NCBI RefSeq assembly: GCF_000001735.4
Contig: NC_003071.7
Location: 6,813,151-6,877,150, forward strand
Direction: 5' to 3'
Source of the DNA: Arabidopsis thaliana
Taxonomy: Eukaryota > Streptophyta > Magnoliopsida > Brassicales > Brassicaceae
Length of the DNA stretch: 64,000 bases
Shown here: piece after piece, positions 1 through 64,000 of the stretch
Layout of the letters: every line of letters begins with the position of its first letter
Numbering within the stretch: position 1 is the stretch's first letter
Made by a program: the position numbers and the translations under genes
Notes under the pieces: model-generated
Database searches by the model: none
Seen by the model: only the letters and a program-made list of their open reading frames with translations
What the model was told of the DNA's origin: nothing

Positions 1-1044
1 GAGATTAAACTAGGTTTAGAAGGGACACGTGTTTAATTATCTGTTCTTGCGCATGTTGGATGAGAAAAGATGCCGATATGACTCATCACCGCCATCTTGA
101 GTTGAACCGTCGATCGAAATTACCTAGTCCGTCGTTGAAATTTGAACCATCATAATTATTAAACTCTGGAACACGCGACATAGCAAGAGGGCAGATCAGT
201 TGCAAAACACACTCTCCTGAACTGTTCTACGCCGGCCACCAAAGCTCCACTCAACACAATTCACGATCTTAAAGAGGCACCTTCATCGTTACCAGATTAT
301 GGTGCCAACATGGGAATGAAGGCTTTATTCTTTTCTTACTCAGAATTGAGCAACGAATGGTCTACAAGATTCTGAATTAGACACTCAGCTTCTAAGATTT
401 AAGATATGCAAAAGGTGGATCAAAACTATACAAATTAAAAAAAAAAGCCATAAAGGCTAACAGAAGCTCGCACTTAGGCGAGAAAACAAAAACCGGACAA
501 AGCCAAAGACAAAAAATCCGACACAACATCACCTGGAATTAAAAGAGAAGAGCTTTCTCTTTCTCAAAGATTTTAGTGTGAGAAGAGGTTGTCTATTGTG
601 TAAGTGTGGTTAAGTAATGGTTGTTATTTAACGACAGGGTCGTCGAATAAACAACGTGTTTTAGGGTTTTAGGGTTAGTGTTCAATCGATTTGGGGATTT
701 TGTGAGGTTGAGCAAACGACGTCGTTTCTCTAATAAACGATCTCATGAACGTCTAAGTGACATCGTCTAATCGTTCCGTTTAGTCAGTTAACGTCGTGGC
801 TAATTTGGCTTCGTCAACGAAAGTTTGAGAATTTATTCGAAGAACAAATTGTTGATGATTTAAATCAACACATACAAAGTTTATGCTTTAAATCACGGCA
901 AATGGCAAAGTCATTATTTAAATGACATTTTTCCCATTTTTGTTTTTAGTAAACTAATTTTCCAGAAAAACACTGAATTTAATTTCGGTTTTGTAAATTC
1001 AATTAATTTGCGCCAAAAATCGGAATGAACCAAACTAATAACAT
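1..1044. other. 5' intergenic stretch, no gene recognised
   Basis: No open frame of useful length and no recognisable protein domain on either strand. The only notable motif is a short interstitial telomere-like run at about 659-678 (two TTTAGGG-type units on the plus strand, equivalent to a telo-box AAACCCTAA-type motif on the minus strand). Telo-box motifs are common in promoters of plant organelle and translation genes, so it may belong to the PPR promoter, but it lies about 700 bp from the PPR start. Confidence 0.6.
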
Positions 1045-1340
1045 TAAACCGAAATGCCGAATCCCAATTTCAACCGTAAACTGTATCATCACTCATAAAC
1101 CGAAATGCCCAATCCAATTTAAACCGTAAATTATATCATCACTCAAAAACCGAACTGCCCAATGCCAACTTAAACCGTAAATTGTATCAGATACTCATAA
1201 ACCGTAAATTATATATCATCACTCATAAACCGAAATGCCAAATCTAATTTAAACCGTAAATTGTATCAGATTTCATAAACCGAAATGCCAAATCCAATTT
1301 AAACCGTAAATTGTAGTATCAGACACTCATAAACCGCGTA
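1045..1340. repeat. Tandem array of about 50-bp units upstream of the PPR gene
   Basis: Units beginning AAACCGAAATGCC recur at 1045, 1097, 1147, 1227 and 1277, with partial units at about 1199 and 1331. The spacing is 50-52 bp, apart from the disturbed 1147-1227 interval, which holds a truncated copy. Each unit has two AAACCG blocks separated by an AT-rich linker and a CATCACTCAT-like tail. The array ends about 30 bp before the PPR start codon, so it probably overlaps the promoter or 5' UTR. Confidence 0.85.
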
Positions 1341-1370
1341 AACCTCTCTTCAATTCATCTTTCCTGAGCC

Positions 1371-3254
1371 ATGAGACGTTTCACAGTCCCCTGTATCTTA
1401 CGCCACCGAATCTCAATTCTTTCCGGCGCCGGCTATTCTCCTGCCGCCGCTCGTCTTTCCTCTTTAGCACAAACATCAACTCCCGAGTCAGTATTACCGC
1501 CGATAACTTCTGAAATTTTGCTCGAGTCGATAAGATCTTCTCAGTGGCATATCGTCGAACACGTTGCAGACAAACTCACACCTTCGCTTGTATCTACAAC
1601 TCTACTCAGCCTCGTCAAGACTCCTAATTTAGCCTTCAATTTCGTCAACCACATCGACCTTTATCGCCTGGACTTTCAAACACAGTGTCTAGCCATCGCT
1701 GTCATCTCCAAGCTCTCTTCTCCAAAACCCGTTACTCAGTTACTGAAAGAAGTCGTTACTTCTCGTAAGAACTCAATAAGAAACCTTTTCGATGAATTAG
1801 TGCTTGCCCATGATCGATTAGAGACGAAAAGCACGATTCTTTTCGATCTCTTAGTCAGATGTTGTTGTCAATTGAGAATGGTTGATGAAGCCATAGAGTG
1901 CTTTTACTTGATGAAGGAGAAAGGTTTTTATCCCAAAACTGAAACTTGTAATCACATTTTGACTTTGTTATCAAGGTTGAATCGTATAGAGAACGCTTGG
2001 GTCTTCTATGCTGATATGTATAGGATGGAGATTAAATCGAATGTGTACACTTTCAATATAATGATCAATGTATTGTGTAAGGAAGGGAAGTTGAAGAAGG
2101 CTAAGGGTTTTTTAGGTATCATGGAGGTTTTTGGGATTAAGCCAACTATAGTGACTTACAACACTCTTGTTCAAGGGTTTTCTTTGAGAGGACGAATCGA
2201 AGGAGCTCGTTTGATTATCAGTGAAATGAAATCTAAAGGCTTTCAACCAGATATGCAGACGTATAATCCGATTCTGTCTTGGATGTGTAATGAAGGAAGA
2301 GCTTCTGAGGTGTTGAGGGAGATGAAGGAGATTGGGTTGGTTCCGGATTCTGTTTCGTACAATATTTTGATCCGTGGTTGTAGTAACAATGGGGATTTGG
2401 AGATGGCTTTTGCTTACAGGGATGAGATGGTGAAACAAGGTATGGTGCCGACGTTTTATACTTACAACACGTTGATACATGGTTTGTTTATGGAGAATAA
2501 GATAGAAGCTGCTGAGATATTGATTAGGGAGATTAGAGAGAAGGGTATAGTTTTGGATTCTGTCACTTACAATATACTGATAAATGGTTATTGCCAGCAT
2601 GGAGATGCAAAGAAAGCATTTGCTTTGCATGACGAAATGATGACCGATGGAATTCAGCCTACGCAGTTTACTTATACGTCGCTTATTTATGTCCTGTGTA
2701 GAAAAAATAAAACGAGGGAAGCGGATGAGTTGTTTGAGAAAGTTGTGGGAAAGGGAATGAAGCCTGATCTTGTGATGATGAATACCTTGATGGATGGTCA
2801 CTGTGCTATAGGCAACATGGACCGTGCATTTTCGCTTCTTAAAGAGATGGACATGATGAGTATCAATCCTGATGATGTGACATACAATTGTTTGATGCGA
2901 GGGCTATGTGGAGAAGGGAAATTTGAGGAAGCTCGTGAGCTGATGGGAGAGATGAAGAGAAGAGGAATCAAACCTGACCACATTAGTTACAACACTCTAA
3001 TAAGTGGGTATAGTAAGAAAGGGGATACAAAGCATGCTTTCATGGTTCGTGATGAGATGTTGAGTCTCGGGTTTAATCCTACTCTTCTCACTTACAATGC
3101 TCTGTTAAAAGGTTTGAGTAAAAACCAGGAGGGTGAACTAGCAGAGGAGCTGCTAAGGGAAATGAAAAGTGAAGGCATCGTTCCTAATGACAGCTCCTTT
3201 TGCTCTGTCATTGAGGCAATGTCTAATTTGGATGCAAAAAAATCTGATAGTTGA
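1371..3254 (+). CDS. AT2G15630: P-class pentatricopeptide repeat protein, predicted mitochondrial
   Basis: Intronless 627-residue frame, typical of plant PPR genes. The N-terminus (about 1-40) is rich in Arg, Ser and Ala with almost no acidic residues, as in a mitochondrial transit peptide. From about residue 154 to 606 I count 13 consecutive P-type motifs, each with the TYN(T/I)LI...G...A..L..EM...GI.P pattern; the fifth is about three residues short, the others 35. A 21-residue tail follows and there is no E, E+ or DYW extension. P-class PPR proteins bind organelle RNA one base per motif and stabilise, process or help splice transcripts; the target here cannot be read by eye. The start is the first in-frame ATG and begins the transit peptide. 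The gene is convergent with the F-box gene 388 bp downstream. The locus name is from memory of the protein and its neighbours. Confidence 0.93.
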   Translation: MRRFTVPCILRHRISILSGAGYSPAAARLSSLAQTSTPESVLPPITSEILLESIRSSQWHIVEHVADKLTPSLVSTTLLSLVKTPNLAFNFVNHIDLYRLDFQTQCLAIAVISKLSSPKPVTQLLKEVVTSRKNSIRNLFDELVLAHDRLETKSTILFDLLVRCCCQLRMVDEAIECFYLMKEKGFYPKTETCNHILTLLSRLNRIENAWVFYADMYRMEIKSNVYTFNIMINVLCKEGKLKKAKGFLGIMEVFGIKPTIVTYNTLVQGFSLRGRIEGARLIISEMKSKGFQPDMQTYNPILSWMCNEGRASEVLREMKEIGLVPDSVSYNILIRGCSNNGDLEMAFAYRDEMVKQGMVPTFYTYNTLIHGLFMENKIEAAEILIREIREKGIVLDSVTYNILINGYCQHGDAKKAFALHDEMMTDGIQPTQFTYTSLIYVLCRKNKTREADELFEKVVGKGMKPDLVMMNTLMDGHCAIGNMDRAFSLLKEMDMMSINPDDVTYNCLMRGLCGEGKFEEARELMGEMKRRGIKPDHISYNTLISGYSKKGDTKHAFMVRDEMLSLGFNPTLLTYNALLKGLSKNQEGELAEELLREMKSEGIVPNDSSFCSVIEAMSNLDAKKSDS

Positions 3255-3641
3255 AAAATTGTTGGTTTCTTGAAAAGCTTCTGTTATGAATCTGTTGTTA
3301 ATCATGTCACGAGTTAGTGTTATCCTTTAGATCAGACTTATACTTTGACTTGAGCTCTGTGAATTGGGAACTTACGTCAGAATAGCCAACCGCAATATAA
3401 TGCTATGTTCAATGAATTTAAGGATATGAACATGTTCTTGTTACAAGGTTCTTTTGATAATGACACAAAAGTTACGAGTTGAGAATGAATGTGCTTCTTC
3501 AATAGAGCATAAACGCATAAATAAGAGTGACAATTAAAAAACAAAAACGCATAGAAAAGAGCACAAAATGAAGTTGCCCATTGCTTTCAGCCTTTCACTT
3601 AACTCCAATGATCGTCTATGTCCTTCTTCTCGTTGCCCCTC

Positions 3642-4922
3642 CTAGTCTGATTCTGAATCTGGCTCATCCACCAATGGGGGATGGACTGACTTGAGTTGTT
3701 TAAAGTCGTGAACATTAAGATCCTCTACGTGGTTTACAAAGGTGCAAACTCTACAAGTTTTCTTTAACACTTCACCAAAACCTTGGATTTCAACACGTTG
3801 GAGAGTGTTCCTTTCGGGATTGAAGTAGAAAACATAAAACGGTTGCTTAGGTGTATATTTGAGCATCGAAAACACTATTTCACCCGAAGCAGTCCCTCCA
3901 GCGATGGAAACACGACGACGGAAGAATCTATCATCGGTCCAAGTGTAGGCATATTTCGACCATTGCTGTTTCTTAACATCCTCTAGAACCCACACACGCA
4001 ACTCATTAATGTCATCATCGTTAATATTATACTCCACATATTCGTCGACATCCGAATAATAAAGCTTATAAATGTCGACATCATCCTCCCAATAAATCAC
4101 AGCTAATTTTCCCTTATAGTTGATCAATCGACAAAACCTTTCTACGTCAATAAACGTGAATTTCTCAGACCTAATATCAAAGCAAACTATCACATAATCA
4201 GATACTATGCCATGACCATCCTTAACACAATCCGACGTGCTACCTAAGTAATACAAAACTCCATTGATGCATATCCCTTCACTCTTAATATCATGTCTAT
4301 CATATCGTAAGGGACAATTTATCTTTCTCCACTTCATATGTCCAGCCCCAAATGTAAGAATTTTACTATGACCAGGACCAGATGGATAAAATATGGACAA
4401 TGCCTTGTATTGCTTGTCAATCGGGTCAAATCCGAAAAAGCTATACGCCTTTCTGTAAGTATACCGATTAGGTAAGATGGCATACCGTCCTGTAGTGGGG
4501 TTACATATTAGAGGTGTAGCCTCGCCTCGATCACCATATAAATAGATCAACCCCGAGGCGTAGCCAATTGAAAAATATTTTAGGTCATAACAATGACAGA
4601 TATATAGCTTGTCTGGAGAGAACTTAACATGAAATTCAGCGGCTGCTACAAGAGTCGATGAGGATTTCTCATATGGATTCTCAAGCTGTGGCGTCGAGAA
4701 GAACCTCCACACACAGTTTTTCTCTTCGTTGACTTTCTCTGCCATGGCGAATAAGAGGCGCGGCTTAGTGGAGGACCTGGTCAGGAACAACTCCTTGAAA
4801 TATGGACTACCAAAAATTGATCCCCATTGCTTCGACACGCAATGAAACCTCGCGACTGACTTTGCAGGCAATCTCGACAAAATCTCCACGGTGAGATCAT
4901 TCGTTATTGTACTTGGATTCAT
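3642..4922 (-). CDS. AT2G15640: F-box protein with F-box-associated (FBA) interaction domain
   Basis: Single-exon 426-residue frame. Residues about 5-50 match the F-box core (LTVEILSRLPAKSVARF.CVSKQW, then F...F), which binds SKP1/ASK adaptors in SCF ubiquitin ligases. The rest carries FBA signatures: PLICNPTTGRYAILPN, FGFDPIDKQYKAL, a G.CINGVLYYLG block, then VICFDIRSEKFTFI and KLAVIYW, where beta-propeller-like substrate-binding repeats lie in this family. The C-terminus is a short acidic tail. The substrate is unknown. A minus-strand TATA element sits about 40 bp upstream of the ATG. Such F-box genes expand and decay quickly in Brassicaceae, but this copy has no visible lesion. The locus name is from memory. 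Confidence 0.9.
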   Translation of the reverse strand: MNPSTITNDLTVEILSRLPAKSVARFHCVSKQWGSIFGSPYFKELFLTRSSTKPRLLFAMAEKVNEEKNCVWRFFSTPQLENPYEKSSSTLVAAAEFHVKFSPDKLYICHCYDLKYFSIGYASGLIYLYGDRGEATPLICNPTTGRYAILPNRYTYRKAYSFFGFDPIDKQYKALSIFYPSGPGHSKILTFGAGHMKWRKINCPLRYDRHDIKSEGICINGVLYYLGSTSDCVKDGHGIVSDYVIVCFDIRSEKFTFIDVERFCRLINYKGKLAVIYWEDDVDIYKLYYSDVDEYVEYNINDDDINELRVWVLEDVKKQQWSKYAYTWTDDRFFRRRVSIAGGTASGEIVFSMLKYTPKQPFYVFYFNPERNTLQRVEIQGFGEVLKKTCRVCTFVNHVEDLNVHDFKQLKSVHPPLVDEPDSESD

Positions 4923-4960
4923 GATTGCCGATCAAACGAAGAAAGAGAGATGTGATAACT

Positions 4961-4970
4961 TGTATATAAA
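4961..4970 (-). promoter_or_regulatory. TATA box of the F-box gene
   Basis: Minus-strand TTTATATACA lies about 40 bp upstream of the F-box start codon. That implies a very short 5' UTR of some 10-15 nt if used at the usual distance. Confidence 0.5.
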
Positions 4971-5099
4971 GTAAGACCTAGAGAAACCAATTAACAAAAG
5001 ACCTAAAGAGTAAAGAGTAAAGACCATATTTATATATCGTTAACGTCCAAGTGGGCCACCAGCTATTGGATTTTCTTCAGTAATCGCTGCTTTATAAGG

Positions 5100-5215
5100 A
5101 GACGAACAAGATGAGAATCAATCCTGATGATGTGTGACATACAATTGCTTGATGAAGAAGATTGGGTTGGTTCCTACCAGATTTGCTTGCATGGAGAACA
5201 ATGTTATGGAGTCTA
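5100..5215 (+). pseudogene. PPR gene debris related to the PPR gene at 1.4-3.3 kb
   Basis: A short segment reads like pieces of the upstream PPR coding sequence: an ATCAATCCTGATGATG block followed by ACATACAATTG.TTGATG matches the gene at about 2862-2898, and GATTGGGTTGGTTCC matches about 2330-2344. A CATGGAGAA-type block follows. The pieces are out of their original order and contain indels, so no frame survives. It looks like duplicated and rearranged remains of this gene or a close relative. Confidence 0.6.
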
Positions 5216-5855
5216 TGTTTTGTATATTAATATATACTTTGATTCATTAATTCATCTGATATGGTTATCATGACAGCTTTGAATGAACTCTGTTTCTGGT
5301 GAATACTATAACTCGTTTTGAGACACAGATTTGCAAAAGAAACTCGATTGTTGCGAGTTATAATGCAACTTGTGAATCTGGTTTGCTTCTTAGTCATTTT
5401 CTCAGGGAAACTATAAAACACACTACATACTAAAATTGGTCCAAAGCCTCAAACACATTGAGCTAGATAGAATGATAGACCCATCAGATAGACAATAAGA
5501 AAAGTTCAGATACCAACTTAAACATAAACGAAAGTGATAGATTGTTGTTACTCTTAACTCGATTCCACACTTAGAAAGCACAAATTCAACTTAGAGAACT
5601 ACAATCGAAAGAGAAGATCAAATTCAATTATCAAAGCAATAATCAAACAGATCTGAGAATCAAATCGTTCGCTAAGTGTTAGCTCACGATACAATGATCA
5701 ACAATGATCAACATTGTAACATCTCCAGACAAATTCTCTCTCTCTCTCAACAATCTCAGAAAATACATAAAGAAATGAAATGAGCTGCAACGGCTCCTTT
5801 AAAGCTGAGTTCTCTTTATTTCCATCAGCGTCTTCCATATCCTTTGACTCCAGCT
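5216..5855 (-). mobile_element. 3' end of an old Ty3/gypsy relic (left part, interrupted by a copia element)
   Basis: Read on the minus strand, the frame from the block at 10581-10790 continues without a break across the copia target site at 5855/10581 and runs to a stop at about 5698. Below that lies AT-rich DNA that may be the relic's 3' non-coding or LTR region; its left limit cannot be fixed by eye. A (TC)n run lies at about 5735-5753. No gene of its own is visible between 5216 and about 5440. Confidence 0.5.
5851..5855. repeat. Target-site duplication of copia element 1, left copy
   Basis: CAGCT directly before the 5' LTR is repeated exactly at 10581-10585 directly after the 3' LTR, as expected of a 5-bp Ty1/copia integration duplication. 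Confidence 0.95.
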
Positions 5856-6128
5856 TGTTGAAGAATAATCAAATCTCGTATAAGTCAAAGTCACATTCGT
5901 ATAAGTTAGTTATTAAGTTACGAGTCGTGTCTGTTAACACAGTTGTGTCTTTATCAAGAGTCATGTCTTTTACACAAGACAATGTTTCATTTCATATAAA
6001 TAGATCGAGTCTCTGTTTCCTGTAACACAATTGAGTTTTGTAATACAATCAAGTCAATAAGATTGATTACATTCATACTCTGTTTTTTCGTTCTTACTCT
6101 GTTCTTCTTTCATAACAAAACATTAACA
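5856..6128 (+). repeat. 5' LTR of copia element 1
   Basis: 273 bp, TG...CA termini, with a TATAAATA promoter element at about 5995-6002. It is matched by the 272-bp copy at 10309-10580 with two visible differences (near 5933 and 5937). Confidence 0.96.
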
Positions 6129-6140
6129 TGGTATCAGAGC
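6129..6140 (+). other. Primer-binding site (initiator tRNA-Met) of copia element 1
   Basis: TGGTATCAGAGC follows the 5' LTR with no spacer. This is the standard copia minus-strand primer site. Confidence 0.95.
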
Positions 6141-6228
6141 TTATCGATTGAGAGGACAAGAGAAAACACTAAAAAGAGAGAGAGGCAACAAAAGTGAGAT
6201 CGTATACGTCTCAGCAAAAAGCGAGACG

Positions 6229-9200
6229 ATGCAAGGCTCCTCACATCAAGTCATCCCTATATTCGATGGGGAGAAATATGACTTCTGGAGCATTAAAATG
6301 GCAACCATTTTCAGGACCAGAAAACTATGGTCCGTGGTTGAAGAAGGCGTACCGGTCGAACCGGTACAAGCGGAAGAAACTCCTGAAACTGCAAGAGCAA
6401 AGACGCTCAGAGAAGAAGCAGTGACAAATGATACAATGGCTTTGCAAATCTTGCAAACTGCCGTAACCGATCAAATCTTCTCACGGATTGCAGCGGCATC
6501 ATCATCAAAAGAAGCGTGGGATGTGTTGAAGGACGAATACCAAGGATCTCCACAAGTCCGATTGGTTAAACTTCAATCGCTGCGTAGAGAGTACGAGAAC
6601 TTGAAGATGTATGACAATGACAACATCAAGACATTCACCGATAAGTTAATTGTTCTGGAAATTCAATTGACTTATCATGGTGAAAAGAAGACAAACACTC
6701 AACTCATACAGAAGATACTCATCTCTCTCCCAGCCAAGTTCGACAGCATTGTTAGTGTTCTAGAGCAAACTCGCGACTTGGATGCACTAACAATGTCAGA
6801 ACTTCTTGGTATCTTAAAAGCACAAGAAGCGAGAGTAACTGCAAGAGAAGAAAGCACAAAAGAGGGAGCATTCTATGTTCGGTCCAAAGGAAGAGAATCC
6901 GGTTTCAAACAAGACAACACCAACAACCGTGTCAATCAAGACAAGAAATGGTGTGGTTTTCACAAGAGTAGCAAACACACAGAAGAAGAGTGTCGAGAGA
7001 AACCGAAGAATGACGATCATGGCAAAAATAAGAGAAGTAACATCAAGTGTTACAAGTGTGGGAAGATCGGCCATTACGCAAATGAGTGTCGCTCGAAGAA
7101 CAAAGAGAGAGCTCATGTAACTCTTGAAGAAGAAGACGTAAATGAAGATCATATGTTGTTTAGTGCAAGTGAAGAAGAATCAACAACGTTAAGAGAAGAT
7201 GTTTGGTTGGTAGACAGTGGCTGCACAAACCATATGACGAAAGAAGAGAGATACTTTTCAAACATCAACAAAAGTATCAAAGTCCCGATTAGAGTCAGAA
7301 ATGGAGATATAGTCATGACAGCCGGTAAAGGAGATATTACCGTCATGACAAGGCATGGCAAAAGAATCATCAAGAATGTTTTCTTAGTGCCTGGTTTGGA
7401 GAAGAACCTATTGAGCGTTCCTCAAATCATCTCAAGCGGCTATTGGGTACGTTTTCAAGACAAGAGATGCATCATCCAAGATGCAAATGGAAAGGAGATC
7501 ATGAACATTGAGATGACGGATAAGAGCTTCAAGATCAAGTTAAGTTCAGTCGAAGAAGAAGCCATGACAGCCAATGTTCAAACAGAGGAAACATGGCACA
7601 AAAGACTTGGCCATGTAAGCAACAAGCGCTTGCAACAAATGCAAGACAAGGAATTGGTAAATGGGTTACCAAGATTCAAAGTGACGAAGGAGACATGTAA
7701 AGCGTGTAATCTTGGGAAGCAATCACGCAAGAGCTTTCCAAAAGAATCTCAAACGAAGACAAGAGAAAAGCTTGAGATTGTGCATACGGATGTGTGCGGA
7801 CCGATGCAACACCAATCGATCGATGGAAGTCGCTACTATGTGCTGTTTTTGGATGATTATACTCACATGTGTTGGGTATACTTCCTAAAACAAAAGTCGG
7901 AGACGTTCGCAACGTTCAAGAAATTCAAAGCGTTGGTGGAGAAACAATCAAACTGTTCCATCAAGACGTTGAGACCGATGGAGGTGGTGAGTTCACTTCA
8001 CGAGAATTCAATCAGTTCTGTGAAGATGAAGGAATCAATAGGCAAGTGACTTTGCCTTACTCACCTCAACAAAATGGTGCAGCAGAACGCAAGAATAGAT
8101 CATTGGTGGAGATGGCAAGATCAATGCTTGTTGAACAAGACTTACCCCTCAAGTTATGGGCAGAAGCGGTATATACCTCGGCGTATTTGCAAAATCGCTT
8201 ACCATCAAAAGCAATAGAAGATGATGTGACGCCTATGGAGAAGTGGTGTGGACACAAACCAAACGTGTCACACTTGAGGATATTTGGAAGCATATGTTAC
8301 GTGCATATACCGGATCAGAAAAGAAGAAAGCTAGACGCTAAAGCAAAGTGTGGTATTCTCATCGGTTATAGCAATCAAACCAAAGGCTATAGAGTTTTCT
8401 TACTGGAAGATGAGAAGGTGGAAGTATCAAGAGATGTTGTTTTCCAAGAAGACAAGAAGTGGGATTGGGATAAACAAGAAGAAGTTAAGAAAACTTTTGT
8501 CATGTCCATCAACGACATACAAGAGTCAAGAGATCAACAAGAGACATCCAGCCATGATTTGTCTCAAATCGATGATCATGCTAACAATGGAGAAGGAGAA
8601 ACCTCAAGTCATGTGTTATCCCAAGTCAATGATCAAGAAGAACGAGAAACTTCAGAATCACCAAAGAAATACAAGTCCATGAAAGAGATCTTGGAAAAGG
8701 CACCAAGAATGGAGAATGATGAGGCGGCTCAAGGCATAGAAGCTTGTCTTGTTGCAAATGAAGAACCACAGACTTATGATGAAGCTCGTGGTGATAAAGA
8801 ATGGGAAGAAGCCATGAATGAGGAGATAAAGGTGATCGAGAAAAACAGAACATGGAAACTAGTAGACAAACCGGAGAAGAAGAATGTGATAAGCGTGAAG
8901 TGGATCTATAAGATCAAGACGGATGCAAGTGGAAATCACGTCAAGCACAAGGCAAGACTAGTTGCGAGAGGTTTTTCTCAAGAATATGGAATCGATTATC
9001 TTGAGACATTCGCCCCTGTTTCAAGATATGATACAATACGAGCTTTACTTGCGTATGCGGCTCAAATGAAGTGGAGATTGTATCAAATGGATGTGAAGTC
9101 GGCGTTTCTAAACGGAGAGCTTGAAGAAGAAGTTTATGTCACACAACCACCTGGGTTTGTGATAGAAGGCAAAGAAGAGAAGGTGTTAAGGCTTTACAAA

Positions 9201-10301
9201 GCCTTATATGGTCTTAAGCAAGCTCCACGTGCATGGTATGAAAGAATTGATTCTTACTTCATTCAAAATGGTTTTGCAAGAAGTATGAATGATGCAGCCT
9301 TGTACAGCAAGAAGAAAGGAGAAGACGTGTTGATCGTTAGCTTGTACGTCGATGATCTTATCATCACTGGAAACAACACTCATCTCATCAACACATTCAA
9401 GAAAAACATGAAGGACGAGTTCGAGATGACAGATCTCGGTTTGCTAAACTACTTCCTTGGAATGGAAGTAAACCAAGATGACAGTGGCATTTTTCTTTCA
9501 CAAGAAAAATATGCAAACAAACTTATTGATAAGTTTGGGATGAAAGAGAGCAAGAGTGTAAGCACCCCACTTACACCACAAGGGAAAAGAAAAGGAGTAG
9601 AAGGTGACGACAAAGAATTTGCAGATCCAACAAAGTACCGGAGAATTGTCGGAGGATTGCTCTATCTATGTGCATCAAGACCTGATGTGATGTACGCAAG
9701 TTCTTACCTATCAAGGTACATGTCATCACCAAGCATTCAACACTATCAAGAAGCCAAACGAGTGTTGAGATACGTCAAGGGAACGTCAAATTTTGGAGTA
9801 CTCTTTACAAGCAAAGAGACACCAAGATTAGTTGGCTACTCGGACAGCGATTGGGGTGGTTCTCTGGAAGACAAGAAAAGCACCACAGGTTATGTCTTTA
9901 CTCTTGGTTTGGCTATGTTTTGTTGGCAGTCTTGTAAGCAGCAAACAGTGGCTCAATCAACGGCGGAAGCAGAGTACATAGCAGTGTGTGCTGCGACAAA
10001 CCAAGCCATATGGTTGCAAAGACTTTTTGAAGACTTCGGCTTAAAGTTCAAAGAAGGTATTCCCATCTTATGTGACAACAAGTCGGCAATTGCGATTGGA
10101 AGGAATCCTGTGCAACATAGAAGAACGAAGCACATCGAGATCAAGTATCATTTCGTGAGAGAAGCCGAGCACAAAGGACTCATTCAACTTGAGTATTGCA
10201 AAGGAGAAGATCAACTCGCGGATGTACTTACCAAGGCGTTAAGTGTTTCAAGGTTTGAAGGTCTTAGAAGGAAGCTTGGAGTGAAGCCGAGATATGATTA
10301 A
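6229..10301 (+). pseudogene. copia gag-pol polyprotein with one frameshift in integrase
   Basis: Two overlapping frames (6148-8049 and 7869-10301) together carry the whole copia polyprotein. The best gag start is the ATG at 6229, just before the conserved gag opening (IPIFDGEKYDFW). In order: gag UBN2 region; CCHC zinc knuckle (CYKCGKIGHYANEC); aspartic protease (VDSGCTNHM); GAG-pre-integrase with H..H..C..C; integrase core with the first Asp in HTDVCGP; then, in the second frame, the rest of integrase (TDGGGEF, PYSPQQNGAAER), reverse transcriptase with YVDDLIITG, and RNase H (SDSDWGG, STAEAEY, TKHIEI). The switch needs one base, missing near 7972-7974 just before the second integrase Asp. 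All other motifs look intact, which fits the near-identical LTRs. Confidence 0.93.
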
Positions 10302-10308
10302 GGGGGAG

Positions 10309-10580
10309 TGTTGAAGAATAATCAAATCTCGTATAAGTCAAAGTCACATTCGTATAAGTTAGTTATTAAGTTAAGAGTCGTGTCTGTTACACAGTTGTGT
10401 CTTTATCAAGAGTCATGTCTTTTACACAAGACAATGTTTCATTTCATATAAATAGATCGAGTCTCTGTTTCCTGTAACACAATTGAGTTTTGTAATACAA
10501 TCAAGTCAATAAGATTGATTACATTCATACTCTGTTTTTTCGTTCTTACTCTGTTCTTCTTTCATAACAAAACATTAACA
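10309..10580 (+). repeat. 3' LTR of copia element 1
   Basis: Follows the AAGGGGGAG purine tract directly, is 272 bp, is nearly identical to the 5' LTR, and ends at AACA before the CAGCT duplication. Confidence 0.96.
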
Positions 10581-10790
10581 CAGCTGACGTGGCATTGACC
10601 TTCTTCTGTAATACGCCTGATGAACCGTATCAATACTCCCTCCGTTGAGACGAAGCTTGTCCTCAAGCTTGAAATTAGGAAACAATTGGACAAACTCCTT
10701 GGACAACACCCACGAAATAGCAGTCTCACGCTGATCTTTCCAGTGCACTAAGAACTCACGCCCACCTGTAACTTCATTGGTGTGAGAAAA
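10581..10790 (-). mobile_element. Ty3/gypsy polyprotein C-terminus relic (right part)
   Basis: Minus-strand translation gives the end of a gypsy polyprotein: a chromodomain-like stretch (REFLVHWKD, then ETAISWV) followed by LFPNFKLEDKLRLNGG and a short tail. The REFLVHWKD...FP.F.LEDK.....GG pattern is characteristic of plant chromovirus-like elements. The reading frame continues on the far side of the copia element at 5855 and stops at about 5698, so the copia insertion split it. Upstream on the minus strand the frame soon meets a stop, so only this tail survives. Confidence 0.75.
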
Positions 10791-11306
10791 GTGTCTGGAT
10801 TTTCATTTGTACCACCAGTCTGAGTATACTAGTGGCTTCTTTCATGGAAAAGAAGAAAGACGCGTCGGAAACAATTGAGATTTGGTGGCGTAAGAGACAA
10901 GGCAAAGTAGGGTTTGTTTGTTGTCAGGGAAGAAGACGTCGTATAGATTCAGAACGTTACCACGGTTTACTTTCAAGTTTAAGTGTACCGACAAATTTAC
11001 TTCACTGTATACTGAAAAGGCAAAATTAAGAATTTGAATGGTCGTAATGGACAGAACCAATGACAAAACCACATTTTATACACTAGCGGATCCGAGTAAT
11101 TAGTATTTTATTTTTTGGATTGAAAAGATTAATCTAGTGATTTATTAATTTAAGCATAATCAAGGACACTTCGATTGAAGTTTTCCAAAACAACAACAAC
11201 AAAAGGTCCATAATTCACAAACAAACACAATTTCAAAAAATTGCATACGAAACATAGAACAAATATACCAACTAAAAGTCTAGATATGATGATTGTTAAT
11301 GGACGG
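10791..11306. other. Intergenic, nothing recognised
   Basis: Contains short open frames (for example about 65 codons at 10832-11029, plus strand) with no recognisable motif or supporting context. I see no gene. Confidence 0.5.
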
Positions 11307-12388
11307 TCAAACCTTATTGATATCAAACGACGTCACATTAGCATTACCTTCCTCACCATTACTTTGTCCAATGATTGTTCCATTAGGAGGTGGCTCTTGA
11401 CGGATACCATCGTTGACTGCTCTATTGTTACTCCCCTCGTGATATTGTGAGTCCCCATTCTTAATAGTGCTTCCTTCCTCTTTTACTCTTAACTCGCAGC
11501 TCATGAAATCAAAAGGGTGTTGTCTTGGTTCACACATATCGATGGTTGGAGTATTGATGATGTTGTGATGTTGTAGCTGTTGAGAGGCTGACCCAACCAA
11601 ACCATGGAAAGTCATCGCTGGGACCCTAACTTGCTCTATATCCAAATTAGGGCATCCGTTGCTACTGCTTCCTTCGTATAGAATATGGTTTGGTAGGTTA
11701 ATCTCGATTGGTTGGTAGGTTCTCTAGGTTTAGGGGACGCAAAAAGCCATTTATCCACCAAGTAATGACTTTGATTCCCCCTTAGTGCATTACCAATGCT
11801 AACCCTTTTTGTTGCTTCATAATTCTTCCAGGCTCTCTCATCAACCTGACCACCTCTTACAAAAACATCATTTGCGATAGTCGTGAGCTCTTCGAATTGC
11901 GCCTCAAATGGAGGCACCCGTGGATCACCAAGAGGGGAATGTTGCACAAACTCTAGCTCCTTCCTAAGAAGTATGATATTTTCCCTTGAAAAAGATATCA
12001 ATGCATTAATCTCACTCAAGTCAAGATCATCAAGTCTTCGACCACGATGCAGTTCTACCATCAACTGATCGGTGACATGATCCATGTGCTTCCTTTGAGT
12101 CTTCATGAACTGCTCATGAACCTTCTTGGTCTTCTCCTTTAGGTACATCTCAAGACTCATCTGTTTCTTCTTCTTCTTGATATCCGGTAAGGCAAAGAAA
12201 CCGTCTAGGAGGTCACGAGCCTTCTCAAAAGATGGCCACACCATTGGCTCAACCTCATGAGGGCTGAACATAATGATACAAGCCTTAACAGCACACAATA
12301 TAATATAGTTAGTTCTTCTACCTTTTTCATTAACCATACCCTTATTTTCTTCAATTTTTTTGCTCTTGACTTGTTGTTCTCTACCCAT
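11307..12388 (-). pseudogene. AGL95: Type I MADS-box gene, degenerate (AGL95-like)
   Basis: The minus frame from the ATG at 12388 opens MGREQQVKSKK and continues into a weak MADS domain: the distal half (LCAVKACIIMFSP, then EPMVWPSFEKARDLL) is clear, but the basic, DNA-contacting half that should resemble FKKRKKGLLKK is replaced by unrelated residues. A Lys-rich, coiled-coil-like region follows (about 70-130 from this ATG). The frame stops at 11636; the natural C-terminal part (NLDIEQVRVPAM onward, to 11307) is in another frame. In that second frame a stop lies upstream near 11720, so an indel between about 11650 and 11720, or an unannotated intron, must connect them. Type I MADS proteins are mostly gametophyte and endosperm regulators. 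This one is likely impaired in DNA binding or is a pseudogene. The symbol is from memory of chromosome position. Confidence 0.65.
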
Positions 12389-12514
12389 GCAAGTCTTAGT
12401 TTGTTTATCGCCATGCTCACTCTTTGATTTGATCTCTCGTTTTTGAGTTTTAGTTTTTTGTTGGATATCTGAATAAAGATTAACGTAAGAATTTATATAA
12501 ATAGAGTTTAACAC

Positions 12515-13390
12515 TGGTGCCAGTCAAAAGAAATAGATAAGGTAGATGATTGATTAAGATGTAAGATTAATTACTATTTGTTTAATATTGTTGAAAGGTT
12601 ATTGTGGCGATTAAGATAAACCAAACTTTTCAATCTAAACTAAGTCAAACATATCAATCCAACAATTAAAAAATTTCCTTTATTGTTGGTTAAAATAGTT
12701 ATTTTTCAAATATCAGCAAACATCTTATGCGATTTTGAACCAAAATGAAATATAGAAATAAAAATAAAACATTTTTCTAAAAAGAGTTAATATCATTTTC
12801 TTAAGAATTCGATATAAACAAACAAAAAAAAGCTACCAAACTAATATATTAGATTTGGTTTATATTTATATTATATTTCAAAATTAAACCAATAGACCAA
12901 AATTTAAACCCAAATTAAACCGAAATGTTATAATCTTTTTGTGGTCATCTTGTTCCATGGAATTGAACTCTTTGCATATCAAAATTGAATTTACTTCCAA
13001 ACATAATTCTATCATTAGTTAATGGTAATAATTATATTGACCACATTATTTTCATTATTGTGCAATATATTAATTGGTATTGTTTACAAATGTTTTGGGA
13101 AAAAGTGTTGACTATACATTCCAACAAAAGTGTCATTTTAATATTTTTATATTGGAAAAGTTGACTCATTATATTTGTTTTTTTATATATTTTTCATTTT
13201 ATTTGTTTTCTTACCAAATGTTATATTAAGATTATAAATGAATTTATGGGTTTGAATGGTAACACATTATGAAAGTGGTATATTGTGTACAACTTTTATA
13301 TATACCAATCATATTTTTTTTTATTTAAAGCGTTCTTAAGAGTCTGATTGGTAACACAAAACTATAAAAAATTTAGTTGTTAAATGGAGC
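12515..13390. other. AT-rich intergenic DNA
   Basis: Very AT-rich with no coding signal. An outer inverted repeat of the MITE-like structure begins at about 13251 (TTTGAATGGTAAC, mirrored at 13547-13559). Confidence 0.6.
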
Positions 13391-13401
13391 TATAAGCATT
13401 C

Positions 13402-13637
13402 TTCGGAATAGTACAAAACTATAAGAAGAGGTGTACCAGAAAGCTGTACAAAAAAACTGAGGGTAAAGCTTTTAGTAAACGCTTTTTATAAAGCTTTTGT
13501 GATTGGTAATTGTCAAACTTGTACAAAGTATACAGTTTTGATAGTGGGTTACCATTCAAATCCGAAAAGTTTTACTCTCAACTTTTTTGTATAACTTTCT
13601 TGTACAGTTCTTTCCTACAATTTTGCACTATTCCGAA
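13402..13637. mobile_element. Fold-back MITE-like inverted repeat
   Basis: The arm at 13402-13473 is an imperfect reverse complement of the arm at 13565-13637. Shared blocks include TTCGGAATAGT, GTACA..AAG.T.TACAAAAAA and GAG.GTAAA.CTTTT. The loop between the arms contains GATTGGTAAT and GGTTACCATTC, and an exact 13-nt inverted pair lies further out (13251-13263 with 13547-13559). This fits a non-autonomous DNA transposon of fold-back type. No convincing target duplication was found, so the exact ends are open. Confidence 0.6.
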
Positions 13638-14970
13638 AAAAATGAGATTAGGAATGAAAAAACATATGATGCTACTTATGGTATATTTGTGGTTACAAAA
13701 CCCTAGAGTTTCATTAATATCACCAGAATAGAGAATGATCAGAGACTTAGACCAATGGGCTCTCACCATTTTTTAACTTATATTTTGATAAATTGTTAGA
13801 TGAGAGAGCTTGTGTTTCAAAAAAAAAAAAATCATAGTCCAATGGTATAGAATCTATGGTGGAGTTCTTTGGAAAGAAACAAAAATTGAAAATCTTAAAT
13901 CTTAAATCAAAACCAAAATTCAACATTTACATCCAAAAGACATCAAACAAGGTTTCACTAAGATCAATTTTCTAAGCAAACTCAATTCAAGATAATCGAA
14001 TACATAAATTAAAATCTTAGTATCTATTGATCTTTATGTATACTTAATACAGAGGAAGATAGAGAACAAGAACTTTCTGTAGATCAATGGATTACAAGAA
14101 AGACTTGTTGCTATGAACTCTTGGTTTCTTGCAAAGAAAGCAGAGGAAGTTCGTAGACTTTGATAAAAGGTAAAACCCTTATTCGTTATTGATCAAAAAC
14201 TGAATATTGCAAACACCCAATTGAATCCTTATATAAGAACTGAGTACATAATGAAATAAGAAGAAGAATGTAAAACTTCCTTTTTGCTCATCAAGAGAGA
14301 AAAGATAAAAGAAATCAAAACCAAAACCGACTAAGAAAACCCAATAACCCCAAGATTCAAAACATCAACAAAAGAAGTAGAAGCTCAAAGAAGAAGAGGC
14401 TGAAGCCTCAATGTGTAGTTGCATCAATTACGGGACTATCATGTTCAACACCAATAACACCTAGATTCAGTTTTGATCGTGAGACAATAAGAACAAAAAC
14501 TTAACAACATGTTCAACACCAATCTATATTGGATAGGAAGAACCAAAACTGATCGTTAAAGCAGGTTTGACCAAATAGCTTTTAATACCTCTTCCTTTAG
14601 CCTTGTTATTTGATCACGTATGAATCACAAAGGAGCTACTTCTAGTTGTTTCCAACCCTAATGATGATGGAAGTGATCAGGGTGTCTTGGAGAAGAAGTT
14701 AATGTGTAAAACAATTTGTGTTTAATTTATTGATGTTATGAGTTTAGTTTGGTTTAAGTGGATATCTGAACTTTGCTTCTTGTCTATCGGATGTATCTTT
14801 GTAGCGTAATAAATGTATATGTATGAATGACTTTAAAATCCAATTATCAACTCAATGGTAATTTGGATTGTCATATCTTGAAAACTTTGGTTTGAATCTT
14901 TATTTCTAAGAATGTGAATGTAAGCACCTTAGAAGCTACACGTTTTCAACAAAAGAGAATAAAGTAGACA
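13638..14970. other. Intergenic, nothing recognised
   Basis: AT-rich to moderately purine-rich sequence with scattered poly-A tracts. No recognisable protein, RNA gene or transposon terminus was seen on either strand. Confidence 0.5.
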
Positions 14971-15336
14971 GTGGTGGAGGTAATGGCGAAGCCGTTGACC
15001 GGAGAAACAATCAGAGTTGTTTTCGAGGAGGAGAGTGAGAAACAAGGCGGCAAAGAAAGCTATATGAGGAAGAACAAACATCGCCGTGTAGGCAAGTACA
15101 GCAAGTTTCTGTACACGAGCAAGAGAAAGTACAGCAAGTTTCAAGACATATCAGTTATTGAGCAGGTTGGGAATACCGAGAGACATGCCAGAGTATTGAA
15201 GACACCTGGGAGTGTTCAGACATTATACTGTTGGGATGGAATGAGAGTCAACGTTCAGCTGTATGTAGTTGAAAGCAGTAATGTCCTCTCTACACCAATT
15301 GTAGTGGTGATGATGTGTATTCAAGAGAACATATAG
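14971..15336 (+). CDS. Hypothetical small open frame, coding status doubtful
   Basis: A 121-codon frame that I do not recognise. The most visible feature is a direct repeat in its middle: AAGTACAGCAAGTTT occurs twice, 33 bp apart, giving two KYSKF motifs in a basic stretch (KHRRVGKYSKF...KRKYSKF). There is no signal peptide, membrane segment or family motif. No TATA element, partner frame or intron structure supports it. It may be chance or a retroelement leftover. Confidence 0.2.
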   Translation: MVEVMAKPLTGETIRVVFEEESEKQGGKESYMRKNKHRRVGKYSKFLYTSKRKYSKFQDISVIEQVGNTERHARVLKTPGSVQTLYCWDGMRVNVQLYVVESSNVLSTPIVVVMMCIQENI

Positions 15337-17799
15337 TGGAACAAGAGACATGATTCAAGAAGAATGAAACATATTACTTTTGGTGATGCGATGTCTCACG
15401 TAAAGCATAAATGGGAATATAAGCAATTACAAACAGTTTCAGACTTGGAGTTTTGTTGGGACAGTGTTCGATGGAGGACGAAATGAGCAAACGACAAAGA
15501 AGATGAATGATGCTAAGTCCCAAGATTTGCTACTGTTACACATATAAAAGACCATTTACAAAGGTTAAAGTTGTATCTCCAGGAAGGAAAACAAGCCCAA
15601 GCACATTTGAGCATCTATAAGTGGAGTCTTTACAACTTGTTATCTGCAAATGTTGACAAGAGAGAGTCAATTTTTCTGTGTGACATTGTTGGAGGAAGAA
15701 GAAACTGCAGTACAGTAGCTTGAATCAAGTGCTGTTATGAACTTTACTTTACCATTTTATAACAAAGTTCCACAGTGAGGCTGAGATACATTGCTGCAGC
15801 ATTTTTAAGTTCATGTCAAGGATTTGGTGTCATTTTAACTCGATTCTTTTGCTAGATTGTGTGAGTTTTAATTGTGTTAGTGTGTGTTGTGTTTGGGTAA
15901 TGAAAAAGTCTATAGCTTTGGAATGTAATGAAAGGTCTTCTAAGTTTGCATTACGTTCAAATAACAAATGCTATAAGAAGAAGATGTTCTTATTATAGGC
16001 CATGTTTGTGTTTATCAACACTTAAACACCAAATATTTGTCTTGAATCTCTGTTTTTATAGTCACTCAAATCAAATTATGTGTAGATCATGAATCTCACT
16101 CAAGAAAATCTGAAATGTGTCAAATCCTTAATGGGGAATCAAAATCATGTTTCTAGAAATCTTTTCTTTATTAAAACTGATGGTTTATTTGTGTGTGGTT
16201 TTTTTGAGTTCAGTTCAAATCAACATCTCAAGTTCTGCCCATTCCTGACTCACAGAACAAAGAGCAAGTTTGTGATGTCCAAAGAAGGCAATGCAGTCAT
16301 ACTGATTCGCAAAACGGACTGCCAAAACCCGCATCTGAATTCTCCATCAAGGGTGGTGAGAAAGTTAACATTCTCTATGGGGGGCTCTCACCATTGGAGA
16401 TGCTTTTATGTTCTCATCTCTTTTTTTTTTTTAACAATTTTTATGTTCTCATGTTTTTTTATGGGAAATAGATATGTTTATATTCGGATGTCTTCTTGTA
16501 TGACTGATACTTATTTCCCTGGTAGGGTGCAAACAATAGTTGATCCAAACCTTCAAGAAGATTTCTCATGTTTTGGGAGTCTCCAACTTCGTTATTTCGA
16601 GGTAAAAAAGTGCCTACTGCTTTATTCCATGCTAAAGCTCTTCATTAATATAAGGTACGTTTACTAGAATATTCGAGATTCCAAATCCCAGCTCACTTGA
16701 GCACATGATTTGATTTTGAACTCCCCACAGACTCGGTTTCCTCCTTTTCCTTGAGCCAACTTTATTCTCTTAACGTAAGTATAACGCACATAATTCTTTG
16801 CTCATTCAGATTACTGGATAAATGATCCCATTGTTTTTATGTTCATGGTGTGTAACCTGACTTGTATATAGCTATTGTACATTGTGGGCCTTTTTAGATT
16901 GATTCGGCCTGTTAAAGGCCCTGTTGCTGTCATCGAACACGTTCTACTCTTGTCGTGTTCGAACTTGTATCTTTATTATTTAAGGCTTCGCTTGTGCCTC
17001 AAGAAAAGAAGAAATCACAAATTGAAGAAAAGTTTGAGAAAGAAATTACGTTACTGTAATTGCAAATGAAGCCACGACGTGGATTATAATTGAAAAAGGA
17101 AAAAAAAAAACAATCTTATTCACTGAGGAAATTTACAATTATGCTTTAGTTAAATTAGCAGTTTTATTGGTCTCTCCTTTTACGGTTTAAGTCAGAAATT
17201 TTTAGGTTAAGCTTTAGCTATAAATAACAGATTCTTCTAGTTCAATAACAATTATTGTTCAAGCAAAACTTTTCATTTTATCTTCTGAACACAATTTAGA
17301 GTTCTTAGTTTCTTACCAAAAGTCCCAACATCTTTGCTTCTAGCTCAGGCGTTCGTCAATCAAATCTATAAGAAAAGTTGAGAAGCAATGGATCCACTTC
17401 TTGTATAAGAACTTCTATTCCATGGAGAAATTAACCGGGCTCAAAGTATGAGCTCTATCTGGTATGATGTGATAGTTCTTATGGTAAAATATACCGTTTT
17501 CAGGCTTTTGATAGCAAAGTTTATTTCAATAAACTTAAAGTAACATAAACACAAGTAGGGGATGTGATAGCAACAAAACAATTATGGTATCAGATTCTTA
17601 GTCTTGTGGTAACCCCAAAAATATGAACAAGTTGGGACAGTAAAGGAATGGATCTTTGCGTTGTGGATCTTGTTCTTTGTTAATCTTATCCGAATCTTAC
17701 TCTTTTGAGCTGAAGCCTAAGTTGCCATGGAATAAAGTCACATGTTTCTTTCTTCAACGCCACGACTCTCTTTTTTGCCAAATGAATCATCTTCTTGCA
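15337..17799. other. Intergenic region with short unsupported frames
   Basis: Contains several short plus-strand frames, the longest at 16089-16667 (192 codons), with a hydrophobic Phe-rich stretch and a VQTIVDPNLQEDFS-like phrase but no identifiable domain. Codon pattern and context do not support a gene. The last 700 bp or so is presumably the CML30 upstream region. Confidence 0.4.
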
Positions 17800-17808
17800 C
17801 TATATAAC
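17800..17808 (+). promoter_or_regulatory. TATA box of CML30
   Basis: CTATATAAC lies 66-74 bp upstream of the CML30 ATG, leaving room for a leader of about 40 nt. Confidence 0.55.
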
Positions 17809-17873
17809 TTTTGGGATCAATGGGTCTCTTAAAAACCTCCTCTTAAGAAAAGATTGGTGATCGCAAATCAGAC

Positions 17874-18437
17874 ATGTCAAACGTGAGTTTTCTTGAGTTG
17901 CAGTACAAGCTCTCCAAGAACAAGATGTTGAGGAAGCCTTCAAGGATGTTCTCTAGAGATAGACAATCCTCAGGGCTATCTTCACCTGGACCAGGAGGCT
18001 TCTCTCAGCCTTCTGTGAATGAGATGAGACGTGTTTTCAGCAGGTTTGATTTGGATAAAGACGGGAAAATCTCTCAGACTGAGTACAAGGTGGTGCTGAG
18101 AGCGCTAGGACAAGAGCGGGCGATCGAGGATGTGCCTAAGATCTTTAAGGCTGTGGATCTGGACGGTGATGGGTTTATTGATTTCAGGGAGTTTATTGAT
18201 GCATACAAGAGAAGTGGTGGGATTAGGTCTTCGGATATACGAAATTCTTTCTGGACTTTTGATTTGAACGGCGATGGGAAGATAAGCGCAGAGGAAGTGA
18301 TGTCGGTTCTGTGGAAGCTTGGTGAGAGATGTAGCTTAGAGGACTGCAACAGGATGGTTAGAGCTGTTGATGCAGATGGTGATGGATTGGTTAATATGGA
18401 AGAGTTCATCAAAATGATGTCTTCCAACAATGTCTAA
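17874..18437 (+). CDS. CML30: Calmodulin-like EF-hand protein CML30
   Basis: Intronless 187-residue protein with four complete EF-hands. The calcium loops are at about residues 59-70 (DLDKDGKISQTE), 95-106 (DLDGDGFIDFRE), 130-141 (DLNGDGKISAEE) and 166-177 (DADGDGLVNMEE), each with acidic residues at positions 1, 3, 5 and 12, so all four should bind Ca2+. Ahead of them is a 50-residue Ser/Arg/Lys-rich N-terminal extension, longer than in calmodulin and typical of divergent CMLs; it might act in targeting, but that is inference. The role is a calcium sensor that changes shape and binds partner proteins. The first ATG is used; a second in-frame Met at residue 18 is possible. A TATA element lies upstream. 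The gene converges on DYW2, 267 bp away. The symbol is recalled from memory. Confidence 0.93.
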   Translation: MSNVSFLELQYKLSKNKMLRKPSRMFSRDRQSSGLSSPGPGGFSQPSVNEMRRVFSRFDLDKDGKISQTEYKVVLRALGQERAIEDVPKIFKAVDLDGDGFIDFREFIDAYKRSGGIRSSDIRNSFWTFDLNGDGKISAEEVMSVLWKLGERCSLEDCNRMVRAVDADGDGLVNMEEFIKMMSSNNV

Positions 18438-18704
18438 CCATATCTCTCTCTGTTGATGTAATCAAAGTTCATTATTCATACGATCTAATTTCAAAACATT
18501 AAGTCACGTTCTTCGAGAATGAGACCAATAATAGTAGATATAAAGCAATAAACTTGATAATTCCTCATGTAAAAGGGTCTAGAGCAGATGAAACTTGTTA
18601 CAGCGTAGCAAATACTATTCCATTTCCCAACTGCTAGCAAAGTTCTGGCGAGAGCTTAGAGCGCGCTATACATGATGCGAAACAAAGTCACAGAAAACGC
18701 CGCT

Positions 18705-20444
18705 CTACCAGTAATCCCCGCAAGAACATTTACCGTCTTTGAAGTGATGGAAACGTTTGTTGTCTCTCACGATCAACACCCTACCAATGATTTTGGACAT
18801 GATCTTGATAAAGTTGTGACAATCCCCACACACACGGAGATTCTTGATGATTGTTAGGGTCTTCCTTGGTGGGGTGCATATGATACCATAAGCAATCGCT
18901 AACCTCTCACTGTGGTAGAGTAGTGCCTGTTCTTTAGCCTCTTGATCGATATCATGAAGCACAAACCGTGTGTCAGGAACATAAACCACTCCTTTCTTTG
19001 CAGCCATCTCCTTTGCTTCATCCTTGTAGAAAGTCAGATTTCGAAACTCAAGGATCCTACTCTTACTAGTAACCATATTTGTTTCCTTGAATGATTTAGG
19101 TGGAGGAGTAGGAATTTTGTTGATTACAGCCTTTGAAGGATCAACATCAACCATCAATTCCTCCATGTAATCCTCTAAATCGATATCACCATGTAACCGA
19201 GCATAGTTCCGCATAGCCTCCCAGAAATCAGCTGTGGGTTCAAACGGAAGATCACGGATATATTGCTCAGCCTCAACAAGATGTCCACATTTCCCAAGAA
19301 CACCTAAAACACCCAAATAATGCTCTGTCTTCGGACTAATCCCATGCTCGTTCTTCATCGAATCAAAATGCAAAAACGCTTCTTCTATACCACCAACAGT
19401 AGCACAAGCCAAGAAGACCGTAAGGAAAGTCTCCTCGTTCGGCTTCAACCCATGTTTCGTCATCTCTTCGAACAAATGCAACGCATCATCTCCCATTCCG
19501 TTATCACTATACGCACACATCATCAAATGCCAAGAATCCATATCTTTATCAACCATATGATCAAACACTCTCTTAGCATCAGTAATACTACTACACTCTC
19601 CAAACATACTAATCACCATATTGTTAAGTTTTGGATCACCTCTAAACTTAGACTGAAGGAAATGATCATGTACCTTCTTAGAATGCTCAAGCGACTTCAA
19701 ATTCGCACAAGACTCAAACAACAAAACGAAACATTCTCTATCAGGCATAGCTCCTTTATCAAGCAATTCAATAGCATCTTTATATAGCCTACGCTGACAT
19801 AACCTCATCACCTCTTCAACACTAGGAGGAGGAGCTACCTCATTCATCTGATTAGGGCTTTGATTCGAGCTTCGTGGTGGTTGCGGTTGTTGCTGCTGCT
19901 GCGGAGTGTAGTACTGACTCTGATTACTTTGTTGAACATTCTGATTCTGATAATTGTTACCAGGTCCACCGTATTGAGGCCTCTGACCACCGTACTGAGG
20001 CCTGTGACCACCGTGTTGAGGATTGTGACCACCGTATTGAGACATTTGACCACCTTGTTGAGGATTTTGACCACCGTATGGAGGCCTTTGACCCCCGTGT
20101 TGAGGATTTTGACCACCGTATTGAGGTATTTGACCACCGTGTTGAGTAGACCATTGATTAGGGCTTTGTGGAACTCGTTGATTAGTGTTGGTCTGATTCT
20201 GAGAATCGAAGCTTTGAGGTGGATATGGGCGTTGATGCTGAGACGGTGATCCAGATTGAGGATTCTGGTGGTAATCGTTTGCGGCGGCGGATGTGCTTAG
20301 GTGTTTGATCGGAATTGAGTTTAGGGTACCGGAGAAGTGGAATTGAGAGGAGAGTCTGGGAAATGAAGAACGTAACTGAAGGAGAGAGCCGATTGTGACG
20401 ATATTCTGGGTTCGTGCGCAACGAATGGCCATTAGAGAAGACAT
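18705..20444 (-). CDS. DYW2: DYW-class PPR protein, organelle RNA-editing factor DYW2
   Basis: Single-exon, 579 residues. Residues 1-50 look like a Ser/Arg-rich organelle transit peptide. About 55-205 is low-complexity Gln/Asn/Pro/Gly sequence containing eight heptapeptides of the type GGQxPQY (about 103-158). About 208-430 holds roughly five degenerate PLS-type PPR motifs, far fewer than site-recognising editing factors have. The end is a complete DYW deaminase: the HSE motif of the zinc/catalytic site, CGDCH, and terminal CSCGDYW. A classical E domain is short or absent. In the literature DYW2 supplies deaminase activity in trans to E+-type PPR proteins, with NUWA, for C-to-U editing in chloroplasts and mitochondria. 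The short PPR tract and intact DYW domain fit that role. TGGGCY promoter elements lie upstream. Confidence 0.94.
19971..20138 (-). repeat. Coding minisatellite in DYW2 (8 units of 21 bp)
   Basis: Eight imperfect 21-bp units encode GGQ/H-x-P/S-x-Y/H/Q heptapeptides. The plus strand shows recurring GACCACCGT.TTGAGG blocks. The array keeps frame because the unit is a multiple of three. It also opens long spurious frames on the other strand, which I do not call as genes. Confidence 0.9.
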
Positions 20445-20569
20445 TTTCTCTGAGAGAAATGGTGAACGATTAAAACCCTGATAGGAGAAACCAAAACCCT
20501 AGTGAGAGTCTGTGAAAATAAGATTGGGGATGAGAATATTCCCAGGAAATGAAATTATGATAAGTTTCA

Positions 20570-20615
20570 CTTTTGGGCTTGTTAGGCCTGTTGATTAAAT
20601 TATATTTGGGCCGAG
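20570..20615 (-). promoter_or_regulatory. TGGGCY (site II-like) elements upstream of DYW2
   Basis: TGGGCT at about 20574 and TGGGCC at about 20607, with AGGCCT/AGGCC blocks nearby, lie 130-165 bp before the DYW2 start. A telo-box-like AAACCCTAG lies closer to the gene (about 20495-20505). Site II and telo-box combinations are known in promoters of growth-linked and organelle-related genes. Function here is inferred from the motif only. Confidence 0.4.
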
Positions 20616-21043
20616 TTGGGTTAAATTAAGATATTGCAACTTTAGGCCTTGAATGTTTTATTTTTATCAATTGTCGTCAAGTTCTTAAATCAATGATCTC
20701 GCCATATCGACTCAAAATCACATTTGTGTAGTTTGAATAATATTTTTACTTTGAAGTTTGAATATAAAGATTTGAACAAATCTATAATAACATAACATAT
20801 TACAGTGTGTTATTAACACATTTTCGTGTAGACAAGTAACAGATATGTCTATCTATACAGACTTATTTTTGAGACTTGTACACACAACATTTGAAGATCC
20901 CTCATGTATGTTAGGTTGTAGTAATCGTCACTCTATATACATCTTCCGCATCCTATACATCCTCTTCCTTTCTAAACATCTCTCTACTACTTCCCCATAT
21001 GGTTCACATCACCCAGTACCTTGCTCAGTTTCTGCGATTTCAT

Positions 21044-23186
21044 TCATAGTCTTGAACGGAAAAAGCGTTTCTTAAAACCAAGATTTGAGTTCTTACGGGA
21101 GGAGGACGTGGCATATGGTTGACCGTTGAGACAACCCGCAAATCTGATATCCCATCCTTCGATGTTCTTTGGAACACATGAGTCGAATAGGAATTGCCCG
21201 AGTACGCTGTGAGCGTTTATGCTCGTTGGTTGGAGTGGGCGGAAGGACGATCTTTCTCTCTGTTCTTCTTGTGAAGATGATGGATCGCTGTTGTTGCTGT
21301 TGCTTTGATACGGTGCTGAGCTAGGTAAGAAAAAGTGGTCACATGGCCCAGTGGCTACTCTTCTTAGGCTTTGGTTAGAGTTCACAGCAACTTTCTGAAG
21401 GTCGCATATTAACTCAGAGATTTCATCATGCGTGTGAGCTCTTTCTCCGAGCTGCCGGATTTTATGTAAGTGAACTGATATGGCTTTCTCCAGAAAGTTG
21501 GAGATAACAGCCCGGTATTGTATAGGGTTATGTGCGTAGTGTCCTGAAGACAGAGAGGAGCAAAAAAGACCATAACCTCAGATTTTGTAGCATTGACAAT
21601 AAAACCAATAGCTATCTTCAGGACATAGACTAACCATTATCAAAGAATGGCTAGGCCATAAGAGACCACGTGATAGCATATACCGCATATCATAAATATT
21701 TGTCACAACCATAGCATGTTGACTAACCTGCATGAGGAGAATTTTTCCACTTGACAACCTTAACTTCTCCTCCCAGTTCCTGCAATTGATGGGTAAAGCT
21801 TGAAATTACTTGTAGAGGAGCAAGTTCATCATTCTCGGAGCACAAAATGAGATATGGAGCCCCAATTTCCTGGAAAATTTATCTACTGTTAGCTAGAAAT
21901 TTGAGAATCCAAAATCAAAGAAGGCATAGAAACTCGTTGGAAACTTACAACCGATGAGTAGAGGGCCTGCCAGTACTCACTACGTTGGGATTCAAATCTT
22001 GTAAGATATAAACCATCAAGCCCGGAAGAAATCCCTTTAGCCACCCAAGATACTAGTCTAGAAGGACCAGACATTCGTCGTATGGTGGGATGTAGTGCGA
22101 ATTTCACATTCAAATCACTCGTAAAATCCAACGGGCCAGAGTCATAGACATGTCCAGAAAGACAGGTTCTAACCAACTGGCTATCATCCTTCACAAAATT
22201 AGAAAACAATCAATGAGTCAAAACTAAATCAAGAGAGAAACAACATAAAAGCAGCATTTGATGACTTCAAATAAAACTGTATAGGAGACAATTCTCACCG
22301 GATGAATTTGAGCTTCACAATCATCCATGATCACCTGCATTGTTTAACATACTTTTAGATACCCATTGAAACAGAAACATAAAAAACAGCACAAAATGAC
22401 CACAAAGTAGCTGGAAGTTGAATCCTTTTAAGCTTACCTGTAGAACTTTATACATACAAGCTTTAGGAGCACCAGAGAAAGCTAGAAAGATAACAGGACA
22501 TGGTCTACTCTTTAACTCCTGAACAATAACAACAATAGCAACATTAAGTAACACACCAAAACCAAAAAAGAGAGAATCATTTAACATAAACATGTACCAA
22601 TCTAAAAAAAGAACTCATCACATTCCTGACCATAAAACCTTACCTCAACAAGTTCAGAAAGAAGATGGAATGCTAAAGAAAGAGCCATTTCAGGATAAAC
22701 CCTGAAAAACATAGACAAATAATCAAAACTACTTTTAGAGATTCTCAAAGAATATCTAAACGGAATCTTTTAGATTTCTTTACAATTTTGATTGATAAGA
22801 ATTCACAAAAACGACATTTACAGAAAAAATCACAAGGAACCAAAAGATTTTTTCTGCTAAATGCTCATTTACAAATACTAAGCTACACAAAACCATTGAT
22901 CATCGGAAAATTCTCAGAAATTAGCTAGTTCGCCGGAAAATATACTCAGAGAGATAGAGAGAACAAGAGAACGAACTTACGCGGTGAGAAAATCAGCGCG
23001 GCAAACAAGAGAATTCCAACCAAGAGAAGAATAAAGATCAACGAAATTCATAAGCTGGTTCTCGTTAATCGAGCTCCAAACAAAGATCACAACAACACCG
23101 TTAGATCCACCACCGTCAACAACCGCCGCATCTTCCATCTCTTTATCTAACTTCTTCCCCCAATAAACCCTACCACCGCCGATCAT
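21044..23186 (-). CDS. AT2G15695: DUF829/TMEM53-type alpha/beta-hydrolase-fold protein
   Basis: Seven exons with GT-AG introns, read on the minus strand: 23186-22981, 22701-22644, 22518-22438, 22334-22299, 22188-21949, 21869-21728 and 21543-21044. They join without frame error to 420 codons plus stop. Domain order: N-terminal strand ending in VVVIFVWSS; LYSSLGWNSLVCRADF; then CPVIFLAFSGAPKACMY, where Ser103 sits in the nucleophile-elbow position; LILCSENDELAP with Asp221; and SPHAGHY with His256. These three positions match the Ser-Asp-His layout of the DUF829 (PF05705) family, which belongs to the alpha/beta-hydrolase clan. The substrate is unknown. The C-terminal 110 residues are polar, Ser/Asn-rich and end in a basic tail. 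I see no clear membrane segment despite the TMEM53 name. The locus name is from memory. Confidence 0.88.
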
Positions 23187-24132
23187 TTTCTCCGGCGACG
23201 AGACGACGATTATGATTCACTCAAGTTTTGATTTTGGTTATGAACCACTCGACGAAAGATGAGATCTTTGGGATACGGGTCCGTGGTTGTTATCATCACC
23301 CACGTCAGATCCTTGTGTTTAATTTTACCTCTTGGCGTAGTTTAGTTATTTCGGTTATAATGCGCCTTTTTTTTTAACGACGTTGTTTGTTTGCCACGTC
23401 ATTAGTTTACCGTGTAAGTAATGGTCAAATACTATAAACAAGACATGTTTGCTTCATCCACGACTTCTGTAAGAAATGCAAAAGGTCTCTTTTTTTTAAT
23501 ATAAAGGGTTCCTATCATTCCTCCAAAATTGGAGTATGGAGATTAACAAAGTCCAATTTAACAACGATAGGTTCAAGTTGATGCTCGTTTAACTCGTAAA
23601 ATATACGACGCATGGCTTAGATAGACTCTTTCTATGTCACATCTCCAACTGATTACATGTTCTTTCGTGAAAATGTAATTTGTCGTGGTAGGTTAAATTG
23701 TTTGACTATCATGATAAATTTACCGCAGCAATTTTTTAAATCAGTAGATTTCACCCAAAGACACTGATTTTCAAACATAAAAACTGGTCCGGTTATATGA
23801 TTCTATCTACATATATATACTTTTGATCGAGGACAATTTTTTTAGATACAACATTCATTCGTACAAAGAGGAATGTCTAAAATTCCCTAAATATTTATAG
23901 AATATTAGAGTCCCAGTCAACTTAAATTTTGTTAATTATATACAATTGTAATGACCCGTTCATATCGTTTATACAAATTAATCAATTTCCTTCTCGCATG
24001 ATCCACACAATTTCATTTATAATGGATATGATCCTCTTACTTTTTTTTTCTGTCAATGATGTTCTTCAAAAACTTCACAATATTGTGCAACACATAGAAG
24101 CCTCACATTTTTCAAGATGATCTAACAAAAGC
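23187..24132. other. Intergenic, upstream of the DUF829 gene
   Basis: AT-rich with no recognisable gene. The first 150 bp is presumably the promoter of the DUF829 gene. Copia element 2 begins at the right edge. Confidence 0.55.
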
Positions 24133-24137
24133 AAACT
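24133..24137. repeat. Target-site duplication of copia element 2, left copy
   Basis: AAACT directly before the 5' LTR is repeated exactly at 30176-30180 after the 3' LTR. Confidence 0.92.
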
Positions 24138-24583
24138 TGTTGTTTGGATTTGACATAATACAATTATTGGGCCTTAATAGGCCAACGAAATTGGCAAGGT
24201 GAAGAAGAACAAAAGTGTGGGCAAAAGTCTGTGCCCCATTTACGTCACCTATAAATGCATTACAACGTGCGACGTATAGTGGAGGTAGGTGAAAAAAGAA
24301 TCTAAAGAGAGTTATAGAGAAGAGAGATAAAAGAGCTTCTAAAGCAACCTTTCTTCTTCCTCTTTGTTGTTTTTGAATTTTTGTTCTTCTTGAGTGTAAA
24401 TCTGTAAAAACCAAAAGACAACATCACAAGTTAGTGGTGTGTTTGTAATCCCTTTGATATAGTGAAGCTTGGGAGCAAGACATCTCCCCCGAGACGTAGC
24501 GGTTGAGGCCGTGAACTCGGTTATCAATTTTCTGTGTCTGTTTATTTCTTTACCAAGCAATCTCTATCACTCTTTTCTCCACA
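24138..24583 (+). repeat. 5' LTR of copia element 2
   Basis: TG...CA termini, 446 bp, with a TATAAAT element at about 24250-24256 just downstream of TACGTCACC. It matches the 3' copy at roughly 95 percent by my manual count. Confidence 0.94.
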
Positions 24584-24585
24584 AG

Positions 24586-24597
24586 TGGTATCAGAGC
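24586..24597 (+). other. Primer-binding site (initiator tRNA-Met) of copia element 2
   Basis: TGGTATCAGAGC two bases after the 5' LTR. Confidence 0.93.
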
Positions 24598-24672
24598 TCC
24601 AGGCTTGTATAGGGTTGTTAAGGAGTTTCAGCTAAGGAGTTTCAGATCAGGGGTTACAAGAAGTTTTAAAAG

Positions 24673-27600
24673 ATGAGTAGTAACGCTCGGGTTGAGGTTG
24701 ACAGATTTGATGGAACCGGTGACTTCTCTTTGTGGAAGGTCAGAATGTTGGCTCATTATGGTGTTTTAGGGCTAAAAGGTATCTTGAACGATGAGCAGCT
24801 GCTAAGAGATCCACCTGTTATAGAAGAGGAAGCTGCAGTAGCTGGAAGAGACTATCACGTCGGAGATTTTGAGCTGCCTTCCAATGTTGATCTTATAAAG
24901 TTTGAAAAGTCAGAGAAGGCAAAAGATCTTATAGTACTAAACGTGGGAAATCAAGTACTAAGAAAGATCAAAAACTGTGAGACAGCTGCAGCCATGTGGT
25001 CCACATTAAAGAGGTTATACATGGAGACTTCTCTACCTAATCGAATCTACTTACAGCTTAAGTTCTATACTTATAAGATGACTGATTCTAGAAGTATAGA
25101 TGGGAATGTGGATGATTTCCTTAAGCTAGTTACTGATCTAAACAACATAGGAGTAGATGTGACAGAGGAGGTTCAAGCTATACTATTGTTGAGTTCATTA
25201 TATGACCGGTATGATCAGCTCAAAGAGACGTTAAAGTATGGCAGAGACACTTTGAGCTTGAATGAAGTCATTGGAGCTGCAAAATCAAAGGAAAGAGAAC
25301 TCACAGAAAGTGGAAAGCTCTCAAAGTGAAGGTCTGTATGTGGAACAAGAGGCAGATCAGAGAAGAGGTTTGAAAAAGGAAAAGGCAAACCATGGAGAGG
25401 ACGTTCTAAGAGCAAAGGCAGATCAAAATCAAGGCCAAAGTACAATAAAAACAACAAGGGTTGTTTCATCTGTGGTAAAGAAGGACATTGGAAGAGGGAG
25501 TGTCCTGAAAAGTCTTCACAAGCCTTCAAGTTCAGCAAACATTGCAACGGAGCCAAAACAGCCACTAGTATTAACAGCTAGCCCTCAAGACACTAAGGAA
25601 GAATGGGTTATGGATTCTGGATGTAGTTTTCACATTACACTAGACAAGGATTCTCTGTTTGACCTACAAGAATTTGATGGAGGCAAAGTTTTGATGGGTA
25701 ATATGACTCACAGTGAAGTGAAAGGGATTGGTAAGATTAAGATCTTAAATCCAGATGATTATGTGGTCATATTAACAAATGTGCGGTACATACCTACAAT
25801 TGGAGAAGAGCGGCTGCAAGTATGAAGGAAAAGACTTTATAGTCACTTTCTACAAAGATGGACAGAAAGTCATTTCTGGAAAATATCAAGATGGGCTGTA
25901 CTATCTAGAAGGAAAAGTAGTAAAAGGAGAAGTTGCAGTGGCAAGACCAGACATTGACATGACTAGCTTATGGCATTCTAGGCTGGGTCATATGAGCTTG
26001 AAGAACATGAATGTGCTGGTTGAAGAAGGTTACTTGTCAGGAAAAGAAGTAGACAAGCTGGAATTTTGTGAGAGTTGCGTACTTGGAAAATCTCACAAAC
26101 AAAGTTTCCCAACTGCTAAGCACACTACTAAAGGTATATTAGATTATATACATTCTGATCTCTCGGGATCTCCTTCTACTCCAGAAAGTCTTGGTGGTTG
26201 TAGGTACTTTGTGAGCTTCATTGATGATTTCTCAAAGAAAGTATGGGTGTATTTTCTGAAGACCAAGGATGAGGCATATCACAAGTTCAGAGAATGGAAA
26301 CAAGCAGTTGAGAATCAAACGGGCAAGAAGATTAAGTATTTAAGGACTGATAATGGTCTTGAATTCTATAATACACAGTTTGACAACTTGTGTAAGGAAG
26401 ATGGAATTAAAAGGCACAGAACGTGCACTTATACACCGCAGCAAAACGGTGTATCGGAGAGGATGAACAAGACCATTATGGATATAGTTAGAAGTATGCT
26501 TGCTGAGACAGGAATGAGTCAAGAGTTTTGGGCTGAGGCTACTTCTACGGCAGTCTACTTAATCAACAGAACACCGAACTCGTTTATTGGTTTCAAGCTA
26601 CCTGAGGAAGTGTGGACAGGTACAAAACCAGATTTAAGTCATCTCAGGAGGTTTGGATGTTCAGCCTATGTCCATGTCACTCAAGACAAGACAAGTCCAA
26701 GAGCAGTCAAAGGAGTTTTCATGGGATATCCTTGTGGTATTAAAGGATATAGAGTCTGGTTACCGAAAGAAGGGAAATGCACTACAAGTAGAAATGTGGT
26801 GTTCAATGAAACTGAGTTGTACAAGGACACATTAAGTAGTGCAGATGAAAGGAAAGAGGAAGCTGAAAAAGAGTACAAGAAATTGAAGAAAGCTAGAAAA
26901 AGAGTGTCCTTCAGCCATGATCTTCTCAGAGGTCCTTCAACTAGCTGCTGTGATTTGGATGACTCATCTTCTCAAGGTGGAGAAACCTCCTCATCTTCAT
27001 CAGAAAGTTCAGAAAACTTAGAGGAATCAGAAATGAATGAGGAAGTTGTTGGATCTGAAAATGAGCAGTCTCTGGATGATTACTTATTGGCGAGGGACAT
27101 GAAACGAAGAAGTAATATCAGGCCTCCTTCCAGATTTGAAGACGAAGATTTCGTAGCTTATGCATTGGCAACAGCAGAAGACTTGGAAGAAGAAGAGCCT
27201 AAGTCTTATGAAGAAGCATTGAAAAGTAGTAAGAGAAAGCAGTGGGAAAATGCAATGAAAGAGGAGATGGATTCTCATAAAAAGAGTCACACTTGGGATT
27301 TAATTGAGAAACCAGAAAAGCAGAAGCTGATTGGATGCAAGTGGATTTTTAAATTAAAGCCAGGCATACCAGGAGTTGAGAAACAGAGATACAAGGCTAG
27401 ACTTGTTGCTAAAGGTTTCTCGCAGCAAGAAGGTATTGATTATAATGAAGTGTTTTCTTTAGTGGTGAAGCATGTCTCCATCAGGTTAATGTTGTCACTT
27501 ATGGTTAACATGGATTATGAGCTGGAGCAAATGGACGTTAAAACAGCTTTTCTGCATGGTAATCTAGAGGAAAGGATCCTAATGAGTCAGCCTGAAGGAT

Positions 27601-28700
27601 TCATACAAGAGGGAAACGAAAATAAAGTTTGTTTGTTGAGGAAATCCCTATATGGCCTAAAACAGTCTCCTAGACTTTGGAATCAGAGGTTTGATGCATT
27701 CATGAAGGATCAGAAGTTTGAAAGAAGCTGTTATGACCCATGTGTCTACATGAGAGACACTCAAACAGACAAAGCTATCTACTTGTTGCTCTATGTTGAT
27801 GATATGTTGATAGCTTCAGGGAATATGGCTATCATACAAGAGCTTAAAAACAAGCTGAATTGTGAGTTTGAGATGAAAGATTTGGGAAGGCTTCAAGAAT
27901 TCTGGGTATGGATATCATAAGAGACAGAGAAAAGGGAGAATTAATTCTGTCTCAAGGAAACTACTTGGAGAAAGTGTTAAAACGTTTGGAATGCTTGAAG
28001 CAAGACCAGTGATTACACCAACTGCTGCTCACTTCAAATTCAGAAGTTTGTCAGAAGAAGAAAAGAAAACAGAAGCTGTTCACATGGAAAGAATTCCATA
28101 TGCAAATGTTGTGGGGAGTTTAATGTACGCCATGGTTGGTTCAAGGCCAGATTTAGCATTTGTAGTGGGTTTTATCAGCAGATTTATGTCAAGTCCAGGA
28201 AGGGAGCATTGGTCAGCAGTAAAATGGGTGTTAAGGTATTTAAAAGGTGCATACACTCAAAACTTGATTTTTAAGAAGGATTCTAAGTTCTGCATTGAAG
28301 GATTTTCAGATTCAGATTATGCAACAGACTTGGACAGGAGAAGATCAGTGACAGGATATGTGTTTAAAGTTGGTGGAAACACAATTTCGTGGAAGTCAAG
28401 TTTACAGTCTGTTGTGGCTCTTTCAACCACAGAAGCAGAGTATATGGCTCTTACTGAAGCAGTGAAAGAGGCCATTTGGTTGAAAGGTTTGTGTTCAGAA
28501 TTGGGTTTTAAACAAGATAATGTTATGGTTCATTGTGATTCGCAGAGTGCTCTAGCCCTAGCAAAGAATTCAGTTCATCACGAAAGAACCGAGCACATAG
28601 ACACTAAATTCACACAACAGTCAATCCGACAGATTTCTTAACTAAGACGGTACCTGGTCAAAAGTTCCAGCTTTGCTACGAGCTTCTCAACATCCACTGA
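24673..28700 (+). pseudogene. Broken copia gag-pol polyprotein of element 2
   Basis: Starts at the ATG at 24673 with a gag opening (VDRFDGTGDFSLWKVRM). Lesions in order: frame switches around 25310-25350 with an in-frame TGA at 25327; the CCHC knuckle (CFICGKEGHWKREC, about 25460-25500) lies in the original frame, while the protease (VMDSGCSFHIT) lies in another; a gap or frameshift near 25800-25825 between VRYIPTIG and LEKSGCKYEG; then a long intact frame 25779-27920 with integrase (LWHSRLGHMS, HSDLSG, RTDNGLEF, YTPQQNGVSER) and reverse transcriptase (YVDDMLIASG); frameshifts near 27900 and 27985; RNase H (SDSDYATDLD, STTEAEYM); and an internal deletion near 28605-28625 before the natural C-terminus (FLTKTVPGQ), which ends at 28700. 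No complete product is possible. Confidence 0.92.
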
Positions 28701-29739
28701 GATGGAGCAGCGGCTACAAGTAACTCCAACAGTCTCGCAAAACAGGAAGAAACAAGATGAGTCAGTTTTGTGAGAAATACTCAAGTGTCATAATTGAGTA
28801 AGGCATTAAATTGGAGTTGGTGTTACCTGTTAAGTGCTGGAACTGCGTAGGAGTTGCAAGTTCCAGGTGGAGTATCTGACTACACAGTTTCAGAAAGAAA
28901 TTGGGTTAGGAAATCTCATAATGTTGTGAGATTGAAAAATTGCTACAAGAGATGGTGATTAACGGCAGGTAATTACGTGAAAGCTGTTGTTATTGTGCTG
29001 AGAGGAATATCAGTTTCAGGTGGAGTCCTCTAAGAAGCCAGCTGAAATCGTTGGGTGTGGTGATTCAACTATTAACAAAGCAGATCGAGTCAGATCACTT
29101 GGTTAAAATTTGAATCGCAAAATCAGTTGGTGAGGAAGAGCTTACCTAAGGTCGAAATTGATTGGGTATTATCTCATCGAAGAAGTTGTGGAGTTCGCCA
29201 GAGAAGTTGTGCCAATCACCCGAATTACATTAAAAAAAAAAAAATCAAGTTTTTTCAGATTCTCTGGAAATATTAAAGGATCCTAGTCTCTAAGTGTGAC
29301 AAGAAAGAGATTAGAGAGTACCTTTGATGAACCTGGAGTTACAAAGGAGGCTGTGGTCAGAATCTAAAATTGATTCCAATTTTTATCATCTTCTCTTCAT
29401 CACGGGAAAGAGAGGAAGCTTGGAAGAGATTGGTGAAGATGAGAATGGGAGATTATGAGGAGATCACAGCCGGAGCTAATCGCTGGAGAAGACGGCCATG
29501 ATGTGTCATGGAAGGAAGGTGAAGATGAGAGACAACGAGATGTCTCAGATTCGCCAAAGTTTGATACCAACGGGAACAGAGGTGTCAGCCGGTGATGGAG
29601 AACGTCGCCGGTGTAAAACGCCGGAGGTAATGGCAATCCGGTGGTGTCGTTGTTGGCTTCACGAAGGGACAAAGGGAAAAGGTGGTTTCAGATAACGATT
29701 TCGTCGAGGAAGATTGTGTTTTGTCAAAAGGTGGAGAAT
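28701..29739 (+). other. Long 3' non-coding interval inside copia element 2
   Basis: About 1 kb between the pol stop and the 3' LTR, far longer than the few bases separating pol from the LTR in element 1. It contains a 90-codon minus frame (29400-29672) and a GC-richer section with repeated GCCGG blocks, but no domain I recognise. It may be a family-specific 3' untranslated region or captured host sequence. Confidence 0.6.
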
Positions 29740-30175
29740 TGTTGTTTGGGTTTGACATAACACAATTATTGGGCCAACAAAATTGGCAAGGTGAGGAAGA
29801 ACACAAGTGTGGGCAAAAGTATGTGGCCCATTTACGTCACCTATAAATGCATTACAACGTACGACGTATAGTGGAGGTAGGTGAGAAAAGAATCTAAAGA
29901 GAGTTATAGAGAAGAGAGATAAAAGAGCTTCCAAAGCAAGCTTTCTTCTTCCTCTTTGTTGTTTTTGAATCTTTGTTTTTCTTGAGTGCAAATCTGTAAA
30001 AACCAAAAGACAACATCACAAGTTAGTGGTGTGTTTGTAATCCCTTTGATGTAGTGAAACTTGGGAGCAAGAGATCTCCCCCGAGATGTAGGGGTTGAGG
30101 CTGTGAACTCGGTTATCAATTTTCTTTGTCTGTTTATTTCTTTACCAAGCAATCTCTATCACTTTTTTCTCCACA
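29740..30175 (+). repeat. 3' LTR of copia element 2
   Basis: 436 bp, TG...CA, following GGTGGAGAAT. It lacks a 10-bp block found in the 5' LTR. Confidence 0.94.
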
Positions 30176-30725
30176 AAACTAGATAAATTTGGTGTTGGCG
30201 AGTTGGGTTCCACATGCCAAAGATATTTGCCAAGCCATTATGTGTTTTCAAACATAAATGCTGCAATATAATTTTTGACCCCAAAAAAAAAATTGTTTCA
30301 CACCATTCATTAATTGGCTTAATCCGTAGAACATCCTAACTTTACTAATTGGAAACCCTAATTAGAACTCTCGTAAATTTCAGACACTACATACACACAT
30401 ACATATTTCCAAGACTCCTCGATATCTTGGAAATATAAATAAAATGTCATAATAAATATATGGTGTGAACTAACTATGAACACTTGGACATTAGACTCAT
30501 GAGTAAACGACTCTTCGTTTTCTAATGACGTTTTGGAGACTGCTCCACCTTCCTTCACACACTATTTCCAAGACTCCTCAATAAATCTAGTAAGTCATAA
30601 TAACATTGATTTCGCTTTATTCCTTTTTCTCTCCATATATTAACAATCTTCCAGGTTCATTAGGACTAGAATAGTTGTAGATGAATTAAGGTCGTAGTTG
30701 AGTATAATAATTGGTTCATGCACAG
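30176..30725. other. Intergenic / lost 5' part of the MATH gene
   Basis: Starts with the right AAACT duplication. A TTTCCAAGACTCCTC block occurs twice (about 30408 and 30562), followed in both cases by related AT-rich sequence with a GTCATAATAA element, so it looks like a local direct duplication. I found no in-frame ATG exon that would start the MATH gene. Confidence 0.45.
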
Positions 30726-31924
30726 GAGATTCTACAATTGTGAATAACTTGAGAGAACATCCTCCTTCTTCTTACTCCCTCAAGATCAACAAACTTTCTC
30801 AACTTACTTTTGACAAATATGAATCTCATCGTTTCTTGTCCGGTGGATACAACTGGTACGTGATCTTTGTTATAAACGGATTACTTCTTTCATAAAGTGT
30901 GTTGACCTATATTTCCATTAAAAAAAACAGGAGATTGGTTATATACCCAAAAGGAAACGAAAAAGACAAAGGAAGTGGATTTATCTCTATGTATGTGGAA
31001 TTTGACAACACAAAAGTCTCGTCTACATCACCAATGGAGGTGTTCGCATATATCATTTTCTTCGTCTACAACAAGAAAGAAAACAAATACTTTACCATTC
31101 AAGGTTCGTACATACATAGCCTACTCTCTCTATCTATATATATATATATACACACATATGCATTGATTAGAAATCTTTGTATAAATATACGTCTAGATGT
31201 TGAAGTAAAGCGGTTCAATGCATTAAGAACGGTGTGGGGATTATCACAAGTTCTTTCACTTGAGACATTCAATGACCTTGAAAATGGATACACATTTGAG
31301 GGAGAACAATGTGAGTTTGGTGTTGATGTGATGGTTGCTTCACCCATTACCAAGTGGGAAGTCGTCTCTTTTGATGAGAAACTCGATATTCTCAAGTTCT
31401 CCTGGAGTGTTAAGGATTTCTCGGTGCTTAAAGAGGAGTTCTATGTATCAGAAAGATTTTCAATGGGAGGAAGATTATGGTGAGTCTATAAAAGTATTAT
31501 ATATGTCCATTTTTGGTAACTGCTAAAACGTGCATAATAACGTTTTATAGGGATCTTCAAATGTATCCAAAGGGAGACCCTAGAAGAGATAAAAAATGGT
31601 TATCCATTTTTTTGCGGTTATCTGGTAGTGAAACCTTAACGGTGGATGAGAAGATTTACGTGATAGCACATCTGCGAGTTCTTGACCCACGTGGATGAAA
31701 TCACTTCACTAAAAATGTATGCTCTTTTGTTAGAGCTTATTCATGAGATCAAAAATTGTAGATGTTGTTGGGGTTCTTGACTTATGGATTTTAAAGTGTC
31801 CTGCTCACTTTACAGACATTACTTTTTCTTGCAGTTGGCAACTGGTTCAGGGACCGGAACAAAGGGTGGGGTTATCTTGAATTCTTGTCTTTTTCTAAAC
31901 TTCGGAAATCATACTTGGACCTAG

Positions 31925-31934
31925 AAGATACTTT
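31925..31934. repeat. Target-site duplication of LINE 1, left copy
   Basis: AAGATACTTT is repeated at 35263-35272 on the other side of the LINE. Removing the LINE and one copy restores the MATH reading frame across the junction. Confidence 0.9.
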
Positions 31935-34900
31935 TTTTCCCCTAAACTTGTAAATATCATAAAATATGAAGTTAGGGTAATATAAAGACATTACCAAAGC
32001 AAAGCAACCAAGGCAAAAATAATAAAAACAAGGTTACAATAGAGCTAGATAAGATTTGGGAGAAGCTAACGGATCCAAAGCACCATAAGCTCCCGCCAAT
32101 GCTTCTTGTGCCTCCTAGAAGAGATGATGTTGCGCAGCTCACGGTCGATCTGACGAATGACCACAGAACAAGAGACTCGAAGAGAGTTGTGGAGGACATT
32201 GTTTCGCTGCCTCCAAAGGCTGTACACCACGAGATTAGCTACCACTTTCCGAAGGAGAGTAGGAGCTGCTGAAGAAGAAAGCCTTGTCCAAGAGAGAAGC
32301 TCCTACCATGAGCAGAACAGCCGCTGACGAGGGCAGAGCCTGAGGAAAACCAGCATCCAAACCTGAGAAGAGAAATCACAAAGCAGCAGAAGATGGTTCC
32401 TTGTCTCGGTGTCAACAGAGCAAAGGCAACATTCAGCAGAGTTGATAAGGCCCCAAGAAAGCAGCCTGTGAAGGGTAGGGAGACGGTTAAGGTTAGCTAT
32501 CCACATGGTAAAAGCGTGTTTAGGAACAGCGCCTTTGAACGTGATAGACTTTGTCCAACCCTTCAAAGAACTCCTACGCCTGAAACCCTCCCAGGTTGCG
32601 GCGACTGAGAAGCCCTGACTAGCGTCTCCATTCATACTCCAAAAGTAACAGTCACTGTCCAGATGAGGCAGAGGAGCAGGGAGCGAAGAGAGAAGAGCGA
32701 AGATAGAGTCAGCTGTGATTGACCGTGGCAGAGGATGCCTCCATCCCGAAGCGTCAAAAGCATCTGCTACCTTTGCGTTTAAAGGAATTCTCAGCGGTCT
32801 CAATTCAACATTACCCAAGAGCTTAATCAAGGGGCCCTTATAAGTCCAATTATCAAACCAGAACGAAGCCTTTAAGACATTTCCCACTTTAGCTTTGACG
32901 AACCGCTCCGCCAGGGGCCTTAGATTTAGCAACATTTTCCAGCTCCAAGGGTCACTAATGTTAGCCTCCACCCGCCAGAAAGAAGACTCCCTAAGACGAT
33001 GATGGCACTACCACTGAACCCACAGAGAATCTGAACGGTTAAACAGGAACCAAATAAGCCTTAGAAGAAGCGCTTTGTTCCACTCACTAAACCGCTTAAA
33101 ACCCAAACTGCCTTCACTCTTTGGGAGGCAGGAATGCACCCAAGAGACTTTAGCGCCTTTACCCACATCAATATTACCCGACCAGAGGAATTTGGAACAA
33201 AGACCTTCCAGCTTTTTAATGCAGCCCTTGGGCAGAAGGAAAGTAGACATCCAGAAATTGATTAAGCCAAATATAATCGAAGAGATAAGCTGCGCCCGAC
33301 CTGCGAAAGACAAGGACTTGGAGACCCAAGATCAGAATCTAGAAGAGAGCTTCTCCAGCAAAGGACCATATTCAGCAATTCGCAGCTTGCGGCACATCAA
33401 AGGGAGACCTAAGTACCGGATAGGGAAGGCTCCTTCTGGGAAACCATAGGCAACAGAGGCGCTCCTCTCAGTTAAATCCAGACCCGCTTGGAACAGCTGA
33501 CTTTTGTCCTTATTAACTCTAAGGCCAGATCAATCCGCAAAGTCATCAAGCGTCTCGCAAATACTGTGCAAAGAAGAGCTTCCCCCATCAGAAAAGATCA
33601 TCACATCTTCCGCAAACATCAAATGGGAGATAGAGAGGTCTCTTGTCTTTGGGTGGTAGTGAATATAACCAGAGTCATAGCGAGAATAAAGCAGCTTGGA
33701 GAACACTTCCATGGCTAACACGAAGAGGTAGGGAGACAAGGGATCACCTTGCCTTAGACCTTTAGTACTGTTGAAAAAACCTCCCGAGACCCCATTAATA
33801 GAGATTGAGAAGGAAGGCATTGAGATGCACTGATAAATCCAGTTGATGAACCGATCAGGGATTGCAAGCGCCCTCAAAGCTGCAATGACAAACTCCTATT
33901 TGACGGAGTCAAAAGCCTTTCTCAAATCCACCTTGAGCATTCCCCAAGGTGAGATATGCAACCTGTTATAACCATGAACCATCTCCGTGGTAAAGAGAAC
34001 ATTCTCAGCTAAAGATCTTCCAAGCAAGAAAGCCGACTGAGATTGACCAATCACTTCTGAAAATAAGCCCTGCAACCTGCCAGTCAAAAACTTAGATATA
34101 ATTTTGTACAGCGTATTAAGGTAGGAGATGGGCCTAAAATCTGATATGAAAGAGGCGTTAGAGGTTTTAGGGATTAAGACAAGGGTGGTAGCATTCCACT
34201 GCTTAAGGAGCTGCCTAGAGATAAAGAACTCGTGAATGGCAGCAGTAACCTCCGACCCAATAACGCTCCAGGAATCTCTAAAAAATTCAACCGGATACCC
34301 GTCAGGCCCACTAAATTTGTTCCGCGGGAGAGATTTGAAAGCTGCTTTGATCTCATCATCACTAAACAGCCTTTACATCTCAGTAGACTGCGCCTGAGAG
34401 CACCTATAGGTAAGCAGCAGGTTCATGTCATCTTGCTCCAACGAGAAGGGAGTCTCAACCTCACCCAACAGCCTCTCATAATAGGCCATACAATGATCAA
34501 TAATACCTTGTTGGGAGTCAATCACCACCCCATTGCAGTCAACAAGGGACTTTATGGGGTTAAAACACTTTCTGGAATCCGCCATTCTATGGAAATAGGA
34601 AGTATTGCTATCACCCTCAGCAAACCAAGAAACCCTGGATCTTTGATGGAAGAAACTCTCCTCAGCAGAGGAAAGCAAAAGCCACTTACGCTGAGCCTCC
34701 AGTTCCAAGGCTGCATTGAGATCGGAGGCATTGGCAAGAGTCAGGTCTTGGCGCCTTAAAAACCACTCATGAGCCTCTTTTGTACGCAGCTCTATACCAG
34801 AATAATTGAGCCTACTGAAGTCTTTAATAGGCTTCTTGAGGGCTTTCAGCTTTTTAGAAACCCTGAACATGTGAGACCCAACCACGTTAGTTGAATACCA

Positions 34901-35262
34901 ATTTTCTATAACAACATTCAAAAACTCCTCATTATTCAACAGAAAATTATAGAACTTGAAGGGACGCTTAACACTAATACCATCAGCCTCCAACACAACC
35001 CCACAAGACACATGATCTGAGAAGTCCAAATTACCAAAGACACCAAAGACGGAGGCGACACCGGAAGACCCATCCCGAACACCAGAAGAGACAGAGGATG
35101 CAGCACGAGCACAGACTGCTGCGAACTTAGAAGAGCTTGTGACCACCCCACGAAGAAGCTTCTTTTTCTTTTTCTTTGGCATTAGAACAGAAATTTCCGA
35201 CCACCGACGTGAGGCCGACGTTGGGGAAAAAGAAGCGAAACGAAGAAAAGAAAGGTTTTTAA
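31935..35262 (-). mobile_element. 5'-truncated L1-type LINE inserted in the MATH gene
   Basis: Minus-strand non-LTR element of 3328 bp, defined by 10-bp duplications. Its 3' end is on the left, with only a short T run as a poly(A) trace. Fragments of ORF2 in order: the post-endonuclease region (SDHVSCGVVLEADG, then WFAEGDSNTSYFHRM) at 35250-34373; reverse transcriptase blocks (GQSQSAFLLGRSL, KVDLRKAFDSV, GLRQGDPLSPYLF, and the active site reading FAED instead of FADD) at about 34362-33530; and the C-terminal region with a zf-RVT-like segment (FKGAVPKHAFTMWIANLNRLPT...C.LC...H) at 32971-32303. ORF1 and most of the endonuclease are missing, and stops or frameshifts separate the pieces. It is inactive. 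Confidence 0.9.
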
Positions 35263-35272
35263 AAGATACTTT

Positions 35273-36646
35273 GAATATAGAGATCGAATTTAATGTTGTT
35301 TCTGTCACCAAACGCTCAGCCTAAATCGAAGCTCTACCTATCTTTAAGATATCTATTATCTACCATGCATCAACTACTAGGACTACTCTTTTTTTGCGTT
35401 TTATTAATTATCTTTTTACTTATTTAATTTTCTATAATGTAATCTTGTTTTTCTTAACCTAGCTAGTATATTTTATTTTGGTGTGGTGAACATCCAAATT
35501 AATATATAAGAATGTTTGAAAAAATAATATATTAATATCAACGCTCATTGTGTTCTTATAACAAAAAAGTAAATAAAAAAGTAGTTGCTTTCGTTTATTA
35601 ACATTGCTTTTCTATATAGAGTTTATATTATGTTGCATAATATGAAAGGTCTGTTATCCAAATAATTAAAAAAGATGCACTGCTCGGAGCCTTCTAATTA
35701 AAATACTTTATACACTAGACGTATGCTAAAAACACCGTATTGTCTTTTACATAGAGATCATATAACAAAAAAATGTATATATAATTTTTTCAGTATATAT
35801 GAATATATAATTATAATGATACAATAACAAAAAAAGCCATAAAATTGATATGGGTCAACTTTCCAATTTTCAGTTTGTAAAAATATGATTATCTAACAAT
35901 TTTCAGTTTTTTGTTTTTGTTTTTTTCAGTTGTTTTGTAACACCTCCGAAATCCGAACTATACAAAACTAAGAGTATGCCAATTGTTCGGTTGTCGAATA
36001 ACGTTTCACAATTACGCAACTTGAGAAAAACTAAACGTAGGTGAAAAACAAGAAAGCTAACTACAGTATGTGGATTCAGTCAAAACTTAAACCCAAAAAA
36101 ATCCGAAGAATCCAAAAACTAAAAGAGCAAAACATAAGTCAAACCTAAAAAAATGGAATGGGTCACACGTTATTAACTAATATACTACCTGATGCTTAAT
36201 GCTTCTGAAATGAACACATAAAAAAAATTGAATAAAATAAATAAATTAGATAAATAAAAATAAAAAGATGTCGGAATCATCAAAACGTCACCGTTTCATA
36301 GCTCAAGAGCTCCGTCCTCGAACTTTGCGCTTCAATTCCCAAAAAGTTTCTTAATTTTTTATTTTTTCTCCTGTGTAAGTGCAAACATCTAAATTCCCAA
36401 GAACCAAAACTAAAGATCCGTAAATTCGAAGCAACATCAACGTTCTCGAGCCTCTCTAATTATTGTTTTATAGACCAAAAATTCTTCGTTTTTCTTTTTT
36501 CCAGGAATTTTTAATTTGTATGGGCTGATCAGAAAAAAGCCACTTTGTGTTTTCTTTTTTAGCTGGACGGTGTCTGAATCATTCAATGCCTTTCTCTTCT
36601 CTACCTTTCTAAATCTCTCTCTCTCTATCTCTCCATCGAAGCAGCC
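35273..36646. other. Intergenic between the MATH relic and the P-loop gene
   Basis: After the MATH stop at 35324 the DNA is strongly AT-rich without coding signal. The last few hundred bases, with pyrimidine-rich CTCTCT runs just before 36640, are the presumed promoter and 5' UTR of the P-loop gene. Confidence 0.55.
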
Positions 36647-38731
36647 ATGGGCGACGAACACTCTCTCATCCCAAAGGTACCTTTTTGATTTCTGGGTCTT
36701 TATCCTTTTTCCCTTTTTTACGCTTAATCTGATTAGGGTTTCTTGTTTTCAGTAATCAAATTGTACAAAGCCATGATTTTTACCATTTTCGTTGAACGAT
36801 TCTGTTAAAAAATTGAAACTTTCTGAATCTGAGTTCTTGCGTAAATTTTGAATTTTGGTTTCTCTTTCAAGCTAATTTAATGATACACATGTTGTTTATT
36901 GCCCTTGAATTAAGCTTTTTTGTTTCTAAAATAAGCAAAAGATACTCACTTCACAAGAGAACATAAATGTGTGTTTTTTTTGTTGTGTGTTGTTGTTGCA
37001 GGATAGTTTTGTCTTCAAGCTTCCTAAAAAATCACCACTTGTGTTGAGAACGGTTGTTCTCTTGTTTGTGATGGTTTGTACTGTTTATATTTGCTCTATT
37101 TGTTTAAAGCAAATTGGTGTTGTCCCTAGTGCTGGATTCTTGAATGTTGAAGTGTTTGAGAGACCTTGTCCTGAGCCTAACATTCAACCTTGGGACATTC
37201 CTTATGTTCACTATCCTAAACCTAAGACCTATAGCAGGTAAATGAGAGTTGTTTCTTTGTGTGTCTTCAATTTTGGTTCTTGGTTCTTATGCTTATGTGT
37301 TGTGGGTTGGAATTTGGTTTAGGGAGGAATGTTCGTGCAATCCCGTTAGGTATTTTGCTATTCTCTCGATGCAGAGATCTGGTAGCGGTTGGTTTGAGAC
37401 TTTACTTAACAATCATACTAACATTAGCTCGAACGGGGAGATCTTTTCGGTTAAAGATAGGAGGGCTAATGTGTCGACCATTTTTGAGACGTTGGACAAA
37501 GTATATAATTTAGATTGGTTGAGTAGTGCTTCTAAGAACGAGTGTACATCTGCTGTTGGTTTGAAATGGATGCTTAATCAGGTAAAGTTCTGAATGTTAT
37601 AGAAATTTGCTAGTCTCTTTTTACCGAATGGTTACTAAATAGCTTAGATGCTGAATTTATCAATTTGTGATATATTTTCTTAGAGCAGATCCTATACTAT
37701 GAGATGCTCTCTAATGTCGTTACTTGGTTAGTGTCTAGGTTATCTAATATAAGTATAGTACTGAGCTATAGGTTTTAGATCGGTGAATCCATAATAGAGA
37801 TTTCTGCTTTAGGGGAGAACTGTTTTGTGGTTGTAAACGCTGATAAAATGTTTTGACTGGTTCTGGTTTTGATTGATTTCTGTTTGTACTTCTCGCTCTT
37901 GACACATGTGTTTGATTCTATTCTGATGGTTCTGATCTCTGTTAGATCTCCTATCTTGGTTTATTGGTGGATTCTTCATATTTCATTATCTTGTTTACGT
38001 TGTAATGTGATTGGTTTGGGGATGAAACTTATGCAGGGTCTAATGAAAAACCATGAAGAGATAGTAGAATACTTCAAAACCCGAGGCGTGTCTGCTATTT
38101 TCCTCTTTAGAAGAAACCTCTTGCGCCGGATGATTTCAGTTCTTGCAAACTCTTACGATAGAGATGCTAAGCCATTAAACGGAACTCACAAGTCCCATGT
38201 CCATTCCCCTAAAGAGGTTTCCCACTCTCTCTCTGTCTCTCTTTCTCCCTTTCACTCGTTGCATGTGTCTGCTTATTGGTCTCTGTAATACTAAACAAGT
38301 GAAACAAATGGGTTTCAGGCTGAGATATTGGCGCGCTACAAACCATTGATCAACACGAGTCTTTTGATACCTGATCTGAAGCAGGTTCAAGAGATGACTT
38401 CAAAAGCACTTGCTTACTTTAACACCACGCGGCATATCTTCCTCTACTACGAAGATGTTGTCAAGAACCGCACCGTAAGAACACTGGTTTTTCACAAGGT
38501 TCCATTCTAGCTTCATTGCACACACTTGAGCCCTGTTTTTTTGTTTCCTCTCTGCAGAAACTAGACGATGTACAAGAGTTTCTGAAGGTCCCGAAACTAG
38601 ATTTAAAGAGTAGGCAAGTGAAGATTCATCATGGTCCGTTGTCACAACACGTACAAAATTGGGAAGAGGTGCAAAAGACACTGAAAGGGACCGGTTTCGA
38701 AAACTTTCTACTTGAAGATTACCGCAGGTGA
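36647..38731 (+). CDS. AT2G15730: P-loop NTPase-fold, sulfotransferase-like type II membrane protein
   Basis: Six exons with GT-AG introns: 36647-36676, 37002-37237, 37323-37581, 38037-38216, 38319-38474 and 38558-38731. They join in frame to 344 codons plus stop. The start is the ATG in GCAGCCATGG with MGDEHSLIPK as the first exon. Residues about 27-45 form one hydrophobic segment after a basic stretch, so the protein should be type II, with a short cytosolic N-terminus and a lumenal catalytic part. RYFAILSMQRSGSGWFETLL (about 98-117) matches the 5'-phosphosulfate-binding P-loop of Golgi sulfotransferases. FLFRRNLLRRMISVLANSYD resembles the 3'-phosphate-binding segment, followed by YYEDVV and a C-terminal domain. 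The acceptor is unknown. The family is known in plants as P-loop nucleoside triphosphate hydrolase proteins. The locus name is from memory. Confidence 0.9.
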
Positions 38732-39516
38732 AATTAACACTAGGAGAGAGTGATGTACATAAACCTCTCTCGCAGAAAGGTCAGACCAACTTGTAGGAAA
38801 GTTTTGGTAGTGCCACGAACAGGTTTTGCAAGTCTTTTTATCTTTTAGTTTTCTCTGTTTTTCTTTCCAAGTTGTTAGCTCTTAATTCGATTCATTCTTT
38901 ATCAAGGAACTAAGAGTTCTATTGTAATCAGAAACACGATCCGGTTCATCCTCTTATTTGCTTCTAATGATTAGAACAAAGAACAAAGATTTGGTACTTT
39001 GATTGATAAACTATGAAATTGATTATTCCATTGGTTTATATGTGATGCCATATATAGGTGTTTTAGTGATTTTGTATAGTCGCTTGTAAAGATGGTTACT
39101 GAACTTTTCAAACTAAAAATGGATGGAGACACAAAGGGACTCTTTCTTTTGCGTACAAATATATGAGAAAAATCTGTAATATTCAAGACCATTTCTCTTT
39201 AAACAGATACTAGAATTCATATCTTTTTACTATGATTTTAATAGTGGTTGAACATTTGAAATGACAAAAACGATTTAGTGGAGTCGAACTCCGGTGGCTA
39301 TCGATCGGGCCTTCTCGATCCAAAGATGTCGAAAAAGAAAGAAAGATAAATCACTTTTTTCTCATAATTATAATCTCATATTGTAGTGTAGTTTATAATG
39401 TATATTTATCAATATTCATTTTGTTTTTCATTTTTGTTATTACATTGTAGTTTTTCTGGAATGACCAAAATATAAAGTTTGCTAAAATGTTTTTAAAAGC
39501 AAAAAAATATATACAA
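38732..39516. other. 3' flank of the P-loop gene, otherwise empty
   Basis: Contains the likely 3' UTR and AT-rich DNA. A small GC-richer patch at about 39270-39330 has a tRNA T-arm-like GTTCGACTCC on the minus strand, but no cloverleaf can be built. Confidence 0.5.
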
Positions 39517-39739
39517 CTAGATATTAACCCGCGGTATACCGCGGGCCTATATTTTTATTAAATAAAAAATAATTGAATATTTTTTAGGATGATTTAATAA
39601 ATTTATGCTATTGTTTGATTTAAATGTATAATTCACCGCGAGACGAAATTTTATAACTCAAATTTTAAAGTTTTAAGTTGTATTTGTTTATTTTGTTAAA
39701 TATTTAATATTGTATAATTGTATTTTGATTGTTGTTTCT

Positions 39740-40262
39740 CGGATTTCACCCGTAGTACACCATCCCATATTAATATCGAATCAAACCCGTCAATTCTAAG
39801 ATTTCACCCGTAGTAGTATTTAATTGTATAATTATATTTTAATTGTCATTCTAGGATTTCACTCCTAATTCTATCGCAAATTATTATCAACCCAAACCAG
39901 TCAATTCTAAAATATCACCCGTAATACACCATCCCATATTAATATCGAATCAAACCCGTCAATTCTATGATTTCACCCGTGGTAGTATTTAATTGTATAA
40001 TTATATTTTAATTGTCATTCTAAAATTTCACTCCTAATTCTATCGCAAATTATTATCAACCCAAACCAGTCAATTCTAAAATATCACCCGTAGTACACCA
40101 TCCCATATTAATATCGATTCAAACTCGTCAATTCTAGGATTTCACTCGTGGTAGTATTTAATTGTATAACTATATTTTGATTGTCATTCTAGGATTTAAC
40201 TCCTAGTTCTATCGCAAATTCTTATCAACCCAAACAGTCAATTCTAAAATTTCACCCGTATT
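39740..40262. repeat. Three tandem copies of a 169-bp unit
   Basis: ACACCATCCCATATTAATAT recurs at 39757, 39926 and 40095, exactly 169 bp apart. Around each copy lie ATTTCACCCGTAGTA and [24 protein letters not shown] blocks. Copies are highly similar, with a few substitutions. Confidence 0.9.
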
Positions 40263-40439
40263 ATAAAGTTTAAATATTTATAATGTTTAAATTTCTTATA
40301 AAATAATCAAAATGTGTTTTAAAAAAATTAAAGTTTTAAGTGTTTTTTTTTAATATTGTTAATTTTGTTTAGTGTTTAAGATTATATAATTATATTATGA
40401 TTGTTATTATATGTTTTTTTCATAGCATACTATCCCATG

Positions 40440-41410
40440 TTATTATCCACTCAAACCCGTCACGCCATATAACCCCGTCCCGTGAAATTAAACACAAATT
40501 TGTCATTTTATTATAAATATCAAATATTTATAAAATTAGAAACTTCAAAAAAGATTAATATTGACCCAAACTTCATCATTGAATTTTGAGTGTTATATCT
40601 AAGATTTCTCTCGCAGTATATCGTCCCGTATTAATATCTTTTATATTGTTTAAATTTGTTGTAAAATTTAATTTATAATTTTGTAAAGTTTATAAAGTTT
40701 CAATTTTTTAAAATAAATAACCCTAGTAAACAAACCATTTTAATTTTGTACACCTCATAAATCAAGTTTCATGCTCATTCGTAATCGAAATCATTTTGGT
40801 CCTTTTTATAGTATGGCTCTTGACCATTGTCCAATTTTTTTAAGCGATGTGGGACATTCTAAAATCGTAATTATTATCCACCCAAACCCGTCCTACCATA
40901 TAACCCAGTTCCGTGAAATTAAACATAATTTTGTCATTTTCTTATAAATTTCAATATTATAAAATTTGAAACTTAAAAAAATACAATATCGACCCAAAAT
41001 TCATCATTGAATTTTGATTGTTATATTTAAGATTTTTCCTGTAATATATCGTCTCGTATTAATATATTTTTTATATATTTATAATGTTTAAATTTCTTGT
41101 AAAATTCAATTTACAATTTTTAAAACTTTATAAGTTTTAAAATTATAAATATTTAAAGCATTTTTTAAAGATAAACTTTATAAAAAGTTTTTAAAATTAT
41201 AATATTTAACTTTTGATAAAGTTATAATATTTATAATTTCTTGAAACATTTTAAAGTTTCAATTCTTTAAAATAAAAAATCCGAATAAAATCGGATAACT
41301 ATTTTAATTTTGGACGCCTGATAAATCAAGCTTCCTGCTCATTCGTAATCAGAATCATTTTGGTTCTTTTATAATATGGGTCTGAAGCATTGTCCAATTT
41401 TTCTAAGCAA
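40440..41410. repeat. Two diverged tandem copies of a segment of about 430 bp
   Basis: ATTATCCAC.CAAACCCGTC, the CATATAACCC.GT.CCGTGAA block, CATCATTGAATTTTGA and CTCATTCGTAATC.GAATC blocks each occur twice, about 430 bp apart, in the same order. Confidence 0.8.
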
Positions 41411-41885
41411 TGTGAGACATTGTACACATATTATTTCTTCATAGGTTGAATAATATATGTCTGTTTTAAAAAATTTGAATTACATTATATTCAGAAAAAA
41501 TATAATATTTTATTAACTATATATATTTTATATAAATTCAAAATAAATAAAGTATAATATCAAATAAAAATGAAAGAAGAATTATATATTTCTGTTTAAA
41601 TTAGGTAGAAATATTTTAGGAAATTAGTTAAGGTAAATAAGAAATATGGTTAGTTTAGAGATATTGTTTATATTAAATTTGGTAATTAAATCATTAATTT
41701 TCGTTTTTAATTATTAGTTGTTAAGTAACTTTTCCAAAAATTAATGTTATCCAAGATCAAAACAGAATTAAACATGTTATCCAGGATCCGAACATAGTTA
41801 AACCGGGTAAAACCCACCCAGTTGAATTATGGCTCAAATCTTCAACATTATCTTCAAAAATCCCCTCCAAAAATGTATATATAGA

Positions 41886-43595
41886 TACGAACAAAACAGT
41901 AATAAGTTAAGTAAAACATAGGTAGTGTTTCACTATTTCTATTTTTTTTTCATCCAATATCAAAAAGTATTAATATATATTTTTTAGTTTTATTGTTTAT
42001 AATTTTTGATGATCATGCTTTATACTTTTTGCACTGTTTGTTAAAATTAAAAGAGTTAACTGAGTAATTTTATTTTGGGTTTTAACTGAATTTATTTTAT
42101 TGATGATGTGGACACCTTTAAATAAGAAAAAAACTCTTATTATATATGAAAAGGGCCTCTGTAATGAAATATGGCTATAAAAAAACGATTAAAGTAACTC
42201 GTTTTATCTAGCATTCTTTTTTATATGAAGAAATAGAGGACGCAAATCTCACCAATTATACATAAAACGAAAACTATTAGACATATACATTGTTCTATGT
42301 TCTATGTATTTTCCTAAGAACACATTCGTTTCACACAATGAATGAGATCTCAAAGATTTTACCTTAGTCATGTGCATTATATTTCTAAATTTTAGAAATT
42401 TATTATCCAACATTTTTAACTTCTTATTCTTACGTCATCTTCTATGTTAATCTCATTGCCTCTCGACATGTACTTTCTTTTCACCTTCTATTCATTCATA
42501 TATAATATATATTGGACTTTGAATTGATTTTCAAGACATCATAAATATTTTCTCCTTAATTCCTATCTTTCAATACTCAATTTTTTGGTTGAAAAGCATT
42601 TGATTCAATTGATGAAATATCAAAGTTGTTTTTCTTTTTGATAATGTTATAAAGTTGTAGTTCCACTTGAAATTAAGCTACACAAATTACATATATATAT
42701 CACTTTTTTAACGGCTTTCATATCAATTTTGTATATTTTGTTGTAGATCTCATGAATAATGTTATCATTGATTATTTATTTTTTAAAGATGGATGATAAT
42801 GTTTTAAAATTTTCAAGATATCTTTTTATATGATTTCACAAGATAAAGTGTTTTCATATAATCTCACAAGATAAAGTATGACTCTTACAATATCTTTGTC
42901 TTAAATTATAAATTTAAATTGAATCTAATAATTTTTATTTTTCATTAAGTAAAAATTTAATAATAAAGAAAAATATGTAGTATATTGTTCTTAGAAACTA
43001 ATGTTTTACTTTTTTTTTTGTTTAAAATTTTACATATAGAATTACATATATATAGTTGTATTCTACCATGCATTTTAAACTTATTCCATTCTACAACTCA
43101 TTTATGCATTTAAAATTTTGAAGTATGATCATTTTTAAATTTTTTATCAGTTAAAAGTTGAATTATATTTTTATAATATTATTTTTTTATTATTTTAATA
43201 TCTCATTTATTTACATAATTTATTTTTCATTTATTTAATTATTTTTATTAATTATAAGTAATAGAAATATGCACTAAATGAATGTTTTAAATTTATTTTA
43301 ATGTAAAATAAATAGTGATGTTTAGATGGGTGCTTAGGTGGATGCTTATGTGGATATATTAGATGGAGCAAGGACTCTCCTTAATAATAACAACAAAATA
43401 TATACTGTTTTGTTTATATTGAACCAAACCAAATAAAATAAACAGTAAACAGTATATATATAGATTTGAGAATTTGATTTGGTTCAATTTTGGTTTAGGA
43501 ATAATAACAACAAAATATAATGAAATACTAGAATTAAAAGACAAATATTAATTTCATATAATATATTGAAAAATAGATATTAAGGAGATACAATC
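41886..43595. other. Extremely AT-rich intergenic DNA
   Basis: No gene seen. Long A/T runs and short ATATAT tracts. A partial inverted repeat flanks 43380-43520: AATAATAACAACAAAATATA occurs at about 43383 and 43500 as a direct repeat, with the AACAGT..ATATAT region between. Confidence 0.5.
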
Positions 43596-44585
43596 CTAAA
43601 CAAGCTCTTCTTTTACGACCACAAGATGTTGGAAAGTTTTATCGTCACTTTTTTCACTGTTGTTGGCCACATCCTCTTGTTTGGTCTTTTGAGGCTCACC
43701 ATTAATTTCACGATTTAGTTTACAAAATTTTCTTTTGTTCTTTGCACGAATTCTCTGTTCTCTTTCTTCGCTTGTTTCATTCTTGTAGTGAGATGACATA
43801 TGTGCAGCAAATTTTTGAGAAGTATTAAAGACGCCATTGCACTTGGGACATGTATATGGACCATATTTTTCATATGGTAGACTATGTGTCCTACCATCAT
43901 TGTGATCATTGTTACTTTTCTCGTTTTCTTGAGACTCAATGTAATCAGTAGTTGCTTCAAAAAATATGGTTGGTTTCAAGATTTTCTTCATAGAACGACC
44001 ATCTTGGAGAACACGTTGATCATGATTGTGCTTTGATGACAAGGAAAACATGTCTAAATGTTGAGGATATGCAGAATTTTGACTCGGAAAAATGACATTA
44101 AGAGGTTTAGGATTCAAAAATTCGCATTGTTTATCAAAAGTATTTGGAGGAGAAAATATAGGATTCCAAATATTGGTTTTGGGATTCATGGCACGTTTGA
44201 CACGTTGAGCATCATATTGTACAGCGTCAAGTGTATTAGTAGGAACAATGGCTGTAAATTTGTTTGTAATGGTTTGTGTGAAAGAAACTCGAGTAAAATG
44301 AGGATTGTTTGTGATAGAAAAATAATTGTCATCAGAAATTATGTTTCTCTTCATCATATGATTTTCCACATGTGAATTTTGGAATCCAAATGAAGATGAA
44401 GAGGCATGTGAATTATGAAAACAAGAAAAAGAAGGAGATGATGAAAACAGATCACCATGGTTTGTGTGATCCGAAGTAATGAACCTCGAATGAACCATTT
44501 GAGAATTTTGATTCATTTGGATGGAGGAAAAACCACGATTGTTATCATCACAGTGAGGATTGAACTTATTTGGCATAGAAGACAT
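43596..44585 (-). CDS. AT2G15740: C2H2 zinc-finger protein with a single finger
   Basis: Intronless 329-residue protein. About 1-235 is low-complexity Ser/Asn/His-rich sequence. One C2H2 finger follows: Cys246, Cys249, His262 and His266 (C-x2-C-x12-H-x3-H). The helix reads TSQKFAAH where typical plant fingers have QALGGH, so it belongs to a less common plant subgroup. After the finger comes a basic stretch (REQRIRAKNKRKF, nuclear-localisation-like) and an acidic tail. The role is presumably nucleic-acid binding or transcriptional regulation; the target is unknown. A minus-strand TATA element lies about 50 bp upstream of the ATG. No close partner genes are present in this repeat-rich stretch. 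The locus name is from memory. Confidence 0.85.
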   Translation of the reverse strand: MSSMPNKFNPHCDDNNRGFSSIQMNQNSQMVHSRFITSDHTNHGDLFSSSPSFSCFHNSHASSSSFGFQNSHVENHMMKRNIISDDNYFSITNNPHFTRVSFTQTITNKFTAIVPTNTLDAVQYDAQRVKRAMNPKTNIWNPIFSPPNTFDKQCEFLNPKPLNVIFPSQNSAYPQHLDMFSLSSKHNHDQRVLQDGRSMKKILKPTIFFEATTDYIESQENEKSNNDHNDGRTHSLPYEKYGPYTCPKCNGVFNTSQKFAAHMSSHYKNETSEEREQRIRAKNKRKFCKLNREINGEPQKTKQEDVANNSEKSDDKTFQHLVVVKEELV

Positions 44586-44630
44586 TTTGAAAGATAGATA
44601 GAGTATATATTTTCTATTGTTTGTCTTACC

Positions 44631-44640
44631 CTTTTATATC
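44631..44640 (-). promoter_or_regulatory. TATA box of the C2H2 gene
   Basis: Minus-strand GATATAAAAG about 46-55 bp upstream of the start codon. Confidence 0.5.
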
Positions 44641-46359
44641 AAATACAAACTACGTAATAAATATATTAACCTCAAAAACGGAAATTAATCTTTAAATGCG
44701 AAAGGAAAAAAATCTACTTTATGTTCTCTATTATAAAATTATATTAAATATTTATAAATAAAAGAATCTTTAATTATTCATTTATTTCCCTGCAATCATC
44801 TTTATTTATTTGGTAATATATGGATGCAATATAAAATTTGATTTCCTGTCATATTCCTTGATTCAGTAATTGAAAATATGGACAAGATCCAGATTTAATA
44901 TATATGTTAACATATATAAGGTAGTTTACTTTAGGAAATATATATTCATAAAGAGCATTTGTTGATGTTGTGTCTTCTATCTTAATTTTGTTTGGTGATA
45001 TTACTTATTTGGATCCCTATTTAGTTCTATAAGTTTATTTACTAATTATTATTAAATAAATATTTATAGTTTGCATTGTGTAGATTTGCAATCTTATCTT
45101 CTAATAAAAGTTTTTATCGAAAATCTTATCTTGTAAGTTATAACTTAGTAAGTAACCATATATAATAAATGAAAATAGTTATTCCGGGATCACCTTCATC
45201 ATTTAAAAGCAAATAAAATTTAACATTTGTTCAACTACTAATGCATATAAAAGCCTATGAAAATATCTTAACAAAAAAAACTATACAATTTGAAGGTCAA
45301 TATGTTAAAAGTCAATAAATTAGAAACATAAAATAAATAAATATTAAACTTAATTCAGAAGCAACATAAACCATCAACAAATGAGTTTTTAGTGCATCCT
45401 TTCATTGTTTTCTAGGTGATTTAATCGCCATATTCAAACTAACGAAGATAACTTAATCTTACTGCAAGTAAAGAAAAAAATTAACAACAAAAAATAGTTT
45501 TAGAAAGTTTTAAACAACTAAAGAAGAAAAACCAGAACTAGAAAATCATAACACACAAAAGAACATTCAATAATAATTAAAGAGATAACAAATTATCAAT
45601 AATAGAGAGAAACAATGACAAAAACAATTAGAGAACAAATTACGGAAACAAAGAAATATACGAAAATTTAGAGACGTGAAAAAGATAGATGGAACTAATG
45701 AAAGATATATAAAAACAAAAACTAAAAATGGTAAATTGAAAATGTTAAATTTTTTATAAAGTCCAAATAATTTGGATGGAATAGATACTAGGATCATAAA
45801 GAAAAAGAAGAAAATAAAAAAGTAGAGAAAAGAAAGTGAGATAAAAAAATTATTTCTTTACTTACACATGTTATAGGTTTTTTTAACGACTGATGACAGC
45901 ATATTTATTTTGGCATAGTCAATGAATGCTTATGTTTCAAATATTTATCAACGTTTAATTCATGTTTTAAATAACTGCAGATGAAGTTGATGTTTAAAAT
46001 AGCTAAAATTTGAAAGTTAACTAACAGAGTCGTTAAACGGGTGATAATGTGCATTAGAGGTTCCGACTAATAATGACATGTTTATTTTGTCATGATCAAC
46101 GAATATTTATGTCTCAAACGTTAATTAATATTTATTTCATGTTTTAAATGACCACATATGAAATTACTGTATAAAATGGCCACAATTTAAAAGTTGGGGG
46201 AGTAAATGACCGCATCCTCTAGTTTGATATTTTTATGATCGCCATGAACTGCTTAAATAATTTAATATATATATCTAGGAAATCTCAATTTTCTTTTTGT
46301 TAGCAGCACTCTTGGAGTGAAATGATATATGTCGAACAAATATTTAAAAATGTGAAATT

Positions 46360-46360
<1 letters not shown>
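44641..46360. other. AT-rich intergenic DNA
   Basis: No coding signal. Segments at about 45880-45970 and 46050-46160 resemble one another (TTTATTTTG.CAT..TCAA.GAAT.CTTATGT.TCAAA followed by CATGTTTTAAAT and related sequence), suggesting a diverged local duplication. Confidence 0.45.

Positions 46361-46402
<42 letters not shown>
46361..46402. repeat. (TA)n microsatellite
   Basis: About 40 bp of uninterrupted TA dinucleotides. Confidence 0.97.
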
Positions 46403-46407
<5 letters not shown>

Positions 46408-47690
46408 GGTGAGTTCATACAACTTAAGCTTAAAACATTACATGAAAGATAAGGATAAAGGTTCAATGAGTTTTCCAAGATGCATAACTTTAACAAGATT
46501 GCAAAGGCTACAAGATCTTTTGGAATCTATAGAGATTCAAATTTAAAGGCTAGCTGCAAAAAATATCGGATCATCTTATAACCATAATAAGCTCGTGCGA
46601 TTAACGCATAAGAGCTTTCATTGAATTGCTCCATGGAAGAGGCTGTGGGTGGAGTCTTTTTCCCGATGGCGGAGTAAAGTTTCGGAGAAGGTATCTCCTT
46701 AAAAGTGATGCAAGACTCGGAATTTACCTAGGGTTTACGCTTCTCGGTTTCTCAGCCAACGGCTTGAATGATTCGATGGAACGATGGTAGAGATGGAAGA
46801 TGGAGGTTTTGTCGAATGAATCCACTCTCAACACGCATGATTGAATCCACAATCAAACAACGAACAAATTAACTCGAATCGAGAAGATAACTGTTCCGCA
46901 CGTACACAAGACTTTAGTGAATCCACACTAAGTTCAAATGCATAAAACTCAAAGACAAACTTTGAAAGAAAATACTTTTCTGATTAATTCTTAGATTATG
47001 GGTGAATACAAATGAAAACAAGGCTGAGCTTATGTAGGGGCTCAAGTGCAACGTCTATATGCTAAAATAAAGAAAGAAATCGCAACAATAAATGAAAATA
47101 TGACCGTTGGAAATTAACAAGAGGATCGGCCAAATTAAGAAAGTTGTGGTGTTTCTTGAATCTTGATAACGTAGGCAAGTAATGATGCTGCTTTGGGACG
47201 TCCATATTCATGTAGGAATCTTGTGGATCCGCAAAAGATGATCAGAAAAGAGACATTGTGATTTGATCTCTTTTGGCTCCGGATGAGGAAAGTCTTGGTT
47301 CTGCGGATTTACATAAGGTAGGATGCACCAAGGATTAAGTGTGAATGGTTGTGGGTGGTGTAGAGAATCTCCAGGTGTCCATATATGGCTTTGGGACGCG
47401 CAAACAAGAAGAAAATTATAGCTTTCCTAGTTGGCACAAGCTGGTCTTATACATAAAGTAATTTATAAAGTCCTTCAGAAAGTCCATCAAGCAGTCGATC
47501 AACAAGTGCATCAGCCAGTACGTTAGCTCCCATTCTTATATCAAAAGGAGTAAGTTTGATGGATTCGCATTAGAAGATCACAAGTCCAAAACACATATAA
47601 TCTTCCATTCAATTCAAAACAGAAATCATCCAATTTAAAAAGGCTTGAAAAGAGGGTTGATCGAACATATTGAAGCGGTTTTATCCAAAA
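46403..47690. other. Possible decayed retroelement, unidentified
   Basis: Base composition rises well above the surrounding AT-rich DNA between about 46550 and 47560, and no frame longer than about 60 codons survives. On the minus strand a short frame at about 47450-47535 starts MGANVLADALVDRLLDG. No LTR ends, target duplication or domain could be recognised, so the origin is open. Confidence 0.3.
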
Positions 47691-47696
47691 GGTTCG

Positions 47697-47780
47697 ATTT
47701 TCCTACCAAAAACGTAAACCTATAATTTTTCCGCCAAAAACATAAACCTGTGATTTTCCCGTCAAAAACGTAAACCCGTA
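47697..47780. repeat. Three tandem copies of a 28-bp unit
   Basis: CAAAAACRTAAACC recurs at 47707, 47735 and 47763, each preceded by a TTTTCC.. linker. Confidence 0.85.
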
Positions 47781-49660
47781 AAAAGTGGAATCCGTAAATA
47801 TCCTAAGTTTGATGATAATGAATTAATAATGTTAATTATTTATTATTGTTTTATAATAATAATTAATTAAATTATTAATTAAATGGATTAACCCATTTAA
47901 CAACTCAATCCATCAAATTAAATGAGTTATGGGTTGACTCATTTAACTCTAAACTCATTTGATTATGAGTTGAGTTGAATTGGGTTACCAATTTTGACAC
48001 CCCTAAGCGGATACACCTTTAACGGATTAAACTACTCTATTTTTGGAGATGATAACAAACTGTTGTACCCAACTTTTATTTCTACATAAAAGCAGTCGGT
48101 AGTTAGTCTAATGGTAAATAAAAAAGCTATCTAAACTGAAAACGAAGTTATCCGTCTTAACTGCAACAATCTTTTGGATCCTATGTATTCGAGTATCTGA
48201 CCATCATATTTGTCATTGTTACTTTTCTCTATTTTCAAAATTAAAATATGATATATTGAGATACATTGTTTTCAAAAATTTGGAAAGACAGAAAGTAGGA
48301 AAAACTGATCCTACGAAAATCGTTTGACACTTAAAACTCATATTAGGATTCATAGATTGTTCAAATACTTATTGATCTAGATATCTTATTTTTATCTTAT
48401 CTTATTTTTCCCGAGAGTAATAGAATATTTTAGTTATTATTATTCTTTTTTCCTTTTTATTAGTTATGGTTTGTATAATTTACAGTTATTTAGTATAAAA
48501 AATTCAACTGTTATTTACTTATTTTAATATTTTAGTTTTAGTGAACTCTAAGTGATTGCTAAATGCAGTGATTGATTTTTGATGAATTCCGGTGGCAAAA
48601 ATAAATTCTGAAAACAGTGACAAAGAATCTCAAATTATACAAATTTATTTTAGTTTTCTATTAATTGTAGTTTGTTAAATTTAGGATTATTTTAAAGTAT
48701 TTTTTGCATCGGTTATTTAGTAATTTTGAATATATGAAGTGGTATTAATAGAACATTTAGGGAAGCAATATCGGAAATCTGAAGAAATGAGAACCGATCG
48801 GGTTTTACTCAAGACAAATAACCAAACTGCATAGCAAAATTTTGGTTAGGTTCAGTTTGGATTTTCGATTCCGGTTATTATGCCCAGGACTAGTATATGC
48901 TCTCATTGGAATCAAAAAAGTTTATAGTCATATACGAGCTTATTTATTTAAGACTTAGGAATAAGCTCTGCATTATAATTCATGTTTATAGTTTCTTTGT
49001 AAACATTAATACAATTAATGTCTATATCTTGTGGACTTAGGAATAATTGCCACAAAGATATATACTTTCATTATATTATACGTTTATGTTTATAGTTTTT
49101 TTGTACAAACTCTTAACAAGAAAAAAAACAAATATATTTATACACATTTTCATTCTTTATTTTTTCGGACAAAGACTTGTTTTCATTCATTTAAATCAAA
49201 TCAAATACACATTTTCATTCTTTTATTTTTTAACAATAATTTTGTATTAAAATAGTTTGGTACGTTAATATTTAAAACATAAATTACAATTAAGAATGAT
49301 CATAAAACCTGTCTAATCAAGATAGTAGTAAACATATTAATAAATGGTCACCTACCTCTCTGATCCCATTTTAATATTATGCCGTTCGTTCAATCCATTT
49401 TTAATTTGGATCACATTTATAAAAAAAAACTCTGAATTAACTATTTACAAATATATTATCATACCGGCTCTAATCGTTGAATCCTTACGACAATGATATA
49501 AGACTTACCGACTAACTACCAAACACAAAAACGTTACCAAAAATTTTACTCTCATTTCTTTCGTACCACTTTTTCTTACCAATATTTTATACTGTTTTAC
49601 CTATTTCCGTATTACATACCATTTCCTTTAGTTACTAAAAAAAAAACATTGCTTTGTATA
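47781..49660. other. AT-rich intergenic DNA with a possible hAT-type terminus
   Basis: No gene seen. At about 47980-48004 the sequence GGGTTACCAATTTTGACACC, followed by CCT, resembles the terminus of plant hAT elements, preceded by repeated ACTCATTT/AAATGAGTT blocks. I did not find a matching opposite end. Confidence 0.4.
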
Positions 49661-49672
49661 ACCATTCAAATA
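49661..49672. repeat. Target-site duplication of LINE 2, left copy
   Basis: ACCATTCAAATA is repeated at 51010-51021 directly after the poly(A) tract. Confidence 0.9.
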
Positions 49673-51009
49673 GATCTTCTCTTTTCAAGGCTCGGGAAAC
49701 TCATTGGTGATGGTTCCACAACTCCTGTTTGGAGAACACCGTGGCTATCGCTCTCTTCCCCTGTCGCTCCAATGGGGCCATCTAACAAAAATTCTCATCT
49801 CCTGATGGTCTCTGATCTGCTCCTACCTAATTCTAATGTTTGGAACTTAGAACTCATTAGAGTTATCCTGCCAGAATACGAGAAATGCATTCTCAGTCTT
49901 CACCCAAGCTATCTAGGTGCCATCGATCACTGGGCTTGGCTCCCTACAAGTTCTGGAGACTAAACCTCTAAATCTGGCTACTACGAAGCCCTTAAACTTG
50001 AGGAAGACTTGGATCCCTTTGGTCCCCGGGTTGCTCCTGATCCTTTCAACTGGAAAACTCACATTTGGAACCTAAAAACTTCGCCAAAGACTAAGCTCCT
50101 CTTATGGAAAGCAGGTCAGTATGCACTTCCAGTTGGCCTCAACCTCACCCACCGACATATCACTGAGTCAGCAAAATGTCCTTTTTGTGACGATGATGAA
50201 TCTGTTCTTCATCTTCTCTTCAAGTGTCCTTTTTGCCCAAAAGATATGGAGTTTGGCCCCTTTCAAGTCCCCTCTGATCTGCGCTTCAATTCTTTCAGTC
50301 ACTGAAGGGATCGCCTCTTCGAGTAAGGCTATTTGCCTCCCTCCATCAGGATTAGGTGGTGGTCGACTCTCGCCTTGGCTTTTTTGGACAATCTGGTCTT
50401 CCCGAAACCAACTGATCTTCAATAAGAAGCAAACTCTGGCGGAAGATGCTTACCTCCTTGCGATTACTCGAGCAAAGGAATGGCAATCAGCCAATCAGAC
50501 TCAATCCTTACCCGCTAGAATTCCTGATCCACTGGTGATACCTCGATCCCATTCTATCGATCCTGTTTGTTGTACGGATGCTGCTTGGAAGACCGAAGGT
50601 TCCGCGTGCTTTGGCTGGATCTGCAAAGATTCACGAAATCAAACCATTTTCTAGGGATCTTCCGCATCGTTGTCGCCTGTTGTCTCTCCCTTAGTAGCCG
50701 AAGCTCTAGCAACTCTCCTGGCAATTGGAGTTGCAATTGAATCGGGAATTAAGCGGATCTCCTTTGCTTCGGACTCGTTAACACTTGTCAAAGCTATCAA
50801 TCGGAAGTTTCTCACAAAAGAGCTTCACCGGATTCTCCATGATATCCACTCTCTCTCAATTTCTTTTGATGCTTGTAGTTTCTTCTTTATTTCACGAAAG
50901 CACAATAGCGAAGCTGATGCCTTGGCAAAAGATGCCCTCCTATCCTGTATTAACTCCCTTATCTAAGTGAATAAATGCTAAGGTTTGTAAAAAAAAAAAA
51001 AAAAAAAAA
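49673..51009 (+). mobile_element. 5'-truncated LINE fragment with poly(A) and RNase H domain
   Basis: 1337-bp 3' fragment of a plant L1-type LINE bounded by a 12-bp duplication and ending in a poly(A) tract of about 21 nt (50989-51009). It encodes, in pieces, the end of ORF2: a zf-RVT-like part (FNWKTHIWNLKTSPKTKLLLWKA, then CPFCDDDESVLHLLFKC) at about 50009-50260, then an RNase H-type domain (CTDAAW, VAEALA, FASDSL, NSEADALA) at about 50570-50930. Lesions: an in-frame TAA at 49961-49963, a frameshift near 50290, and an in-frame TAG at 50652-50654. The intact poly(A) and duplication suggest moderate age. It is inactive. Confidence 0.92.
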
Positions 51010-51021
51010 ACCATTCAAATA

Positions 51022-52656
51022 TACCATCTCAGTAATTTTCTTTGGCCTACTTTTTACATCTCAAAAGTACAAACCATTTAGTAAATTAATGAAGAAAAAG
51101 TTGACAGGAAAAATTTGGAGACGCCAAGCTTTGCCCAAGGAATTTGTCATTGCAACTAAAGATAAATAAGAGTACTTCAAGTTATTAACTCATATTAGGT
51201 TGTAATCGGTTACTTAATCAAATGTTAACTATATAACAACTATTAATATTGTAATATGTGGTCCATTGACTTTATTCTGTTAAGAGAATCATTACCATTA
51301 TTATTGCAAAACCTCATGATTAAGGAGCATTGCATTTCTTCTTTTGCTATTCTACCTTTCGGCTCGGCCACATTGTTTCTTAATTCTCCAACACTTTTTA
51401 ATTCTCAAAACATTTAGGAGCAATATATCCCTTATTCTTTTTCATAAACTAAAAGTCCATTTTTTACAACAATTACAATTGCGAGCTAGATTTATAAATG
51501 TTATGTCACGACAGCTGTCTTTTATAAATATTCTCGGTTATTGTATTCTCCTTGTTCAGTGACTTGTCTGATGGCTCCGCAAATTAAGTACAAATTTTGT
51601 TTCTGTTTTCTTTTTTCTTCTCTCAATAGCATGGTAATGACATTTCAAAGCTTTCTCAGTTAGCCATTTCAAAGAATAGTCCAAGTCAAACAGATTTAAT
51701 GTGTGGTTCATTTGGAATGGATTTTCTAAAAACTAAATGTATCTTGATGATACAAATAGTCAACTTTTTTTTTGGGATAATTGATTTTCCAATTAAAAAA
51801 CAAATAACAATACAAGTTAATTGATCTAAATTTCTTATATACTCCCTCTTATGAAATTAGGTGTTGTTTTAGAACTTAACTTTTGTTTTTTAAACAATTG
51901 TGTTTTACATTTTTTCATATGTTTTGATGTAAATTATAGTTTTATCCCACTGATCTAATGTATTGACCAATAAGAAAATTTAAAAGTATATCAATAAACG
52001 ATAAAAAATTATTTGTTTTCTTAATATGTAATATGTCAAAAACATAACCAATACTTATTTATAAATGGAAGGAGTAGTAATCTTGGCTTTATAATGATCA
52101 TGATGTGAGATTTTTTAAAAGTCTTTTGGATAATCATATTTTTGTGGGTTTATTCATTTTAAACTGAATTCCACTTTAAGACATTAAACATGGTTAGAGT
52201 TACTGAATTCTAATACTATATGAGAATTACGACTAAGAAATCAATTAGTAGTTATTGGATCGACTCATATGGTATTGAATATTGATCCTTTAACACTTTC
52301 GATAAGAAAATTCTAACGTCAATTGTTTTAAAATCTTTTAATGCCCACATAACATATGGAGCTCGTGAAAAGACTGAGCACTCTCACTACTCACTAGCCT
52401 AGTAATGGTGGGGCAAATTTGTTTAATTGTCAATTAGTATCCGATGGACATTCTTCGTCGAATGAACGCAATAGCCAAAATACATTGTATGTCAAATTTT
52501 ACATTTGTTTTTTCTTGTATTCACTTGTATCAAACGTCACGAATTAAACAATTATCATATTTTCCCATCAATTTGATGGAACCTCAACACCACATTTAAA
52601 TCCACCAAAAAAGTGAATAAATAATAGATTAGGACAAAAAAAAAGTGCGAGAGGGA
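51022..52656. other. Intergenic, nothing recognised
   Basis: AT-rich, with the downstream flank of the DUF1645 gene at the right edge. No domain, RNA gene or transposon end seen. Confidence 0.55.
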
Positions 52657-53604
52657 TCAAGAGGAAGCACGTGACAATGACCCAACTCTAGCAATTTCAT
52701 TGACCGCAGGGTTAAACCCTAAGCAGCCTAACCAGCCTTGCTTGTACGGCAAGAATGTCTTCCTCTTCAATTCTTCCGATACTGCTCTGTTCTCAGTGTA
52801 ATGCATCTCGTGAGCCGAAACCACCGCTCCGTTCCTCCTCCTTGACCTAGACACCGAAGATTCACAACTCTCTCTCGATCTGATACTCGAATTTCTCACT
52901 TCCTCGGCATCTTTCTTTGTAAGTATATCGTACCTATTTAAAGACTCTTTGGTCGGAATCGGTCTTCCATCCGATGCACTCCTGAATAGCAACAGATCTT
53001 TGAGTTTCCACTTCTTATATGCACGACCAGGGAACAGAATTGCTGACAAGAAAACAGAGGATTTTTGATTACTTGTGTTGGAAGCAACCATTTTTGTTGA
53101 TTGTACTTCTTCTTCTTCATCAACCATAATGTCTGAAACCCTTAACGGAGACATAGAACGGCTTCCTTTACGATCATAACGCGAAGAAGAAGATCCTGGT
53201 GACCGGTCTCTTCCTCGATCTTTCTGATCATCCGAATCTTCTATCTCAAGACCCCTAGATCTAGGAGAAGAAACAGTAGGAGTGAGAGGTGTCCTTAAAG
53301 GACGAATCTTTCCTCCATCAAAGAGCTCATCAGCTGCAGAGAAAGAAGTTTTCTCCAACTGACCACTGAAATTGAACTCAAAATCGTCTTCGAAACCGAT
53401 GGCTGATCTCTTCTTGGGAGTTCTTGGTTGGTCATCCCAATCAAAAGGTATGTTAGAGGAAGTGGAAGGAGAAGGGCTTGTTGGTGCACTGAAAAAGTTG
53501 TTGCCAAATCGAGTTGGGCTCGAAGGAGCTGTTATGTAAGGAGACGAAGTTGTGCTGTCAAAATTGAGTTCTGCTGCTGCTGCTTCTGCCACTTCTATCT
53601 CCAT
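52657..53604 (-). CDS. AT2G15760: DUF1645 family protein
   Basis: Intronless 315-residue protein. It opens with a short Ala/Glu segment, then the conserved SSPYITAPSSPTRFG block, a Pro/Ser-rich stretch and an acidic DFEFNFSG motif with FSAADELFDGGKIRPL. The middle is Ser/Arg/Asp-rich. The second conserved part is YKKWKLKDLLLFRSASDGR (about 193-211), an amphipathic basic segment that in this family suggests calmodulin binding. The C-terminus has the conserved FLPYKQGWLGCLGFNPAVNE. These blocks in this order define plant DUF1645 proteins, several of which are stress-responsive; the molecular function is not known. No signal peptide or membrane segment. A TATA element lies about 150 bp upstream. 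The locus name is from memory. Confidence 0.9.
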   Translation of the reverse strand: MEIEVAEAAAAELNFDSTTSSPYITAPSSPTRFGNNFFSAPTSPSPSTSSNIPFDWDDQPRTPKKRSAIGFEDDFEFNFSGQLEKTSFSAADELFDGGKIRPLRTPLTPTVSSPRSRGLEIEDSDDQKDRGRDRSPGSSSSRYDRKGSRSMSPLRVSDIMVDEEEEVQSTKMVASNTSNQKSSVFLSAILFPGRAYKKWKLKDLLLFRSASDGRPIPTKESLNRYDILTKKDAEEVRNSSIRSRESCESSVSRSRRRNGAVVSAHEMHYTENRAVSEELKRKTFLPYKQGWLGCLGFNPAVNEIARVGSLSRASS

Positions 53605-53750
53605 TAATGGTTTGTTCTTTGGATGCTCTGTTCTTCTTTTGCCTTTCTTGGTTGTTGTAAGGTGTTCCCTTTTAGACGAAAAGCTTGACTTTAGAGAGGT
53701 ACAAGGAGAGAGAGAGATGGAGAAAATGAATGGTGAATGAATTAGGAGAT

Positions 53751-53760
53751 GCCTTTATAA
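53751..53760 (-). promoter_or_regulatory. TATA box of the DUF1645 gene
   Basis: Minus-strand TTATAAAGGC about 150 bp upstream of the ATG, followed by a purine/pyrimidine-biased leader with GAGAGAG runs on the plus strand. Confidence 0.45.
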
Positions 53761-56400
53761 GTGTTACCTACCTCATGGGTCGTGACTTAATTATTGTGAT
53801 TTTTCTAACTCTCTATTCTATATGTTTTTTTGGACCAAATTGGCTGTGTTTTTTTTTAGTTTTCATAGTTGTTTATTTTATATATCAAGAGGATTTATAC
53901 ATTATTGGTCCTTACATCTTTCCAGACTGAAATTTGAATAGATTACATCTGTATAAATAGAACCTGAAACTTTTTTTCTTGTGAATAACTCAATAAATGT
54001 AGTCTCTAGCTAATTTAATATTTATCACAGTACATTTGATGAATTAGGAAGACATACTTTTTCAAACCATTATTTATCATAACCGACTCGTTTATTCATG
54101 ATTTGGTTTTGACAATATGTCTAACTGTGGGTGACACCAGAATGAATTGGTTTTATTTTTCCACTATTTTTTTAGTTTACTTGGTTTTGCTTAGAAGAAA
54201 TTGTTTTGCGGTTCCGTTATTCATATGGTCAATAATAATTTGGTTCAGTTAAGCAAAAAAATTGTTTTTTTTGGGCAAAAAAAAAAAAAAATTGTTATTC
54301 ATATGTATTTCCTAGTATTGTTAGACAAAACTTTGTTTACCAAAATTTTTCAGTTATGTATAGCAAAATCGCAAATAATATTTAATTACTAAATATAGGA
54401 TTTTGTGCAAAAAACCTCTTTACAGTCATGTTTGCAATTTTATCTTTCACGTCTAAAAAAAATGCAAAATAATCATATGAAATCAAAAATAATACGCAAT
54501 ATAACCCATTTTCACTATTGTCAAATTTAAAATTTTGATAAATAATATAATCGAAATCTTCGAAATGAGGAGTTCAACTATATCTTTAAATTTTTCAAAA
54601 ACAAATGTATGTGATCGTGAAAACGTTTACAATATGTAAAGTTGCAAAAATGGATTATATTGTTTATTATTTTTGACTTCATAAGGTAAAGTTGTAAAAA
54701 TGAGCGATTTGAGAATTCGTTGCACAAAACTCTTGTAATAATATAAGTTGGTTAATTAATTAATTTCTTGGTTATAAATTTTAATATATCTATAGGGATT
54801 AGTTTAAATAAATTATTTGTGACATAAGAAATTTATAATATATTTCATAATTATTTTTGAGCTCACGTATCTAAAGTTTTTCACCAGAAATGAAAAAAAA
54901 AGCTAAAAACTTGTAATTTGTCAAACTCATGTGGGGAAAAGGTTCGGTTTTCTCATGCAGCAAAGAGTTAATTGTTGTCCTTTTATTTCATGAATATTGA
55001 CTATTGTTGCAGTTTTTTTGTACTCTAATGAAATAAAATTAATATAATTGATATCATGTTCAATAGAGATGGCTTCTCGAATTCTTATTTTTCTACGTGA
55101 TTAACGTAATGGTTACACTAATGGCGGCTATATACCTCCAAATATCCAATTTATAATCTATTTTTTTGCAAGATATATATAACACACTCCAAATTACATT
55201 ATAATAGCTTAAACTCTGTGATGTTTCTTGTGTTATAATGCGACTAATTATAGGTTTTTATTCGTATTTGTCAATGTCATCGTCTCTTTTTAAAATTTAA
55301 AATTATCAACAGGTTTTGAGCCGGCGAAGACTAGTATTACTTTGATGCATGTTACTTTAAGTCTCGGTTTGTGGTTACTTCATACGGAGAACAATTTAAT
55401 TGATAACTGAAAATGATTCAATAGCTAAAAGGTTAGATCCCATATACTGTACTGAGTTTAGACCCTAATTAGCTATATAGTTCTAAACAGATGTTCAAAA
55501 TCTTTTCATTACAATTTTAATCATGGTTGTTGAACAGTATGAAAATAAGAAAAACATGTCATGTTGTCATAGTTATTATTTATTTTTTTGATAAACAGTG
55601 GGAGTTCAAGATATTGGAACAAAAATTTACCGTATTTTTGGTTATTTTTGTTTTCATAGATTTTGGAATTGATTTGGAATCTCCCAATATCAAAAAACAG
55701 TCCACCGACACATACTGCTTCTTTTACACACAAAGAAAAAAAAAAAGGAAAAAAAACTTATATTGTTTCTTCTATACTTTTCCCTGAAAATAAGAAAAGA
55801 AACATTTTGCATGCAACCAAACGTTGTTCTCGTGTTTGCTATTTGACAAAAAAAAATCAAATCAAATTTTCAGTTTAAATTATTATAGTTAAAACACAAA
55901 TGCGTATACATAAAGTCGTGGTCGATGGTCTATAGAGTAGTACTAAACGAGTTTTGCAAGTTGAGTTTATTATTTGAGAAACTCCAAATGTCAATGTCTT
56001 AACGGTTGTACAATTTTGACTTTGGTATACACTTCAACATACACATGTAACATGTTGATTGATTACAGATTTGTGAGAACAAACACTAAAGATGTTTTAC
56101 CTTCAATTAAACATGTCATTTGGTTGGAACTTTCGAAACGATATCCAGATTTTTAATAAATAACTACTAACACAAGTGGGGAAGGTAACAAATTGTACTT
56201 GCATAATAGTATATGATTTTGTCTACCAAATAATTGCTGGGGAAGTAAATTAAAAGATGTCTATGAAAGAGAAGAGAAGAACATCTTTATCTCCGATTCG
56301 TTTGGTTTGAAACAGTTTTCAAGCCAAATAAACAAAATAAAACCAATGTCAAATTCCAAGGAAACGTTGGCAACACTATGAGCAACTTTGGCTCTTCAAA
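53761..56400. other. AT-rich intergenic DNA
   Basis: No gene recognised. Short frames in this stretch are low-complexity Phe/Lys/Tyr strings expected from AT-rich DNA. Confidence 0.55.
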
Positions 56401-57330
56401 GACTTCATTGTGCAGTCCACTTCTTATACAAGCAACCAATCAAAAGGAGCTGGATATTGCAACTCGATAACTTGTTGTTGATTTCCATCTTCTCCGCGAT
56501 AACTTGAGAACCTTCTGTGACTTTGAGTTGTGTAGGATCACTCTCTTCCATATAGATTTTTATCTCTCTCAAACATGGAAAATATTCTAAGAAATGCTTT
56601 ACTATGTTCATCTCTTTCATTGTTCCTTGAAGCCCTTTAATCTCTAATATTTTTAGAGGGCAAGATGTGAGTGACCGACCTCTGTCCTATCGAGAAACAC
56701 AGTCACAAGCATCCCCGCATTTAGCTGTGACATGGTGAAAGAGACCATGGAAACAATAATCTTCCGCGACGAAATCAGAGTAAGATAAGTAAACAAGACT
56801 AGGTGTATCAAATGAAAAACTTTCCAAACAATCGGTGGATTTTATTGTTAGTGTCTTGAGGCTTGCACTTGATACAGACACACTCACATCCCATTCTTTC
56901 TAGTCTATCTCATACATGACTAATTCCTCAAGCGCAGGCAAAGCAGGAAGAAGAATCTCAAACTTATTAACAGTTAACCAAACTAAGTGTAGAACGAGAA
57001 TTTTAAGTATTGAAAAAAAAAAAAAAAAAAAAAAAAAAGAAAAAAGAGAGTTTTAAATGTATAAGTTAATTCCAGCTTGTTCTCAAAAACTTTTGGAAAC
57101 ATACTATAGTTTTCTCCTGCTGCTGGATCCAAAATGATTTATAGATTAATCTCCGAAACACCACGCACCATCACATTCTCTATCCAACAATCCACTCGAT
57201 CCGAATTCAATACCGGAATCACTGAGGGAGAATTTAATGTGAGAGTTACCTTGCAATGCAAGTACTCTATCAACAAAATCAACACAGAGCTCTTTAATAT
57301 CGTCCCTTTAAATTGATATTTTTGTCTGCT
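56401..57330 (-). pseudogene. F-box/RNI/FBD gene remnant
   Basis: Minus-strand pieces, from 5' to 3': about 57310-57140 encodes [21 protein letters not shown] and then, after a frame change, [20 protein letters not shown], which is the start of the LRR part of Arabidopsis F-box/RNI proteins. About 56960-56690 has LPALPALEELVMYEI, a stop, then [17 protein letters not shown] and [17 protein letters not shown]. About 56640-56405 has the FBD domain ([23 protein letters not shown]). The F-box itself is not seen. A 28-nt A tract (57014-57041, plus strand) interrupts the LRR section. Multiple stops and shifts make it a pseudogene. Confidence 0.8.
57014..57041. repeat. Poly(A) tract
   Basis: About 28 consecutive A bases, followed by GA-rich sequence, within the F-box pseudogene. 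Confidence 0.95.
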
Positions 57331-58106
57331 ATATATTGTACATTGAGATGAAACTGATACAAAAACGAGAAGCGCGTGGGGTTAATTTAAGAAGAAATAT
57401 ATATGTGCTCAATTCTTTCGTTATCATTGGCTTTACATCGATTTAACTAAACACTAATTTCCCTCAGATCCATCAATTGTCTCCCACTCAATATGATCTA
57501 ATTTATTTTTATTACATGTGATTTATCATAATAACGTCTTTCCAATAAATCAAGTGGGTTATTGGCTCCCCTGTAGAATTTTTGTTGTAGAGATTATGTT
57601 GTAGTTGTGTTGGTTATAGCTGTAACTTTTATTGCAGTAGAATTATTGCTGTAAGTTTTTAACTTTAAATATTTATAAAAAATGGATTAGTAAATATAAT
57701 AGTTGTAATAAAAGTTTTTCTTTTATAATAAATAAAATGCCTTGTATTACTAATTTAAATATATATATTATGATGATATAAAAAAAAATCCTAAGAATTC
57801 TTAATAAAATAAATCTAAATTTTATCTATGATTATTCCATAAATTCATTACAATCTAAATTTTTTCTTTTAAGTTTGATAATTATCAGTTTGTTTAGAAC
57901 TTATCTTTGTTTTTTGTTATATATTTATGTTGATAATTTTAGTTTTTTGTATTTATCTAATGAATTAAATTTTCTACAGCTAAGAAAATAGGGTTTTGAG
58001 AATTCACTCTACTACAGCCTTAAAAACAAAATAAAAAATATTTGGTCTATAAGTTTAAAAATAAAGCTATAGCACGATTGGTTTGTAATCAAGGCTTTAA
58101 GAAAAA
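57331..58106. other. AT-rich intergenic, possible MITE
   Basis: Between about 57555 and 58140 the composition and the ends (GTTATTGGCTCCCC on the left, AAAGCCCAACCAATCATGC on the right) look like a non-autonomous DNA element, since the ends form a weak inverted pair. I could not confirm terminal repeats or a target duplication. Confidence 0.3.
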
Positions 58107-59095
58107 TTAAGGCTGTAAGTCAGACTTAAAGCCCAACCAATCATGCACCAAATCATGATCAAACTCAAATATCTCATATCCAAAACAAAACAAAACAAAC
58201 AAAAACCCTAACATGAATACATGATAGGATTTAATCAGAACGGTGAGGACTGGGAAGATAGTGAACTTCATGTTATGGTTACGACAATAATCACCATCAT
58301 GCTCCCCCGAGGCAAAGAAGTAAGGCTGTATTTTCTTAAGTGTGAAGTTGAAACTTTCTTCTGATCCTTTTCTCGTTGAACCAATCTTCCTCGCATTTTT
58401 AATGTCGCAGTTCATGTAACTCCATCGGTCTTTGAACAAATATACATTATTCCTTCTCTTAGCAGATTTGTCGTACTTGAAAACTGCACCATGTTAAAAG
58501 AAGTTATTCACCAATTAGGTTATTTAACATTAGAAAATAAGGAATTGTACACATAAAATAACTTACCAAGAACATCATTGACGTAGAAAGGAGCATTCTT
58601 AGAAGCCCAATCTTTGTAATCTAACCCTTTTTTCCATCCGTCTGATCCTCCCACTATGATCTTTTTTGGTGTTTCACGGTCCAAACCCGAGCCCGAATCC
58701 GAACCGGAACTGTTTGAGTCGTTATCGTTTGAGCCCCAACTCCAACTCCAGCCTGACTTAAGACTCCAGTTCCAACTCCTTCTTGAACCATCAGGGTTGG
58801 TACTTGAACCCGAGCCAGAACCACGGTTTGATCCCGTGCCCCAACCCCAACCAGAGCCATTATTAGAGTTTGAACCCAAACCCGAGCCGGAGTTATCATC
58901 GGATCCCCAACTCCAACTTGAACCGTCAGAGTCTGAACCAGTACCTGAGCTAGAGGTACTTGACCCGTCAGATCCCCAACCCCAACCCGACCCGTAACTC
59001 CAACTCCAGCTCCACGCCTCTGCGCCAGATGAGGAGAGACATGCAATGGCCACGACGAGTATGAGCAGCTTTTTTTGTGAACCAGATAGAGCCAT
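58107..59095 (-). CDS. AT2G15770: Secreted cupredoxin-like protein with Trp/Gly/Ser-rich region
   Basis: Two exons, 59095-58567 and 58483-58107, join in frame to 301 residues. Residues 1-27 are a signal peptide ending SSGAEA. About 28-140 is low-complexity sequence built from WSW, GSGWGWG and GSNS-type repeats. The phytocyanin domain begins near 144 (KKIIVGGSDGWKKGLDYKDWASKNAPFYVNDVL|VFKYDK) and ends with FASGEHDGDYCRNHNMKFTIFPV. Plant phytocyanins normally bind copper through His, Cys, His and Met/Gln. Here the first His after the FKY strand is not evident and the C-terminal loop is altered, so copper binding is doubtful. The last 40 residues extend past the paralog's end as a hydrophobic then acidic tail. 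It is the downstream copy of a tandem pair on the same strand. The locus name is from memory. Confidence 0.87.
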
Positions 59096-59196
59096 CGTGT
59101 TTTTCTTCTTTTTACGTGCTTTGTTTAGTATATGTTGTGTGACTCTTGCTTTGCTTATTGTGAACTGCGATAATCTGTGTTGGTTATGTGAGAAAC

Positions 59197-59206
59197 GTAT
59201 TTATAG
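59197..59206 (-). promoter_or_regulatory. TATA box of cupredoxin gene 1
   Basis: Minus-strand CTATAAATAC about 100 bp upstream of the ATG. Confidence 0.6.
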
Positions 59207-60515
59207 AGAAAGATAACCTAATTAAGACGTATATTCCCGATTGATTTGGGAGTAGAACATATAATTTACAACAGTTTCTTTTTTATATTTCGTGTAATTA
59301 TCACATCTACGAGTAATTATTAATTACTTGCGTCTATGTGATGTTTTCTTTTGTCAACCAACAAAAGATAATTGTACTATAAAAAAAAAGAGAGGAAATC
59401 CTTAAATATCGCATGATTAATTTTGTATAACTCAAAACTTAATTATCTAGTCAGTATAAAGAGTTAACTATAATCAACGTATACCACATTGTTTTGCATG
59501 TGCTTTATGCACCAGTGAGTGTACCACCATGGTCTTCTTCTGTGTTGTACTTAGTTTGACATCCTATATAAATTAGTTTTTATCACTTCTTCAAAGTTTT
59601 CTATATGAATGTCTTTTTATTATCCATCTTAAGTCTTATTTACGTATATAAATTTAAAAATTATATACGAGATTAAGATCGACGTCTACATGTAATAGGA
59701 GAAAGTAAATGATCAACAAGTAAATTCAATTCAACAAAGGATAAATAAATTTCAAAATTATATATTAGATTAAAATGATAGCTATCATGACTATGGTATG
59801 TTGATATTATGATGATGAAGATAGTATGATGATTATGGTATGGTTGCGATGGTGATGGTAATATGATAATGATATTGTGTTGAATGTTGATAATGAATAA
59901 ATTGATGGGTTGATAAGCTATTTGGAAAAAATTAGTTATATGCAATTAGTTTAAAGGTTTTGGTTAAACTCAAATTGATATTACTTTAGAGATTTAAGTT
60001 GGTTTATTCAATTTAGCCAAAATTGGTGGGTTAATGGGTAAACCACTAATCCATTGTAACTCAATTCATTTGATCCATCTAATTATTTGAGTAAAAAAAT
60101 TTAGCTCATTAGAGTTCATGCGTTGCGTTGAGCTGAATTGTGTTTACCCATAAACTTGACCCATTTTAACCCCTAATAATACTCTAATGAACAACAGTCG
60201 CATTTTTCTGACCGCATGATGTTTTGAGGTTTGTACCATTATTCTAACATTGTTAACGGATAACGGCAAACAAATATTAAAATTTGTCATTTTTCGTCAC
60301 AAAAATACCAAACCTTGCCATCTTACCATAAACATATGGTAATATTCAAACAATGGTGATCTCATAAAGACATAAAGCAGAAGCACAAACAATTCCAACA
60401 AAATGTGAATATGGTATAACGCACGTAAATAATGGTAATCTCATTTATTGACGACACAAAAACAAAACAAAAACCTAATGTTTGATACTTTAGCATTGGA
60501 TTTAATACCACCAAA
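59207..60515. other. Intergenic between the cupredoxin genes
   Basis: No gene seen. A GATGAT/ATGGT-rich simple stretch lies at about 59800-59880. The block at 60030-60180 (repeated TTGA/AATTCATT motifs, ending ACCCATTTTAACCCCTAA) resembles the block at 47840-48004 and may be the same type of small element. Confidence 0.45.
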
Positions 60516-61551
60516 TTACCAACGGGGTAGCATGGGCATGACGGTGAACTTCATGGTACCATTGCTGCAATGAGCACCGTCATGCTCGCCACACGAAATG
60601 TAGTAAGGCTTCATCTGTTTTAGAACAAACTCAAAGCCTTTTCCAGCACCTTGCTTCGGAGACGCAATCATTTTGCCTTTCTTCACGTCACACTTTTCAT
60701 AACTCGATGGGTTCGGAAGCAAGTAAACGCTGTGCGTGAACGGGGCTGGTGGGTTGTATTTGAAAACTGCATCCGCATGAATATTTTTGTTAAAATTGCT
60801 ATAAGTGTAGAAACGTATACGGCAGACTACTTCATTGGAATGGAACCTAAACGTATTTATGTGTGGATACGTAAATATATTTTTTGTTATCCATACGGTT
60901 AGGAAACAAAATGTTATGGATAGATTATCCGCCCCAAAAATCAAGTGGTCTCGCAATAGATTACTCGACCGCCATCAAAAGTATATGCATTTCCTAAATA
61001 ATGCGAGATAATGTCTAAAATGACTCACCAAGTATGTCATTGAGAAAGAATGGAGCAGTCTTAGAAGCCCAGTCAGCGTAATTGAATCCATAAGTCCACT
61101 CTTTGTCTCCACCGACTATGATCTTTCTAGGTCCATTGTAGGTGGCATTATAGTTTTTTGAATGACCTCCATATCCCCAGCCCGAACCCGAGCCGCCAGA
61201 TCCCGAGCTGTAATTGTTGTTAGGCCCCATGCCCCAACCCGAGCCGCCAGACCCTGAGCTGTGTGTATTGTTGGGAACCCCGCCCCAACCCCAACCCCAG
61301 CCTGAGCCGTTTCGACTAGAGCCGAAACCCCATCCTGACCCTGGGGTTGAAGCTGAACCACTTGAATAGTTGGAGCCTTGACCCCAACCCCAACCCCATC
61401 CGGACCTCGAGTTTGAACCTGAACCACTTGAATTGTTGGAGTGTCCACCCCAACCCCACCCAAAGCCCCTATTGGCCTCGGCAAATGTGGAGAATATGGA
61501 AGCAATGGTCACTAGGACTAAAACAACGTTTAAAAAACGAGAGTGTACCAT
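60516..61551 (-). CDS. AT2G15780: Secreted cupredoxin-like protein with Gly/Trp/Ser-rich region
   Basis: Two exons, 61551-61029 and 60766-60516, join in frame to 257 residues. The intron sits at the same codon position as in the neighbour (after DILG/DVLG, phase 1). Residues 1-26 are a signal peptide ending FAEA. About 27-140 is made of GWGWG, SGSGGSGWG and NNNYSSGSG repeats. The phytocyanin domain follows (PRKIIVGGDKEWTYGFNYADWASKTAPFFLNDILVFKYNPP), then HSVYLL, KCDVKKGK and YYISCGEHDGAHCSNGTMKFTVMP. It keeps a His after FKY and a Cys, unlike its neighbour, so it is the more conserved copy, but the usual C-G-x-H spacing is altered. Likely apoplastic; substrate or partner unknown. The locus name is from memory. 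Confidence 0.88.
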
Positions 61552-61623
61552 TGTTTCTTCTTGTGAATTGTTAGTTATTTGATAAGAGATTGTGTTGGTG
61601 TTCTTTGAAACTTTAGAGATTGG

Positions 61624-61633
61624 CTATTTATAG
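61624..61633 (-). promoter_or_regulatory. TATA box of cupredoxin gene 2
   Basis: Minus-strand CTATAAATAG about 75-80 bp upstream of the ATG, the same core as in the neighbouring paralog. Confidence 0.6.
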
Positions 61634-63460
61634 AAGGAGGAAATACAAGAGATATGGTGCAAAACTGCCGAAAATGTGAGATTTTAGTCACATTATTTTA
61701 TTAAAATATTTGATAACAAAGAAGAATGATTATCGAACTAACATTTTTAGCGCACAATGTTACATTCATTTACATGCGTGAAAAAGTAAGGTACGGCCGT
61801 AAAATTTTGAATTATAGCCTATGATAAAATAAATTAAAAATGGAACAGAAGTGAGAAACCAAATAAAAGAGAAGGATACATAAGAAAAAGAATGCATTGG
61901 ACTTGTTTAGTGGAAGGACGTTGACTAAGTAGGTCAATGCATATTTAAGTGGAAGAAACTTGTCTCTGATTTAATTGCTACTTGAACTAATTAACGTTGA
62001 CGAATCCAAACATATATTTTACGAATCATCTTGTAAAGTTTCAGCATTAATTTGTCTTCTAATTACGTTTGAGTGACGATAAGGTGATGTAACATAAAAG
62101 CTCAAAGTTCGGCCGGTGTGGACGTGTAGTCGGAACAAAAATTAACATGCAACTTGCTTAAGTTACTTACATTTCAAAGTAAAGTAAATTACAAAGACAT
62201 TTTCAACTAAACAAAATAGTTTTCTTAAAGTTGGTAATATTCCCATATCTTTTCGACGTTTCCCATTTCACTAAACGTGAAAATATACAACACAAGATAG
62301 AGGTTTATGGGATATGTTTCATTGATTTGTGTGATGTGTTGGTTTTGTTGATTGCGTTTGCGTCCAAAGACATCGCTGTACTCGCAAAAAAAAAAAATTA
62401 GGATTTTGTTTTGTTAGAAATGTAAACTTAAAGGAAGGAAAATGAAGTTACGGTGATAGGACTAGACATTGAAGGGTATCCAAACGTTTGATATGAACTT
62501 ATTGCAAACGTTCAAGAAGACATTGCCATAATTGACATTTCTAACGTAGCGAACATCCGAGAAGACAATGCCGCGAGTAATATTTCACCACATCGCATGA
62601 GCTTTTCTTTCTCTTTTTATAATGTCAAAATATTTCTGTTTACATGCAAATTATTAGCAACAATTTGGTTGATTGTGAGAACTTAAACAAATTCTAACGA
62701 AAAGGCATGTGATGTTGAAAGAAATTATAAAATTTCTCATAGGTATCGTCGTGATCAGCGGATTTCCCATAGGTATTCGGTCAAGAAACTTAGAAGTTCT
62801 TAAAGAGATTTTCTTATTGAGTTTCATTCACGGCCAACGCCTCTTATACAAGATTAGACATAGGTTATGTGTGGTTCTTAACCTAATGAACAAGACATGA
62901 GATATTAGAAGAAGATGTGGCCCAATAGCCTCGACTTGTTCTTGATCCGAATCTCTTCCGCAAGAGAGATTGTAGAAGCCATAAGTGTAGGAAGTGAGAC
63001 AAAGGATATTTGAAGAGACAAGACAAGACAAGACGGTTAAGGTTTTTGGAGAAGTTGCTTTGTGGGGTTAAACATAATGCATTTGAGGGAAATTCTCATA
63101 CAGGACAGGACTGTCTCTGTCGATGGAGAATTGTTCTTGTGTTAAGGTTGGAAATGAGACGATCAAGAAGAAGAAGAAGAAGAGTTGTAGTTGAGAGGAA
63201 GACCAAGGTCCCAGAACAAGTCATGTTTATGGTGGATTGCCAACTTAAACAAATTCAACGGAAATTACAAGTCATGTGATGTGGAAAGAAATAAAATTTC
63301 TCAGTTTTTGTTGCGAGGCCGTGTTTATAATATTTCAACCAGTCTTTTGTTGACTAAATGTGTGGCGAAGAAGAACTCTTGGTTTGTATTTATGTTTGAA
63401 TTTTTTTGTTCACTCGTTAAATTCAGCGGTTTAGCAAACTAACAAAAGAGAGTAACAAAG
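61634..63460. other. Intergenic with a local direct duplication
   Basis: No gene recognised. ACTTAAACAAATTC followed by GTCATGTGATG/GGCATGTGATG, then GAAAGAAAT..AAATTTCTCA, occurs at about 62682-62745 and again at about 63243-63310, so a segment of DNA has been copied about 560 bp along. Short frames around it have no recognisable domain. Confidence 0.5.
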
Positions 63461-63655
63461 ATGGCAAAAAAGGGTCCTTCGAGTTTGGGGCTTGTCTTCT
63501 TGCTTTTACTGGCTTTATTGGCGGCCCCTTGGCGCATAAACTGTGTGTTTTCTTCTCGACAAGAGTTACACCCATGGCGTATCAACGGTCTCTCTATCAA
63601 TACTTCTTTTTTCTTTTCTTTCTCGTTAGTGTATGTAAAACAATATATGAGTTAA
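63461..63655 (+). CDS. Possible small secreted peptide (first exon or short gene)
   Basis: A 64-codon frame opening with a good signal peptide: MAKK, Leu-rich core LGLVFLLLLALLAA, then a likely cleavage region. The following part repeats PWRIN (APWRINCVF, HPWRINGLS) 17 residues apart. The frame then turns into Phe/Ser-rich sequence that looks like intron: a GT after ATCAACG at about 63586 could be a splice donor. No family was recognised, and no second exon was found in the remaining 350 bp. It could be a secreted-peptide gene running off the window or a remnant. Confidence 0.35.
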   Translation: MAKKGPSSLGLVFLLLLALLAAPWRINCVFSSRQELHPWRINGLSINTSFFFSFSLVYVKQYMS

Positions 63656-64000
63656 TCTGGTCCTAAAACACAAATAGATTTTCTTAGGAATTTTTAATCC
63701 AAAAGAGAAACTGATTTTCAATCGACTTCATTTGATATCGGCTTTTCGTTTGAATTATTATATATTAATTTTAAAAGTTTCAAGGAATTTAAAATTTCAT
63801 TTTATTGATTTCCTTAACTATATTTTTTAGTTATTGTTTTGATATCAATCGGAAAAAAATGAAAGCAAATCAGTTCATTTGTTTGATACAATTTCGATTT
63901 TGGTTCAGTTTGGATCAACAATAAAAAGGACCCTACACTATTTAGAGTATTTTCATTAAATCAGTAGATTAATTTTAGTTAGCATTTAATAAATTGTGAG
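63656..64000. other. AT-rich right edge of window
   Basis: No coding signal seen. Confidence 0.5.

Follow-up and report, generated by a model that had tools for sequence, protein, structure and literature searches.

The locus AT2G15710 of Arabidopsis thaliana is, we are confident, an ordinary case of gene loss in which an antisense, internally deleted L1-like LINE came to lie in the last exon. In the window (the whole 64,000-nt stretch of DNA analyzed, C2:6813151-6877150), comparison with paralogs supports a LINE with target site duplications (TSDs) within the last exon of a gene with two MATH domains, together with a predicted empty site that is exact and in frame. The LINE would be one of several hits on this gene, and the locus probably no longer yields a working MATH protein. 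Retrotransposon insertion into an exon is common; what this locus adds are the other lesions of the gene and a published protein model whose two ends very likely derive from transposons.

A LINE in a gene of A. thaliana Kil-0 offers a comparison; in the excerpted report it is 5.7 kb long and intronic, occurs in ten accessions, and has a demonstrated effect on the transcript (PMC4619661). As in that excerpt, the LINE in the window lies within an Arabidopsis gene, whose product it would alter. Unlike the Kil-0 element, it is 3.3 kb long, exonic, and part of the reference genome, and its effect is a predicted one.

The insertion site and the interrupted last exon

The LINE is flanked by identical 10-bp TSDs, AAGATACTTT (31925-31934 and 35263-35272), and the same 10-mer is absent elsewhere on both strands of the window. 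Once the LINE and one copy of the TSD are removed, the last exon (31835-31934 joined to 35273-35324) is in frame and translates as GNWFRDRNKGWGYLEFLSFSKLRKSYLDLEDTLNIEIEFNVVSVTKRSA, followed by the natural stop. The tblastn match of the joined exon spans the insertion point in nine of the ten paralogs compared; the remaining one, on C3 near 7.106 Mb, gave no tblastn match to the last exon. The best paralog match was L008, with YLDKEDALNVEIEFKVVSATKYSP against YLDLEDTLNIEIEFNVVSVTKRSA in the joined window sequence. The coordinates of all features are collected in the table.

Table. Features of the AT2G15710 region, in window positions
Feature	Position	Strand	Basis or remark
copia LTR retrotransposon	24138..30175	+	LTRs 24138-24583 and 29740-30175
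First two exons of the rebuilt AT2G15710 model	29498-29626, 29667-29790	+	copia internal 3' region and 3' LTR
MATH gene exon 1	30710..30855	+	starts ATT GGT TCA TGC; exon homology, upstream sequences of paralogs
MATH gene exon 2	30931..31103	+	paralog matches (tblastn), GT/AG borders
MATH gene exon 3, end of first and start of second MATH domain	31197..31479	+	paralogs, Pfam
MATH gene exon 4, to the donor equivalent to the paralog donor	31551..31716	+	TGA at 31696-31698
Left part of last exon	31835..31934	+	ends with left TSD copy, 31925-31934
LINE (L1-like non-LTR retrotransposon), 3328 bp	31935..35262	-	3' tail at 31935, 5' end at 35262
LINE tail read as coding, FFPLNL and TAA	31935..31953	+	last six residues and stop of the published model
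Right TSD copy, AAGATACTTT	35263..35272	+	sequence comparison with left copy
Displaced C-terminal part of last exon, DTLNIEIEFNVVSVTKRSA then TAA	35265..35324	+	first residues lie within TSD copy

To the right of the insertion point, the 19 residues of the joined exon had a total BLOSUM62 score of 314 against six paralog tails, which were hand-picked from the tblastn matches of the ten paralogs. None of 20,000 shuffles of these residues reached that score (best, 170). The window contains 44,707 57-base frames free of stops; apart from the right-hand fragment itself, none of them reached it, the next best being at 128.

Pfam recognizes two MATH domains in the gene, with the profiles PF22486 and PF00917 each matching two stretches. 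When the core was kept the same and the tail alone was exchanged, the score for PF00917 rose from 57.2 bits (profile positions 1-101 of 113) to 64.1 bits (1-112), and that for PF22486 rose from 130.9 to 136.5 bits. When the rest of exon 4 as far as the paralog donor was included as well, with its lesions written as X, the scores were 76.9 bits for PF00917 and 149.7 bits for PF22486. For PF00917, this total gain of 19.7 bits comes from changing the exon-4 residues and the tail together, and the tail by itself contributes 6.9 bits. The insertion would have cost the protein 17 C-terminal residues, with which the second MATH domain ends, and supplied FFPLNL and a stop from the LINE instead.

The sequence-only reading of this DNA had placed a LINE between duplications here, and the exact, window-unique 10-mer bears this out to the base. 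The in-frame pre-insertion state that it proposed likewise agrees with the TSD, the joined frame, and the paralog match, and the C-terminal fragment does match MATH paralogs, as it had anticipated, both in the tail scores and in the Pfam gain. The putative empty site is the one given by the paralogs and by the TSD of the reference genome; for one LINE event, it would provide a base-exact pre-insertion state. An assembly artifact or a chance direct repeat in place of an insertion is exceedingly improbable, as the TSD sits exactly at the ends of the LINE with its 10-mer otherwise missing from the window and as joining restores both frame and homology; our search for support of such an artifact or repeat found none.

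The LINE may have entered the last exon by target-primed reverse transcription. The top strand would have been cut after AAGATACTTT in the context CTTT/GA, which is close to the TTTT/AA cut site of L1-type elements. The T-rich 3' end of AAGATACTTT could then prime on the A-tail of the LINE, and repair would leave the 10-bp duplication. In a transcript entering from the left, translation would continue for six residues within the LINE and then end at a stop.

An internally deleted LINE

The reading frame of the LINE runs from an ATG at 35182 through the reverse transcriptase (RT) and zf-RVT regions to an end that it has in common with the related copy L022, against which it has six premature in-frame stops and no frameshift. 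In Pfam, a segment bounded by two of the stops matched RVT_1 (PF00078, 51 bits), and another segment matched zf-RVT (PF13966, 74.9 bits). On its own strand, the 3' end of the element is GGGGAAAA, with a short A-rich tail. By its ends as read, which differ from each other, the element has no LTRs. The paralog and LINE sets used here consist of the best-scoring candidates of searches in the same genome. Among the matches listed, the best long match to the LINE at other loci was 77% over bases 225-3321, and shorter 3' pieces were at 82-83%.

Exo_endo_phos had no Pfam match in the N-terminal piece of the window copy; the C1 relative encodes this domain (PF03372, 57.6 bits) just before the breakpoint. 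Around element bases 164-216, the window copy has 51 and 54 bases versus 2317 and 2264 in the C5 and C1 relatives, respectively, and the net internal deletion amounts to ~2.2 kb. Across the deletion, the start of ORF1 and the last part of the endonuclease region form a single open frame. Judged by its sequence, the window LINE retains the start of ORF1 without most of ORF1 and the endonuclease, and it is a defective derivative by deletion and not an autonomous member. Such an element would have been either mobilized in trans or shortened on landing, and we favor shortening during reverse transcription. A short CCTC-like common stretch at the breakpoint (unscored, by eye) seems to fit a template jump better. 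An origin of the deletion from spliced RNA was rejected, with no AG just before the 3' breakpoint (four relatives, by eye).

From L022 to the window LINE, we counted 130 C-to-T and 131 T-to-C changes and 77 G-to-A and 63 A-to-G changes, and no clear C-to-T or G-to-A decay bias was found against L022. The comparison of the two copies gave a dN of 0.127 and a dS of 1.47 (984 codons, with dS near saturation), and most of their divergence therefore arose under constraint. With changes polarized by L025, the window LINE has 167 synonymous, 113 nonsynonymous, and 7 stop-creating changes versus 157, 84, and 3 in L022, a modest excess for the window copy; each changed base was counted singly here, so that a change counted as stop-creating does not always result in a stop codon.

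Further lesions and the order of events

The ten paralogs were covered to different extents: the start was read in six and the end of exon 4 in seven, and tails were scored in six. The sequence-only reading had taken 30726 as an exon start, which is wrong, because paralog homology extends farther upstream, uninterrupted by an intron, as far as an ATT at position 30710. All six paralogs read have ATG at this position. Counting upstream from the ATT, the fifth codon is an in-frame TAG, with no ATG in between. The window has TGA at 31696-31698, where six of the seven paralogs with a call have TCT or TCC (Ser) and one has AAC (three of the ten had no call). By eye, we counted 12 bases from a conserved CAC to the exon-4 donor in the window and 13 in each of the seven paralogs read there. 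Exon 4 is one base short and would therefore shift the frame if spliced at the paralog-equivalent donor. With an alternative donor at 31691 (C/GTGGAT), the TGA and the missing base would both become intronic and the frame would be kept. Given the ATT start, the TGA, the missing base, and the LINE, no open frame runs from an ATG to the natural stop.

Apart from these lesions, the coding sequence has decayed little. At well-shared codons, the window gene has four synonymous changes and one nonsynonymous change of its own; the ten paralogs have between 2 and 21 nonsynonymous changes. A codon was taken as well shared if six or more paralogs covered it and 75% or more of these agreed, start and stop codons were not counted, and tblastn pieces of neighboring copies were left out (L007 above 2400, L012 above 3000, and L008 below 1000). 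The death of the gene may therefore be recent, or an altered form of it may still be expressed.

In the L009 paralog (C3 near 7.781 Mb), we observed an in-frame stop in the third exon (KN-stop-YIFEG, about 1517-1795), so another member of the MATH family may be dead. Exon 3 of the L007 paralog (C1 near 26.198 Mb) is seemingly frameshifted, with two overlapping tblastn pieces at about 1731-1802.

Upstream of the gene lies a copia element with the TSD AAACT (24133-24137 and 30176-30180). It has the same orientation as the MATH gene and ends 534 bp before the ATT. Its LTRs differ by 22 substitutions in 436 aligned bases (~95% alike; K2P, 0.0525). At the rates used for LTR dating, 1.5e-8 and 7e-9 per site per year, the LTR divergence roughly suggests an age of 1.7 to 3.7 million years. 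Following the 5' LTR is TGGTATCAGAGC, which we take to be a PBS-like motif. Pieces of copia sequence that are 88-94% alike occur on C3 around 12.5 Mb.

The claim that the gene was recognizable as a MATH gene when the LINE landed stands on the TSD, the frame, and the paralogs. It does not extend to function, because no fewer than three other differences from the paralogs would also disable the gene. We give nearly an even chance to the view that the LINE landed in a gene already dead from the loss of the start codon, the stop, or the copia insertion. The several independent differences from the paralogs and the divergence of the copia LTRs speak for it, and the slight coding decay speaks against it. 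It is also a serious possibility, though one that we would sooner doubt than accept, that the LINE disabled a working gene and that the start loss, the stop, and the missing base followed under relaxed constraint. The few amino acid changes that the MATH exons have of their own suggest constraint until recently, and the displaced tail is still well conserved. However, the start loss, or the stop with the missing base, would each disable the gene alone, and we found nothing that dates these three lesions after the LINE.

The published AT2G15710 model

AT2G15710.1 is listed as At2M4, an ordinary member of the At2M group, in the excerpted survey of the MATH family, with 365 aa, 42,558.1 Da, a pI of 5.861, and coordinates 6,842,648-6,845,103 (PMC4923191). 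According to the excerpted descriptions of tandem-MATH genes (Class I of Brassica rapa, PMC3664471; the At2M group, PMC4923191), these share the two MATH domains with the window gene. The exon pattern and the C-terminal motif of the window gene are the same as those of the paralogs in its own genome. In contrast to tandem-MATH genes, its start, exon 4, and last exon are disrupted. In the mainly open-access literature searched, we found no report, among the matches listed, of AT2G15710 being split by a LINE and no mention of AT2G15700 or AT2G15720.

In the window, the printed coordinates start exactly at an ATG (29498) and end with the third base of a TAA (31953). We rebuilt the model with five exons fixed within 30726-31953, using a donor after 31690, and with two upstream exons enumerated from the ATG. 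Seven open models with 365 residues resulted. The mass of the best one is 42,557.86 Da, within 0.3 Da of the printed value, and that of the next is 42,568.24 Da. The computed pI of the best model, 5.80, is slightly off the printed one, presumably because of the pK set. This rebuilt model skips the TGA; its last residues are YLDLEDTFFPLNL, and its stop codon is the TAA in the LINE tail.

The AT2G15710/At2M4 model is thus very likely a chimera of N-terminal exons from copia, a splice around the TGA, and an end from the LINE tail. At2M4 was counted in the family survey, and both of its ends would be copia and LINE sequence; its length, predicted mass, and predicted localization would therefore depend on an annotation artifact. 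A corrected annotation of AT2G15710/At2M4 would be useful. Rice pseudogenes annotated as functional, as described in an excerpted report, are likewise cases of an automatic model passing for a functional gene (PMC2724416). Unlike those in the excerpt, the AT2G15710 model takes its ends from two different transposable elements.

The same parts could in principle form a live chimeric gene, with a promoter in the 3' LTR of copia, the first exons, a shifted donor, the MATH core, and a C terminus with its stop codon taken from the LINE tail. With 365 codons open, these parts agree exactly with the published coordinates and mass, and the strand and proximity of copia would suit such a promoter. We nevertheless consider a live gene of this kind very improbable. 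The printed coordinates run from ATG to TAA without untranslated parts, and the model therefore looks like a pure prediction. A live gene would also require the C/GTGGAT donor, which is weak by the splice consensus, and a border at 30726, a position through which the paralog homology passes.
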